Shown: positions 1 through 64,000 of the stretch, in pieces
How positions within the stretch are numbered: position 1 is the first letter of the stretch
Layout of the letters: each line of letters begins with the position of its first letter
Origin: an uncultured Williamsia sp.
GTDB lineage: Bacteria; Actinomycetota; Actinomycetes; Mycobacteriales; Mycobacteriaceae
DNA: 64,000 nt
Assembly (NCBI RefSeq): GCF_947494875.1
Contig: NZ_CANLWM010000009.1
Span: 1 to 64,000, forward strand
Reading direction: 5' to 3'
Notes under the pieces: model-generated
Told to the model about the DNA's origin: nothing
What the model saw: the letters and a program-made list of their open reading frames with translations, nothing else
Databases searched by the model: none
Made by a program: the position numbers and the translations under genes

Positions 1-38
1 GCGTTCGTCCTGAGCCAGGATCAAACTCTCCATGAAAA
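1..38 (-). rRNA. rrs: 16S ribosomal RNA, 5' end only (partial)
   Basis: Read on the minus strand, the first bases give the universal 16S 5' sequence (GAGAGTTTGATCCTGGCTCA, then GGACGAACGC). The gene runs out of the window, so only its first 30-40 bases are present. The mature 5' end is placed by similarity to other actinobacterial 16S genes and could move by a few bases. It lies downstream of tyrS on the same strand, as an rrn operon does in mycobacteria. Confidence 0.95.
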
Positions 39-340
39 AACACTGAAACACTAAGTTTCAACACAATCAGGAAAGCACAACCTGACCAAACAATCCAAAA
101 AAACCCACAACCACCACTGACAGATGATCGCAGGCAACAAAAACTCACCAACAATTGTCAACACACTATCGAGTTCTCAAAGAACACACACCCACACGTT
201 CCGCCCTGCTCGGGGTTCCCGTGGGAGTTGCCAGACGAGACGACTGTTTCCAGCGTTTTCGATCTGGGGTTCTGCACCTCGCGCTAGCGGTTCCGGCGGG
301 CTCTGAGGCCCGGCGGTGTTTTCCCTCGCTGCGGTGCATG
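39..340 (-). other. rrn operon leader, no protein gene
   Basis: About 300 bases between the rrn promoter and 16S, with no credible protein gene. At 162-187 the minus strand reads GTTCTTTGAGAACTCGATAG followed by TGTG. This resembles the conserved leader element of mycobacterial and other actinobacterial rrn operons, which is implicated in antitermination and rRNA processing. GTTCT-TTG-AGAAC can fold on itself. The stretch nearest 16S is T-rich, giving low-GC leader RNA unlike the GC-rich surroundings. Function is inferred from resemblance only. Confidence 0.6.
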
Positions 341-344
341 GAAG

Positions 345-373
345 AAGTTACACAGATGCGAACACGGGGTCAA
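345..373 (-). promoter_or_regulatory. rrn promoter (sigma-70 type)
   Basis: On the minus strand a -35 box TTGACC (368-373) is followed, after 17 bases, by a -10 box TAACTT (345-350). This is close to the housekeeping actinobacterial consensus. It sits between the tyrS stop codon and 16S and points at 16S, with initiation expected near 338. A second conserved leader element closer to 16S could contain another promoter, as in some mycobacteria. Confidence 0.6.
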
Positions 374-400
374 ATTGCCTGGCCAGCGGCGTGCTGTCGG

Positions 401-1681
401 TTACGTGGCCGCCGCGAGGTGCACACCTGCCACCGTCCGCTTGCCTCGCCTCAGCACCAACCACCCACCCGGGAGGAGGTCGCCGGCACCGGGTTGCCAT
501 GCGTCGTCGTCGATCTTGGTGTTGTTGACGTAGGCGCCGCCCTCGCCGATCACGCGCCGCGCGGCCTTGTTTCCGTCGCACAACCCGGTCACGACGAGCA
601 GCTCGACGATCGTGCGCGGGTCGTCGGGACCGAGTTCGACGGCGCCGGTCTCCCGGAGCGCGCCGGCGATGGTGGCCTCGTCGAGGCCTCCGAGGTCCCC
701 GCGTCCGAAGAGTGCCTGGCTGGCCGCCTCGACGGCGGCGGTCTGGTCGGCGCCGTGCACCAGGGTGGTCATCTCGGACGCCAGGCGCTTCTGTGCCGCG
801 CGAAGATGGGGCGACTCGGCGGTGAGCTTCTCCAGCTCGTCGATCTCCTCACGCTCGAGGAACGTGAACCACCGCAGGTATCGCACGACGTCGGCATCGG
901 CGGTGTTCACGAAGTACTGGTACCAGGCGTAGGGGCTGGTCATCGTCGGGTCGAGCCACAGGCTGCCGCCGCCGGTCGACTTCCCGAACTTGGTGCCGTC
1001 CGAGGCGGTGACCAGCGGGACCGTCAGTGCGTGCAGTGCGGTGCCGTCGGTGCGACGGGCCAGGTCGACGCCGGCGACGATGTTCCCCCACTGGTCGGAG
1101 CCGCCGATCTGCAGCTCGCATCCGTGCAGACGGTTCAACTGCACGAAGTCGTTGGCCTGCAGGAGCATGTAGCTGAACTCGGTGTAGCTGATCCCGTCAC
1201 CGGCGAGTCGTCGCTTGATGGTGTCGCGGGCGAGCATGACGTTGACCGAGAAGTGTTTCCCGACGTCGCGGAGGAAGTCGACCACGGACTGCCCGCCGGT
1301 CCAGTCGAGGTTGTTCGCCACCACCGCACCGGTCGGTGAGTCGTCGAGGGTGACGAACCGCTGCAGCTGCGCGTCGATCCGGCTCGCCCAGTCGCGCACG
1401 GTGTCGGCGGTCTGCATGGTCCGCTCCCCCACGTCCCGCGGGTCACCGATCATCCCGGTGGCGCCTCCGGCGAGCACCACGGGTCGGTGCCCGGCGAGCT
1501 GGAACCGACGCAGCGTGAGCAGCGGCACAAGGTGCCCGGCGTGCAGGCTCGGGCCGGTCGGGTCGAACCCGGCGTAGAGGGAGAGCCTTCCGCGCGCCAC
1601 CCGGGCACGCAGCTCGTCGATATCGGTCGACTGGGCGATCAGCCCGCGCCACTGCAGGTCGTCGATGATGTCGGTGCTCAC
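401..1681 (-). CDS. tyrS: tyrosyl-tRNA synthetase
   Basis: Class I aminoacyl-tRNA synthetase that attaches tyrosine to tRNA-Tyr in the cytoplasm. The 426-residue product has the HIGH-type motif HAGH in [12 protein letters not shown] near residue 40, the KMSKS-type loop KFGKSTGG in the middle, and a C-terminal S4-like RNA-binding domain ([12 protein letters not shown]). I start it at the GTG at 1681, giving [13 protein letters not shown], which matches the family's usual N-terminus and length. The frame stays open upstream, but that part is the antisense of nothing conserved. The GTG overlaps the stop of the upstream glycosylase gene by four bases (GTGA), so translation is probably coupled. 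The rrn operon follows downstream. Confidence 0.95.
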
Positions 1682-2352
1682 CAGTCCGATCTTTCCGCAT
1701 CCCCCGCAGTCCCCGATCGGCGGGCGCGCACGGTGGCCGAGCCCGGTCGCCAGGTCGAGACCGCGGGGTGCCTGTCGACCCAGAAACGCCACGGGCGGCC
1801 GGTGGCGACGGTGAGGCCTACGCGTGGTCCGCTGCGCACCTGCGCGGCCTCGACGGGTTCGCCCGCCACGAGCCGCAGGTCGGAGCCGGTGTCGAGCACG
1901 TCGCGGCCGGAGTCCTCGAGTCCGACGCCCAGCGCCGACCCGAGGTTGCCCGGCCCCATGGCCCACCGCTTCACGGGTGGGACGACACCCGACGGTGAGC
2001 GACGGCGTCCTGCGACCACGTCGTGGCCGGCGACGACCTCGGCCGCGCGCAGCAGGATCGCACCGCCCTCACCGTCGGATTCGCAGGTGATGTTCACGCA
2101 CAGGTGGATCCCGTACGACCGGTAGACGTAGGCGTGCCCGGCCGGACCGAACATCACCGCGGCGCGGGGCGTCGGACCGCGATAGGAGTGCGCGCCCGGA
2201 TCGGGGTGTCGGCCGCCCTCGGGGCCGCCGTACGCCTCGGTCTCGACGATCCGCAGCGCCACGGGGCCGTGCTCGACGACGCAGCCGAGCAGTCGTCGGG
2301 CCGCGTCGACGGGGTCGACCGCGAGCTGTGCGCGGTCGAGGGGACGCGTCAC
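1678..2352 (-). CDS. mpg: DNA-3-methyladenine glycosylase (AAG/MPG family)
   Basis: Monofunctional base-excision repair glycosylase that removes alkylated purines such as 3-methyladenine. The 224-residue protein matches the AAG family throughout: [12 protein letters not shown] near residue 37 holds the catalytic glutamate region, followed by [10 protein letters not shown] and the [12 protein letters not shown] segment of the damaged-base pocket. The length is normal for bacterial AAG. It is coupled to tyrS by a GTGA overlap and follows the small Trm112-like gene by one base, the same order as Rv1684 to Rv1689 in M. tuberculosis. Confidence 0.93.
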
Positions 2353-2353
2353 C

Positions 2354-2575
2354 TCAGCGGTCGGACCTGGCCATCAGTGCCGCGTGTTCGGTGTCGTCGA
2401 CGGGCCGGGCCTCGGGGATCAGCAGCACGGGGATGCCGTCGTCCACGCGGTAGACCACCCGCAGGCGCGGGTTGTAGAGCACCTCGTCGGGTCCCGTGTC
2501 GGTGTCGAGGTGGAGCAGCGGTCCGTGGTCCTGCGGGCAGACCAGGCGGTCGGTCAGGTACGCGTCGAGCGGCAT
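2354..2575 (-). CDS. Trm112-like protein
   Basis: A 73-residue Trm112/UPF0434-type protein. Trm112 relatives are small zinc-ribbon-like adaptors that activate methyltransferases; the partner of the bacterial form is mostly unknown. The N-terminal part LVCPQDHGPLLHL and the conserved ending DGIPVLLIPEARPV are diagnostic. Only one cysteine remains of the usual metal-binding set, so zinc binding is doubtful. It starts with ATG 43 bases after the large hydrolase/ligase fusion gene and abuts mpg, which suggests one transcript with its neighbours. Confidence 0.85.
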   Translation of the reverse strand: MPLDAYLTDRLVCPQDHGPLLHLDTDTGPDEVLYNPRLRVVYRVDDGIPVLLIPEARPVDDTEHAALMARSDR

Positions 2576-2618
2576 GGTCCCAGTCTCCCCGTCGGTGCGG
2601 CGGTGCCGGTGATCGGGC

Positions 2619-5603
2619 TCAGGACGACTTGGCCGTGGTGATCGCGTCGCCCTGCGTGGACCACCCCTTATCGTCGGCGACCGTGCGGGTCAACCGGCGG
2701 TAGCGGCCGTTCTCGTCGCGGTACCAGACACGCGCGCTCGGCCGCGGCACGCCCTCGGCCCGGAAACAGTTCGGGACCGGACGGTAGGAGTGGCTGAGCG
2801 GGATCTCGTCGACCGCCCACACGATGTGCGGCCTCTCGGACGCGGGCAGTCCCGCGAGCGCCAGACGCAGCGACGACACCGTGAGGTTGGCGGTGTGCCG
2901 CTGTGGCGAGACCACGGCGACCGCGAGTTCGTGGTTCCCCACCCGGGTGCCGTAGACGACGACCTGGTCGACGTCGGGGTGCCGCGAGAGCGCGGAGATG
3001 ATCGGCTGCGGGTACACCGGGCCCTCGTCACTCTTGACGACCCCGTTCACGCTGCCCATCAGCCAGTGGTCGCCGTCGATGTCGCGACGGACGAGCTGCC
3101 CGGACGTCTCCCACCGGTCGTGCGGGCTGAACACCGCACGCAGGACGGTGGCGCCGGTCTCGTCGCGCTGGCGCGTCTGGGCGAGCAGGACCCCGACCTC
3201 GTCGACGTGTGCCTCGCGGACGTAACCGCGGCCGTCGAGGTGGAAACGCTCCTCCATGACGTCCCAGGCGGCGACCCGGACACGGTTCGTCTCCGGCAGC
3301 GGACGCCCGATCGAGCCGACCTTGGAGCCGGACACGTCGCCGAGGATCGCGGCACCGTCGGCGGTGGCGAAGAACTCCATCACGCCCGCGTCCGGGAACC
3401 GCGCGACGACGTCGTCCCAGAGACCGGCGGGCATGCCCGAGCCGATGAACAGGCGGATCGGGTTGTGGTCGGTGATCGCGAGGTCGGGGTCGCGGACGAT
3501 CCCGTTGAGCATCGTCCACGTGTAGGAGACGACGGTGATGCCGTAGCGGTACACCTCGCGGGCGAAGCTCTCCGGTCCGATCCCCGACGACAGCGCGATC
3601 CGCGCGCCGCCCACCACGGTCCCACCGAGGGTGGTGAGCAGGCCCGACGCGTGGTGCAGCGGGGTCAGGCAGTAGACGGTGTCGTTGCCGTCGATGGACG
3701 CCGCGGACGCCGCCCCGAAGGCCGACTGGGCCCAGCGGTGGTTCGTGACCGGCCAGCGCTGCAGCGTGCCGCCGGTGGTGGTGAAGAAGATGAACGCGAG
3801 GTCGCCGGCCAGCCCCGGATCGGGCCGGAACCACGACGGCAGTTCGACCTCGTCGGGGTCGATCTTCTCCATGTCGACGACGGCGTCGCCGTCGGCCTCG
3901 GGGATCGCGCGGGAATCGCCACCACCGAGCACGAGGACCCGGTCGGCGTGGCCGATCACGTGGTCGAGGCTGTCGGGGTCGGCAACGACGACCGTGACGT
4001 CGGCGAGGTTCAGCATCGGGTCGAGCGCGGCGTCCGGGGGCAGCGGCACGGCGACCGCACCGAGGCGCGAGAGCGCCGCGATCGCGACCAGGGCGCTGGG
4101 ACGAGTCTCCATCATCACGCCGACGTGCTCGCCGGGTCGGACACCACAGGCGATGAAACCGCGGACGACGTTGTCGACGCGACGGTTGACCTCCACGTGG
4201 CTGAGCACCCGGTCCTCGAACAGGAACAGTTCGCGGTGACCGAACCGATCGGCGTTCTCGGTCATCAACTTGGCCAGCGAGATGCGGGTGCCCGGCTGGA
4301 TCTGGCCGAGGCGCACGAGTCGCGGCAGGGTGCGCACCGACTCCCGCAGGACCGCCTGCGAGGTGCGGCGGATCGAGTCGGCGGCGTGCGCCAGTTCGCG
4401 ACCGACACCGGCGCTCGCGTCGGCGACGGCGCCGATGCCGTGGGTGACGCGTGAGGCGAGGCTGACGCCGGAACCGGTCGAGTCCTGGGGGTTGGCCTCC
4501 ATCGGGACGATGTCGCCGGGCTGGTCGTCGAGATCCTCGCGCCACCGGATCCACTGCGAGGTGGTGGGCCAGCTCTGCGCGCCGGCGACGGAACCCACGA
4601 CGAGACCGAAGTGACCGACGGGCAGGACGGACTCGTAGACCTCGGCACGCGGGGCGGCACGCTTGATGCCGCGGACGGCCAACGGCTGCCCGATGTCGTC
4701 GGCGCTGCCGACGAACGCCAGCACCGGACAGGTCACCTCGGCCAGCGTGACGAGGCGGTCGCGGATGACGAAGCCGCCGGACACCATGCGGTTGTGGACG
4801 ACGAACTGTCGGAGCAGTTCGGCGATCGCGGGTCCCGACCACGCGACCCACCCGTCGTTCTCGAGGAAGCGACGCTGGTCCTCGCGGGGCAGGAGCGCGT
4901 TGCGGTCGTGCAGTTGGCGGAGGAAGTCGATGCGGCTGCGGGCCGCCTTGACCGGGTCCAACATCTGGAAGCCGGTGCGCGCGAGCCAGCCGGGGATGGC
5001 GAGACGGTTGAAGACGTTGTCGGCGAACACCTCCGCCAGCGGGGCCATGATGTTGGCGGGCAACCCGAGCGGCAGCGCGGCGAGCACGTCGACGGGGCTG
5101 CCGAACGTGACGAGGCTGGCGATGTCGCGCGACCGCCGGTACGCCGCGGTCTGGTAGGCGAACATGCCGCCCTGCGAGTACCCGACGAGGTGGACCGGTC
5201 GACCCGTCTCGTCGTGGATGAGATCGACGATCTCGTCGAGGGCGACGATGTGGTCGGCGAGGGTGCGCTCCATGCCGCCGGCCACCTGGTCGGGTGAGCC
5301 GAAGTCGACGACCCACGGATCGATGCCTGCGGCGTGCAGGATCGACACGGCACCGTTGTGCCGGGTGACGTCGTAGATGTTCGCCGAGACCATCATCGGA
5401 TGGATCAGGAGCACGGCGGGCCCGTCGGCGACGTCGTCGGGGAAATACCGCCGCAGGCGGTACATCGACGACGTCTCCTCGACCCGGAACGGCGCCGGGG
5501 TGGTCCCGGTGTCGAGCCCGCCCATGCGGATGACCTCGAGACCGTTCTGGGCGGTGGCGACCACCCGGTCGAGTGCGCGACCGAGGTTCGGGATGCCCAC
5601 CAC
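2619..5603 (-). CDS. bifunctional alpha/beta hydrolase and acyl-AMP-ligase-like protein (Rv1683 type)
   Basis: A 994-residue two-domain protein resembling M. tuberculosis Rv1683, annotated there as a combined lipase and long-chain acyl-CoA synthase. Residues 1-360 are an alpha/beta hydrolase of the PHA-synthase type, with nucleophile elbow GYSQGG (Ser143), a likely acid in GSADD (about 302) and His331 in LPVGHFG. Residues 440-994 have the fold-level pattern of adenylate-forming enzymes. There, the usual TSGTTG-x-PKG loop reads FFTTTGGTLQRW (about 606-616), and the C-terminal catalytic lysine segment lacks a recognisable lysine. Hydrolase chemistry is therefore better supported than acyl activation. 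The GTG start has a good AGGAGG 9 bases upstream. Lipid-droplet or storage-lipid metabolism is the likely setting. Confidence 0.85.
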   Translation of the reverse strand: MVGIPNLGRALDRVVATAQNGLEVIRMGGLDTGTTPAPFRVEETSSMYRLRRYFPDDVADGPAVLLIHPMMVSANIYDVTRHNGAVSILHAAGIDPWVVDFGSPDQVAGGMERTLADHIVALDEIVDLIHDETGRPVHLVGYSQGGMFAYQTAAYRRSRDIASLVTFGSPVDVLAALPLGLPANIMAPLAEVFADNVFNRLAIPGWLARTGFQMLDPVKAARSRIDFLRQLHDRNALLPREDQRRFLENDGWVAWSGPAIAELLRQFVVHNRMVSGGFVIRDRLVTLAEVTCPVLAFVGSADDIGQPLAVRGIKRAAPRAEVYESVLPVGHFGLVVGSVAGAQSWPTTSQWIRWREDLDDQPGDIVPMEANPQDSTGSGVSLASRVTHGIGAVADASAGVGRELAHAADSIRRTSQAVLRESVRTLPRLVRLGQIQPGTRISLAKLMTENADRFGHRELFLFEDRVLSHVEVNRRVDNVVRGFIACGVRPGEHVGVMMETRPSALVAIAALSRLGAVAVPLPPDAALDPMLNLADVTVVVADPDSLDHVIGHADRVLVLGGGDSRAIPEADGDAVVDMEKIDPDEVELPSWFRPDPGLAGDLAFIFFTTTGGTLQRWPVTNHRWAQSAFGAASAASIDGNDTVYCLTPLHHASGLLTTLGGTVVGGARIALSSGIGPESFAREVYRYGITVVSYTWTMLNGIVRDPDLAITDHNPIRLFIGSGMPAGLWDDVVARFPDAGVMEFFATADGAAILGDVSGSKVGSIGRPLPETNRVRVAAWDVMEERFHLDGRGYVREAHVDEVGVLLAQTRQRDETGATVLRAVFSPHDRWETSGQLVRRDIDGDHWLMGSVNGVVKSDEGPVYPQPIISALSRHPDVDQVVVYGTRVGNHELAVAVVSPQRHTANLTVSSLRLALAGLPASERPHIVWAVDEIPLSHSYRPVPNCFRAEGVPRPSARVWYRDENGRYRRLTRTVADDKGWSTQGDAITTAKSS

Positions 5604-5670
5604 GCGACTACACCTCCTGCGTCAGGACTGCACGCGCAGCGACGCCGACCGGCGCCGCGACGGTGTCACT

Positions 5671-8357
<2,687 letters not shown>

Positions 8358-8414
8358 GGTTGTCTACAGCTCCTGATGTGTCGGTGGTGGTCGGTCGGTC
8401 CGAGGCGGCCCGGC

Positions 8415-14302
<5,888 letters not shown>

Positions 14303-14324
14303 GAATCGGGTCGGGGCGCGCACC

Positions 14325-16814
14325 TCAGCGCAGACGCGCTCCGACCGCCTGCTCCGCGTGCGCGACGGCGGCGAGACGGGCCTCGCTGGCCTCGTCCTCG
14401 GTGAGCGTCCGGTCGGGTGCACGGAACCGGAGCGCGAAGGCGAGCGACTTGCGGCCCTCCCCCAAACGCTCGCCGGTGAACACGTCGAACAGCCGGATCT
14501 CCTCGAGCAGCGCGCCGGCGCCGTGCGCGAGTGCGTCCTGCACGTCGGCCGCCGGGACCGCGGCGTCGACCACGACGGCGACGTCCTGCAGCACGGCGGG
14601 GAACGCCGAGAGCGCAGGCGCAGGCAGTGCCGTCCCGATGGGCAGGGCGTCGAGGTCGATCTCGACCGCGCACGACCGTGCCGGCAGTCCCGAGTTCTCG
14701 ATGACGCGCGGGTGCAGCTCACCGGCCCATCCCACGTCGACGGGACCGTCGGGCCCGTCGGCGACGACCCGTGCGCAGCGACCCGGGTGCCACGGCAGGT
14801 GGTCGTCGGCGACCATCCGCACCGTCACGCCGGACGCCTCGGCGACGATGCGCGCCGCCTCGAAGGCGTCCGACGGCTCGACGGCGCGCGCGGCACCCCA
14901 CGGTCCCGCCGGCTCGCGGTTGCCGGCCAGCACGACGGCCACCGACAGCGGCTGCCGCGGGAGCGAGGCGTAGAGCTCGGCGATCTGCTCGTCGGTCGGT
15001 CGGTCCGAGACGTCGATCGGAGCGACCGGATGGACGTCGCCGTCGCCGAGCACGACCTGGCCGATCGTGTACAGCGCGACATCACGCTGCCCGCGGGTGA
15101 TGTTCCGGACGGCCATCTCGACCAGGTTGGGGATCAGCGTGGTGGCCAGTTCGGAGCGGTCGGACTCCAGCGGGTTGAGCACGCGCACGGTGGCCCGACG
15201 AGGGTCGTCGGCGGGCAGCCCCCACGCGTCGAACACGTCGGCGGGCAGGAACGGGAACGGCAACACCTCGACGTGTCCGGAGACGGCCAGTGCCCTGCCG
15301 ATGGCGCGACGTCGGCGCTGCGACGGGGTGAGCCCCCGCCCCGCGGGAGCGCTCGGCGCGATCGCCGGGATGTTCTCGAGCCCCTCGAGGCGCAGCACCT
15401 CCTCGACGAGGTCGGCGGGCCCGCGCAGATCCGGGCGCCACGACGGCGGCTCGACGGTGAGCGGTCCGGTGCCGGTGACGGCGCACCCCACCTGCTCGAG
15501 CCGTCGGACGGTGGTGCCCTGGGGGTACTCGACCCCGGCCACCCGGTCCGGCAGGTCGGCGTCGACGACGATCACGCCGGCCGGCACGTCGACGCGCACG
15601 TCGGTGTACGACGGATCCGCCTGGCCCCCGGCCAGATCCACCAGCAACTCCGCGGCACGGGCGAGCGCGACGGGCGCGAGCTCCGGGTCGACCGAGCGCT
15701 CGAACCGTTTGCCCGCCTCGCTGGACAGGCGGTGTCGCCGGCCGGTGCGGAACACCGCGACCGGGTCGAAGCGTGCCGACTCCAGGATCACGTCGGTGGT
15801 CGCGTCGGACACCTCGCTGTGGGCGCCACCCATCACACCGGCCAGCGCGATCGGCCCGGCGTCGTCGGCGATGACGACGTCGTCGGGGTCGAGGGTGCGG
15901 TCGGTGCCGTCGAGGGTGGTCAGGGTCTCCCCCGCGGTCGCGCGACGCACCGTGATCGTGCCGGCGACGTGCGCGGCGTCGAACGCGTGCAGCGGTTGAC
16001 CCAGCTCGAGCATCACGTAGTTGGTGACGTCGACGACAGCCGAGATCGGGCGCACACCGGCCACCAGGAGTCGCTTGCGCATCCACCACGGCGACTGTGC
16101 CGCCGGGTCGATCCCGCGAACCACCTGCGCGCAGTACCGCGTCGCCGACGACGCCTCCTCGACACGCACCGCCGGCGAGTTCCCCCCACCGGTCAACGCC
16201 GCCGCGGCGATCGAGCGGTCGGCGGGGTCGACGAACGGGAGGTCGAAGCTCGCGGCGAGCTCCCGCCCGAGGCCGCGGGCGCTGAACGCGTAGCCACGGT
16301 CGGGGGTGACGTTCACGTCGATCGCGCAGTCGGCGAGGCCGAGCACCTCGCGGGCGTCGTCGCCCGGCGCGGCGGACCCGGGTTCGAGCACGAGGATGCC
16401 GGAGTGGTCGTCGCCGACGCCGAGCTCGGTGACCGAGCAGATCATCCCGTCGGAGGTGCGGCCGTAGGTCTTCCGCGCGGCGATCGCGAAGTCACCGGGC
16501 AGCACCACGCCCGGCAGCGCCGCCACGATCAGGTCGCCCTCGGCGAAGTTGCGGGCGCCGCAGACGATCCCCCGCGGCTCGCTCTCGCCCACCTCGACGC
16601 TGCAGAAGCGGATCGGCTTCTTGAAACCCTCGAGCTCCTCGATCTCGACCACCCGGCCGACGACGAGGGGGCCGGTGATCTCGGGGAACTCCTCCAGCGA
16701 CTCGATCTCGAACCCGACGCGCACGAACGCGGCGTCGAGCGCGGCGGGCGTCGCGACGAAGTCGGGCGCACCGCCGCGCACCACGTCGACCATCCAGGAC
16801 TGGGTCACACGCAC
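14325..16814 (-). CDS. pheT: phenylalanyl-tRNA synthetase beta subunit
   Basis: Large subunit of the heterotetrameric phenylalanyl-tRNA synthetase. The 829-residue protein shows the expected order: N-terminal OB-type tRNA-binding domain (about 40-150, GLVVGRVVEIEELEG-like start), B3/4 editing region, B5 domain and a C-terminal ferredoxin-like anticodon-binding domain from about 735 (FTGERLGEGRKSLAFALRFR). The GTG start at 16814 gives MRVTQSWMVDVV and has AGAGG about 10 bases upstream. It lies 64 bases downstream of pheS, in the usual pheST order. Confidence 0.96.
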   Translation of the reverse strand: MRVTQSWMVDVVRGGAPDFVATPAALDAAFVRVGFEIESLEEFPEITGPLVVGRVVEIEELEGFKKPIRFCSVEVGESEPRGIVCGARNFAEGDLIVAALPGVVLPGDFAIAARKTYGRTSDGMICSVTELGVGDDHSGILVLEPGSAAPGDDAREVLGLADCAIDVNVTPDRGYAFSARGLGRELAASFDLPFVDPADRSIAAAALTGGGNSPAVRVEEASSATRYCAQVVRGIDPAAQSPWWMRKRLLVAGVRPISAVVDVTNYVMLELGQPLHAFDAAHVAGTITVRRATAGETLTTLDGTDRTLDPDDVVIADDAGPIALAGVMGGAHSEVSDATTDVILESARFDPVAVFRTGRRHRLSSEAGKRFERSVDPELAPVALARAAELLVDLAGGQADPSYTDVRVDVPAGVIVVDADLPDRVAGVEYPQGTTVRRLEQVGCAVTGTGPLTVEPPSWRPDLRGPADLVEEVLRLEGLENIPAIAPSAPAGRGLTPSQRRRRAIGRALAVSGHVEVLPFPFLPADVFDAWGLPADDPRRATVRVLNPLESDRSELATTLIPNLVEMAVRNITRGQRDVALYTIGQVVLGDGDVHPVAPIDVSDRPTDEQIAELYASLPRQPLSVAVVLAGNREPAGPWGAARAVEPSDAFEAARIVAEASGVTVRMVADDHLPWHPGRCARVVADGPDGPVDVGWAGELHPRVIENSGLPARSCAVEIDLDALPIGTALPAPALSAFPAVLQDVAVVVDAAVPAADVQDALAHGAGALLEEIRLFDVFTGERLGEGRKSLAFALRFRAPDRTLTEDEASEARLAAVAHAEQAVGARLR

Positions 16815-16878
16815 TCGGGATCGACCTCTTTCGGGGTTCTACGACACGGGGTTCTGCGAGAGGGGGTCTGACGCCGCG

Positions 16879-18851
<1,973 letters not shown>

Positions 18852-18886
18852 CACGGGTCGTCCGGTCGCGTGCGGTGTGGTCGGCG

Positions 18887-19267
18887 TCAGGCCGCGGGGG
18901 CGTTGACGTCGGCCGGGAGAGCCTTGCGGGCGACGTCCACGAGGCCGGTGAAGGCCTCGGGATCGCTGACGGCGATCTCGGCGAGGATCTTGCGGTCCAC
19001 CTCGAGGCCGGCGATCTTCAGGCCCTGGATGAAGCGGTTGTAGGTGATGTCGTTCGCGCGGGCCGCGGCGTTGATGCGCGCGATCCACAGCTTGCGGAAC
19101 TCACCCTTGCGGGCGCGACGGTCGCGGTAGGCGTACGTCAGCGAGTGGAGCTGCTGCTCCTTGGCCTTGCGGTAGAGCCGCGACCGCTGGCCGCGGTAGC
19201 CCTTGGATGCCTCCAGCGTCGACCGACGCTTCTTCTGGGCGTTGACCGCCCTTTTCACGCGTGCCAC
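18887..19267 (-). CDS. rplT: 50S ribosomal protein L20
   Basis: Early-assembly large-subunit protein. The 126-residue product matches L20 along its length: [50 protein letters not shown]. The start codon is GTG. It is the third gene of infC-rpmI-rplT and sits 65 bases after rpmI. In other bacteria L20 binds the operon's own mRNA to repress it; a matching site was not identified here. Confidence 0.97.
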
Positions 19268-19332
19268 GTGCGTACCTCGTTACTTCTCGGCCGACCGCAG
19301 CGCGGTCGGGTCGGGGTTGGTGAGCGCGGGGC

Positions 19333-19527
19333 TCAGATGTTCAGCAGGCGCTTGATGCGCGGGGCATCGACCTCGGCGACGACGGTGGTGCCGTCGAGCC
19401 GGCGGGTGCGCTTGGTCGGCTTGTGCTCCAGCAGGTGGCGGCGGTTCGCCTTCTGCCGCTGGATCTTGCCGGTGCCCGAGACCTTGAAACGCTTCGCGGT
19501 CCCCTTGTGGGTCTTCGCCTTCGGCAT
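19333..19527 (-). CDS. rpmI: 50S ribosomal protein L35
   Basis: A 64-residue basic ribosomal protein starting [20 protein letters not shown], the L35 signature. It ends with the mycobacterial-type segment [19 protein letters not shown] lies directly before the ATG on the minus strand. It is located between infC and rplT in the conserved translation operon. Confidence 0.97.
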
Positions 19528-19574
19528 GATGTTTCCTCGAGTTCTTCCGGTGGTGCTTGTCTGGTGCTCGTGCG

Positions 19575-20141
19575 CTAGTGCGCCTGCGGCCCGGCGTCGC
19601 GGGCCTCAGCGACCTTCGCGCGCGTCTTCGCGCCCTTGTGGGGGGCGAGCACCATGGTCATGTTGCGCCCGTCCTGCTTGGCGGACGTCTCGACGAACCC
19701 GTACTCCCCCACGTCCGCGCCGAGTCGCTGCAGCAACCGGTAGCCGAGCTCCGGTCGCGACTGCTCACGCCCGCGGAACATGATGGTGACCTTGACCTTC
19801 GAGCCCGCCTCCAGGAACCGGATGACGTGACCCTTCTTGGTCTCGTAGTCGTGGTCGTCGATCTTCGGTCGGAGCTTCTGCTCCTTGATGACCGTCATCT
19901 GCTGATTACGACGTGACTCACGCTGCTTCTGCGCGGCCTCGTACTTGAACTTGCCGTAATCCATGATCTTGCAGACCGGCGGACGGGCGTCGGGCGCCAC
20001 CTCCACCAGGTCGAGATCGGCCTCGATGGCCAATCGCAAGGCATCTTCAACACGCACGATGCCCACCTGCTCCGAGTTGGGCCCGACGAGTCGGACCTCC
20101 GGGACGCGGATGCGCTCGTTGATGCGGGTCTCTGTGCTGAT
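19575..20141 (-). CDS. infC: translation initiation factor IF-3 (AUC start codon)
   Basis: IF-3 keeps ribosomal subunits apart and proofreads the start codon and initiator tRNA. The 188-residue product has the N-domain ([14 protein letters not shown]) and C-domain ([15 protein letters not shown]) of the family. I start it at ATC (20141): GAGGAGG lies five bases upstream, the conserved reading [12 protein letters not shown] begins there, and an in-frame stop TAA is five codons upstream. No ATG, GTG or TTG occurs before the GTG at 20066, which would cut off the conserved N-terminus. A rare start codon on infC is the known basis of IF-3 autoregulation. Confidence 0.93.
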
Positions 20142-20232
20142 GGGGCCTCCTCGTTAGTACTTCGATGGTGCGGGACGGCGCCGGCGGACCGGAACCTCCC
20201 ACGTCGTGCGACGCGTTGCTCGTCGAACACCC

Positions 20233-20352
20233 TCAGCCAGCGAAAAAGCCCCGTCCGATCGGCGATCGGCGGGGCCCACACTGACCGGTCGGCAGCGTCG
20301 AGAGGGTCCGCAGGACCCACGCACGTGCCACCTCCAACGGGAGGCACCACAT
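20233..20352 (-). CDS. possible leader peptide of infC operon
   Basis: Open frame of 39 codons, MWCLPLEVARAWVLRTLSTL and on to a C-terminus GRGFFAG. The ATG is preceded by AGGGA at six bases' distance. The 3' part runs through the intrinsic terminator hairpin and its U-tract (codons for GFFAG), so a ribosome translating to the stop would stop the terminator folding. There is no similarity to a known protein, and coding status rests only on position, ribosome-binding site and overlap with the terminator. Confidence 0.35.
   Translation of the reverse strand: MWCLPLEVARAWVLRTLSTLPTGQCGPRRSPIGRGFFAG
20243..20275 (-). terminator. intrinsic terminator / attenuator upstream of infC
   Basis: On the minus strand GCCCCG pairs with CGGGGC, with further pairing CCGATC/GATCGG inside and GCC as loop, followed at once by TTTTT. 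This is one of the few classical intrinsic terminators with a U-tract in the window. It lies about 100 bases before the infC start and inside its leader, so it should act on infC-rpmI-rplT expression rather than end an upstream gene. Confidence 0.75.
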
Positions 20353-20487
20353 CGGTATTCCCTGGTGGGAGGCGATGCGGTGACCGGACCGTACGACTGC
20401 GGCTGAGCCGTGTCGGACGGTGGGAGCGGGCTCCACTTGCAAACCCCGGCTCTCGCCGGGGCGGTCTGACGTGGAAGTCTAACAGCC

Positions 20488-20829
20488 ATGTCCCAGAATC
20501 CCGATTCCGAGGATGTCCGGGAGCTCGCGGAGATCCCGGCCGTCGAGGTCGTCACCCGGTCGATCGTCATGATCATGAGCGCGGCGGCGGAGAAGCTCGG
20601 CCTGGCCGATGATCCCGGCGCGGGCGACCGCGTCGACCTGGACGAGGCCCGCAAGCTCATCACGGCACTCGCCGGTCTGGTGACCGCCGCCCTGCCCGAC
20701 CTCGGACTGCACGCCGCACCGATCCGCGACGGCCTCAAGAGCCTGCAGCTCGCCTTCCGCGAGGCGAGCGCCGTCCCCGACGAGCCCGGTCACGGCCCGG
20801 GCGAGAAGTACACCGGCCCGGTCCGCTGA
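20488..20829 (+). CDS. DUF1844 domain protein
   Basis: A 113-residue protein of the DUF1844 family, common next to infC in actinobacteria. The central part EVVTRSIVMIMSAAAEKLGL, then LDEARKLITALAGLVTAALPDLG, is the family core and is predicted helical and amphipathic. No catalytic motif is seen and the function is unknown. It is transcribed divergently from infC and converges on uvrA, with 13 bases between stops. Confidence 0.85.
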   Translation: MSQNPDSEDVRELAEIPAVEVVTRSIVMIMSAAAEKLGLADDPGAGDRVDLDEARKLITALAGLVTAALPDLGLHAAPIRDGLKSLQLAFREASAVPDEPGHGPGEKYTGPVR

Positions 20830-20842
20830 CCTCGACCAACCG

Positions 20843-23815
<2,973 letters not shown>

Positions 23816-23868
23816 TGGTTGATCCCCTGCTTTCGTGTGCGTGACTCGTGGATACACGGCCCTGGATC

Positions 23869-23890
23869 ACTGTATGTGCCGCCACCGACA
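23869..23890 (-). promoter_or_regulatory. uvrA promoter, RecA-independent (PafBC-type) DNA-damage motif
   Basis: On the minus strand TGTCGGTG (23883-23890) is followed after exactly eight bases by TACAGT (23869-23874). This matches the mycobacterial RecA-NDp consensus tTGTCRGTG-N8-TAnnnT, the PafBC-dependent DNA-damage promoter, at all fixed positions except the first T. Initiation would be near 23862, leaving a leader of about 47 bases with a Shine-Dalgarno before the GTG at 23815. Confidence 0.7.
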
Positions 23891-23948
23891 CCGCGCGTGG
23901 CGGCGGGATCGGCCCGACAACAGCCCGTCGCACGGATCACACCGACGG

Positions 23949-23954
23949 TAGGTT
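23949..23954 (+). promoter_or_regulatory. -10 box of a leaderless promoter for the MBL hydrolase
   Basis: TAGGTT occupies positions -12 to -7 relative to the ATG at 23961, the exact place of a TAnnnT -10 element when transcription begins at the start codon. No Shine-Dalgarno sequence is present between it and the ATG. Divergent from the uvrA promoter. Confidence 0.5.
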
Positions 23955-23960
23955 GACCAC

Positions 23961-24644
23961 ATGACCGCTGCTCAGGTGCCCCTGTCCGACGACTACACCG
24001 GCGACGTGAGCGACCAGTCGGGTGCGCACCGGCTGACCGAGCCGTCGGCGACGATCACGAAGATGTCGGTCGGCCCGATGGACAACAACGTCTACCTGGT
24101 CACGTGTTCCCGCACCGGAGACCAGCTGCTGATCGACGCCGCGAACGACGCGGACCGCATCCTGGGTCTCCTCGAGGCGGTCCCGGGCCGGCTCACCACC
24201 ATCCTCACCACGCATCAGCACTTCGACCACTGGCAGGCGTTGGCCGCCGTCGCGGCCGCGACGAGGGCCCCGACCGCCGCGGGCCGGATCGACGCGCCGG
24301 AGATCCCGGTGGCGGCGGACCGTCTGATCGACGACGGGGACGTCGTCGAGGTCGGCGACCTGCGGTTGACGGCGATCCACCTCGTCGGCCACACCCCGGG
24401 GTCCATCGCTCTCGCTCTCGAGGTCGACGGCACCACCCACCTGTTCACCGGCGACTGCCTGTTCCCCGGCGGCGTCGGGAAGACCTGGGAGCCAGGCGAT
24501 TTCGAGCGCCTACTGGACGACGTGACCACCAAGGTCTTCGACCGTTACGGCGACGAGACCAACGTCCACCCCGGTCACGGTCTGGACACGACCTTGGGCG
24601 CCGAACGGCCCCACCTGGGTGAATGGCGCGAACGCGGCTGGTGA
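23961..24644 (+). CDS. MBL-fold metallo-hydrolase (glyoxalase II-like)
   Basis: A 227-residue metallo-beta-lactamase-fold enzyme similar to M. tuberculosis Rv1637c. Metal ligands are visible: THQHFDHW (about 80-87), GHTPGS (about 144), TGDCLF (about 165) and HPGHG near the C-terminus. The pattern is that of hydroxyacylglutathione-hydrolase-like proteins, probably acting on a thioester or related bond; the substrate is unknown and actinomycetes lack glutathione. It is divergent from uvrA, as in M. tuberculosis. A weak hairpin follows. Confidence 0.9.
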   Translation: MTAAQVPLSDDYTGDVSDQSGAHRLTEPSATITKMSVGPMDNNVYLVTCSRTGDQLLIDAANDADRILGLLEAVPGRLTTILTTHQHFDHWQALAAVAAATRAPTAAGRIDAPEIPVAADRLIDDGDVVEVGDLRLTAIHLVGHTPGSIALALEVDGTTHLFTGDCLFPGGVGKTWEPGDFERLLDDVTTKVFDRYGDETNVHPGHGLDTTLGAERPHLGEWRERGW

Positions 24645-24654
24645 GGCGTGTCGG

Positions 24655-24674
24655 GACCCCTCCTGCGGGGGGTC
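24655..24674 (+). terminator. hairpin after MBL hydrolase gene
   Basis: GACCCC and GGGGTC with an eight-base gap, ten bases after the stop codon, no U-tract. Probable transcription end between the hydrolase and the DoxX-like gene. Confidence 0.35.
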
Positions 24675-24763
24675 GCTGCCGGTAACGTCGTGCTCGCCCT
24701 GCCGTTGCCCGAGTCATCCGGGTCTCCGGCGTGTGACTGTCCGTTGCCCGAGGAGGCCCATCA

Positions 24764-25948
24764 GTGTTGATCCGCCGAATTGCCCGACCGATGCTCGCGA
24801 GTGTGTTCATCGCGTCCGGTGTCACCGCTCTGCGAAACCCGCAGCCGTTCGCCGAGACCGCGCGGCCGTTCGTGAAGAAGTCCCAGGACACCCTGCCGGA
24901 CGACATCACCGACCCGCTGCCCGACGACACCGAGAGCCTGGTGCGGATCAACGCGGCGGTCCAGGTCGGCGGCGGCGTCCTGCTGGCCACCGGCAAGATC
25001 CCCCGCATCGCTGCGCTCGCCCTCGCGGGGTCCTTGGTGCCGACGACGTTGGCCGGGCACGACTTCTGGAACGAGGAGGACGCCGAGGCGCGCAACGCCC
25101 AGCTCATCCACTTCCTCAAGAACATCAGCCTTCTCGGCGGCCTGCTGATCACCGCCGTCGACACCGAGGGCAAGCCGTCCGTCGCGTACCGCGGCCGCAA
25201 GGCCGTCGAGCACGCTTCCGACGCGGTCACCTCGGCGATCCCGTTCGTCGGTGACGACGACGACCGCTTCGACCACCTGAAGTCGATCGCCGCGGACCGG
25301 GCGGGTCACCTCGCCGAGGTCGCCCGCGACAAGGCGCCCGTCGTCGCCGAGGCCGCCAAGGAGCGGGCCGTCCCGCTGGCCGAGGCCGCCCGGGATCGCG
25401 CGATCCCGCTCGCGGAGGCCGCGAAGGAGAAGGCCACCCCCATCGCGGAGTCCGCCGCCGAGCGTGGGGCGGAGCTGGGCCGCAAGGCCGCCAAGGCCGC
25501 CCGCAAGCGCGCCGAGGAGGCCTCCAAGGAGGCGTCCAAGCGCGCCGAGGATCTCGCGAAGCAGGCCTCGAAGGAGCGCGACAAGCTCGCGAAGAAAGCG
25601 TCGAAGGAGAGCGACAAGCTGGCCAAGAAGGCCCGCAAGCGTGGTTCCGAGTTCGCTGACGACCTGCTGGACACGGCCAAGGACCGCGGCTCCGACCTCG
25701 CCGACCGCGCCCGCGACCGCGGTGCGGACCTGCTGGACACGGCCAAGGACCGCGGCTCCGATCTCGCCGATCGCGCCCGCGACCGTGGTTCCGACCTGGC
25801 CGACTCCGCCCGCGACCGTGGACCCGATCTGGTGCAGCAGGCGCGCGCCCGCGCCGAGGCGCTCGCCGCCCAGGCGCAGGACGAAGGCGTGGTGCTGAGC
25901 CGTCGCGCCCGCAAGCGTCTCGAGAAGGCCGCATCCGACCTGCGGTGA
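24764..25948 (+). CDS. DoxX-family membrane protein with 11-residue-repeat tail
   Basis: A 394-residue protein in two parts. Residues 1-165 are DoxX-like: hydrophobic segments at about 8-24, 64-78, 82-98 and 117-132 with the family spacing and the GHDFW motif (99-103). From about residue 183 to the end the chain is built of 11-residue repeats, for example LAEAARDRAIP, LAEAAKEKATP, LLDTAKDRGSD and LADRARDRGAD, rich in Ala, Lys, Arg, Glu and Asp. Such hendecads form amphipathic helices or coiled coils, as in lipid-droplet and LEA-type proteins. The start is GTG at 24764 with AGGAGG seven bases before it; a TTG follows directly. DoxX partners act in redox stress in mycobacteria, but the role here is unknown. 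Confidence 0.8.
   Translation: MLIRRIARPMLASVFIASGVTALRNPQPFAETARPFVKKSQDTLPDDITDPLPDDTESLVRINAAVQVGGGVLLATGKIPRIAALALAGSLVPTTLAGHDFWNEEDAEARNAQLIHFLKNISLLGGLLITAVDTEGKPSVAYRGRKAVEHASDAVTSAIPFVGDDDDRFDHLKSIAADRAGHLAEVARDKAPVVAEAAKERAVPLAEAARDRAIPLAEAAKEKATPIAESAAERGAELGRKAAKAARKRAEEASKEASKRAEDLAKQASKERDKLAKKASKESDKLAKKARKRGSEFADDLLDTAKDRGSDLADRARDRGADLLDTAKDRGSDLADRARDRGSDLADSARDRGPDLVQQARARAEALAAQAQDEGVVLSRRARKRLEKAASDLR
25664..25795 (+). repeat. tandem 66-base coding repeat, two copies
   Basis: Copies at 25664-25729 and 25730-25795 are nearly identical in DNA and each encodes two hendecads (LLDTAKDRGSD and LADRARDRGAD/S). The high DNA identity, compared with the merely similar older hendecads, points to a recent duplication. 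Being 66 bases, copy-number changes keep the frame. Confidence 0.85.
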
Positions 25949-26088
25949 CACCGTTGCCGCTCCCCCGGTCCCCACGGGCACGCCGTCCGTCGGGGCCGGG
26001 GGTCGGCAGGCGCGGCGGTATCCTCGACTCCCCGTGACCCACACCGACATCCGCGGATCCACCGATCTCCACGCATGAGTTCCACCAG

Positions 26089-28341
26089 ATGACCCAGACC
26101 ACGCCCGACGCCACCACGGTGGAGCAGGCGCACCTCGACCACGTCTACGCACGGCTCGACCGGATGCGCGCGGCCACCAACCGTCGCCTGCGCACCGCGC
26201 TCACCGAGACCGACGGCACGCCGCAGTCGCAGTCCGAACGCGAGTCCTACGAACGGATGTACTCCGAGGACCTCACCAAGTTCGACGCGGCGGAACACAA
26301 CCTCTACTTCGGGCGGCTGGACCTCGAGGACGACGAGGTGCGCCGCATCGGCCGGATCGGCATCCTCGACGACGACGCCGAGGACACCACGCTTCTCCTC
26401 GACTGGCGCGCCCCGCTCGCGCGGCCCTTCTACCTGGCGACTCCCGCCGCACCGGAGTCCGTCGCGGTCCGTCGGCACATCCGCACCCGCAACCGACGGG
26501 TGGTCGCGGTCAACGACGAACGGCTCGACGCCGGCGATCTCGACGCGAGCACCCGCGGTGACGTCGTGAACGAGGCCGCCCTCATCGGCGCGCTCACCGC
26601 GGCACGCACCGGTGAGATGACCGACATCGTCGAGACGATCCAGCGCGAGCAGGACGAGATCATCCGCTCGTCCCATCGCGGTGTCACCGTCGTGCAGGGC
26701 GGACCGGGCACCGGCAAGACCGCCGTCGCGCTGCACCGCGCCGCCTATCTGCTGTACACGCACCGGGATGTGTTGTCGCGCAGTGGCGTTCTCGTCGTCG
26801 GACCCAACGACGACTTCCTCCGCTACATCGGACAGGTGCTCCCCAGCCTCGGCGAGACCGGCGTCCTGCTCGCCACGATCGGCGACATGTACCCCGGTGT
26901 CCGGGCGGTCGGCCACGATGCTCCCGACGCCGCCGCGTGCAAGGGCGCGCTCGACATCGTCGACGTGCTGCGTGAAGCCGTGCGCGACCGCCAGCCCCTA
27001 CCACCGGAGACGATCACCGTCCGGTTCGACGGATACCCGCTGCACATCGACCGCGAGATCGTGAAGCGGGCGCGAGGCCGCGCCCGGTCGACCCGCCGCC
27101 CGCACAACCGCGCGAGGTCGGTGTTCGTCCGCGCCGCACTCGACGGTCTCGCCGACCAGCACGCCTCGCGCATCGGGTCGTCGATCGTCGACGGTAGCCA
27201 GTTGCTGAGTTCCGGTGACATCGCCGACATCCGGGACGAGATGGAGCACGACGACGCGATCCGCGCCGCCCTCGACGGCCTGTGGCCGCATCTGACCCCC
27301 GAGGTCGTCCTCGACGAACTCCTGCACGACGCCGACCGCCTGCGGGCCGCGACGCGCGGCACCGATGCCACGCTGCGGGACACCCTGCTGCGGCCGCCCG
27401 CGACGCGGGGACGGTTCACCATCGACGACGTTCCCCTGCTCGACGAGCTCGCCGAGATCATCGGCTACGACACCGGCGAGGACGAGCGCGAGGAACAGGC
27501 CCGGTACCGCCAACGGCTCGCGGAGGCGCAGGAAGCCCTCGACATCCTGACCGGTTCGGCGCCACAGGATCTCGAGGACGAGCTCGACCCCGAGATCCTC
27601 ATGGCCTACGACCTCATCGACGCCGAACAGCTCGCCGCGCGGCAGACGCGTCGCACCTCGCTGACGACCGCTGAACGCGCACAGACCGACCGCACGTGGG
27701 CGTTCGGACACGTCATCGTCGACGAGGCGCAGGAGCTGTCGCCGATGGGGTGGCGGATGATCATGCGTCGCATCCCGAACCGGTGGATGACCGTGATCGG
27801 CGACACGGCGCAGACCGGCGCGCCGGCGGGCACACGGTCATGGGGTGCGGTGCTCGAACCTTATGTCGCACAACGCTGGCGACGGCACGAGTTGACGGTG
27901 AACTACCGCACGCCGGCCGAGATCATGGAGCTCGCCGCGCGGGTGCTCGCCGCGATCGACCCCGCGGCCCGGGCTCCGCGGTCCATCCGCCGGGCCGGGA
28001 CGGCCCCGCTGATCCGACAGGTCGACAGCGGCCGCCGGGCGGCCTGCGCCGTCGACGCCGCCCGGATGGACGGCGCGGAGGGCATCAGCGCCGTCGTCGT
28101 CCCCGACGCGCTCGTCGCCGAGGTGAGCGACGCGGTCGGCGACGTCGAGACGCGCGTGCTGAGCGTCGCGGACTGCAAGGGCCTGGAGTTCGATCGGACC
28201 GTCGTCGTGGAACCGGCGATGATCGTCGAGCAGTCTGCGCGGGGTCTGAACGATCTCTATGTGGCGCTGACCCGGGCGACCCAGCGACTGACCGTCGTCC
28301 ACGCCGACCCTCTGCCCGCGTTCCTCGCCACAGACGACTGA
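26089..28341 (+). CDS. helR: HelD/HelR-type RNA polymerase-associated ATPase
   Basis: A 750-residue superfamily 1 helicase-like protein of the HelD group, which pries stalled RNA polymerase from DNA; the actinobacterial form HelR can also dislodge rifampicin. The N-terminal helical part (1-60) is the secondary-channel arm. Walker A GGPGTGKTAVALHR begins at about 204, Walker B is in HVIVDEAQELSPMGW, then GDTAQTG and VNYRTPAEIMELA. The 1A domain is split by the HelD-specific insertion (about 280-500). It has no strong Shine-Dalgarno. No rifampicin-associated inverted repeat was recognised upstream. It converges on the stress-protein gene. Confidence 0.88.
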   Translation: MTQTTPDATTVEQAHLDHVYARLDRMRAATNRRLRTALTETDGTPQSQSERESYERMYSEDLTKFDAAEHNLYFGRLDLEDDEVRRIGRIGILDDDAEDTTLLLDWRAPLARPFYLATPAAPESVAVRRHIRTRNRRVVAVNDERLDAGDLDASTRGDVVNEAALIGALTAARTGEMTDIVETIQREQDEIIRSSHRGVTVVQGGPGTGKTAVALHRAAYLLYTHRDVLSRSGVLVVGPNDDFLRYIGQVLPSLGETGVLLATIGDMYPGVRAVGHDAPDAAACKGALDIVDVLREAVRDRQPLPPETITVRFDGYPLHIDREIVKRARGRARSTRRPHNRARSVFVRAALDGLADQHASRIGSSIVDGSQLLSSGDIADIRDEMEHDDAIRAALDGLWPHLTPEVVLDELLHDADRLRAATRGTDATLRDTLLRPPATRGRFTIDDVPLLDELAEIIGYDTGEDEREEQARYRQRLAEAQEALDILTGSAPQDLEDELDPEILMAYDLIDAEQLAARQTRRTSLTTAERAQTDRTWAFGHVIVDEAQELSPMGWRMIMRRIPNRWMTVIGDTAQTGAPAGTRSWGAVLEPYVAQRWRRHELTVNYRTPAEIMELAARVLAAIDPAARAPRSIRRAGTAPLIRQVDSGRRAACAVDAARMDGAEGISAVVVPDALVAEVSDAVGDVETRVLSVADCKGLEFDRTVVVEPAMIVEQSARGLNDLYVALTRATQRLTVVHADPLPAFLATDD

Positions 28342-28368
28342 GCGTGGGTGGCTGTGCCACCCACGCTC
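28340..28368. terminator. bidirectional hairpin between helR and USP gene
   Basis: A perfect 13-bp stem, GAGCGTGGGTGGC against GCCACCCACGCTC, with loop TGT. It begins inside the helR stop codon and ends 20 bases before the stop of the convergent gene. There is no long U-tract on either side, so it may act with Rho, but the position fits a shared terminator. Confidence 0.65.
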
Positions 28369-28388
28369 GGTCGAGATGTCTTCGTGTG

Positions 28389-28841
28389 TCAGACCGTGTG
28401 GACGATCAGCACGTCGCACGCGGACTTGCGGGCGACGTCGGCCGGGACCGAGCCGAGCAGACGCCCAGCGATCGAGTTCAGGCCCTTGTTGCCGACCACC
28501 AGCAGGTCGGCCTTGGTGTCACCGACGAGCTGCAGCAGAGCGTCGACGGGTGCGCCCTTCACCGGGCGGGTGTTCACGTTGGCCGTCGCGGCTCCGGCCT
28601 TCACTGCGCGCTCGCGCGCGGTGCGGAGGATCTCCTCCGTGGGCGAACTCCCGCGCACCTGGTACGACTCGTCCTTGAGGACGTCGGACATGGTGTTGAC
28701 GTCCTTGCTCTCGTGCGGGAAGAAGGCGCACGCGATGACGAGCTTCGCCGAGTCGCCGGCGATCGCACCGGCCCGCTCGACGGCCTTCATCGACGACTCG
28801 GAGCCGTCGGTGCCGACGACAACCGTGGTGTACGCGCTCAT
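28389..28841 (-). CDS. universal stress protein (Rv1636/TB15.3-like)
   Basis: A 150-residue single-domain universal stress protein. The N-terminus YTTVVVGTDGSESS is the first strand and nucleotide loop; the C-terminal GNKGLNSIAGRLLGS fits the GxxGx9G(S/T) nucleotide-binding motif. Its M. tuberculosis counterpart Rv1636 sits in the same place and is known to bind cAMP. The start is the ATG at 28841 with GGAGGA four bases upstream; the open frame continues upstream without conservation. Confidence 0.92.
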   Translation of the reverse strand: MSAYTTVVVGTDGSESSMKAVERAGAIAGDSAKLVIACAFFPHESKDVNTMSDVLKDESYQVRGSSPTEEILRTARERAVKAGAATANVNTRPVKGAPVDALLQLVGDTKADLLVVGNKGLNSIAGRLLGSVPADVARKSACDVLIVHTV

Positions 28842-28982
28842 CCATTCCTCCGTCTGATCAACGATGACCGATCGCTCGTGTGTGCCCGCAGATCGAACAC
28901 ACGCTCGGACCGGACAATAGTGGCACGATCCTGGGTTTGTCCCGGCGTTCGTGGTGATCGACACACCGGCCCCACGAAGGTG

Positions 28983-31139
28983 TCAGCGAATACCCGCGGC
29001 GTCCATCCCGCGCAGTTCCTTCTTCAGATCGGCGATCTCGTCGCGGAGTCGACCGGCCAGCTCGAACTGCAGATCGCGCGCCGCCGACATCATCTGGTCC
29101 GTCAGCGAGGCGATGAGATCGGCCAGTTCCGCCCGCGGCATCGACGAGACGTCGCGCTTCTCGATGACACCGGCACTGCTCCCCGACCGTCCCGGCTCGC
29201 CCTGCGCGCGGCGACCCCGGCTCGCGTTCCTGCCGGAACCACCGATGTCGACGCTGTCCTCGGCCTCCTTGTAGACCTGGTCGAGGATGTCGGCGATCTT
29301 CTTGCGCAGGGGCTGGGGGTCGACGCCGGCCGCCTTGTTGTAGGCGATCTGCTTCTCACGCCGCCGCTCGGTCTCGTCGATGGCGTTGCGCATGGAGTCG
29401 GTGATCTTGTCCGCGTACATGTGCACCTCGCCGGAGACGTTGCGGGCCGCGCGCCCGATCGTCTGGATGAGGCTCGTGGTGCTGCGCAGGAACCCCTCCT
29501 TGTCGGCGTCGAGGATCGCGACCAACGACACCTCAGGCAGGTCGAGGCCCTCGCGGAGGAGGTTGATGCCGACGAGGACGTCGTAGTCGCCCGAGCGCAG
29601 CTGGCGCAGCAGCTCGACACGGCGCAACGTGTCGACCTCGGAGTGCAGGTACCGCACCCGGATCCCCATCTCCAGCAGGTAGTCGGTGAGGTCCTCGGCC
29701 ATCTTCTTCGTCAGCGTCGTCACCAGGACGCGCTCGTCCCGCTCCGACCGCGTGGTGATCTCGTGCACGAGGTCGTCGATCTGACCCTTGGTCGGCTTCA
29801 CGACCACCTGCGGGTCGACGAGCCCGGTCGGCCGGATGACCTGCTCGACGAACTCCCCGCCGGACTGGCCGAGCTCGTAGGGCCCGGGTGTCGCGGACAG
29901 GTACACCGTCTGACCGATGCGGTCGACGAACTCGTCCCATGTCAGGGGCCGGTTGTCGACGGCCGACGGCAGGCGGAAGCCGTACTCGACGAGGTTCCGC
30001 TTCCGGGACATGTCGCCCTCGTACATCCCGCCGATCTGCGGCACGGTCACGTGCGACTCGTCGATGACGAGGAGGAAGTCGTCCGGGAAGTAGTCGATCA
30101 GCGTGGCCGGCGCGGTCCCGGGACCACGCCCGTCGATGTGGCGCGAGTAGTTCTCGATGCCCGAGCAGAAGCCGACCTGACGCATCATCTCCAGGTCGTA
30201 GCTGGTGCGCATCCGCAGTCGCTGCGCCTCGAGCAGCTTGCCCGCTCGCTCGAGTTCCGCGAGACGCTGCTCGAGTTCGGCCTCGATCGACTCCATCGCC
30301 TTGTGCATCCGCTCGGGGCCGGCGACGTAGTGCGTCGCCGGGAAGATGCGCAGCGAGTCGACCTTGCGGATCACGTCACCGGTGAGCGGGTGCAGGTAGT
30401 ACAGCGCCTCCACCTCGTCGCCGAAGAACTCGATGCGCACCGCGAGTTCCTCGTAGGACGGGATGATCTCGACCGTGTCCCCGCGGACCCGGAAGCTGCC
30501 TCGGGTGAAACTCAGGTCGTTGCGGGTGTACTGCACGTCCACGAGGAGCCGCAGCAGCGCGTCCCGGTCGACCTGGAGGCCGACCTCCAGCTCGACCGAG
30601 CGGTCGAGGTAGGACTGCGGGGTGCCGAGACCGTAGATGCACGACACGGACGCGACCACGACGACGTCGCGCCGGGAGAGCAGGCTCGAGGTGGCCGAGT
30701 GGCGCAACCGCTCGACGTCGTCGTTGATCGACGAGTCCTTCTCGATGTAGGTGTCGGTCTGCGCGATGTACGCCTCGGGTTGGTAGTAGTCGTAGTACGA
30801 GACGAAGTACTCGACGGCGTTGTTCGGCAGCATGTCGCGCAGCTCGTTGGCGAGCTGCGCCGCCAGGGTCTTGTTCGGCGCCATCACCAGCGTGGGGCGC
30901 TGCACCTTCTCGATCAGCCACGCCGTGGTGGCCGACTTGCCGGTGCCGGTCGCGCCCAGCAGGACGACGTCCTTCTCCCCTGCCCGCAGTCGCCGTTCGA
31001 GCTCGGTGATGGCCGTCGGCTGGTCGCCCGCGGGCTGGTGTTCGCTGACGACCTCGAAGATCGCCTCGGACCGTTCGATGTCCCCGACCGGCCGGAACTC
31101 GGAGTGGGCGACGATCGGGTGCTCTGCCGCGAATGCCAT
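28983..31139 (-). CDS. uvrB: excinuclease ABC subunit B
   Basis: Damage-verifying helicase-like subunit of nucleotide excision repair. The 718-residue product has Walker [17 protein letters not shown] near residue 60, the beta-hairpin region [11 protein letters not shown] near residue 110, DESHV as Walker B and [17 protein letters not shown] as motif V/VI, ending in a UVR domain ([26 protein letters not shown]) that binds UvrC or UvrA. The ATG at 31139 is supported by the family start and by a -10 box TACGCT placed for a leaderless message. The frame stays open upstream through the antisense of the DUF402 and coaE genes. Confidence 0.97.
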
Positions 31140-31145
31140 GCATCC

Positions 31146-31167
31146 AGCGTAGGCGCGGGGTCCGACA
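31146..31167 (-). promoter_or_regulatory. uvrB leaderless promoter, partial DNA-damage motif
   Basis: TACGCT lies at -12 to -7 from the uvrB ATG on the minus strand. Exactly eight bases further upstream is TGTCGGAC, which shares its first six bases with the RecA-NDp half site TGTCRGTG and differs in the last two. The spacing is identical to that at uvrA, so a weaker PafBC-type promoter is plausible. Confidence 0.5.
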
Positions 31168-31205
31168 TGTGCGGTCCACCCTGCGCGGACGTCGGTCGGG
31201 GGCGA

Positions 31206-31211
31206 TAGGGT
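31206..31211 (+). promoter_or_regulatory. -10 box of a leaderless promoter for the DUF402 gene
   Basis: TAGGGT is at positions -12 to -7 of the ATG at 31218 with no Shine-Dalgarno in between. It lies divergent from the uvrB promoter, about 40 bases away. Confidence 0.45.
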
Positions 31212-31217
31212 CCGCCG

Positions 31218-31751
31218 ATGGACGGCGCCGCGCCCCCGAGCACCCACGCCCCGAAGCGGGAGGTGTTCGACGTGCCGGCGCGGACGAACACCGACAACAA
31301 GGGGTTCGTGCGTCCGGTGCTCGTGTACGAGGAGACCCCGTTCGGGCTCTACATGTCCCGCACCGCGGACCATCCCCGCTTCGACCACCTCGAGTCCTGG
31401 CTCCTGCCCGGTCTCGGGCTGCGGGCCAGCATCTTCCACTTCGTGGACGGCCATCGGACCGGCCAACGGCTCTACCTCGACGTCGGAGGCTTCACCGGCC
31501 CCGACGACCTCGGCCGGTGGCACTCGGTGGACTGGTACCTCGATCTCGTCGACGTACCCGGTCGGCCCCTGGAGCTGCTCGACGTCGACGAACTGCTGGA
31601 CGCGCATCGGCGGGGACATCTCGACCTGGCCGACGCGACCGCGGCGGTACAGATCGCGACGTCCACCCTCGCGGGCGTCGCGGCTACCGCCCACGACGTG
31701 GACCGGTGGTTCGCCGAGCAGGGGTGCCCGCTGCGCTGGCGGGACGACTGA
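31218..31751 (+). CDS. DUF402 domain protein (Rv1632c-like)
   Basis: A 177-residue protein of the DUF402 family, with [18 protein letters not shown] then [27 protein letters not shown] and [13 protein letters not shown]. Family members elsewhere are nucleoside phosphate phosphatases, but the substrate of this actinobacterial branch is not known. The gene has the same position relative to uvrB as Rv1632c in M. tuberculosis. Its stop codon lies in a 20-base palindrome shared with coaE. Confidence 0.85.
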
Positions 31752-31765
31752 CCCCGGGGTCAGTC
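31746..31765. terminator. 20-base perfect palindrome across two convergent stop codons
   Basis: GACTGACCCC joined directly to GGGGTCAGTC. The DUF402 stop (31749-31751) and the coaE stop (31760-31762, minus) both lie inside the arms. It can form the same hairpin in either transcript. No U-tract follows. Confidence 0.5.
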
Positions 31766-32665
31766 GGCGGCGACGACGCGGACGGTGACCGGACGCCCGG
31801 GGTCCGCGCAGCCGTGCACCTGCCCGTCGCCGTCGACGCGGGGGAAGCCGGCCTCGGTCAACGGGTTCACGAGTCCGGCGGCGGACTCGTCGTCGGCGAC
31901 CGTCACACGGATGACGATGCCCTCGCCCGACGTGTCTCGGTCGACGCTGCGCGCCCGGTCGCCCGTGACCGCGCGGAGCCGGTTCACGGTGCGGTCGGCG
32001 ATGCCGTCGGCCTCGGGACCCGACGGCACGGGACCGGACGGGGTGGCCGCGACGCCGGCCCGGACGTTCGCCTCGAACGGGACCAGCCGCTCGTCCCACA
32101 GCGTCCCCGCGGCGTCCGCGACGGCGTCCGGTGACCCGGAGTTGTCGAGCCAGACGTCGGCCACCGCGCGACGCCGGCCGTCGTCGGCCTGGGCGCGGAT
32201 GCGCGCCGCGGCGTCGTCGGCGGGCATGCCGCGCTGATCGGTCAGCCGCTGCAGCCGTGTCTGCTCGTCGGCCCACACGATCACCACCAGGTGGAAGTGC
32301 GGGGCCATCCCGCCCTCGACGAGCAACGGGATGTCCTGCACCAGGATCGCGTCGTGGGGGGCGGCCTGCATCAGCTCCCAGGTGCGCGCACCGACACGGG
32401 GGTGGGTGATGGCGTTCAGTCGCTGACGACTGTCCTCGTCGACGAACGCCTTGGCGGCCAGCGCGGCACGGTCGAGTGCGCCGTCGGGGCCGAGGATGTC
32501 CTGCCCGAACTCCGCGACGAGCTCGTCGAGGCCCTCGGTGCCCGGGGCCACGACCTCCCGCGCGATCACGTCCGCGTCGATGAGGTACGCACCGCGGTGC
32601 GAGAAGGCCCTCGCCACGGTCGATTTGCCCGCCCCGATGCCACCCGTCAGCCCGACTCTGATCAC
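31760..32665 (-). CDS. coaE: dephospho-CoA kinase with shortened GrpB-like tail
   Basis: Final step of CoA synthesis, phosphorylation of dephospho-CoA. Residues 1-200 are the kinase: P-loop [12 protein letters not shown], the HxR-type ITHPRVGA near residue 87, and [11 protein letters not shown]. Residues about 220-301 resemble the start of a GrpB/UPF0157 domain ([10 protein letters not shown] to [14 protein letters not shown]). Mycobacterial CoaE has about 100 residues more, with a full GrpB domain. Here the chain stops where the GrpB core would continue, and the convergent gene lies immediately beyond. It starts 38 bases after the Mce gene. Confidence 0.93.
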
Positions 32666-32703
32666 ACGGTCAGTGTGTCAGACGTCGCCCGGCGGCCACC
32701 GCC

Positions 32704-33951
32704 TCAGCGCGGTGCCACCCCGAGCAGGTACGACAGCTGGGTGACGAGAGGGTTCAGGTCCAGCTTGTCGGGGTCCTTCTTCGGCGTGCCGTCCCAGGGC
32801 TGTCGCACGCCGGGATCGGCGTATACCGCGTTCTGCGCCCCGCGCACGTCGGTGGGATTCCCCTGCGCGACAGCGCACCGCGCGTCGGTGTTGAACGGGA
32901 AGTCGTCGTAGTCGATGTCGAAGTCCGGGTTCTTCCGCTTCTCCTCGGCGATGATCTGCTGCGTCTTCTCGTAGCCGAGGGTGCACGACGGCGGATTGTT
33001 GGTCTCCAGCGTCGCACCGAAGTGGATGGTGCCGTCGCCGGGCGCCGTGGAGTACGCACCGCCGGACAGTCCCGGCAGCATCGCCAGCAGTGGTGACACG
33101 CCGTAGAAGGTGCCGTGGACGTTCCGGACGTCCGTGCCGAGGTCGCGCAGCGCCGTCGTGATGTCGCCGCCGGATCGTTCGAGCAGCGCCGACAGCTGGG
33201 TGGCCGACGTCTGGCCCGTGGTGAGGAGTCGACGCAGGTCGGGATCGCTCGACGCGAGCTGGGCGGTGACGAGACCCAGATCGCGCGACCAGTCGAGGAT
33301 GGCGTCGGACTGCGCCGCCTGGGTCGTCAAGACGGTGTCGGAGTTGCGGATCAGCGAGATCGTCTGCGGGAGGTTGTCGTTGCCCGACTTCGACAGGTTC
33401 GCCAACGAGTCGACCAGCGTGCGCAGGTTCTCGCCGTTGCCGTCGAATGCCTTGCCGAGCTCGGTGATCACGGTCCGCAGGTCGTCCAGCGGCACCGACT
33501 GCGTGAAGTCCACCGCGGACGAGAGCACGTCCTGCACCGGCACCGGGATGGAGGTGGCCGTGATGACCGATCCGTCGGACAGGGACGGACCGTCGACGGC
33601 CGCCGGCCGCAGGTCGACGTACTGCTCACCGATCGCCGACCGGTTCGCGACGACGGCCTGCGCCGAGGCGGGGATGCGCGGCCCGCCGGTGTCGAGCGCC
33701 AGGTCGACGCGGACGCCGTCCGGGCGCAGCGTCAGTGCGCCCACACGGCCCACCGGCACACCTTGGTAGGTGACCTCGGCGTTGGTGAAGATGCCGCCGG
33801 AATCGGCGAAATCGGCGTGCACGGTGTAGATCCCGGCGCCGACGAGGTGGTCGAGCTTGACGTAGCGGATGCCGACGAGAGACCCGAAAGCGATGGCGAC
33901 GACGAGGATTCCCACCAACTGCCAGATCTGCAGTCGCGAGACCATGTTCAC
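32704..33951 (-). CDS. orphan Mce-family protein (MlaD domain)
   Basis: A 415-residue Mce protein, a periplasmic lipid-shuttle subunit. Residues 10-30 form an uncleaved transmembrane helix (LVGILVVAIAFGSLVGIRYV), followed by the MCE/MlaD domain (about 40-115, with ADSGGIFTNAEVTYQGVPVGRV), then a long helical part (130-280) typical of mycobacterial Mce and a Mce-type C-terminal region. No lipobox is present, so it is closest to MceF or other non-lipoprotein subunits. There are no YrbE permease or other mce genes near it. The start is GTG (33951) or ATG two codons later; both lack a clear Shine-Dalgarno. Confidence 0.88.
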   Translation of the reverse strand: MNMVSRLQIWQLVGILVVAIAFGSLVGIRYVKLDHLVGAGIYTVHADFADSGGIFTNAEVTYQGVPVGRVGALTLRPDGVRVDLALDTGGPRIPASAQAVVANRSAIGEQYVDLRPAAVDGPSLSDGSVITATSIPVPVQDVLSSAVDFTQSVPLDDLRTVITELGKAFDGNGENLRTLVDSLANLSKSGNDNLPQTISLIRNSDTVLTTQAAQSDAILDWSRDLGLVTAQLASSDPDLRRLLTTGQTSATQLSALLERSGGDITTALRDLGTDVRNVHGTFYGVSPLLAMLPGLSGGAYSTAPGDGTIHFGATLETNNPPSCTLGYEKTQQIIAEEKRKNPDFDIDYDDFPFNTDARCAVAQGNPTDVRGAQNAVYADPGVRQPWDGTPKKDPDKLDLNPLVTQLSYLLGVAPR

Positions 33952-34066
33952 GGGGGAACACTCTCAGGTGACAACGTTCATTGGCAAGGTCTGCGCGACC
34001 GAACCGGCTCCACTGGTGCCACGACTCCCTCACACCGCGGGGCGGTCGTGACCCTCGTCACGACAA

Positions 34067-34098
34067 CGGCGCCCCGACCCGTGTGGGTCGGGGCGCCG
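34067..34098. terminator. strong hairpin after rpsA
   Basis: A 14-bp GC stem, CGGCGCCCCGACCC pairing with GGGTCGGGGCGCCG, with loop GTGT, 22 bases after the rpsA stop. A second smaller inverted repeat (GTCGTGAC and GTCACGAC, 34045-34064) follows. It lacks a U-tract but is the natural end of the rpsA transcript. Confidence 0.6.
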
Positions 34099-34119
34099 TC
34101 GTGGACGTGCGTGCGCGTG

Positions 34120-35598
34120 TCAGGCGTTGCCGGACAGCTTTTCCCGCAGTGCGGCGAGCTGCTCGTCGCTGGCGAGCGACCCACCGCGCGGTGCGCTGGT
34201 GGAGGAGCTGCTCGTCGAGGCGCCGCCGGTGGCGGCCGTCGACTCCGAGGAGTAGTCGGTGGGGGCGTTGGCCGCCTCCTCCGCCGCCTTGGCGAACTTC
34301 TCGATCTGCGCGGTGTGCAGCTTGTGGCGACGCTCCGCCTCGGCGTACCGGGCCTCCCACGCCTCACGCTGCTTCTCGAAGCCCTCGAGCCACTCGTTCG
34401 TCTCGGAGTCGAAACCCTCCGGGAAGATGTAGTTGCCCGCGTCGTCGTAGCTGTCGGCCATGCCGTACTTCGAGGGGTCGAACTCCTCGGTGTAGTCCTC
34501 GTTGGCCTGCTTGAGGCTCAGCGAGATACGGCGACGCTCGAGGTCGATGTCGATGACCTTCACCATGGCGTCGTCGTTGACCGCGACGACCTGATCCGGC
34601 ACCTCGACGTGGCGCTCGGCCAGCTCCGAGATGTGCACCAGGCCCTCGATGCCCTCCTCGACGCGGACGAACGCACCGAACGGCACCAGCTTGGTGACCT
34701 TGCCCGGGACGATCTGACCGATCGCGTGGGTGCGGGCGAACTGACGCCACGGGTCCTCCTGGGTCGCCTTGAGCGACAGGGAGACACGCTCGCGGTCCAG
34801 GTCGACGTCGAGCACCTCGACGGTGACCTCGTCGCCGACGGCCACGACCTCCGAGGGGTGGTCGATGTGCTTCCAGGACAGCTCGGACACGTGCACCAGG
34901 CCGTCGACCCCACCGAGGTCGACGAAGGCGCCGAAGTTGACGATCGAGGACACGACGCCCTTGCGGACCTGGCCCTTGGCGAGCTGGTGCAGGAACTCGC
35001 TGCGGACCTCGGACTGGGTCTGCTCGAGCCACGCGCGGCGCGACAGGACCACGTTGTTGCGGTTCTTGTCGAGCTCGATGATCTTGGCCTCGATCTCCTT
35101 GCCGATGTACGGCTGCAGATCGCGGACGCGGCGCATCTCGACGAGCGACGCGGGCAGGAAGCCGCGGAGTCCGATGTCGAGGATGAGGCCGCCCTTGACG
35201 ACCTCGATGACGGTGCCCTTGACGGCCTCGTCCTTCTCCTTGAGCTCCTCGATCGTGCCCCAGGCGCGCTCGTACTGAGCGCGCTTCTTGGACAGGATCA
35301 ACCGGCCCTCTTTGTCCTCCTTGGTGAGGACGAGTGCTTCCACCGCGTCGCCGACCTCGACGACCTCGTTGGGGTCGACGTCGTGCTTGATGGACAGTTC
35401 ACGGGAGGGGATGACGCCCTCCGTCTTGTACCCGATGTCGAGCAGGACCTCGTCGCGGTCGACCTTGACGATGGTTCCCTCGACGATGTCGCCGTCGTTG
35501 AAGTACTTGATCGTGGAGTCGATGGCGGCGAGGAAGTCCTCGGCAGTGCCGATGTCGTTGACGGCAACTTGCGGCGAGGCGATGGTGGAGGACGGCAT
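34120..35598 (-). CDS. rpsA: 30S ribosomal protein S1
   Basis: Largest small-subunit protein; in actinobacteria it helps recruit mRNA. The 492-residue protein has four S1/OB repeats, starting at about residues 32 (GDIVEGTIVKVDRDEVLLDIGYK), 118, 205 (KGVVSSIVNFGAFVDLGGVDG) and 292, then a disordered Ser/Thr-rich C-terminal part ending DEQLAALREKLSGNA. The ATG at 35598 gives MPSSTIASPQVAVND as in mycobacteria. A longer TTG reading is possible but adds seven unconserved residues. It is preceded by a leader of about 160 bases. Confidence 0.96.
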   Translation of the reverse strand: MPSSTIASPQVAVNDIGTAEDFLAAIDSTIKYFNDGDIVEGTIVKVDRDEVLLDIGYKTEGVIPSRELSIKHDVDPNEVVEVGDAVEALVLTKEDKEGRLILSKKRAQYERAWGTIEELKEKDEAVKGTVIEVVKGGLILDIGLRGFLPASLVEMRRVRDLQPYIGKEIEAKIIELDKNRNNVVLSRRAWLEQTQSEVRSEFLHQLAKGQVRKGVVSSIVNFGAFVDLGGVDGLVHVSELSWKHIDHPSEVVAVGDEVTVEVLDVDLDRERVSLSLKATQEDPWRQFARTHAIGQIVPGKVTKLVPFGAFVRVEEGIEGLVHISELAERHVEVPDQVVAVNDDAMVKVIDIDLERRRISLSLKQANEDYTEEFDPSKYGMADSYDDAGNYIFPEGFDSETNEWLEGFEKQREAWEARYAEAERRHKLHTAQIEKFAKAAEEAANAPTDYSSESTAATGGASTSSSSTSAPRGGSLASDEQLAALREKLSGNA

Positions 35599-35765
35599 GT
35601 GGTGGGTTGCTCCGGACAAATGGTCGTAGGTGTGTGGATCTCAGGTGGTCTGTGCAACCGGCCGGGCGGATCGGATGTTCCGCAGCCGGCTCGCCCGCGC
35701 CGGTCACACAGACCGGTCGGACGAGGGCATGACTACCCACGCGAGCATGGGCACGCGCGGGTCCG

Positions 35766-35795
35766 AGATTACGCCAGGGCCAGGACGCTGGGCAA
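35766..35795 (-). promoter_or_regulatory. rpsA promoter
   Basis: On the minus strand TTGCCC (35790-35795) and TAATCT (35766-35771) are 18 bases apart, a good housekeeping promoter. Transcription would start near 35759, giving a leader of about 160 bases for rpsA. That leader is GC-rich with several short inverted repeats. Confidence 0.5.
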
Positions 35796-35813
35796 ACAGG
35801 GCTGGAGGGGCCG

Positions 35814-36629
35814 GTGAGCAGACCCGCACGCGGCGCGACCGCCGACTCGGCGGTCAGCGAGGACGCGAGTCGGCGCTGGTGGGACTCCGACGCGGGGTCG
35901 TACGACGCAGAGCACGGGGGCTTCCTGGGTGTGGACTCCCCCGGCGGCGAGTTCGTGTGGTGCCCCGAGGGCCTGCACGAGGGCGATGCGGGCCTCCTGG
36001 GCGACGTCGCCGGACGTGACGTCCTCGAGGTGGGGTGCGGGTCGGCGCCGTGCGCTCGCTGGCTGGCGACCCAGGGCGCGCGGGTGGTCGGTCTCGACGT
36101 GTCGGAGGCGATGCTCGCCCGGGGTCGTCGCGCGATCGTCGCCGGGACCTCGGACCGTGTCCCGGCGCTCGTCCAGGCCGGCGCGGAACACCTGCCGTTC
36201 GCCGACGCCACCTTCGACGTCGTCTGCTCCGCGTTCGGGGCGGTCCCGTTCGTCGCCGACTCGGCGCGGGTGATGGCCGAGGCGGCGCGTGTCCTGCGGC
36301 CGGGCGGCCGATGGGTGTTCGCGGTCAACCACCCGGTGCGGTGGATCTTCCCCGACGACCCCGGCCCGCGCGGGCTGACGGTGGCGATCCCCTACTTCGA
36401 CCGCACGCCGTACGTCGAGGTCGACGAGGACGGACGGGTCGCCTACGTCGAACACCACCGGACCATCGGGGATCGGGTGCGGGAGATCCGGGCCGCGGGT
36501 CTGGTCCTCGACGACATCGTCGAACCGGAGTGGCCGGAGTGGCTGGAGCAGGAGTGGGGGCAATGGAGCCCGCTGCGCGGTCAGTACTTCCCCGGCACCG
36601 CGATCTTCGTCACCCACCTGCCGGGCTGA
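35814..36629 (+). CDS. class I SAM-dependent methyltransferase
   Basis: A 271-residue methyltransferase of the Methyltransf_11/25 type. The SAM site is DVLEVGCGSAPCARWLA (motif I, near residue 70), with the acidic loop GLDVSEAML and AEHLPFADATFDVV as motif II and RVLRPGGRWVF as motif III. The substrate is unknown. The GTG start follows GGAGGGG. Tryptophan-rich segments near the end (EWPEWLEQEWGQW) are typical of this actinobacterial subgroup. It converges on the XRE regulator gene. Confidence 0.85.
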   Translation: MSRPARGATADSAVSEDASRRWWDSDAGSYDAEHGGFLGVDSPGGEFVWCPEGLHEGDAGLLGDVAGRDVLEVGCGSAPCARWLATQGARVVGLDVSEAMLARGRRAIVAGTSDRVPALVQAGAEHLPFADATFDVVCSAFGAVPFVADSARVMAEAARVLRPGGRWVFAVNHPVRWIFPDDPGPRGLTVAIPYFDRTPYVEVDEDGRVAYVEHHRTIGDRVREIRAAGLVLDDIVEPEWPEWLEQEWGQWSPLRGQYFPGTAIFVTHLPG

Positions 36630-36642
36630 CCGGACCGACCCG

Positions 36643-37404
36643 TCACCGACGCGCGAACCACCCGCGGGTCCCGTCGTCGGCGGGGAAGAACAACTCGACG
36701 GCCAGTTCGTCGACGGTGATGTCGCCGGCCGTCTCGACCGTCGCGCTCATCGAGAACAGCGCGAGCACCCTCTCCTCGACACGCAGTCGCAGCGTGACCA
36801 CCGGTTCGGTGGGCGGGGGCGACACGTCCGACGGGTCGTCGAACTCGGCGAGCAGGGCGGCCAGTGCCGGGTCACCGGTCTCGCGGAGGCGACGACGCAC
36901 CCGCGCCAGCAGATGCGACCGCCACGTCGGCAGGTCGACGATCCGCGGGGCCAGGCCGTCGGGGTGCAGCGTCAGACGGACCACGTCGACGGGTGGCGCG
37001 AGGAGGTGCTCGGCACAACCGACGAGGAGCGGGCCGAGGGCATCGTTCGCGACGACCACCTGCCATCGCCGGTCGAGCACGAGCGCCGGGTACGGACGGT
37101 GCGCGTCGAGCACGGTGCGCAGCGCGTCTGCGATGGCAGACACCTCGGGGTCGTCGAGGGCGTGCTCGGAGTGGACCGGGGCATGACCCGCCGCGAGCAG
37201 AAGGCGGTTCCGCTCGCGCAGCGGGACGTCGAGGTGGTCGGCGAGGCGGAGGACCATCGCCGCCGACGGGCGTGACCGCCCGGTCTCGACCCAGCTGAGG
37301 TGCCGCGTCGACACACCGGTCTCCGACGACACGGCCAGCTGACTCAGCCCACGCCGCTCGCGCCAGAACCGCAACTGTTCCCCCACCGGCGCGGTGGCGG
37401 TCAT
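36643..37404 (-). CDS. XRE-family transcriptional regulator (MmyB-like ligand domain)
   Basis: A 253-residue regulator. Residues 8-70 are a helix-turn-helix of the lambda-repressor type (LRFWRERRGLSQLAVSSETGVSTRHLSWVETGRSRPS). The rest resembles the MmyB-like ligand-binding domain (RPYPALVLDRRWQVVVANDALGPLL), a PAS-like fold found in many actinobacterial regulators. The ATG overlaps the stop of the small membrane-protein gene (ATGA). A perfect inverted repeat upstream of the pair may be its operator. Confidence 0.85.
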   Translation of the reverse strand: MTATAPVGEQLRFWRERRGLSQLAVSSETGVSTRHLSWVETGRSRPSAAMVLRLADHLDVPLRERNRLLLAAGHAPVHSEHALDDPEVSAIADALRTVLDAHRPYPALVLDRRWQVVVANDALGPLLVGCAEHLLAPPVDVVRLTLHPDGLAPRIVDLPTWRSHLLARVRRRLRETGDPALAALLAEFDDPSDVSPPPTEPVVTLRLRVEERVLALFSMSATVETAGDITVDELAVELFFPADDGTRGWFARR

Positions 37405-37736
37405 CGGTGTCCGCCCTCGGACCGGGTGGTGGCGGGCGGCGGTATCTGGATGATGGACGCCCAGAAGTCGTGCGGCAGTTCGTCTCCCGCCCGCAGCACG
37501 TGGCCCAGGCCCACGGCCATCCCGACACCGAGCAGCCCGAGCCACAGTCCTGCGAGGGCGATGGCCGTGACCGCGAGAGCGAACGCCCATGGAGCGTCGG
37601 TCAATGCGAGCAGCAGGGGCGCGAACCCGAAGCCGCACCCGACGAACCACGCCGACAGCGTGCGGTCGGCGACCATCACCGGACGCAGCCACCGGGGCAG
37701 ACTGGCCGGGAGCGGGGTGGCGGGTGTGTGCGTCAT
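37401..37736 (-). CDS. small membrane protein of unknown function
   Basis: A 111-residue protein with two or three hydrophobic helices (about 27-48 and 50-78: TLSAWFVGCGFGFAPLLLAL, then FALAVTAIALAGLWLGLLGV). There is no recognised family. The ATG at 37736 is chosen because AGGAGG lies five bases upstream; an earlier in-frame start would put that site inside the gene. It is translationally coupled to the XRE regulator, so the two likely share a function. Confidence 0.7.
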   Translation of the reverse strand: MTHTPATPLPASLPRWLRPVMVADRTLSAWFVGCGFGFAPLLLALTDAPWAFALAVTAIALAGLWLGLLGVGMAVGLGHVLRAGDELPHDFWASIIQIPPPATTRSEGGHR

Positions 37737-37777
37737 GGTGACCTCCTGTGCGGACGACCTCATCGTCGTCGCCGGGA

Positions 37778-37796
37778 GGTCATCGCGTCGATGACC
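37778..37796. promoter_or_regulatory. perfect inverted repeat, candidate XRE operator
   Basis: GGTCATCG-CGT-CGATGACC, 42 bases upstream of the membrane-protein/XRE pair and 15 bases after the glnQ stop. A further GGTCAT half site occurs just beyond, near the glnQ end. It could be an autoregulatory operator for the XRE protein or, less likely, a terminator of the upstream transporter operon. Confidence 0.4.
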
Positions 37797-37810
37797 CCGG
37801 AGGTCATGGT

Positions 37811-38575
37811 CTAGAGGATGCGCGAGAGGAACGCCTTCGTGCGGTCCTCACGGGGCGCGCTGAGCACCTCGCTGGGGATGCCCTCCTCGACGATCCGCCC
37901 ACCGTCCATGAACACGAGGTGGTCGGCCACCTCTCGGGCGAACCCCATCTCGTGGGTGACGACGACCATCGTCATGCCCTCCGACGCGAGGTTGCGCATC
38001 ACCTGCAGGACGTCGCCGACGAGTTCGGGGTCGAGCGCGGACGTCGGCTCGTCGAACAGCATGAGCTTGGGGTCCATCGCCAGCGCCCGCGCGATCGCGA
38101 CACGCTGCTGCTGACCGCCGGAGAGCTGCGCCGGGTACGAGTCCGCCTTGTCGGCGAGGCCGACCTGGCCCAGCAGGTCCTTCGCGCGGGCGACGGCGGT
38201 CGAGCGATCGACACCCTTGACGCGGATCGGCGCCTCCACGATGTTCTCCAGCGCCGTCCGGTGGCCGAACAGGTTGAAGTGCTGGAACACCATCCCGATG
38301 TCGCGGCGCTGCTTGGCGGCCTGCTTCTCGCTGAGCTCGTACAGCTTCCCGTTCGACTCGCGGTACCCGATCAGCTCGCCGTCGACGTAGAGGCGACCGG
38401 CGTTGACCGACTCCAGGTGGTTGATGCACCGCAGGAAGGTCGATTTCCCCGAACCGGACGGCCCGATGACGCAGAGCACCTCGCCCCGCTTCACCTCGAG
38501 CGACACCCCGTTGAGCACCCGCATGGACCCGAAGTCCTTGCACACCTGCTCGGCGCGCACCATCGGTGTGGTCAC
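37811..38575 (-). CDS. glnQ: polar amino-acid ABC transporter ATPase (GlnQ-like)
   Basis: A 254-residue ATP-binding subunit of the polar amino-acid uptake family. Walker A is GPSGSGKST near residue 38, the Q-loop is in [12 protein letters not shown], the signature is [15 protein letters not shown], Walker B is [14 protein letters not shown] and the H-loop is VVVTHEM. FNLF after the Q-loop and the [12 protein letters not shown] start are typical of GlnQ/HisP. The GTG start overlaps the permease stop (GTGA). Confidence 0.94.
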
Positions 38576-39531
38576 GATCCCCCCGCCCCGGCGCTGCCGT
38601 CACGTTGACCTGTCATGGCCTCCATCGCCGCGAGCTGCCGCCCGGTCAGCGCCTTCGTCGCGCCGCGCGCGTAGTACCGCTCGAGGTAGAACTGCCCGAC
38701 CATCAGGACGCTGGTGATCGCGAGGTACCACGTGGACGCGACCAGCAGCAGCGGGATCGGCTGGAAGATCACGCCGGCGATGTCGGCCTGACGGCCGTAC
38801 ACCTCGAGACTGAACGGCACGGCGGTCACCAGGGTGGTGGTCTTCAGCATGCTGATGACCTCGTTGCCGGTCGGCGGGATGATCACGCGCATGGCCTGCG
38901 GGAGCACCGTGCGCCACATCGTCTGCGCCCAGGACATCCCGAGTGCCTTCGAGGCCTCGGTCTGGCCCTCCCCGACCGAGAGGATCCCGGCGCGCACGAT
39001 CTCGGCCATGTAGGCGGACTCGTTCAGGGCGAGGCCGATCACCGCGAACGTGAACGCGGCGTTGAGGTCCTGTATGTCGAACTCGGCGAAGGTCGTCGAG
39101 AACGGGATGCCGAGCTTGATGGTCTTGTAGATCGACGGGAAGAGACCCCAGAACACCAACTGCACGTAGACCGGTGTCCCGCGGAAGATCCACAGGTAGA
39201 CCCAACTCACGGTGCGCAACACCGGGTTCGGCGTCAGGCGCATGACCGCCAGCAGCGCGCCGAGCACGACGCCGATCACCATGGACAGCACCGTCAGCGC
39301 GAGGGTGTACCCGACGCCGGAGAGGATCCGCGTGTCGAAGAGGTACTTGCCGTAGGTCGACCAGCCGTAGGCCGGGTTCGTCGCGGCGCCGTAGACGAAC
39401 AGCACCACGAGAACCGCGACGATCACGGCGGCGATCCATTGTCCGGGGCGACGGACGGGGATGGCCCTGATGGGGACGGGATCCGACGGTGCGGGCCCGG
39501 CGGGGCCCGCACCGGGCGGGGTCACGGACAT
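38572..39531 (-). CDS. polar amino-acid ABC transporter permease
   Basis: A 319-residue inner-membrane permease of the HisMQ/GlnP type. An N-terminal proline-rich cytoplasmic stretch precedes a first helix at about 31-49, then a core of about five helices. The ATPase-coupling EAA loop is [34 protein letters not shown] single permease gene implies a homodimer. It begins 5 bases after the binding-protein gene and overlaps glnQ. Confidence 0.93.
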
Positions 39532-39535
39532 CCGA

Positions 39536-40438
39536 TCAGCTGGTGGCGCCGTTGATCACGGACTTCGTGATGGCGCCTTCCTGGACACCCCACGAGCCGG
39601 CGATCGCCCGGTAGGTCCCGTTGTCGATCAGCGCCTGTACGGCCTTCTGCAGGACCGGTCCCAGCGCGGAGCCCTTCGGAACGGGGTACCCGTAGGGCGC
39701 CGAGTCGAAGATCGACCCCGCCTTCTCGATCTTGCCGTTCGACTGCTTGATCGCGTATGCGGTGACCGGGGAGTCCGCCGACATCGCGTCGACGCGACCG
39801 AGGACGAGCGCATTCGTCGCGTCGGCCTGGCTGTCGTACTTCTGCTTGACGATCGCGGGCTTGCCGGCCTTGGTGCACGCCTCGCTCTTGGCCGGGATCT
39901 CGTCGGTGTCCTGGACCGTGTCGGACTGGACCGCGACGCGCAGGCCGCAGGCGTTGTTCGGGTCCACGGTCTTGCCCGTCGGCTGCGCCCACTGGGTGCC
40001 GGCACTGAAGTAGTCGACGAAGTCGACCTGCTGCTGGCGCTCCTTGGAGTCGGTGAACGACGACATGCCCATGTCGTACGTGCCCTGCTGGACTGCGGGG
40101 ATGATCTTCGCGAAGTCCGATTCCTTGTACTCCGCGCGCACACCGAGGGTCGAGGCGATCGCGTTCACCAGGTCGACGTCGAAGCCGACGATCTTGCCCG
40201 AGGAGTCCTTGAACTCGTTGGGCGCGTACGGGACGTTGACGCCCACGACGATGACGCCGGCGTTCTTGATCTTCGCGGGGAGCTGCGCGGCGAGCGCGTC
40301 GTTCTTCGCGACGGAGGTCGGCGCGCCCGAGGACGGGGCCGCCCCGGAACCACCGCCCTCGCTGTTCGAGCAGCCGGCGGCCGCGAGCAGTACCACTGCC
40401 GCGGCGGCGACCGTGGTCGCGAGTCGTGTCGATCGCAC
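39536..40438 (-). CDS. amino-acid ABC transporter substrate-binding lipoprotein
   Basis: A 300-residue solute-binding protein of family 3. An N-terminal signal with lipobox LAAAGC (cysteine near residue 22) makes it a membrane-anchored lipoprotein. The fold markers GKIVGFDVDLVNAIASTLG, DMGMSSFTDSKERQQQVDFVDYF and QSDTVQ are typical of polar amino-acid binders. I start it at the GTG at 40438 because AAGGGGA stands eight bases upstream; an upstream GTG would add ten residues. It is the first gene of the operon. Confidence 0.93.
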   Translation of the reverse strand: MRSTRLATTVAAAAVVLLAAAGCSNSEGGGSGAAPSSGAPTSVAKNDALAAQLPAKIKNAGVIVVGVNVPYAPNEFKDSSGKIVGFDVDLVNAIASTLGVRAEYKESDFAKIIPAVQQGTYDMGMSSFTDSKERQQQVDFVDYFSAGTQWAQPTGKTVDPNNACGLRVAVQSDTVQDTDEIPAKSEACTKAGKPAIVKQKYDSQADATNALVLGRVDAMSADSPVTAYAIKQSNGKIEKAGSIFDSAPYGYPVPKGSALGPVLQKAVQALIDNGTYRAIAGSWGVQEGAITKSVINGATS

Positions 40439-40560
40439 TGATTGATCCCCTTCGGGTCCGGGCGACACGGCGTGTCGTCGCCTCGGTGACAGTAGACGAC
40501 ATGAACGCTGGGCGGCGCTCGGAGTTACCGGGTTTTAACTGAGCCGATCACACTGTCTCC

Positions 40561-41088
40561 ATGGCACATTCCGTCGAACTGCTCCCCGACAGCGACACCG
40601 AGCGTCGGATACGCGGCATCTGGGACGGGCTGGCCGACGCGGGTCTGCCCAGTCAGGCGTCGGTGACCGCGGACTCGAACCGACCGCACGTGACGCTCGT
40701 CGCGGCCCGGACGATCGACGACTCGACGGACCACGCCCTGCGCGGTCTCGCCGTCGACCGCCTTCCCCTTCCGGTCGAGCTGGGCGCGCCCGTGGTGTTC
40801 GGCGGACGCAGCGCGACCGTGGCGATCCTCGTGGTGCCCACCGCCGACCTGCTGTCCGTGCACTCCGCGGTGAGCGAGACGATCGGGGACTCCGCGGTGG
40901 ACCCGGTGGCGCACAGCGAGCCGGGCGGGTGGACGGCCCACGTCACCGTCGCCCGGCGCGTGCCGTTCGAGCAGCTGGCGGAGGTGCTGCGGGTCGTCAT
41001 CGACCACCGTGTCGACGGCACGATCCACCTCGACGGGCTCCGGCGCTGGGACTCCGACGCGCGATCGGTGACCGACCTCAGCAGGTGA
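40561..41088 (+). CDS. 2'-5' RNA ligase-like (2H phosphoesterase) protein
   Basis: A 175-residue 2H-superfamily protein. Two H-x-T/S-x motifs form the active site: RPHVTLVA near residue 42 and WTAHVTVAR near residue 124, at the usual separation. Members cut or join 2'-5' bonds or cyclic phosphates in RNA and nucleotides; the substrate cannot be told. It is transcribed divergently from the amino-acid transporter, and its stop abuts the polA stop without a gap. Confidence 0.85.
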   Translation: MAHSVELLPDSDTERRIRGIWDGLADAGLPSQASVTADSNRPHVTLVAARTIDDSTDHALRGLAVDRLPLPVELGAPVVFGGRSATVAILVVPTADLLSVHSAVSETIGDSAVDPVAHSEPGGWTAHVTVARRVPFEQLAEVLRVVIDHRVDGTIHLDGLRRWDSDARSVTDLSR

Positions 41089-43845
41089 TCAGTGCGCCGC
41101 CTCGTCCCAGGAGCGGCCGTAGCCGACCGAGACGTCGAGAGGGACCGACAGCTCGATCGCCCCGCCCATCGTGCGGCGCACGAGATCCTCGAGCTGGTCA
41201 CGCTCCCCCGGGGCCACCTCGAAGACGAGTTCGTCATGCACCTGCAGCAGCATCCGAGACCGCAGGCCGGTGTCGGCGAGCGAGCGCTGCACGTCGATCA
41301 TGGCGACCTTGATGATGTCGGCCGCGGTGCCCTGGATCGGTGCGTTCAACGCGGCACGCTCGGCGACGTCGCGGCGCTGCCGGTTGTCGCTGTTGAGGTC
41401 GGGCAGGTACCGGCGGCGGCCGAACAGCGTCGAGGTGTACTCGTTGCGGCGCGCCTCCTCGACCGTCTCGTGCAGGTAGTCGCGGACCCCGCCGAAGCGC
41501 GAGAAGTACGCGTCCATCTGTTCCTTGGCCTCGGTGGTGCTGATCTTGAGCTGTGCGGCGAGCCCGAACGCGCTGAGTCCGTAGGCCAGTCCGTACGACA
41601 TCGCCTTAACCCGTCGGCGCATGTCGACGGTGACCTCGTCGATGGGGACTCCGAACGCGCGCGAACCGACGAAGCTGTGCAGGTCCTCGCCGGTGTTGAA
41701 CGCCTCGATGAGTCCCGCGTCCTCCGACAGGTGCGCCATGATCCGCATCTCGATCTGGCTGTAGTCCGCGGTCATCAGACAGTCGAATGCGTCACCGGAC
41801 GGATCGGTCCCGACGACGAACCCCTTGCGGATGACGCGGCCCGCCTCCGTGCGCACGGGGATGTTCTGGAGGTTGGGTTCGGTCGACGAGAGCCGCCCGG
41901 TCGCGGCGATCGTCTGGTTGAAGGTGGTGTGGATCCGACCGTCGTCCGAGACGGACTTGAGCAGCCCGTCGACGGTGACCTTCAGCCGCGTCGCGTCCCG
42001 GTGTTCGAGCAGGTGCTCGAGGAACGGGTGCTGTGTCTTCTCGTACAGGCTCGCGAGGGCGTCCGCATCGGTGGTGTAACCGGTCTTGGTCCGCTTGGTC
42101 TTCGGCATCTCGAGCTTCTCGAAGAGGACCGTCTGCAACTGCTTGGGCGACCCGAGGTTGATCTGCTCCCCGATGACCGCGTAGGCGGCGTCGGCGGCGG
42201 TGCGGATGCGGTCGGCGAAACCCTGACCGAGGGCCTCGAGGTGCGCGGTGTCGACCGCGATCCCGGCCGCCTCGATCTCGGCGAGCACCATGAGCAGCGG
42301 CAGCTCCATCTCGGTGAGCAGCGACAGCGAGTCGATCGTCTGGAGCTCGGCGTCGAGGGTGGCCGCGAGCTCGTGCACCGCCTGCGCGGCGATCATGTGC
42401 TGCTCGGCGGCGTGCGCCTCCTCGGCCTCACCGTCGAGGAGGGACATCTGTCCGTCGTCGGGGGCGTCGTCCGACCGCAGCTCGCGCCGCAGGTAGCGCA
42501 GGGCCAGGTCGTCGAGATTGAACGATCGCTGGCCCGGGCGCACCAGGTAGGCGGCGAGGGAGGTGTCGCTCGTGACACCGGCCAGCGGCCAGCCCCGACC
42601 CCGCAGCGCGTGGAACGCCCATTTCGCCTCGTGGACGGCCTTCGCGACATCGGCGTCGCCGAGCCAGTCCACCAGCGCCGACTCGTCGTCGGGGTCGAGC
42701 ACGGCGGTGTCGAGCCAGGCGGCGTGCCCGTCCTCGGCGGCCAGCGCGATCCCCTCGGTGTCGGAACCGAACACGCGTTGCGGACCGACCACGCCCAGGG
42801 CGGTCCGCCCGGTGCGGGTGTGGTCGTCGAGCCAGGTGCGGACCGAGCCCGGGGCGAGGATCTCGCCGTTGACCTCGAAGCCGGCCTCGGCCTCGGGCTC
42901 CACCGAGCTCAGTGTCGAGAACAGCCGGTCCCGCAGCACACGGAACTCGAGGTCGTCGAAGAGCTGGTGGATGCGGTCGCGGTCCCACGGCTTGAGCGCC
43001 AGGTCCTCGGGACCCAGCGGCAGGTCGACGTCACGCACGAGCTCGGTGAGCCGACGGTTCATCAGCACCGACGAGAGGTTCTCTCGTAGGGCGTCGCCCA
43101 CCTTGCCCTTCACCTGATCGACGTCGTGGACGAGCGCCTCCAGCGACCCGTGCTCGCGGATCCACTTCGCGGCGGTCTTCTCCCCCACGCCCGGGATGCC
43201 GGGCAGGTTGTCGCTGGGGTCGCCGCGCAGCGCGGCGTAGTCGGGGTACTGCGTCGGCGTGAGGCCGTACTTGGCGTCGACCTCCTCCGGGGTGAACCGG
43301 GTGAGGTCGGAGACGCCCTTGCGCGGGTAGAGCACGGTGGTGTGGTCGTCGACGAGTTGCAGGGCGTCGCGGTCGCCGGTGACCGCGAGCACGCGGAACC
43401 CCTGTGCACGCGCCTGGGTGGTGAGCGTGGCGATGATGTCGTCGGCCTCGTAGCCCTCGATCGCGAGGACCGGGATGCCCATCGCCGCGAGCACGTCCTT
43501 GGTGAGGTCCACCTGACCGGCGAACTCGTCCGGCGACTTCGACCGCTGCGCCTTGTACTCGGAGAACATCTCGGCGCGGAACGTCTTGCGGGACACGTCG
43601 AACGCGGCCGCGATGTGCGTCGGCTGCTCGTCGCGCAAGAGGTTGATGAGCATCGAGGTGAACCCGTAGACGGCGTTCGTCGTCTGACCCGAGGCGGTCT
43701 TGAAGTTCTCCGCGGGCAGGGCGAAGAACGCCCGGTAGGCCAGCGAGTGCCCGTCGAGCAACATCAGCGTCGGAGCCGAGCCCTTCGCGGACGACGACCC
43801 CTTGGCGGGGCCGGTGCGGGTCGCGGACGTCGAGGCGGGAGTCAC
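41089..43845 (-). CDS. polA: DNA polymerase I
   Basis: A 918-residue family A polymerase for repair and Okazaki-fragment processing. Residues about 25-310 are the 5'-3' exonuclease (LLDGHSLAYRAFFALP, GYEADDIIATL, RGDPSDNLPGIPGVGEKTAAK). The middle 3'-5' exonuclease-like domain lacks the usual DED catalytic set, as in mycobacteria. The polymerase has motif A DYSQIEMRIMAHLS, motif B RRRVKAMSYGLAYGLS and motif C QVHDELVFE. The GTG start at 43845 lies eight bases after TAGACT, so the message may be almost leaderless. A low-complexity Ser/Thr/Lys N-terminus of 25 residues precedes the exonuclease. Confidence 0.96.
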   Translation of the reverse strand: MTPASTSATRTGPAKGSSSAKGSAPTLMLLDGHSLAYRAFFALPAENFKTASGQTTNAVYGFTSMLINLLRDEQPTHIAAAFDVSRKTFRAEMFSEYKAQRSKSPDEFAGQVDLTKDVLAAMGIPVLAIEGYEADDIIATLTTQARAQGFRVLAVTGDRDALQLVDDHTTVLYPRKGVSDLTRFTPEEVDAKYGLTPTQYPDYAALRGDPSDNLPGIPGVGEKTAAKWIREHGSLEALVHDVDQVKGKVGDALRENLSSVLMNRRLTELVRDVDLPLGPEDLALKPWDRDRIHQLFDDLEFRVLRDRLFSTLSSVEPEAEAGFEVNGEILAPGSVRTWLDDHTRTGRTALGVVGPQRVFGSDTEGIALAAEDGHAAWLDTAVLDPDDESALVDWLGDADVAKAVHEAKWAFHALRGRGWPLAGVTSDTSLAAYLVRPGQRSFNLDDLALRYLRRELRSDDAPDDGQMSLLDGEAEEAHAAEQHMIAAQAVHELAATLDAELQTIDSLSLLTEMELPLLMVLAEIEAAGIAVDTAHLEALGQGFADRIRTAADAAYAVIGEQINLGSPKQLQTVLFEKLEMPKTKRTKTGYTTDADALASLYEKTQHPFLEHLLEHRDATRLKVTVDGLLKSVSDDGRIHTTFNQTIAATGRLSSTEPNLQNIPVRTEAGRVIRKGFVVGTDPSGDAFDCLMTADYSQIEMRIMAHLSEDAGLIEAFNTGEDLHSFVGSRAFGVPIDEVTVDMRRRVKAMSYGLAYGLSAFGLAAQLKISTTEAKEQMDAYFSRFGGVRDYLHETVEEARRNEYTSTLFGRRRYLPDLNSDNRQRRDVAERAALNAPIQGTAADIIKVAMIDVQRSLADTGLRSRMLLQVHDELVFEVAPGERDQLEDLVRRTMGGAIELSVPLDVSVGYGRSWDEAAH

Positions 43846-43896
43846 GCCCCCGAGTCTAGGGAGCGCACCCGACAGGCGAGGCGGGCGTGGGGGAAG

Positions 43897-44643
43897 TCAG
43901 GCGACGCCGAGGTAGGCGTTGCGGATCGAGTCGTCGGCGAGCAGCTCCGCACCGGTCCCCGACTTCGTGATCTCACCCGTCTCCAGCACGTACCCGCGGT
44001 CGGCGCGTTTGAGCGCCTGGTGGGCGTTCTGCTCGACGAGCAGGATGGTGGTGCCCGCGGCGTTGATCTCGCCGATGATGTCGAAGATCTGCGCGATGAC
44101 CATCGGCGCGAGGCCCATCGACGGCTCGTCGAGCAGCAGCAGGGTGGGACGGGCCATCATCGCGCGCCCGATCGCCAGCATCTGCTGTTCACCGCCGGAC
44201 ATGGTGCCGCCGAGCTGCGAGCGTCGTTCGGCCAGTCGCGGGAACAGTTCGAACACCCGGTCGCGCGTCTGTGCGTACTCCGCCTTGGACTCGAACTTCC
44301 GCCCGTAGCAACCCATGTCGAGGTTCTCGACGACCGTCATCCCGGGGAAGATGCGTCGCCCCTCGGGAACCTGCACCACACCCATCGCGACCCGCTTGTG
44401 GGCGGGCATCCGTGTGATGTCGGTGCCGAGGAACTCGATGCGTCCCGTCGACAGCGGCCGGAGCCCGGACAGTCCGCGCATCGTCGTCGACTTGCCCGCG
44501 CCGTTCGCGCCGAGCAGGGACACCAGTTCGCCCGACCTGACGGTCAGCGACAGGTTGCGGATGGCCTGGATGCGACCGTAGGACACCGACATGTCCTCGA
44601 TGCGCAGGACGACCTCGCGCTCGGTCCCGGTCTGCTCAGTCAT
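43897..44643 (-). CDS. livF: branched-chain amino-acid ABC transporter ATPase LivF
   Basis: A 248-residue ATPase of the LIV family. Walker A is GANGAGKSTTMRGL, the Q-loop is VVQVPEGRRIFPGMTV (diagnostic of LivF), the signature is MSGGEQQMLAIGRAMM and Walker B is LLLLDEPSMGLAP. The ATG at 44643 is chosen over an upstream in-frame start because homology begins here. It overlaps the livG end by eight bases and is the last gene of the five-gene cluster. polA follows 51 bases on, same strand. Confidence 0.94.
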   Translation of the reverse strand: MTEQTGTEREVVLRIEDMSVSYGRIQAIRNLSLTVRSGELVSLLGANGAGKSTTMRGLSGLRPLSTGRIEFLGTDITRMPAHKRVAMGVVQVPEGRRIFPGMTVVENLDMGCYGRKFESKAEYAQTRDRVFELFPRLAERRSQLGGTMSGGEQQMLAIGRAMMARPTLLLLDEPSMGLAPMVIAQIFDIIGEINAAGTTILLVEQNAHQALKRADRGYVLETGEITKSGTGAELLADDSIRNAYLGVA

Positions 44644-45631
44644 CGGCGTGCTCCTCGGACTCGTCGGGGACACCGAGGTAGGCGGCGACCACACGAGGGT
44701 CGTCGCGGACCTGCTGTGGGGTGCCCTCGGCGATCTTGCGACCGAACTCCAGCACCACGATGCGTTCGGTGACCCCCATGACCAGCTTCATGTCGTGCTC
44801 GATGAGCAGCACGGTGAACCCGTCGTCGCGGACCTTCTGGATCAGCTCCATCAGCGCGACCTTCTCGCTGGGGTTGAACCCGGCGGCCGGCTCGTCGAGA
44901 CACAGCAGCTTCGGTTCGGTGGCCAACGCGCGGGCGATCTCGAGACGTCGCTGGTCGCCGTAGGGCAAATTACGGGCCTTCTCCGCGGCCCGCGCACCGA
45001 TCCCGACGAACTCGAGCAGTGCCATCCCGCGGTCCACGGCGTCGCGCTCCTCGCGCTGGTGCCGCGGCAGCCGGAGCGCCGCGCCGAGCACCGAGGTGCG
45101 GTGCCGCGCATCGGTTCCCACGACGACGTTCTCCAGCGCCGTCATCTCCCCGAAGAGTCGGACGTTCTGGAACGTGCGGGCGATGCCGCGACGGGTGATC
45201 TCGTGACGCTTTACCCGCTTCAGCGGACGGCCGTCGAAGGTCACCGATCCCGCAGACGGCTCGTAGACGCCGGTGATGGCGTTGAAGCAGGTGGTCTTGC
45301 CGGCGCCGTTCGGGCCGATGAGCCCGAAGATGTCACCACGGTTGATCGTGAAGCTGACGTCGTCGAGGGCGGTCACACCGCCGAACCGCACGGTGAGGCC
45401 GGAGACCTCGAGCAACGGCTCGCCCACCTTCGCGCCGATGTCGCGGCTCGGGGCGACGACGTCGGCGACGAAGTCCGGGTCGGCGAGATCGGGGTTGACG
45501 TCGGTCGGGTCGACCACCGTCGTCGAGGCCGGGTCGGCGAGGACCGCCTGCACCTCGTCAGCCGGTGTCGGGTCGGCGGGACGACCCGCGTCGTCGGCCC
45601 TGTGTTCGTCGGCCCTGTGGTCGCCGGTCAC
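44636..45631 (-). CDS. livG: branched-chain amino-acid ABC transporter ATPase LivG, long N-terminus
   Basis: A 331-residue ATPase: Walker A GPNGAGKTT, LivG-type Q-loop GIARTFQNVRLFGEMTALENV, signature LPYGDQRRLEIARAL, Walker B LLCLDEPAAGFNPSE. The conserved domain starts only at about residue 73 (LLEVSGLTVRFGG). The first 70 residues are Asp/Ala/Pro-rich and probably disordered, about 60 longer than usual LivG. The GTG start is supported by the GTGA overlap with livM, but an internal start cannot be excluded. Confidence 0.93.
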   Translation of the reverse strand: MTGDHRADEHRADDAGRPADPTPADEVQAVLADPASTTVVDPTDVNPDLADPDFVADVVAPSRDIGAKVGEPLLEVSGLTVRFGGVTALDDVSFTINRGDIFGLIGPNGAGKTTCFNAITGVYEPSAGSVTFDGRPLKRVKRHEITRRGIARTFQNVRLFGEMTALENVVVGTDARHRTSVLGAALRLPRHQREERDAVDRGMALLEFVGIGARAAEKARNLPYGDQRRLEIARALATEPKLLCLDEPAAGFNPSEKVALMELIQKVRDDGFTVLLIEHDMKLVMGVTERIVVLEFGRKIAEGTPQQVRDDPRVVAAYLGVPDESEEHADD

Positions 45632-46842
45632 GACTTCGCCTCCACCACGGGTGCATCGGCCCGCCGCGCGCGCACCGGCGAGGTCACCGCCGCATAGACC
45701 TGCCTGCCGTAGGCCAACAGTCGGGCACGGGCGGGGAACATGCCCTGCGGCCGGAAGATCATGAGCGCCACCAGCGCCACGCCGAAGAACAGGTACTTGA
45801 AGTCACCGAGGGACTGGTCACCCACCTCGATGCCCTGCACCCGCGCGGGGAGGTACACGATGATGAACGCCCCGACGATGACGCCGAGCTTGTTGCCCTG
45901 ACCGCCGACGACGACGGCGCACAGGAACAGCATCGAGTTGATGACCGTGAAACCCTTCGGGTCCACGTACTGCACCTGTCCCGCGTACAACGCGCCCGAC
46001 AGCCCGCCGATCCCGGCCCCGATCACGAACGCCCACAGCTTGAACCGGAACGTGGGCACACCCATGATCTCGGCGACGTCCTCGTCCTCACGGATCGCGA
46101 TCCAGGACCGGCCGACACGGCTGCGCTCGAGGTTGCCGACGAAGAACAGCACCGCGATCACCAGGACGAGTCCCAGCCAGAACCACCACACGCCGAAGTT
46201 CAGCGTGCCGGAGTTGTTGCCGGAGGAGAAGACGCCGTCGGGGTTCTGCGCAGACCGTCCGATCTCGGGGAACAGCACGTTCTGCAGACCCGCCGCGCCG
46301 TTGGTGACGTCGGTGAGGTTGTCGGCGAGCAGCCGGACGATCTCGCCGAACCCGAGGGTGACGATGGCGAGGTAGTCACCGCGCAGTCGCAGTGTGGGTG
46401 TGCCGAGGACAACTCCGGTGAGCCCGGTCAGCACGATCGCCAGCGGCACGCACGCCAACCACGCCCAGGGCCCGGAGAAGAACCCGTGGTCGCTCGAGTT
46501 CCACACCGGGCTCGCCGGCGAGGTGAACATGGCGACGACGTAGGCACCGACGGCGTAGAAGCCGACGTAGCCCAGGTCGAGCAGTCCCGTCTGCCCCACC
46601 ACGACGTTGAGGCCGATCGCGATGAGCGCGATCATCGCGAACTGCGCCATCATGCCGCCGAAGTCGACCGCCGTCGTGCTGATGATCGGCGGCTTGATCA
46701 CCGGGAGCAGCGCGATGATCAGCACCGCGGGCACCCCGATCGCCCACTGCTGCGGGCGGGGCAGGTTGTTCCACCAGAACCGGATGCGGTCGCCGAGTCC
46801 CCGGCCACGCTCGGGTGTGGATGTGTCCGTCGTGGCGCTCAT
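45628..46842 (-). CDS. livM: branched-chain amino-acid ABC transporter permease LivM
   Basis: A 404-residue membrane protein with about nine to ten helices. LivM markers are GLNVVVGQTGLLDLGYVGFYAVGAY, TPTLRLRGDYLAIVTLGFGEIVRL and GRSWIAIREDEDVAEIMGV (the ATPase-contact loop). The ATG at 46842 overlaps the livH stop (ATGA). It pairs with LivH to form the translocation path. Confidence 0.94.
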   Translation of the reverse strand: MSATTDTSTPERGRGLGDRIRFWWNNLPRPQQWAIGVPAVLIIALLPVIKPPIISTTAVDFGGMMAQFAMIALIAIGLNVVVGQTGLLDLGYVGFYAVGAYVVAMFTSPASPVWNSSDHGFFSGPWAWLACVPLAIVLTGLTGVVLGTPTLRLRGDYLAIVTLGFGEIVRLLADNLTDVTNGAAGLQNVLFPEIGRSAQNPDGVFSSGNNSGTLNFGVWWFWLGLVLVIAVLFFVGNLERSRVGRSWIAIREDEDVAEIMGVPTFRFKLWAFVIGAGIGGLSGALYAGQVQYVDPKGFTVINSMLFLCAVVVGGQGNKLGVIVGAFIIVYLPARVQGIEVGDQSLGDFKYLFFGVALVALMIFRPQGMFPARARLLAYGRQVYAAVTSPVRARRADAPVVEAKS

Positions 46843-47873
46843 ACGCGGGCCCTCGTCAGCTTCTCGCCCAGGATGCCGGTGGGCCGGATCATCAGCACCA
46901 GGATCAGCAGCACGAACGCCACCACGTCCTTCCACTGGTTGCCGAACACGACCGAACCGTAGTTCTCCATCACGCCCAGCAACAGGCCGCCGAGCAGCGC
47001 GCCGCGGATGTTGCCGATGCCCCCGAGCACCGCGGCGGAGAACGCCTTGATGCCGAGGATGAAACCGCCGTTGTAGACGATGCCGGTCGGCACGCGCAGC
47101 GTGTACAGCAACGCGGCGGCGCCGGCGAGGAGTCCACCGATGAGGAACGTCAGCATGATCACGCGCTCGCGGGAGACGCCCATGAGTGTCGCGGCCTCGG
47201 GATCCTGTGCGACGGAACGGATCCCGCGACCGAGCTTCGTCCGGTTGATCAGGGTGTCGGCCAGGAAGGTCAACACCAGCGCGCTGCCGATGATGATCAG
47301 CGTCAGGTTGAACACCGACGCGTCGAAGAGCTCGAAGAGCTTCTTCTGCTCGACGAGGCGGATGCCGGGTTGCGCGGTCGACCCGCCCAGCGGCGGATCA
47401 CCGCCGAACTTCGGCAGGACGTAGTGCACGAACTCCTGCAGCACGAACGACATGCCGATGGCCGTGATGAGGAACGTCAGCGGCTTGGCCCCGCGCTTTC
47501 GGAGCGGCCGGTACGCCACACGTTCCAGACCGACGGCGGTGACGCCGGAGACCGCCATGCCGAACAGGCACGCGATCACGAGGTACACCAGCGTCATCGC
47601 CGTGCCCTCTGCGTAGGCGTTGCCCGACGGCGTGAAGCCGAGGAGCAGCAGCGCCACGTACTGACCGAACATGCCCACCATGAAGACCTCGGAGTGGGCG
47701 AAGTTGATCAGCTTGAGGACGCCGTAGACGAGTGTGTACCCGACCGCCACCAGGGCGTAGATCGCGCCGTACGTCAGACCCTCGACGGTCAGTGTCCAGA
47801 AGCTGTCGTAGAGCGACTTGAGGTCGAAGTCGACGGTCGAGGCGAGGACCATCCCGTCGGCCAGTGCGTGCAT
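46839..47873 (-). CDS. livH: branched-chain amino-acid ABC transporter permease LivH
   Basis: A 344-residue permease with about eight helices. The LivH patterns are LTYGAIYALVAVGYTLVYGVLKLINFAH near residue 33 and GRGIRSVAQDPEAATLMGVSRERVI, the coupling loop. An unusual hydrophilic segment (about 157-180) lies between helices. It starts 95 bases after the binding-protein gene, with a strong hairpin in that gap, so it may be expressed less than the binding protein. Confidence 0.93.
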   Translation of the reverse strand: MHALADGMVLASTVDFDLKSLYDSFWTLTVEGLTYGAIYALVAVGYTLVYGVLKLINFAHSEVFMVGMFGQYVALLLLGFTPSGNAYAEGTAMTLVYLVIACLFGMAVSGVTAVGLERVAYRPLRKRGAKPLTFLITAIGMSFVLQEFVHYVLPKFGGDPPLGGSTAQPGIRLVEQKKLFELFDASVFNLTLIIIGSALVLTFLADTLINRTKLGRGIRSVAQDPEAATLMGVSRERVIMLTFLIGGLLAGAAALLYTLRVPTGIVYNGGFILGIKAFSAAVLGGIGNIRGALLGGLLLGVMENYGSVVFGNQWKDVVAFVLLILVLMIRPTGILGEKLTRARV

Positions 47874-47924
47874 CGCTGTGGTTCCCTCCCGGCCGACACG
47901 GCCGCGCAGACCCGATCACACGAC

Positions 47925-47955
47925 GATGCGCCCGGACCCGGGGTCCGGGCGCATC
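47925..47955 (-). terminator. hairpin between binding-protein gene and livH
   Basis: A perfect inverted repeat of 15 bases, GATGCGCCCGGACCC against GGGTCCGGGCGCATC, with one central base (practically a 13-bp stem with a five-base loop), 14 bases after the binding-protein stop. It has no U-tract. Such hairpins stabilise the upstream mRNA and cut read-through, giving more binding protein than permease. Confidence 0.5.
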
Positions 47956-47968
47956 GACCGGCGTGTGA

Positions 47969-49198
47969 CTACTTGACGTCGTACATCCAGATCAGCGAGC
48001 TGGTGAGCTCACCGTCCGACGTCCACTTGTAGGTGCGGGCGAGACCCTGACCGTCGTAGTTGCGCACGTACTCCAGCAGCTTCGGACGGGTGGTGTTGCC
48101 GGCACCGATGCCGCGCATGAGGATCGTCGCGAGGTCGTAGGCCTCGACGGAGTAGACGCCCGGGTCCTGGTTGAACTCGGTCTTGTACGCCGCCTTGAAG
48201 GCCTCCGGGGCGGGACCACACGGGCACGACAGGTCGGCACCCTTGGCGGCCGACCCGGCCTGCGAGACGAACTGCGGATCGTTCACGCCGTCACCGGACA
48301 CGAACGTCGCGTCGACGCCGGCGTTCTTCATCTGCTGCACCAGCGGTGCGGCCTCGGCGTAGTAGCCGGCGTAGAACACCGCGTCCGGCTTGGCCGCGGT
48401 GACCTTGGTGATGATGGCCGAGAAGTCGCGGTCCTTGGTCTTGACGTCGCCGTTGCACGAGCTGTCGTTGGCGGAGCCCAGGCCGGTGGTGATGGCCCGG
48501 GCAAGGCCGGCTGCGTACTCGCTGTCGTCCTTGATGACGCAGACCTTCGTGAAGCCGAGCTTGCCGGTCATGTACTTCGCGACCGCCGGACCCTGCACGT
48601 CGTCGTTGGCGAGGCCGCGGAAGAACGTCTTCCACCCGTTGCTCGCGAGCGCCGGGTTGGTGGCCGACGCGGTGGTCGCGACGAGTCCGGCCTGGTTGAA
48701 CACGCCGCCGGTCGCCTTGGTCTCACCCGAGAACGCCGGGCCGATGAGACCGATGATCGACTGGTCGTTGGTGATCTGCGGGGCCACCTGGCTGGCCTTC
48801 TGTGGGTCACCCTCGGTGTCGAACGTCTTGAGGGTGATCTGGCAGCCGGCGTTGGCCTTGTTGTGCTGGTCGACGGCGAGCTGCGCGCCGTCGCGGATGT
48901 TGATGCCCAGCGCCGCGTTGTCACCGGTCAGAGCGCCGGCCATCGCGATCGTGGAGGCGGGGCAGGTGGCCTTGCCGTCGCCGGCGGGCAGGATCGCCGA
49001 CGACTCGTTGCCCGAGGGGACCTCCTTGCCCGAGGTGTCGATCTGGGCGATCGGGGCGATGGTCACGCCGGACGACGACGACGCCGATCCGGAGGATCCA
49101 CCCTCCGACCCACCCGAACTCTTGCTGCCACAGGCCGACACGGTCAGCACGGCGGCCATCGCGACCGCGAACGCTCCCACCGTCACCCGACGATTCAT
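47969..49198 (-). CDS. livJ: branched-chain amino-acid ABC transporter substrate-binding lipoprotein
   Basis: A 409-residue periplasmic-type binding protein of the LivJ/leucine-binding family. A signal peptide ends in lipobox LTVSAC (cysteine near residue 23), followed by a Ser/Gly linker. Fold markers are MAGALTGDNAALGINIRDGAQLAVDQ, IGLIGPAFSGET and VYSVEAYDLATILM. The ATG at 49198 has GGAGGA eight bases before it. It is the first gene of the liv cluster. The roughly 225 bases before it hold a -10-like TAAGTT (49275-49280, minus) and a hairpin with arms GTCAGCG/CGCTGAC. Confidence 0.93.
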   Translation of the reverse strand: MNRRVTVGAFAVAMAAVLTVSACGSKSSGGSEGGSSGSASSSSGVTIAPIAQIDTSGKEVPSGNESSAILPAGDGKATCPASTIAMAGALTGDNAALGINIRDGAQLAVDQHNKANAGCQITLKTFDTEGDPQKASQVAPQITNDQSIIGLIGPAFSGETKATGGVFNQAGLVATTASATNPALASNGWKTFFRGLANDDVQGPAVAKYMTGKLGFTKVCVIKDDSEYAAGLARAITTGLGSANDSSCNGDVKTKDRDFSAIITKVTAAKPDAVFYAGYYAEAAPLVQQMKNAGVDATFVSGDGVNDPQFVSQAGSAAKGADLSCPCGPAPEAFKAAYKTEFNQDPGVYSVEAYDLATILMRGIGAGNTTRPKLLEYVRNYDGQGLARTYKWTSDGELTSSLIWMYDVK

Positions 49199-49425
49199 CT
49201 GGTCATTCCTCCGATCGGCGGCGAGAAGTCTCCGCACGAGGTCCGTCAGCGACTGCCGCTGACGCTGCTGAGAGAACTTAGCCCCGATCGCCTGCGTTCG
49301 CGCGACATCGGCGTCATTCGCCGACTCGTGTCCCCCGCGACGGCCGGAATGTGGCAATCGTGTTGCGGCAGTGTGTCGTTCAGGCCCAGAATTCGTTAGC
49401 CCGGCTCAACGATGTCGGCCTGCGA

Positions 49426-50103
49426 TCAGTCCTTGCCGTCCCCGAGCGTCTCCACGACGACCTCCGCCACGGCCTTCATCGTCGTGCGGCGATCCATCGC
49501 GGCACGCTGGATCCACTTGAAAGCCTCAGGCTCGGACAATGATTGACTGGACATCAGCAATCCTTTGGCGCGCTCGACGAGCTTGCGCGTCGCGAGACGG
49601 TCGTTCATGTCGGCGATCTCGCGTTCCAGCGTCGTCAGCTCGGTGTAGCGCGAGACGGCGACCTCGATGGCCGGCACGAGGTCGGCCTTGCTGAAGGGCT
49701 TGACGAGATAGGCCATGGCGCCCGCGTCGCGCGCCTTCTCCACGAAGTCCCGCTGGGAGAAGGCGGTCAGCATGACGACCGGGGCCAGCCGCTTGCGGGC
49801 GATCTCGCCCGCGGCGTCGATCCCGTCGCGGACGGGCATCTTCACGTCCATGATCACCAGGTCGGGTGACAGGGATTCGGTGAGGCCGACGGCCACCTGT
49901 CCGTTCGGGGCCTCCCCGACGACGTCGTAGCCCTCCTCCCGCAGCATCTCGGTGAGATCCATGCGGATGAGGGAGTCGTCCTCGGCGACCAGCACACGTC
50001 GCGGCGCCGGCGTCGGGTCCGCGGCGGGCTCCTCGGGGGCGGGGGAACGCTGCGGTGCGGGGCGCTGCGGCGGGACCGACGATGGGGACGGTGCGGGCGT
50101 CAC
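49426..50103 (-). CDS. pdtaR: ANTAR-domain response regulator PdtaR
   Basis: A 225-residue two-component regulator acting on RNA as an antiterminator. Residues about 36-150 are the receiver (RRVLVAEDDSLIRMDL, phospho-acceptor Asp in LVIMDVKMP, switch residues MLTAFS and YLVKPFS). The C-terminus is the ANTAR RNA-binding domain (RKLVERAKGLLMSSQSLSEPEAFKWIQRAAMDRR). It is closely similar to M. tuberculosis Rv1626, whose kinase is PdtaS, not encoded in the window. I start it at the GTG at 50103, with GGAGG five bases upstream. The first 35 residues are Pro/Ala-rich. Confidence 0.93.
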   Translation of the reverse strand: MTPAPSPSSVPPQRPAPQRSPAPEEPAADPTPAPRRVLVAEDDSLIRMDLTEMLREEGYDVVGEAPNGQVAVGLTESLSPDLVIMDVKMPVRDGIDAAGEIARKRLAPVVMLTAFSQRDFVEKARDAGAMAYLVKPFSKADLVPAIEVAVSRYTELTTLEREIADMNDRLATRKLVERAKGLLMSSQSLSEPEAFKWIQRAAMDRRTTMKAVAEVVVETLGDGKD

Positions 50104-50258
50104 GACGACCTCCACGGGTGGGGTGGTGCGGGCCGGGCGACCGCAACGGTGCGGCGCCGGTGATGTGCCGGGCAACCCTACCGGCTGGCCCGGGCGACCG
50201 GCGATCCACTAGCGTGGTCTTCCGCGCGCCTGACGGACCGCCGGCCCGACGACGCCAC

Positions 50259-50332
50259 GCCCTCGTAGCCCAATTGGCAGAGGCAACGGATTCAAAACCC
50301 GTCCAGTGTGAGTTCGAGTCTCACCGAGGGCA
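50259..50332 (+). tRNA. tRNA-Leu (anticodon CAA), short variable arm
   Basis: A 74-base cloverleaf: 7-bp acceptor stem GCCCTCG/CGAGGGC, D-arm with a 3-bp stem and GG in its loop, anticodon loop TTCAAAA with CAA, and T-arm GTGAG-TTCGAGT-CTCAC. The discriminator is A and CCA is not encoded. The anticodon stem closes with an A-C mismatch. The variable region is only five bases, whereas normal bacterial tRNA-Leu has a long extra arm. From memory, a tRNA-Leu is annotated next to pdtaR in mycobacteria too. Confidence 0.88.
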
Positions 50333-50406
50333 CACAGTTTCTCCGCGTCCCGCCGGTCGCACCGCCGTCGGATAGCATCCGCGACAGCAGTCCTGAGGGG
50401 GAGATC

Positions 50407-51069
50407 ATGCGGGGTGGACGCATGCGAGTCCGGGCGCGGGCGACATCGGTCGCCGTGCCCGCGGTGGTCGCGGCGATGGTCATCGGTGGGAGTGTGTCGG
50501 GTGCCGCGGGCGCGGGCACACCGCCCACCTATCGGGTTGCCGTCTCGGACGACGGCAACATCACGTCGGCGCTGTCGGGCGCCGTTTTCCGGGCGGCGCC
50601 GGACGGGTTGGTCGTCACCGACACCCGCGGCCGCGTCCTCGACCGGATCCCCACCTCGGTCCCCCTCGACGGGACGCCCGTCGCACTGCGGACGACGCTC
50701 GGGGCGGGCGGTCGGACGGCCACCCTCACCCCAGTGCTGCCGACAGCCGTGGCCACGGCGCTGAAGCAGGGCCGGCACCCGGTCTCGAAGGCCAAGGACC
50801 GCGCCTACTACGACATGCTCTTCCACGTCGCCAACGGCCTGAACCGTGCGGGCACGGTCGCCGCTGCTGCGGGCGCCGGAGTCGGGACGGTCGTCGGTGC
50901 GGCGGTCGGACTCGTCGTCGGCTGCACCGTGTTCGGCGCCTGCCTCCTCGCGGTCCCGGGGGCCGCGGTGGGTGCCGCGATCGGGGCGGGTGTCGCCGGG
51001 GTCGTCGGCACCCAGTACGGCGATCCGAGAGCCGCGCAGTCGGTTCTCACCTGGATCACGACGCGCTGA
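50407..51069 (+). CDS. secreted or membrane-associated glycine-rich protein, unknown function
   Basis: A 220-residue hypothetical protein. The N-terminus (positively charged, then SVAVPAVVAAMVIGGSVSGA) is a signal peptide, probably cleaved near AAGAG. The middle part is a beta-rich region of no recognised family. Residues about 158-205 are a Gly/Ala/Val-rich hydrophobic stretch (VGTVVGAAVGLVVG, VGAAIGAGVAGVVG) with two cysteines between, like glycine-zipper membrane segments. The ATG at 50407 follows a GAGGGGGAG sequence at three bases. It sits 74 bases after the tRNA. Confidence 0.7.
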   Translation: MRGGRMRVRARATSVAVPAVVAAMVIGGSVSGAAGAGTPPTYRVAVSDDGNITSALSGAVFRAAPDGLVVTDTRGRVLDRIPTSVPLDGTPVALRTTLGAGGRTATLTPVLPTAVATALKQGRHPVSKAKDRAYYDMLFHVANGLNRAGTVAAAAGAGVGTVVGAAVGLVVGCTVFGACLLAVPGAAVGAAIGAGVAGVVGTQYGDPRAAQSVLTWITTR

Positions 51070-51088
51070 CCCCGACCGACGGGTCAGC
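51065..51088. terminator. hairpin across two convergent stop codons
   Basis: GCTGACCC and GGGTCAGC with an eight-base loop. The stop of the plus-strand gene (51067-51069) and of the minus-strand YchJ gene (51084-51086) lie inside the arms. It is the same arrangement as at 31746-31765. Confidence 0.45.
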
Positions 51089-51479
51089 CCAGAACGCCGT
51101 CGAGGTAGGTCCATCGGCCGCTCTCGCGCACGAAACGGCTTCGCTCGGCCAGCACGCCACGACCGTCGGGCGACCGGTGGAACGCGCGGAACGCGACCTC
51201 GCCCCGATCGTCGAACAGCCCGCCCGCGACGACGTCCTCGACGTCGAGCCGGTACCACCGCACATCGGGGTCCAGGTCGATCGACTGCGGCCGGGTCGTC
51301 GGGTGCCACGACGCCTCCAGATGCGCCACGTCGCCGATCGCGAACGCCGTGAACCGCGACCGCATGAGCGACTCCGCGGTCGGTGCCGGTCGCGTGCCGT
51401 CGAGCACGGGCCCGCAGCACTCGCCGAACGGCGATCCCGACGTGCACGGGCAGCGGGACTCGGGATCGGGTGCGCTCAT
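51084..51479 (-). CDS. YchJ-like SEC-C/NTF2-type protein
   Basis: A 131-residue protein of the YchJ family. The N-terminal zinc-binding SEC-C-like motif reads CPCTSGSPFGECCG (residues 10-23); the rest is an NTF2-like domain (TAESLMRSRFTAFAIGDVAHLEASWHPTTRP and WYRLDVEDVVAGG). The function is unknown. It starts 14 bases after the hydrolase gene and ends the TetR-hydrolase-YchJ operon. Confidence 0.88.
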   Translation of the reverse strand: MSAPDPESRCPCTSGSPFGECCGPVLDGTRPAPTAESLMRSRFTAFAIGDVAHLEASWHPTTRPQSIDLDPDVRWYRLDVEDVVAGGLFDDRGEVAFRAFHRSPDGRGVLAERSRFVRESGRWTYLDGVLG

Positions 51480-51493
51480 CAGCGGCGAGTGTG

Positions 51494-52288
51494 TCAGCGT
51501 CGGGCCCCGACGTCCTCGCCGCGCAGGAAGCCCAGCGCGGCGGCGGCGAAGTCGTCGGGACGGTCGCGGTGCACGCTGTGCCCGGTCGGGATGGCGAGGA
51601 AGTGCCCGTCCGGCAGCGCACCGGCGAGTGTGCGCAGGTGCCGCGGCGGGAGGAAGCTCTGCTCGCCGCCGGAGACGACGAGCACCGGGGTGCGTACCCG
51701 CGACAGGCCGGCCCACCAGTCGGGGTCGGGTTCGCCGAACGCCGCCTGGACCGTCGGTGCCAGTCGCACGTCGAAGCGCATCACCGGACGCGGGTCGCGG
51801 ATGACGTCGAGCACCCCGAGGACCATCTCGCGGGGTGAGCTGCGCGGGACGATCCCCTCGGCGACGTCGGCGGCGTCCCGCGGGGTGGGTGGCACCTCCT
51901 CGAGGACGAGCCGCCCGAAGCGGTCGGGGGCCACCATCGCCGCCCGCAGTGCCACATGTGCGCCGAGCGAATGGGCGACGACGTCGACGGACCCGTCGCC
52001 GGGGAGGTCGGCCATGATCGACAGCAGGTCGTCGCGCATCCGGTCGAGGTCGTAGACACCCCGCGAGCTCTGCCCGTGGCCCCGCTGGTCGTAGGACACG
52101 ACGGGACGCCCCTCCGAGCGCAGGGCGGCGGCGAGTCGGCGCCAGGTCGTGTGGTCGCCCCCCATGCCGTGCACCGCGAGCACCGGCCTGCCGGTCCCGC
52201 CATGCGACCGGCGTACGGCGAGGTCGATCGGTACGCCGTCGTCCATCCGCCGCACCCACCGGACGCCGCTCGCGTCGGGGCCGCTCAC
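51494..52288 (-). CDS. alpha/beta hydrolase
   Basis: A 264-residue alpha/beta-hydrolase-fold enzyme. The oxyanion segment is LAVHGMGGDHTTW, the nucleophile elbow is AHSLGAH (serine near 108) and the catalytic histidine is in PTGHSVHRDRP near the C-terminus. The substrate is not identifiable. The GTG start overlaps the TetR stop (GTGA), so it is probably under the TetR regulator's control. Confidence 0.88.
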   Translation of the reverse strand: MSGPDASGVRWVRRMDDGVPIDLAVRRSHGGTGRPVLAVHGMGGDHTTWRRLAAALRSEGRPVVSYDQRGHGQSSRGVYDLDRMRDDLLSIMADLPGDGSVDVVAHSLGAHVALRAAMVAPDRFGRLVLEEVPPTPRDAADVAEGIVPRSSPREMVLGVLDVIRDPRPVMRFDVRLAPTVQAAFGEPDPDWWAGLSRVRTPVLVVSGGEQSFLPPRHLRTLAGALPDGHFLAIPTGHSVHRDRPDDFAAAALGFLRGEDVGARR

Positions 52289-52842
52289 CCCTCCCCGAGC
52301 CCACCCAGGAGGATGTCGACCGCCTCGGCGATGACGTTGTCGTCGGGCAGGTCGCCGTACATGACGGCGGGACAGAGCACGACGCCCGAGACCATCTGCA
52401 CCGCGGCGTCGCGTCGACGCTCGTCGGTGACGACGGACAGGAGGTGGCGGACGTGGCGCTCACCGTCGGCGACGAGCGCCTTGCGGACCTCTGCGATCTG
52501 CGCGTCGGTGGCGCCCTGCTGCGCCAGGGCCATCAGGACCTTGTCGAGCGCGAGTTCCTCGATCGCCGTCCGGAATGCCGTCACCTCGGCGATCAGATCC
52601 GCCCGCAGATCACCGACCGCCTCGGCGTGGGGCATGTCCCCGAGCGACTCGACCGCGATGCGGAGGAGGTCGGCCCGGGCCGGCCAGTGCGTGTACAGCG
52701 TCGTCTTGGAGTACCCGGCCACCCGCGCCACATGCGCATGGGTGACCGCGTCCCACCCCTCCTCGGCCAGCAACCGTCGGACGGTCCGGGAGACGTCGGC
52801 ACGCGTGCGTGCCACGCGCGCATCCTCGTTGCTCACCGTCAT
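52285..52842 (-). CDS. TetR-family transcriptional regulator
   Basis: A 185-residue regulator. Residues about 10-60 are the TetR helix-turn-helix (VSRTVRRLLAEEGWDAVTHAHVARVAGYSKTTLYTHWPARADLL); the C-terminus resembles the TetR ligand domains with a long helix (AVTAFRTAIEEL). The start is taken at ATG 52842. A GTG two codons later (52836) has GGAG at a better distance and is equally possible, and an upstream GTG would add 14 residues. It is divergent from the mycosporine operon, so it is a candidate regulator of both. Confidence 0.88.
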   Translation of the reverse strand: MTVSNEDARVARTRADVSRTVRRLLAEEGWDAVTHAHVARVAGYSKTTLYTHWPARADLLRIAVESLGDMPHAEAVGDLRADLIAEVTAFRTAIEELALDKVLMALAQQGATDAQIAEVRKALVADGERHVRHLLSVVTDERRRDAAVQMVSGVVLCPAVMYGDLPDDNVIAEAVDILLGGLGEG

Positions 52843-53148
52843 CTCCGGTTCGGTCGTGGACCCCCATGTCACCTGCTGTCCCACACGACTCTGCCATCAC
52901 TTGCGGCCTCCCCGCCCGCATGGGCCCGAGATTTTCGGCCAGAAAGTTTTCACCGAAACACTATTGAACGAAGCGACCGGTACTGTACTGTGAGCACATA
53001 TGCCTGTGTTGTGAGTGAAACCACTGCGCTCTCAACGTCATTGACGTGCGAGGACTAATCCTCGACAGCCGCCGGTTCACACTGGCAATCGCGCGCCGCG
53101 AGTTCCGACGGTTCCGCGCGTGCATCACAACCACCGGAAGGTCACACC
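52843..53148. promoter_or_regulatory. intergenic control region between TetR gene and mys operon
   Basis: 306 bases without a gene. It holds a plus-strand promoter, TTGAAC (52964-52969) and TACTGT (52986-52991), 16 bases apart, for the mys operon, with start near 52998 and a leader of about 150 bases. Possible operators are the inverted pair TTTCGG/CCGAAA (52933-52938 and 52953-52958) and the direct repeat TACTGTACTGT over the -10 box. In the leader, ACGTCATTGACGT and CGAGGACTAATCCTCG can form two small hairpins before the start. Confidence 0.5.
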
Positions 53149-53820
53149 GTGTCCGCAGTTCTGTTCGGTTCCATCAGCACCCTCGTCGACACCTCCGAGA
53201 TCCAGCGGCGCGCGTTCAACGAGGCGTTTCGTTCGCACGGGCTGGACTGGGAGTGGTCCCGCGACGACTACCGCTCGATGCTCGGCAGCAACGGGGGCGC
53301 CAACCGTGTCGCCGACTACGCCGGCCAGCGGGGCGAGAAGGTCGACGCCGACGCCGTCCACGCGACCAAGTCGGAGATCTTCCGGACCATCCTGCTGCAG
53401 GACGGCGCGTCCGCACGTCCCGGCGTCGTGGAGACCATCTCCGCCGCCCGGGAGCGCGGGATGAAGGTCGGCCTCGTCACCACGACCTCGCAGGAGAACG
53501 TCGCGGCGGTGCTCTCCGCACTCGGACCCGACGTCAGCACCGACTCGTTCGACATCATCACCGACGTCACCTCCGTCGACTCGCCGAAGCCGGACAAGGC
53601 GGTCTACGAGTACGCGCTGACCCAGCTCGGTGAGTCCGCCGGCGACGTCGTCGCCATCGAGGACAACGTGGGTGGTGTGAGCGCCGCGCGGGCCGCATCC
53701 ATCCGCTGCGTCGCCTTCCCCAACGAGAACACCGCGGGAACGACGTTCGCCGACGCACTCGAACAGGTCGATGCCCTCGACCCCACCCACGTGGGCGACC
53801 TCGCTTCCGCGGCCGCCTGA
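53149..53820 (+). CDS. HAD-family protein of mys cluster, catalytic aspartates lost
   Basis: A 223-residue haloacid-dehalogenase-fold protein of the beta-phosphoglucomutase/CbbY group. Motif II (VGLVTTTS), motif III lysine ([14 protein letters not shown]) and motif IV ([17 protein letters not shown]) are present. Motif I should read DxDxT but is [12 protein letters not shown]: the nucleophile is Gly7 and the acid/base is Ile9. It therefore cannot use the normal phosphoaspartate mechanism. It may bind a sugar phosphate, act as a partner protein, or have new chemistry. The GTG start follows GGAAGG at seven bases. It is the first gene of the operon, 61 bases before mysA. Confidence 0.85.
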
Positions 53821-53881
53821 TCACGACGACCGACACGACCTCGATCGCGGCACCGTCGATCGCAGCAGACCAGGAGAACCC

Positions 53882-55096
53882 ATGAACAACATGCAGGCCA
53901 GCGTGACCGCGACCGACACGTCGTTCCACGTCGAGGGCTACGAGAAGATCGAGTACGACCTGGTGTACGTCGACGGTGTCTTCGACACGGCAAACCGGCA
54001 TCTCGCCGAGGCCTACGCCCCCTACGGACGCTGCCTCATGGTCGTCGACGAGTCGGTGGCGGCCCTGTACGGCGAGCGGTTCCGCGCGTACTTCGCCCAC
54101 CACGGCATCGAACTGACCGTGCACGAGGTGGCGATCGCCGAGACCGCCAAGTCGCTGGAGACGTTCGAGAAGATCGTCACCGCGTTCGACGCGTTCGGTC
54201 TCGTGCGCACCGAGCCGGTGCTCGTCGTCGGTGGCGGGTTGAGCACCGACGTCGCCGGATTCGCCTGCGCGGCCTACCGGCGCAACACGCCCTACATCCG
54301 CATCCCCACCACCCTGATCGGGCTCATCGACGCCAGCGTGTCGATCAAGGTCGCCGTCAACCACGGCAAGCACAAGAACCGTCTCGGCGCCTACCACGCC
54401 AGCCAGCAGGTCCTGCTGGACTTCTCGTTCCTCGCGACATTGCCCGAGGACCAGGTGCGCAACGGGATGGCCGAGCTCATCAAGATCTCGGTCGTCGGCA
54501 ACCGGGAGATCTTCGACCTCCTCGACGAACACGGCCCCGACCTCCTGCGGACCCGCTTCGGACACCTCGACGGCACCCCGGAGATCCGGGCCATCGGTGA
54601 CCGGGTGACCTACGCCGCCATCGCGACCATGCTCGAACTCGAATCGCCGAACCTGCACGAGATCGATCTCGACCGGGTGATCGCCTTCGGCCACACATGG
54701 AGCCCCACGCTGGAGCTCACCCCGCCCGCCCCGTACTTCCACGGCCACGCGATCAACGTCGACATGGCCTACTCGACGACGTTGGCCGAGCAGCGCGGGC
54801 ACATCACACCCGAGGAGCGCGATCGCGTGCTCGGCGCGATGAGCCGTATCGGCCTGGCGCTCGACAGCCCGTATCTCACCGCGGAGCTGCTCACCGAGGC
54901 GACCGACTCGATCCTGCGCACCCGCGACGGCATGCTGCGCGCCGCCATCCCGAACCCGATCGGCAGCTGCGTCTTCCTCAACGACGTGTCCACCGGCGAA
55001 CTCGTCGACACGCTCGAGGTGCACCGAAAGATCTGCGCCGAGTTCCCGCGCGGCGGCGAGGGAACGGGCATGTTCACCGACCGCAGCGATGCCTGA
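53882..55096 (+). CDS. mysA: sugar-phosphate cyclase, desmethyl-4-deoxygadusol synthase-like
   Basis: A 404-residue member of the dehydroquinate-synthase-like fold that cyclises sedoheptulose 7-phosphate. NAD-binding [11 protein letters not shown] (117-127), [23 protein letters not shown] (141-163) and [13 protein letters not shown] (165-177) match the DDGS/2-epi-5-epi-valiolone synthase branch rather than true dehydroquinate synthase. Zinc ligands are Glu198 (GMAELIK), His271 (FGHTW) and His287 (YFHGHA). The neighbouring methyltransferase and two ligases favour desmethyl-4-deoxygadusol synthase. AGGAGAA precedes the ATG by four bases. EEVS cannot be excluded by eye. Confidence 0.88.
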
Positions 55097-55949
55097 CCGT
55101 TCCGCCGGCGCCGAGACCCTCCCCGCACCACGGCCGGTCACACCGACGACGGTGTTGGCCTCCGAGCTGGTCACGCTCTGCGAACGACTGGCCGACGCGG
55201 GGGTGGACGGCGACATCCTGGAGGCCGCACGTCGATCCCGTGATCTGGCAACAGGTCTCGACGAGTACGTGGCAACCTGCACGTCGCCGGAGTCCCCGGC
55301 CCTGGCCGGCCTGACCCGACGGACGCAGGGCACCGACTGGGACACGGGGGATCACGCGGTCCCGCTCGAGCAGGAGATGCTGTCCGGTCACGTCGAAGGA
55401 CGCTTCCTGGAGTTCCTCGTCCACATGACCGGCGCCCGCCGCATCCTCGAGCTGGGCATGTTCACCGGGTACTCGGCGCTCGCGATGGCGCAGGCCGCGG
55501 GCCCGGAGGCTCGCGTGGTGGCGAGTGAGATCGACGCCGACGTCGCGGCGTTCGCGCAGGAGTCGTTCGCCGAGGCGGGTGTCGCCGATCGCATCGACGT
55601 GCTGGTGGGCCCGGCCGACGACACGCTGCGCGAACTCGCCGGTCACGCCGAGCGTGGTGGCATCGCGCCGTTCGACCTCGTCTTCATCGACGCGGACAAG
55701 GCCGGGTACGCGCGATATCTGGACCGCCTGCTCGAGTCCTCGTTGCTCGCACCGCATGCCGTCATCGCGGTCGACAACACCCTCATGCAGGGTCAGCCCT
55801 ATCGCGACGGCACGCCGGCCACCGAGAACGGTCGTGCGATCGCCGACTTCAACGCCGCCGTCGCCGCGGACGACCGCGTCGAGCAGGTGCTGGTGCCCAT
55901 CCGCGACGGGGTGACCCTGATCCGCCGGGTGGAGACGCGAGCGTCGTGA
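55089..55949 (+). CDS. mysB: O-methyltransferase, 4-deoxygadusol-forming
   Basis: A 286-residue SAM-dependent O-methyltransferase of the catechol/CCoAOMT type. Motif I is [18 protein letters not shown] (118-135), followed by SEIDAD and the metal-linked motif [16 protein letters not shown] (195-210). In mycosporine clusters the enzyme methylates desmethyl-4-deoxygadusol to 4-deoxygadusol; that role is inferred from context. The ATG overlaps the mysA end by eight bases. Confidence 0.87.
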
Positions 55950-57256
55950 CGTCGCTGCGCGAGGCCAACGCGGCGCGCACCGTGGGTGTGCTCGCCGCGT
56001 CGGTCCTGACGGCGGTTGTCGACGGCGTCGTGGTGGGTGTCGCACTCGCCGGCCGCCACCGCCCACCCGCGGCGACCCCGGCGCGGGACCGTCGCACCGT
56101 CCTCGTCACCGGCGGGAAGATGACGAAGTCACTCGCGCTGGCACGCGCGTTCCACGCCGCGGGCCATCGGGTGGTCCTGGTCGAGTCGGCGAAGTATCGC
56201 CAGACAGGACACCGGTTCTCGCGCGCCGTCGACGCATTCCACACCACACCCGAGACGAGCTCACCCGACTACGCCCGCGCGCTCGCCGACATCGTCGACC
56301 GCGAGCGCGTCGACGTGGTGGTGCCCGTGTCGAGTCCGGCGTCCAGTGTCGTCGAGGCCGCGGCCCGCTCACTGCTCGACCAGCGGTGCGAGGTGCTGCA
56401 CGGAGACGTCGACACCATCGCGATGCTGGACGACAAGGCCGCGTTCTCCGAGCGCGCGGAGAAGCTCGGGCTGTCGGTCCCGCACTTCGCCCGCATCACC
56501 CACCCCGCGCAGATCGACGACTTCGACTTCCGCCCGGGCCGGGAGTACATCCTCAAACGCATCGCCTACAACCCCGTGGGGCGCATGGACCTGACCCGGC
56601 TACGTGCCGAGACACCCCGGGAGAACGCGGCCTTCGCGCGGACGTTGTCGATCAGCGACGAGGACCCGTGGATCCTGCAGGAGTTCATCGCCGGCACGGA
56701 GTACTGCACGCACGGCACCGTCCGCGACGGCAGGCTGCAGGTGTGGGCATGCTGCGAGTCGTCGGCGTTCCAGATCAACTACGCCATGACCGAACACCCG
56801 CGCATCCGGGACTGGGTCGAGACGTTCCTCGCGTCGACCGGGCTCACCGGCCAGGCGTCGTTCGACTTCATCGAGGCGCCCGACGGCGAGGTCTACGCGA
56901 TCGAGTGCAACCCCCGGACCCACTCGGCGATCACGATGTTCTACGACCACCCCGAGTTGGCCGCGGCGTACCTCGACGACGGTCACCCCACGATCGTCCC
57001 GACCCCGACATCGCGTCCGACGCACTGGATCTACCACGAGCTGTGGCGTCTGCTCACCGGCCCCGACCGGCGTGCGCGGTGGAACAGCATCCGACGCAGC
57101 ACCGACGCCATCTTCTCCCCCGAGGACCCGCTGCCGTTCTTCATGGTCCACCACGCGCACATCCCGTCGCTGCTGCTGGCGAACCTGCGTGCGCGGCGCG
57201 GGTGGGCACGGATCGACCTCAACATCGGCAAACTCGTCGAGAACGGCGGCGACTGA
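55946..57256 (+). CDS. mysC: ATP-grasp ligase, mycosporine-glycine synthase-like
   Basis: A 436-residue ATP-grasp enzyme. In known pathways MysC activates 4-deoxygadusol and joins glycine to give mycosporine-glycine. The N-terminus has a hydrophobic helix (about 13-36, VGVLAASVLTAVVDGVVVGV) and then a Rossmann-like pre-grasp domain starting VLVTGGKMTKSLALARAFH. ATP-grasp markers are YILKRIAYNPVGRMDL, WILQEFIAGTEYCTHG and the metal-binding YAIECNPRTHSAITMFY. The GTG start overlaps the mysB stop (GTGA). The family match is clear; the substrate is inferred from the cluster. Confidence 0.86.
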   Translation: MTSLREANAARTVGVLAASVLTAVVDGVVVGVALAGRHRPPAATPARDRRTVLVTGGKMTKSLALARAFHAAGHRVVLVESAKYRQTGHRFSRAVDAFHTTPETSSPDYARALADIVDRERVDVVVPVSSPASSVVEAAARSLLDQRCEVLHGDVDTIAMLDDKAAFSERAEKLGLSVPHFARITHPAQIDDFDFRPGREYILKRIAYNPVGRMDLTRLRAETPRENAAFARTLSISDEDPWILQEFIAGTEYCTHGTVRDGRLQVWACCESSAFQINYAMTEHPRIRDWVETFLASTGLTGQASFDFIEAPDGEVYAIECNPRTHSAITMFYDHPELAAAYLDDGHPTIVPTPTSRPTHWIYHELWRLLTGPDRRARWNSIRRSTDAIFSPEDPLPFFMVHHAHIPSLLLANLRARRGWARIDLNIGKLVENGGD

Positions 57257-57257
57257 G

Positions 57258-58292
57258 ATGGCGCGTCGTCTCCTGCACCTCGTCGGATCCCCGGTCGACG
57301 AGTTCTTCGCAGACCTGTCGCGCCTCTATGCCGGAGGGTGTCTCGACGCGCTCGCCGGTGACGACCGGTTCGAGCACGTCATCGCGCACGTGTCGCCTGA
57401 TCGGGCATGGACGTTCCCGGCCGATCTGCAGGCATCGACCATCGCCGAGGCGGAGCACCTCGACGTGGCCGGCGCGATCGCGCACATCCGCTCGCTCGAC
57501 GTCGATGCCGTTCTGCCGCAGATGTTCTGCCGCCCGGGCATGACCGCGTACCGGTCTCTGTTCGCGGTTCTCGGCATCGACGTCATCGGCAACACCGCCG
57601 AGGTGATGGCCGTCGCCGCGGACAAGGCGCAGGCGCGCGCAGTCGTCGCGGCGGCGGGCGTGGCCGTCCCGGCCGGGGAGGTCGTCACCCGCGGCGACAC
57701 ACCGGGCCTCGCGCCGCCGGTGGTCGTGAAGCCCGTCGACGCCGACAACTCCGTCGGCGTCACCCTCGTCACAGATCCGACCGAGTTGCCCCGGGCGCTC
57801 GAGGAGGCCCTCGCCCACGGCACCTCCGCGCTCGTCGAGGAGTTCGTGCCGCTGGGCCGAGAGGTCCGCTGCGGCATCGTGGTCCGCGACGCCGAGCTGG
57901 TGTGCCTCCCGCTCGAGGAGTACGCCGTCGACGCCGAGTCCGCGCCCATCCGCACGCCCCGGGACAAGCTCTCCCGCGGCGACGACGGTGACCTGTTCCT
58001 CGTCGCGAAGACCACCGACCGCGCGTGGATCGTGCCCGACGACGATCCCGTGGTCGCGCGGGTGCACGAGGCGGCCCGACGTGCGCACACCGCTCTGGGC
58101 TGCCGGCACTACAGCCTCTTCGACTTCCGCATCGACCCCGACGGCAGGCCGTTCTTTCTCGAGGCCGGGCCCTACTGCTCGTTCTCCCCCGGCAGCGTGA
58201 TCGCCGTCATGGCCGCGGCCGCGGGGATGGACCTCACCACGCTCTTCGACACCGTGCTGCACGAACTCGACCGAGAGAGGGCGACCGCATGA
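57258..58292 (+). CDS. mysD: D-Ala-D-Ala ligase-like enzyme, second amino-acid ligase of the pathway
   Basis: A 344-residue ATP-grasp protein of the D-alanine-D-alanine ligase group. MysD homologues attach serine, threonine or another amine to mycosporine-glycine, forming the UV-absorbing imine. Visible features are PVVVKPVDADNSVGVTLV (about 150-167), ALVEEFVPLGREVRCGIV and C-terminal FFLEAGPYCSFSPGSV, where the usual metal-binding Asn-x-x-Pro-Gly context is altered. It begins one base after the mysC stop and overlaps the dioxygenase gene. Confidence 0.86.
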   Translation: MARRLLHLVGSPVDEFFADLSRLYAGGCLDALAGDDRFEHVIAHVSPDRAWTFPADLQASTIAEAEHLDVAGAIAHIRSLDVDAVLPQMFCRPGMTAYRSLFAVLGIDVIGNTAEVMAVAADKAQARAVVAAAGVAVPAGEVVTRGDTPGLAPPVVVKPVDADNSVGVTLVTDPTELPRALEEALAHGTSALVEEFVPLGREVRCGIVVRDAELVCLPLEEYAVDAESAPIRTPRDKLSRGDDGDLFLVAKTTDRAWIVPDDDPVVARVHEAARRAHTALGCRHYSLFDFRIDPDGRPFFLEAGPYCSFSPGSVIAVMAAAAGMDLTTLFDTVLHELDRERATA

Positions 58293-59059
58293 AGACCACC
58301 CCGCTGCATCCGTTCGGTGTGCGCGTCACCGAGATCACCGTCGGCGCAATCGATCCCGACACCGTCGACGCACTGCGAGTCCTCCTGGCCGAGCACGGTG
58401 TCGCGGTGTTCCCCGGCCAGGACATCGACGACGTCGCGTTCCTCGACTTTCTCCGGTCCTTCGGGCAGACCACCTTCACGCAGGGCGAGACACCGGTCGA
58501 GGACTTCCCGGAGCTCAACGTCATCTCCAACGTCGGACGCACGACTCCGCCGCGGTCGCAATTCCACACCGACACCAGCTATGTCGCTCAGCCGCCGGCG
58601 TACACCGCCCTCCGGGCGGTCGAGGTGCCGGAACAGGGCGGGCAGACCCTCTTCGCCGACCAGTACCGCGCGTTCGAGACGCTGCCGGACATCGTCCGCG
58701 AGGACCTGACCCGGCGCACGGTCACCCACGTCGTCACCGGGCTGGAGCTCGACGACGACGCCGAGACCTCCGCCGACCACCCGCTGGCCGCTCCGCATCC
58801 CCGCTCGGGACGGACCGCGCTCTATCTCTCGACACCGCAACGGTGCGCGGCGATCTCGGGCCTGAGCGCCGAGGAGGCGCAGGACACGATCGTCTCCCTG
58901 CTCGAGCACAGCACCCGCGACGACAATGTCCTCGCCCATGCGTGGTCAGCGGGCGACGTCGTGATGTGGGACAACCGGTGTGTCCTGCACCGTGCCGACC
59001 ATTCCGGCGTCGTCGGCGACCGCGTGATGCACCGCGGGATGGTGCTGGAGAACGTCTGA
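58289..59059 (+). CDS. TauD-family Fe(II)/2-oxoglutarate dioxygenase, candidate tailoring enzyme
   Basis: A 256-residue TauD/TfdA-type dioxygenase. The iron triad is His93 and Asp95 in SQFHTDTSYV and His234 in CVLHRADHSG; the 2-oxoglutarate arginine is Arg249 in MHRGMVLE, and VPEQGGQTLFAD holds the cosubstrate threonine. All catalytic residues are present. The ATG overlaps the mysD stop (ATGA), so it belongs to the pathway operon. Cyanobacterial clusters can carry another class of dioxygenase (MysH, PhyH-type) that makes palythines. This TauD-type enzyme may do analogous oxidation or dealkylation of the mycosporine; the product is unknown. Confidence 0.87.
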   Translation: MKTTPLHPFGVRVTEITVGAIDPDTVDALRVLLAEHGVAVFPGQDIDDVAFLDFLRSFGQTTFTQGETPVEDFPELNVISNVGRTTPPRSQFHTDTSYVAQPPAYTALRAVEVPEQGGQTLFADQYRAFETLPDIVREDLTRRTVTHVVTGLELDDDAETSADHPLAAPHPRSGRTALYLSTPQRCAAISGLSAEEAQDTIVSLLEHSTRDDNVLAHAWSAGDVVMWDNRCVLHRADHSGVVGDRVMHRGMVLENV

Positions 59060-59129
59060 GGCCATCGGGGTTTCGCCCGGCGCGAGAACGGGTATGTCCT
59101 CGTTGAGGTGTCGACGCTACGGCACCGAT

Positions 59130-59143
59130 CGACATCGATGTCG
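59130..59143. promoter_or_regulatory. 14-base palindrome upstream of HemK-like gene
   Basis: CGACATCGATGTCG, 11 bases before the GTG start at 59155 and just before its GAGG ribosome-binding site. It may be an operator or an mRNA hairpin close to the ribosome-binding site. Confidence 0.3.
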
Positions 59144-59154
59144 CGAGGTGACAC

Positions 59155-59880
59155 GTGCTCCTGCAGACCCCCTTCCCGGCCCCGGCCGGCCCGTCCTCCC
59201 CCGCACCCACCCTCTCTCTGCCTGCCGACGACCTGGTCGTCGACCTGTCCGTCTACGCTCCCCAGAGCGATTCCTACCTGCTGGTGGAGGCCATCCGTGG
59301 GCTCGGTGACCGCGTCGCCGGTTCCCGCGTGCTGGACCTGTGCTGCGGCACCGGCATCGCGGCCGTGACCGCGGCCCGTCGGCGCGCGGCCGAGGTCCTC
59401 GCTCTCGACCTGAATCCCGCCGCGGTCCGCAGCGCCGCCGCCAACGCCGCCCGTCACGCGCCGGCGATGCATGCCCGACGCGGATGTCTCACCGACGCGA
59501 TCGAGCACGGCCCGTTCGACGTCGTCGTCTGCAATCCGCCCTACGTCCCCGCCCCGCGCGAGGACGTCGACCACGCGTCGGCCGAATCCGCCTGGGACGC
59601 CGGCCGTGACGGACGATCGGTGCTGGACCCGTTGTGCTGCAGGCTCCCCGACCTGCTCGTACCCGGCGGTGTCGCCCTCCTCGTGCACTCCGAGGTCGCC
59701 GGCATCGACGCGACCGTGCAGGCCTGCCGGGACGCGGGCCTGTCGTCGGAGGTGCTGTCCCGCACACGGATCCCGCTCGGGCCGGTGATGCTCGACCGCC
59801 GCGACTGGCTCGTCGCACGGGGCCTGCTCCCGCCCGGCGCCGACACCGAGGAACTCGCCGTCATCCGGGCGTCGCTGTGA
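59155..59880 (+). CDS. HemK-like methyltransferase
   Basis: A 241-residue SAM-dependent methyltransferase of the HemK/PrmC-like group. The SAM motif is RVLDLCCGTGIAAVTAA (about 58-74), with ALDLNPAAV and the catalytic NPPYVP motif of N-methyltransferases acting on Gln, Asn or bases, near residue 125. It lacks the N-terminal helical domain of PrmC, so a release-factor target is not assured. The GTG start has GAGG six bases before it. It is translationally coupled to the iron-sulfur protein gene. Confidence 0.87.
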   Translation: MLLQTPFPAPAGPSSPAPTLSLPADDLVVDLSVYAPQSDSYLLVEAIRGLGDRVAGSRVLDLCCGTGIAAVTAARRRAAEVLALDLNPAAVRSAAANAARHAPAMHARRGCLTDAIEHGPFDVVVCNPPYVPAPREDVDHASAESAWDAGRDGRSVLDPLCCRLPDLLVPGGVALLVHSEVAGIDATVQACRDAGLSSEVLSRTRIPLGPVMLDRRDWLVARGLLPPGADTEELAVIRASL

Positions 59881-60071
59881 CGGACCGTCGCACGGTCCGC
59901 GTGGTGCCGGGCGGCCCGATCATGGTCGAGGGCCCCGTGCGTGTGGAGATGCCCGATGGGCGGGTGGTGGAGTCGGACCGGTTCATGGTGGCGCTCTGCG
60001 CCTGCAGACGCAGCAAGACCTATCCGCTGTGCGACACCAGCCACCGACGGCGGATCCGCGCGGACCGATGA
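59877..60071 (+). CDS. CDGSH-type iron-sulfur protein
   Basis: A 64-residue protein with the mitoNEET-type cluster motif: CACRRSKTYPLCDTSH gives C-x-C-x8-C-x3-H spacing, with three cysteines and one histidine as ligands to a 2Fe-2S cluster. The usual CDGSH reads CDTSH here. The GTG start at 59877 overlaps the methyltransferase stop. It lies next to a convergent haem-oxygenase-like diiron protein gene, a pairing that recurs in actinomycetes. Confidence 0.88.
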   Translation: MTDRRTVRVVPGGPIMVEGPVRVEMPDGRVVESDRFMVALCACRRSKTYPLCDTSHRRRIRADR

Positions 60072-60077
60072 CCGCCG

Positions 60078-60103
60078 GCGGGGTGTCCCCACCGACACCC
60101 CGC
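60078..60103. terminator. bidirectional hairpin
   Basis: A 10-bp stem GCGGGGTGTC / GACACCCCGC with loop CCCACC, between the CDGSH gene stop and the convergent diiron-protein gene stop. No U-tract. Confidence 0.6.
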
Positions 60104-60109
60104 GGGCCG

Positions 60110-61210
60110 TCAGCCCAGGTCGATCGCCGATCGTCCGGCGAGCCAGCTGCGCATCATGTGGTCGGCGAGCCGGTCCTCGACGAGACCGAACGCGCGCATC
60201 CCGAACAGGACGTCCGGGGCGGTCGACGGCTCGCGGGTGACGAGGTCGCCGACGACGTCGGTGCGCAGCACCTGCTCGTGGACGGCGTCGGCCTCGACGT
60301 GTTCGAGGTAGAAGGCGGCACATTCCTGCGGCGCGTCGAGTCGCTGCAGCGCCTCGGCGAGACGACGCGACCCGGGTGACGACGTGATCTCGGTCGCGGC
60401 GAGATGGCCGACCGTGGCCCCGCGCGACGCCCGGTGCAGCCCGAACATCGTCATCAGGTTCACCGGGACCAGGGCCGCGGCCGGTGCGCGGTCGAGGTAT
60501 CCGAGGTAGGCGGTGTCGAGGTCGGCGGCGCGCATCAGGTCGGCGAAGAGCTGCTGGTGGACCCGATCCCCGCGTCCCCCACCGAACTCGTCGAACTCGA
60601 CGGCGACGAACGACGCCTTGGCCTGACCCGTCAGTCGCGGGATGGCCCACGCATGCGGGTCGGCCTCCTTGAGGTGGTAGATCGAGCGCAATGCGAACAT
60701 CTCCCGCATCTGTTCCCAGGTCCCCTCCTGCCGCAGGAACCACGACGGACCCTCGCCGTCCATCGGTTCGGTCGACAGCGCGTCCATCTCCGCCTCGACC
60801 TCGGCGGCACCGGTGTCGGGCGAGACCGCGGTGTCCGCGACGACCGAGGCGCGGAAGACCCGTTCGAGCCGTGCGCGCAGCGTCAGCAGGGCGGGGTTCC
60901 ACTCCCATTCGGCGTCGACGCCGGCGAACCCGCGGTAGTGCAGCTCGTAACAGACGTGCAGGGCCAGCTGGAGGTCGTCGCCGTACGGGTCGGCCGCGTC
61001 GACCGCCGCGGCATCGATCGCGAGGGTCACGTCCGGGGTCGTGGCGTCGGCGTCCGACGCGAGCAGCGCCACGACGGCGCGGGAGATCGCGCCGCGGGGC
61101 GTGGGAAGCTGCGGTGCGAGACCCGCGCCGTCGATGAGTCGGGTGGACTCGAGGGTGTCGGTGATGTCTCCTCCTAGGTGTCGTCGGGTGGGTACCCACG
61201 ACCGAACCAT
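60110..61210 (-). CDS. haem-oxygenase-like diiron protein (iron-containing redox enzyme family)
   Basis: A protein of up to 366 residues in the haem-oxygenase-like fold. Candidate metal ligands are Glu89/His91 (CYELHYRG), Glu205/Asp207/Glu208 and His218 (FVAVEFDEFGGGRGDRVH), and His304/Asp308/His311 (FYLEHVEADAVH), a carboxylate/histidine set typical of diiron HDO enzymes. These oxidise or fragment varied small molecules; the substrate here is unknown. The start is uncertain: ATG at 61210 has a weak ribosome-binding site, and a strong AGGAGGA lies inside the frame near 61170 with no standard start after it. It may work with the CDGSH protein. Confidence 0.8.
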   Translation of the reverse strand: MVRSWVPTRRHLGGDITDTLESTRLIDGAGLAPQLPTPRGAISRAVVALLASDADATTPDVTLAIDAAAVDAADPYGDDLQLALHVCYELHYRGFAGVDAEWEWNPALLTLRARLERVFRASVVADTAVSPDTGAAEVEAEMDALSTEPMDGEGPSWFLRQEGTWEQMREMFALRSIYHLKEADPHAWAIPRLTGQAKASFVAVEFDEFGGGRGDRVHQQLFADLMRAADLDTAYLGYLDRAPAAALVPVNLMTMFGLHRASRGATVGHLAATEITSSPGSRRLAEALQRLDAPQECAAFYLEHVEADAVHEQVLRTDVVGDLVTREPSTAPDVLFGMRAFGLVEDRLADHMMRSWLAGRSAIDLG

Positions 61211-61301
61211 CTCAATCGTGGGACACGCCACGGGTTCGTCCGGCCCGCGGCGGGGTACCACAGCGGCGACCGGTCCCGACCACACGAGAGGTGACACGAC
61301 C

Positions 61302-61736
61302 ATGCCCGCAGTGACCCACGAGAGTTCCGCGACACCCGCCCAGGTGTGGTCGGTGCTCTCGAACGGCTGGCTCTTCTCGTCCTGGGTGGTCGGCGCGGCG
61401 CGCATCCGCGACGTCGATCCCACCTGGCCCAGCGCAGGTGCCCGCATCCACCACTCGGTGGGCGCGTGGCCGGTGCTGCTCGACGACGAGACCCGCTCGC
61501 TGGAATCGCGCGCCGGGTACCTCGAGTTGTCCGCGCGCGCGTGGCCTTTCGGTACCGCCCGCATCGCGCTGACCGTCGAGAAGACCAACGGCGGTTCACG
61601 ACTGGTGATGGACGAGCATGCCGAGACCCCGCCCTTCGCGTGGGCGCCGGACGAGGTACAGCGCCTGGCGATGGCGCCTCGACTGCGCGAGTGCCTGAAC
61701 CGCCTGGCCCTGCTCGCCGAGAACGGCGCGGGCTGA
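61302..61736 (+). CDS. SRPBCC-family protein (polyketide cyclase/START-like)
   Basis: A 144-residue START/Bet v1-fold protein: it opens with a helix-grip pattern (THESSATPAQVWSVLSNGWLFSSWVVG) and has WPSAGARIHHSVGAWP and the C-terminal long helix (APRLRECLNRLALLAENG). Such proteins bind hydrophobic ligands or act as cyclases or toxins; nothing here identifies a ligand. The ATG at 61302 is preceded by GAGG. It is divergent from the diiron protein gene. Confidence 0.82.
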   Translation: MPAVTHESSATPAQVWSVLSNGWLFSSWVVGAARIRDVDPTWPSAGARIHHSVGAWPVLLDDETRSLESRAGYLELSARAWPFGTARIALTVEKTNGGSRLVMDEHAETPPFAWAPDEVQRLAMAPRLRECLNRLALLAENGAG

Positions 61737-61775
61737 CGCCACCGACGACGGTGACCGCGACGTCGCCGGGAGACA

Positions 61776-62642
61776 TCAGTCGCGGGAGGGGAACACCTTG
61801 ATGAGCGCCTCCTGGGCGACCGTCGTGGCCAGGATCCCGTCGCGGGTGAAGAACCGACCCGAGGCCAGACCCCGCGAGCCGGCGGCGACGGGCGACTCGG
61901 TCGCGTAGAGCATCCAGTCGTCGAAACGGAACTCGCGGTGGAACCACATCGAGTGGTTCACCGTCGCCGCGAAGAGGCGGTCGATGCCCCACGACAGCCC
62001 GTGGGTGCTGATGACGGAGTCGAGCACCGTGGTGTCGGAGGCGTAACACATCGTCGCGACGTGCATCAGCGGGTCGTCGGGCAGCAGACCGTCGGCCCGC
62101 ATCCACACCCGGTTCTTCTCGATCCGCTCACCGGTCTCGCGTGCCTTCCACGTCGGGTCGTTGGCGAACCGGATGTCGACGGGGTGGATCGCGTCGACGA
62201 ACGCCGCGATCCGGTCCTCGTAGCCCTTGAAGTGCTCACCGAGCGGCGGCAGGTCCTCCGGGTAGGGCACCTCGGGGATCTCGACCGCGTGCTCGAGTCC
62301 CGACGCGTTGTCCTGGAAGGCCACCAGCATGGTGACGATCTCGGTGTCGCCCTGCATCGCGGTCACCTGGCGGTTGGCGAAACTGCGGGCGTCACGGGAG
62401 CGGTGCACGTGGTACTCGAGCGGCTGCGACGTGTCACCGCCGCGGATGAAGTGGGCGTGCACGGCGTGCACGGGTGGCGAGCCCTTGGTGATGGTCCGAC
62501 CGGCGGCGATCACGCCCTGCGCGAGGAGTTGGCCGCCGAACGTCCGTGGCGTCTTCTGCTCCGGGTGCCGCCCGACGAACACGTCGCCGCCGGCGTCGCT
62601 CAGGTCGAACAGGTCGAGCAGCTTGTCGAGATCACTCTGCAT
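61776..62642 (-). CDS. tesB: acyl-CoA thioesterase II
   Basis: Hydrolyses fatty acyl-CoAs. The 288-residue protein has two hot-dog domains: the first with TPRTFGGQLLAQGVIAAGRT and HAHFIRGGDTSQPLEYHV, the second with STHGLSWGIDRLFAATVNHSMWFHREFRFDDWML, which carries the catalytic-region HSMWFH. The start at ATG 62642 matches the M. tuberculosis TesB1 N-terminus; a GTG four codons earlier (62654) has a purine-rich leader and is an alternative. It lies 23-35 bases after pyk, as Rv1618 follows pykA. Confidence 0.94.
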   Translation of the reverse strand: MQSDLDKLLDLFDLSDAGGDVFVGRHPEQKTPRTFGGQLLAQGVIAAGRTITKGSPPVHAVHAHFIRGGDTSQPLEYHVHRSRDARSFANRQVTAMQGDTEIVTMLVAFQDNASGLEHAVEIPEVPYPEDLPPLGEHFKGYEDRIAAFVDAIHPVDIRFANDPTWKARETGERIEKNRVWMRADGLLPDDPLMHVATMCYASDTTVLDSVISTHGLSWGIDRLFAATVNHSMWFHREFRFDDWMLYATESPVAAGSRGLASGRFFTRDGILATTVAQEALIKVFPSRD

Positions 62643-62677
62643 CGTCAGGTCCACACGCCCGCCCCCCGGTCGGTCCG

Positions 62678-64000
62678 CTAGTGATCCTCTTCCCCGATCC
62701 GGTGCACGTGGATCAGGTTGGTGGAGCCCACCGTACCGGGAGGGGCACCGGCGACGATGACCACCTGGTCGCCGGCGACGAGGCGACCGATCTGCAGGAG
62801 CGACTGGTCGACCTGGCGGATCATCGCGTCCGTGCTCTCGACGGAGTCGACGAGGAACGTCTCGGTGCCCCAGCTGAGCGCGAGTTGGCTGCGCACCTCG
62901 GGCAGCGGGGTGAAGGCCAACAGCGGCAGCCGGGTGTGCAGCCGCGCCAGTCGGCGGACGGTGTCCCCGGACTGCGTGAACGCGACGAGGGCCTTCGCGT
63001 CGAGCCGTTCCCCGATGTCACGTGCGGCGTAGGAGATGATGCCGCGCTTGGTGCGGGGGACGTGGCTGAGCGGCGGGACGTCGCGGGTGCCGTTCTCGAC
63101 GGCGTTGACGATGCGGGCCATCGTCCGCACGGTCTCCATCACGTACTTGCCGACCGACGTCTCGCCGGACAGCATCACCGCGTCGGCGCCGTCGAGGACG
63201 GCGTTGGCGACGTCGGACGCCTCGGCGCGGGTCGGTCGCGAGTTCTCGATCATCGACTCGAGCATCTGCGTCGCGACGATGACCGGCTTTGCGTTCTCCC
63301 GTGCCATCTGTATGGCCCGCTTCTGAACGAGCGGCACCTCCTCCAGCGGCAACTCGACGCCGAGGTCACCGCGGGCGACCATGACCGCGTCGAACGCCAG
63401 CACGACGGCCTCGAGGTTGTCGATCGCCTCGGGCTTCTCGAGCTTCGCGATCACCGGCACACGACGACCGACGCGGTCCATCACCTCGTGGACGAGTTCG
63501 ATGTCGGACGGCGACCGCACGAACGACAACGCGATGAGGTCCACGCCGAGGCGCAGCGCGAACTCGAGGTCGGCGATGTCCTTCTCCGACAGCGCGGGCA
63601 CCGAGACGTTCATGCCGGGCAGCGAGACGCCCTTGTTGTTGCTGACCGGACCGCCCTCGGTCACCCGGCACACCACGTCGTTGCCGTCGACGTCGGTGAC
63701 GGTCAGCCCGACCTTGCCGTCGTCGACGAGCAGTCGGTCGCCCGGCTGGGCGTCGGCGGCGAGTTCCTTGTAGGTCGTCGACACACGGTCGTGGGTGCCC
63801 TCGACGTCGTCGACGGTGATGCGGACCTGCTCGCCCGTGGCCCATTCGGTGCGGCCCTGCTCGAAGCGACCCAGGCGGATCTTCGGGCCCTGCAGGTCGG
63901 CCAGGACGCCGACTGCGCGACCCGTGGTGTCCGATGCGGCGCGGACACGTTCGTACATCGCCTGGTGGTCCTCGTGACTGCCGTGGCTGAAGTTCAGTCG
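62678..64000 (-). CDS. pyk: pyruvate kinase (5' end beyond window)
   Basis: Glycolytic enzyme that transfers phosphate from phosphoenolpyruvate to ADP. About 441 codons are visible; the first roughly 30 residues lie outside the window. The visible start reads RLNFSHGSHEDH, the conserved NFSHG substrate region. Further signatures are LADLQGPKIRLGRF, DLIALSFVRS, PVIAKLEKPEAIDNL (catalytic lysine and metal-binding glutamate), VMVARGDLGVELP and the regulatory C-terminal domain. It precedes tesB in the same direction. Confidence 0.97.
   Translation of the reverse strand, partial: RLNFSHGSHEDHQAMYERVRAASDTTGRAVGVLADLQGPKIRLGRFEQGRTEWATGEQVRITVDDVEGTHDRVSTTYKELAADAQPGDRLLVDDGKVGLTVTDVDGNDVVCRVTEGGPVSNNKGVSLPGMNVSVPALSEKDIADLEFALRLGVDLIALSFVRSPSDIELVHEVMDRVGRRVPVIAKLEKPEAIDNLEAVVLAFDAVMVARGDLGVELPLEEVPLVQKRAIQMARENAKPVIVATQMLESMIENSRPTRAEASDVANAVLDGADAVMLSGETSVGKYVMETVRTMARIVNAVENGTRDVPPLSHVPRTKRGIISYAARDIGERLDAKALVAFTQSGDTVRRLARLHTRLPLLAFTPLPEVRSQLALSWGTETFLVDSVESTDAMIRQVDQSLLQIGRLVAGDQVVIVAGAPPGTVGSTNLIHVHRIGEEDH

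Follow-up and report, generated by a model that had tools for sequence, protein, structure and literature searches.

A predicted mycosporine-like amino acid operon in Williamsia begins with a conserved HAD protein lacking both motif-I aspartates

The six genes at positions 53149-59059 of the window (the whole 64,000-nucleotide stretch of DNA from an uncultured Williamsia sp. analysed here) very probably constitute a mycosporine-like amino acid (MAA) operon, in which MysA to MysD would lead to shinorine, a TauD-type dioxygenase would trim it, a TetR-family protein would control expression, and a HAD protein would act as a non-hydrolytic accessory. On balance, we favour the view that the first gene of this common actinobacterial sunscreen operon encodes a conserved CbbY-like pseudophosphatase that would have lost catalysis, kept its sugar-phosphate pocket, and been recruited as a non-hydrolytic, pathway-specific component (a sensor of a substrate or an intermediate, or a complex partner); the wider family of HAD proteins of this Gly-Ser (GS) type would share this state. 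These results extend a known sunscreen pathway, with a predicted product, to the genus Williamsia and to many other members of the family. They also shift the question about the HAD protein, from which phosphate it removes to what role a non-hydrolysing phosphatase has in a biosynthetic operon.

All six open reading frames lie on the + strand, in the order HAD, cyclase, methyltransferase, MysC-like, MysD-like, and TauD, five of them overlapping or one base apart. The HAD gene (53149-53820; PF00702/PF13419) is followed, after a 61-bp gap, by the sugar phosphate cyclase (mysA, 53882-55096; PF01761). The O-methyltransferase (mysB, 55089-55949; PF01596) overlaps the latter by 8 bp and is itself overlapped by 4 bp by the MysC-like ATP-grasp ligase (mysC, 55946-57256). 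The D-Ala-D-Ala-ligase-like gene (mysD, 57258-58292; PF07478) starts one base further on, and the TauD-type Fe(II)/2-oxoglutarate dioxygenase (58289-59059; PF02668) overlaps it by 4 bp. Five of the six products have matches far above cut-off in the Pfam scan. The exception is the MysC-like protein, which has no Pfam match above cut-off and passes the NCBIfam model NF005315 ('hypothetical protein') with 421 bits (cut-off 406). All six genes show purifying selection when compared with Williamsia serinedens, the named species nearest to this one (97% at the cyclase; dN/dS 0.04-0.13). HAD and cyclase are present in all 28 named actinobacterial loci, and the other genes are absent from some of them, in part where the contig ends. 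The promoter scan revealed no sigma-70-like promoter at the operon, and a terminator is unsupported (one terminator-like site vs 1.5 expected). A complete set of the mysA-B-C-D type in a mycolic-acid actinomycete, as proposed in the initial annotation, is what these adjoining genes for a cyclase of the desmethyl-4-deoxygadusol synthase (DDGS) type, a methyltransferase, and MysC- and MysD-type ligases represent.

The best solved relative of the HAD protein is CbbY (4uat, E 3e-36), and at the sequence level the protein has the HAD fold with a CbbY-like cap. In HAD phosphatases, the first aspartate of motif I is the nucleophile and a Mg ligand, and the second is the acid/base. Both are replaced in the window, by Gly and Ile. 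Motif I consists of Gly, Ser, and Ile or Leu in all 86 distinct sequences, that of the window included, and none of the 86 has the DxD of CbbY-type phosphatases (this set and the set of 82 used below comprise the matches above 150 bits that span the motifs). The DxD is intact in all five homologues examined outside the group (L063, L064, L093, L094, and L199). Twenty further positions, chosen mostly from invariant alignment columns, are invariant in 82 sequences; 16 and 19 of them are common to the CbbY-like proteins of two cbb operons (L093 and L094, respectively). The protein would descend from a CbbY-type sugar-bisphosphate phosphatase, with most conserved CbbY residues kept and the catalytic aspartates lost. 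The pocket was judged by alignment and its lining residues are putative; the available part of PMC10212915 gives no residue numbers for the CbbY pocket. The HAD protein probably does not provide a phosphatase step, and its role is most likely accessory (ligand-binding, regulatory, or complex-forming) rather than hydrolytic.

It may still be an enzyme, in which the Gly-Ser motif or another residue supports an altered reaction with an intermediate of the pathway. Ser8 is invariant (86/86), position 10 is Ser in 79 of 82 sequences, and the Thr of motif II, the Lys of motif III, and the Glu-Asp positions of motif IV are kept, which together with the Gly-Ser pair would fit such a changed chemistry. 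We regard this as possible but rather unlikely, because the nucleophile and Mg ligand is gone together with the acid/base, and because three DDGS-type clusters (L179-L181) have no HAD gene, i.e., the pathway is able to dispense with it.

The functions of the remaining enzymes can be tentatively assigned by homology. MysA would convert sedoheptulose 7-phosphate into desmethyl-4-deoxygadusol, which MysB would methylate to 4-deoxygadusol. MysC would then add glycine to produce mycosporine-glycine, and MysD would add mainly serine to produce shinorine. The last three proteins are respectively 49%, 55%, and 53% identical to those of a Nostoc cluster, where the MysC counterpart occupies the same place. 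The MysD loop residues in the window are L and A, a pattern linked to shinorine preference in the accessible part of PMC11983340. We predict shinorine, which TauD would then trim oxidatively to palythine-type products: the glycine carbon of shinorine would be oxidised and lost, although TauD could work on the other amino acid instead. The only Pfam family matched by the dioxygenase at E 0.001 is PF02668. His93-x-Asp95, His234, and Arg249, which we take to be the metal and 2-oxoglutarate ligands, are identical in 46 out of 46 locus matches (above 150 bits and spanning these residues; one genome may count twice). TauD/TfdA membership and an intact HxD...H and Arg are also what a MysI-type oxygenase has, and the putative role of TauD builds on this analogy, on that with MysH, and on a cited unpublished report.

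The operon might instead end at shinorine, with TauD inactive or acting on another substrate. The dioxygenase does not match, at E 0.001, the phytanoyl-CoA dioxygenase family to which MysH belongs (PMC10510106, accessible part). Some relatives also lack it. Of the 26 Pseudonocardiaceae genomes with a close MysC, 20 contributed a stretch; TauD is found at 60% identity or more in nine stretches, as a divergent TauD-like protein (35-36%) in two, and not at all in nine. Six of these nine carry HAD, and their genomes had no TauD at E 1e-30 in a genome-wide search run without its own positive control. Seven ORFs next to L169, L172, and L179 and three from L162 were scanned with Pfam and yielded no alternative oxygenase, a result of little weight because many of these ORFs were probably in the wrong frame. 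Yet, TauD overlaps mysD, keeps the expected ligand residues, and has a dN/dS of 0.08 relative to W. serinedens. Furthermore, an unpublished operon of Rhodococcus fascians D188 with HAD and TauD, cited in PMC11888242 (seen in part), yields shinorine, palythine, and palythine-serine. Overall, an endpoint at shinorine seems improbable.

In the class sample the HAD gene was found (E below 1e-70) in exactly the 10 genomes with MysC among 394. In the family sample it is present in 55 out of 55 MysC-positive genomes, in 54 of them no more than about 3.1 kb from MysC on one contig. The family counts, the invariant positions, and a dN/dS of 0.12 relative to W. serinedens make it very improbable that HAD is an unneeded passenger in decay, as the absence of catalytic residues might have suggested. 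HAD was also found in 17 of the 20 Pseudonocardiaceae stretches, and TauD in none of the three without it. It stays when TauD, the methyltransferase, or, once, the cyclase and the methyltransferase have been lost, so it is not simply a partner of TauD; an obligate partnership is ruled out by the TauD-less stretches that keep HAD. The stretch L174 has HAD, MysC, MysD, and TauD and no cyclase or methyltransferase, and its genome (G816) has no DDGS orthologue anywhere, which argues against a role purely as partner of DDGS. Outside MAA operons, we observed one GS-type HAD, in Roseobacter.

The cyclase was classed using identity, motifs, and phylogeny. It is 62% identical to 5tpr and 41% to the valiolone synthase 4p53 (572 vs 280 bits), and its motifs near the metal-ligand positions agree with the former and differ from the latter. 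In the cyclase tree, a clade with support 100/100 unites it with 5tpr, Nostoc, and the 28 actinobacterial rows. Of the 33 loci, five (L031-L035), with cyclases at 25-37% identity and no HAD match, served only as outgroups. The initial annotation had named placement with valiolone synthases as its refutation, and the cyclase groups with DDGS, away from them. Hence, a valiolone synthase making an aminocyclitol or gadusol-like compound, although from the same superfamily and represented by the second-best match (4p53), is practically ruled out by tree and identity, and aminocyclitol pathways have, to our knowledge, no MysC- or MysD-like genes.

A TetR-family gene (52285-52884, - strand; PF00440) is divergent from the operon. 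Such a gene is found near HAD in 16 of the 28 named loci, including every one of the 12 mycobacterial loci; the others are L003, L004, L013, and L019 (there on the other strand). The TetR-HAD intergenic regions contain perfect 8-5-8 palindromes in 5 out of 16 cases (0.04 expected from shuffles) and palindromes with no more than one mismatch in 11 (1.36 expected). The intergenic region of the window has no palindrome at this spacing, and a degenerate candidate operator copy (52962-52982, no strand) keeps only the left half-site. The divergent TetR protein probably controls the operon.

The initial annotation described the operon as an accessory insertion, which is only partly right: flanks do differ between loci, but HAD is present in all eight Williamsia genomes of the sample. 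Upstream, the window has a pdtaR-like gene and a tRNA-Leu(CAA) in common with L003, L004, and L013. Its downstream genes, tesB and pyruvate kinase, recur in L013 only, and tesB is not in the L003 or L004 stretches. Four other Williamsia loci (L014, L015, L024, and L026) have neither flank in common. Base composition marks no island at the operon, and we claim no attachment repeats, as the repeats around it are imperfect and look like matches that arise by chance in GC-rich coding DNA.

The operon arrangement is not new in actinobacteria. The presence of HAD and TauD, initially regarded as departing from the classical arrangement, does so relative to cyanobacterial and HAD-less actinobacterial sets; but HAD adjoins the cyclase in all 28 loci, and both genes were reported in actinobacterial mycosporine clusters in the 2025 GATOR-GC preprint (PMC11888242, accessible sections). 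The same gene families occur there in Pseudonocardia and other Actinomycetota, and HAD is described as highly co-localized with TauD; in the present analysis, HAD is kept also in stretches without TauD. The words 'catalytic', 'aspartate', 'phosphatase', 'inactive', 'pseudoenzyme', and 'CbbY' are absent from its main text in a word search. The plasmid cluster of Nostoc sp. HK-01 (L095) has similar cyclase, methyltransferase, and MysC- and MysD-like genes (49-64% identity). Its 17-kb stretch has several hypothetical proteins and no annotated HAD or TauD, and its MysD carries F and S at the positions of L and A in the window. MysI of Nostoc sp. UHCC 0926, which belongs to the same family as the operon's TauD, is a TauD/TfdA dioxygenase of an MAA pathway proposed to make palythine-type amines; its proposed target is the C3 glycine, and it adjoins mysF and mysE (PMC10510106, in its available part). 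As regards orthology with MysI, the organism tally of 77 plasmid matches names no cyanobacterium. A CbbY-like HAD protein missing both catalytic aspartates across a whole group was not found in the literature searched. The closest solved comparison is CbbY, a xylulose-1,5-bisphosphate phosphatase (4uat, 4uar): the 4uar chain reads FDVDGT where the HAD group has GSI or GSL.

The frames read in the window bear out the six co-directional genes of the initial annotation, with their positions and overlaps: on the forward strand, a HAD gene (53149-53820), the cyclase MysA (53882-55096), the O-methyltransferase MysB (55089-55949), a MysC-like protein (55946-57256), a MysD-like protein (57258-58292), and TauD (58289-59059). 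The Pfam families of the operon are HAD, dehydroquinate-synthase-like, O-methyltransferase, D-Ala-D-Ala ligase, and TauD; the MysC-like protein has no Pfam match above the cut-off and is above the cut-off for NCBIfam NF005315. This protein is 55% identical to the one at the MysC position of a Nostoc cluster; identity to the Nostoc HK-01 proteins is 49% for MysB and 53% for MysD. The closest named genome is that of Williamsia serinedens (97% identity for the cyclase). Against solved chains, the cyclase scores 572 bits with 5tpr, which we take to be the Anabaena desmethyl-4-deoxygadusol synthase (DDGS), and 280 with 4p53. In a tree of 40 cyclases, with a long-branch warning among the outgroups, 5tpr and Nostoc HK-01 share a single clade (100/100) with the window and 28 actinobacterial rows; 4p53 and two plasmid-borne sedoheptulose-7-phosphate cyclases fall outside it. 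Since 4p53 is the valiolone synthase ValA (PMC4426668), the grouping with valiolone synthases that the initial annotation named as evidence against its reading was not found. Its core claim, an operon for mycosporine-like amino acids (MAA), is upheld by the cyclase's place in the DDGS clade and by the relatives of MysB, MysC, and MysD in the Nostoc cluster. The two cyanobacterial DDGS rows nest among those of actinobacteria (midpoint root, modest support), a hint of transfer between the phyla. HAD and TauD/TfdA are described as conserved in the MAA clusters of actinobacteria (PMC11888242), and a cyanobacterial TauD/TfdA enzyme has been named MysI (PMC10510106); the operon is thus of a published, already known kind.

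A TetR gene (52285..52884, reverse strand) diverges from the operon. In the intervening gap, a palindrome whose perfect form is TAATGGAC, 5 bases, GTCCATTA occurs far above chance among relatives, and is only half retained in the window. Upstream of the operon and the TetR gene, a pdtaR-like gene and a tRNA-Leu(CAA) (50259-50333 in the window, where it separates the pdtaR-like gene from the operon region) are common to the window and the compared loci L003, L004, and L013. Genes for tRNAs are common integration points; no convincing attachment repeats were seen around the operon in the window. Downstream, the window carries a HemK-related methyltransferase (59155-59880, forward) and a protein with the iron-containing redox enzyme domain PF14518 (60110-61588, reverse), each with a relative in the same position in L003 and L004. 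In the window and L013, tesB and pyruvate kinase come after the operon; tesB is absent from the L003 and L004 stretches. Four loci (L014, L015, L024, and L026) have none of these pdtaR-like/tRNA or tesB/pyruvate kinase flanks. The flanks thus differ among Williamsia loci, and the genus harbours the operon at more than one site. HAD is present in 8 of the 8 genomes of the genus examined, so the earlier description of an accessory insertion is only half right.

The residue pair of the MysD omega-loop has been tied to the product, L-A or L-S giving mostly shinorine (PMC11983340). The window's MysD has L-A when aligned to that of Nostoc HK-01, assumed to carry the published numbering. Over 117 locus matches, which in some cases include several loci from one genome, the pairs are L-A (86), L-S (19), L-V (11), and F-S (1). 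TauD retains its two His, the Asp, and the Arg in all 46 matches. Expression of a Rhodococcus fascians operon containing HAD and TauD gave shinorine, palythine, and palythine-serine (unpublished, cited in PMC11888242). Taken together, these data make shinorine first and a palythine-type product next the best prediction, where we infer the TauD step. A divergent TauD-like gene (35-36%) lies between the methyltransferase and MysC in L170 (9350-9871) and L175 (9350-9883).

MysC was found in 10 of the 394 genomes of the class sample, and exactly these 10 also carry HAD (E below 1e-70). In the family sample, all 55 MysC-positive genomes (out of 401) have HAD (48/48 re-searched, plus 7 from the class-wide search), on the same contig as MysC in 54 and on another in one (G623). 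In Pseudonocardiaceae, the family of the genome of L027, 31 of 297 genomes have MysC. In five of these, MysC is distant (44%), the cyclase diverges, and HAD is absent. A set of three genes occurs in five Pseudonocardiaceae genomes (L162-L166): a MysC-like ligase (41-43%), an O-methyltransferase (50-52%), and a cyclase that has diverged (38-39%), with no matches to MysD or HAD. Their cyclases form a clade sister to DDGS and lack several of its conserved motifs, and the three-gene set possibly makes a different product. Among the other 26 MysC-positive genomes, HAD is present in 22: 17 of the 20 stretches read, L027, and four located by search, on the same contig as MysC. It is absent from the stretches L179-L181 and, at E 1e-20, from their genomes; in G1024, MysC is only partial and the one HAD is distant and of the DxD type.

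Among natural losses, HAD is retained in six stretches without TauD and in five without the methyltransferase (L007, L011, L018, L187, and L188). L174 (6190-10106, genome G816) is the one case in which HAD, MysC, MysD, and TauD are kept while its stretch has neither cyclase nor methyltransferase; G816 as a whole contains no DDGS orthologue. HAD presence therefore tracks MysC-MysD as a block more closely than it does TauD, MysB, or MysA. This association is partly built in, because most of these genomes were drawn by MysC; its unbiased part is the class-wide HAD search. The five loci that lack the methyltransferase between cyclase and MysC, with the other genes present, belong to a Mycobacterium gordonae strain, two Mycobacterium metagenome-assembled genomes, and G345 and G679, which are of the same family. 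For G345 and for the genomes that hold L007, L011, and L018, the best methyltransferase matches are at 1e-16 to 1e-23; three controls give 1e-84 or better. Such loci may make demethylated products or borrow another enzyme.

As judged from its sequences, what is new here is that the HAD protein has consistently lost its catalytic residues. The two motif-I Asp are replaced by Gly and by Ile/Leu, on either side of a Ser, in all 86 distinct sequences of the group (85 actinobacterial and one from Roseobacter); in a subset of 82 sequences, 80 have Ile and 2 have Leu at the second position. Twenty further positions are invariant in all 82, partly by choice, because most were chosen among the columns already invariant in a 26-row alignment. 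The dN/dS of HAD (0.12 against W. serinedens, 0.26 against W. deligens) indicates purifying selection. We found no earlier report of the missing aspartates among the papers searched on mycosporine and HAD or among the titles and abstract openings listed for pseudophosphatases, which does not prove that there is none; the main text of PMC11888242 contains none of six pertinent words (catalytic, aspartate, phosphatase, inactive, pseudoenzyme, and CbbY). The Roseobacter sequence, on a Roseobacter litoralis plasmid (L092, 7989-8660), is 42% identical, reads FGSIGT, and adjoins potassium-uptake genes; no DDGS relative was found on that plasmid record. The best solved relative of HAD is CbbY (3e-36), a xylulose-1,5-bisphosphate phosphatase (PMC10212915), and plasmid relatives include HAD genes within cbb operons. 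The CbbY-like proteins of such operons in L093 and L094 match 16 and 19 of the 20 positions; they carry DxD at motif I, as do the three other homologues read outside the Gly-Ser-type group (L063, L064, and L199).
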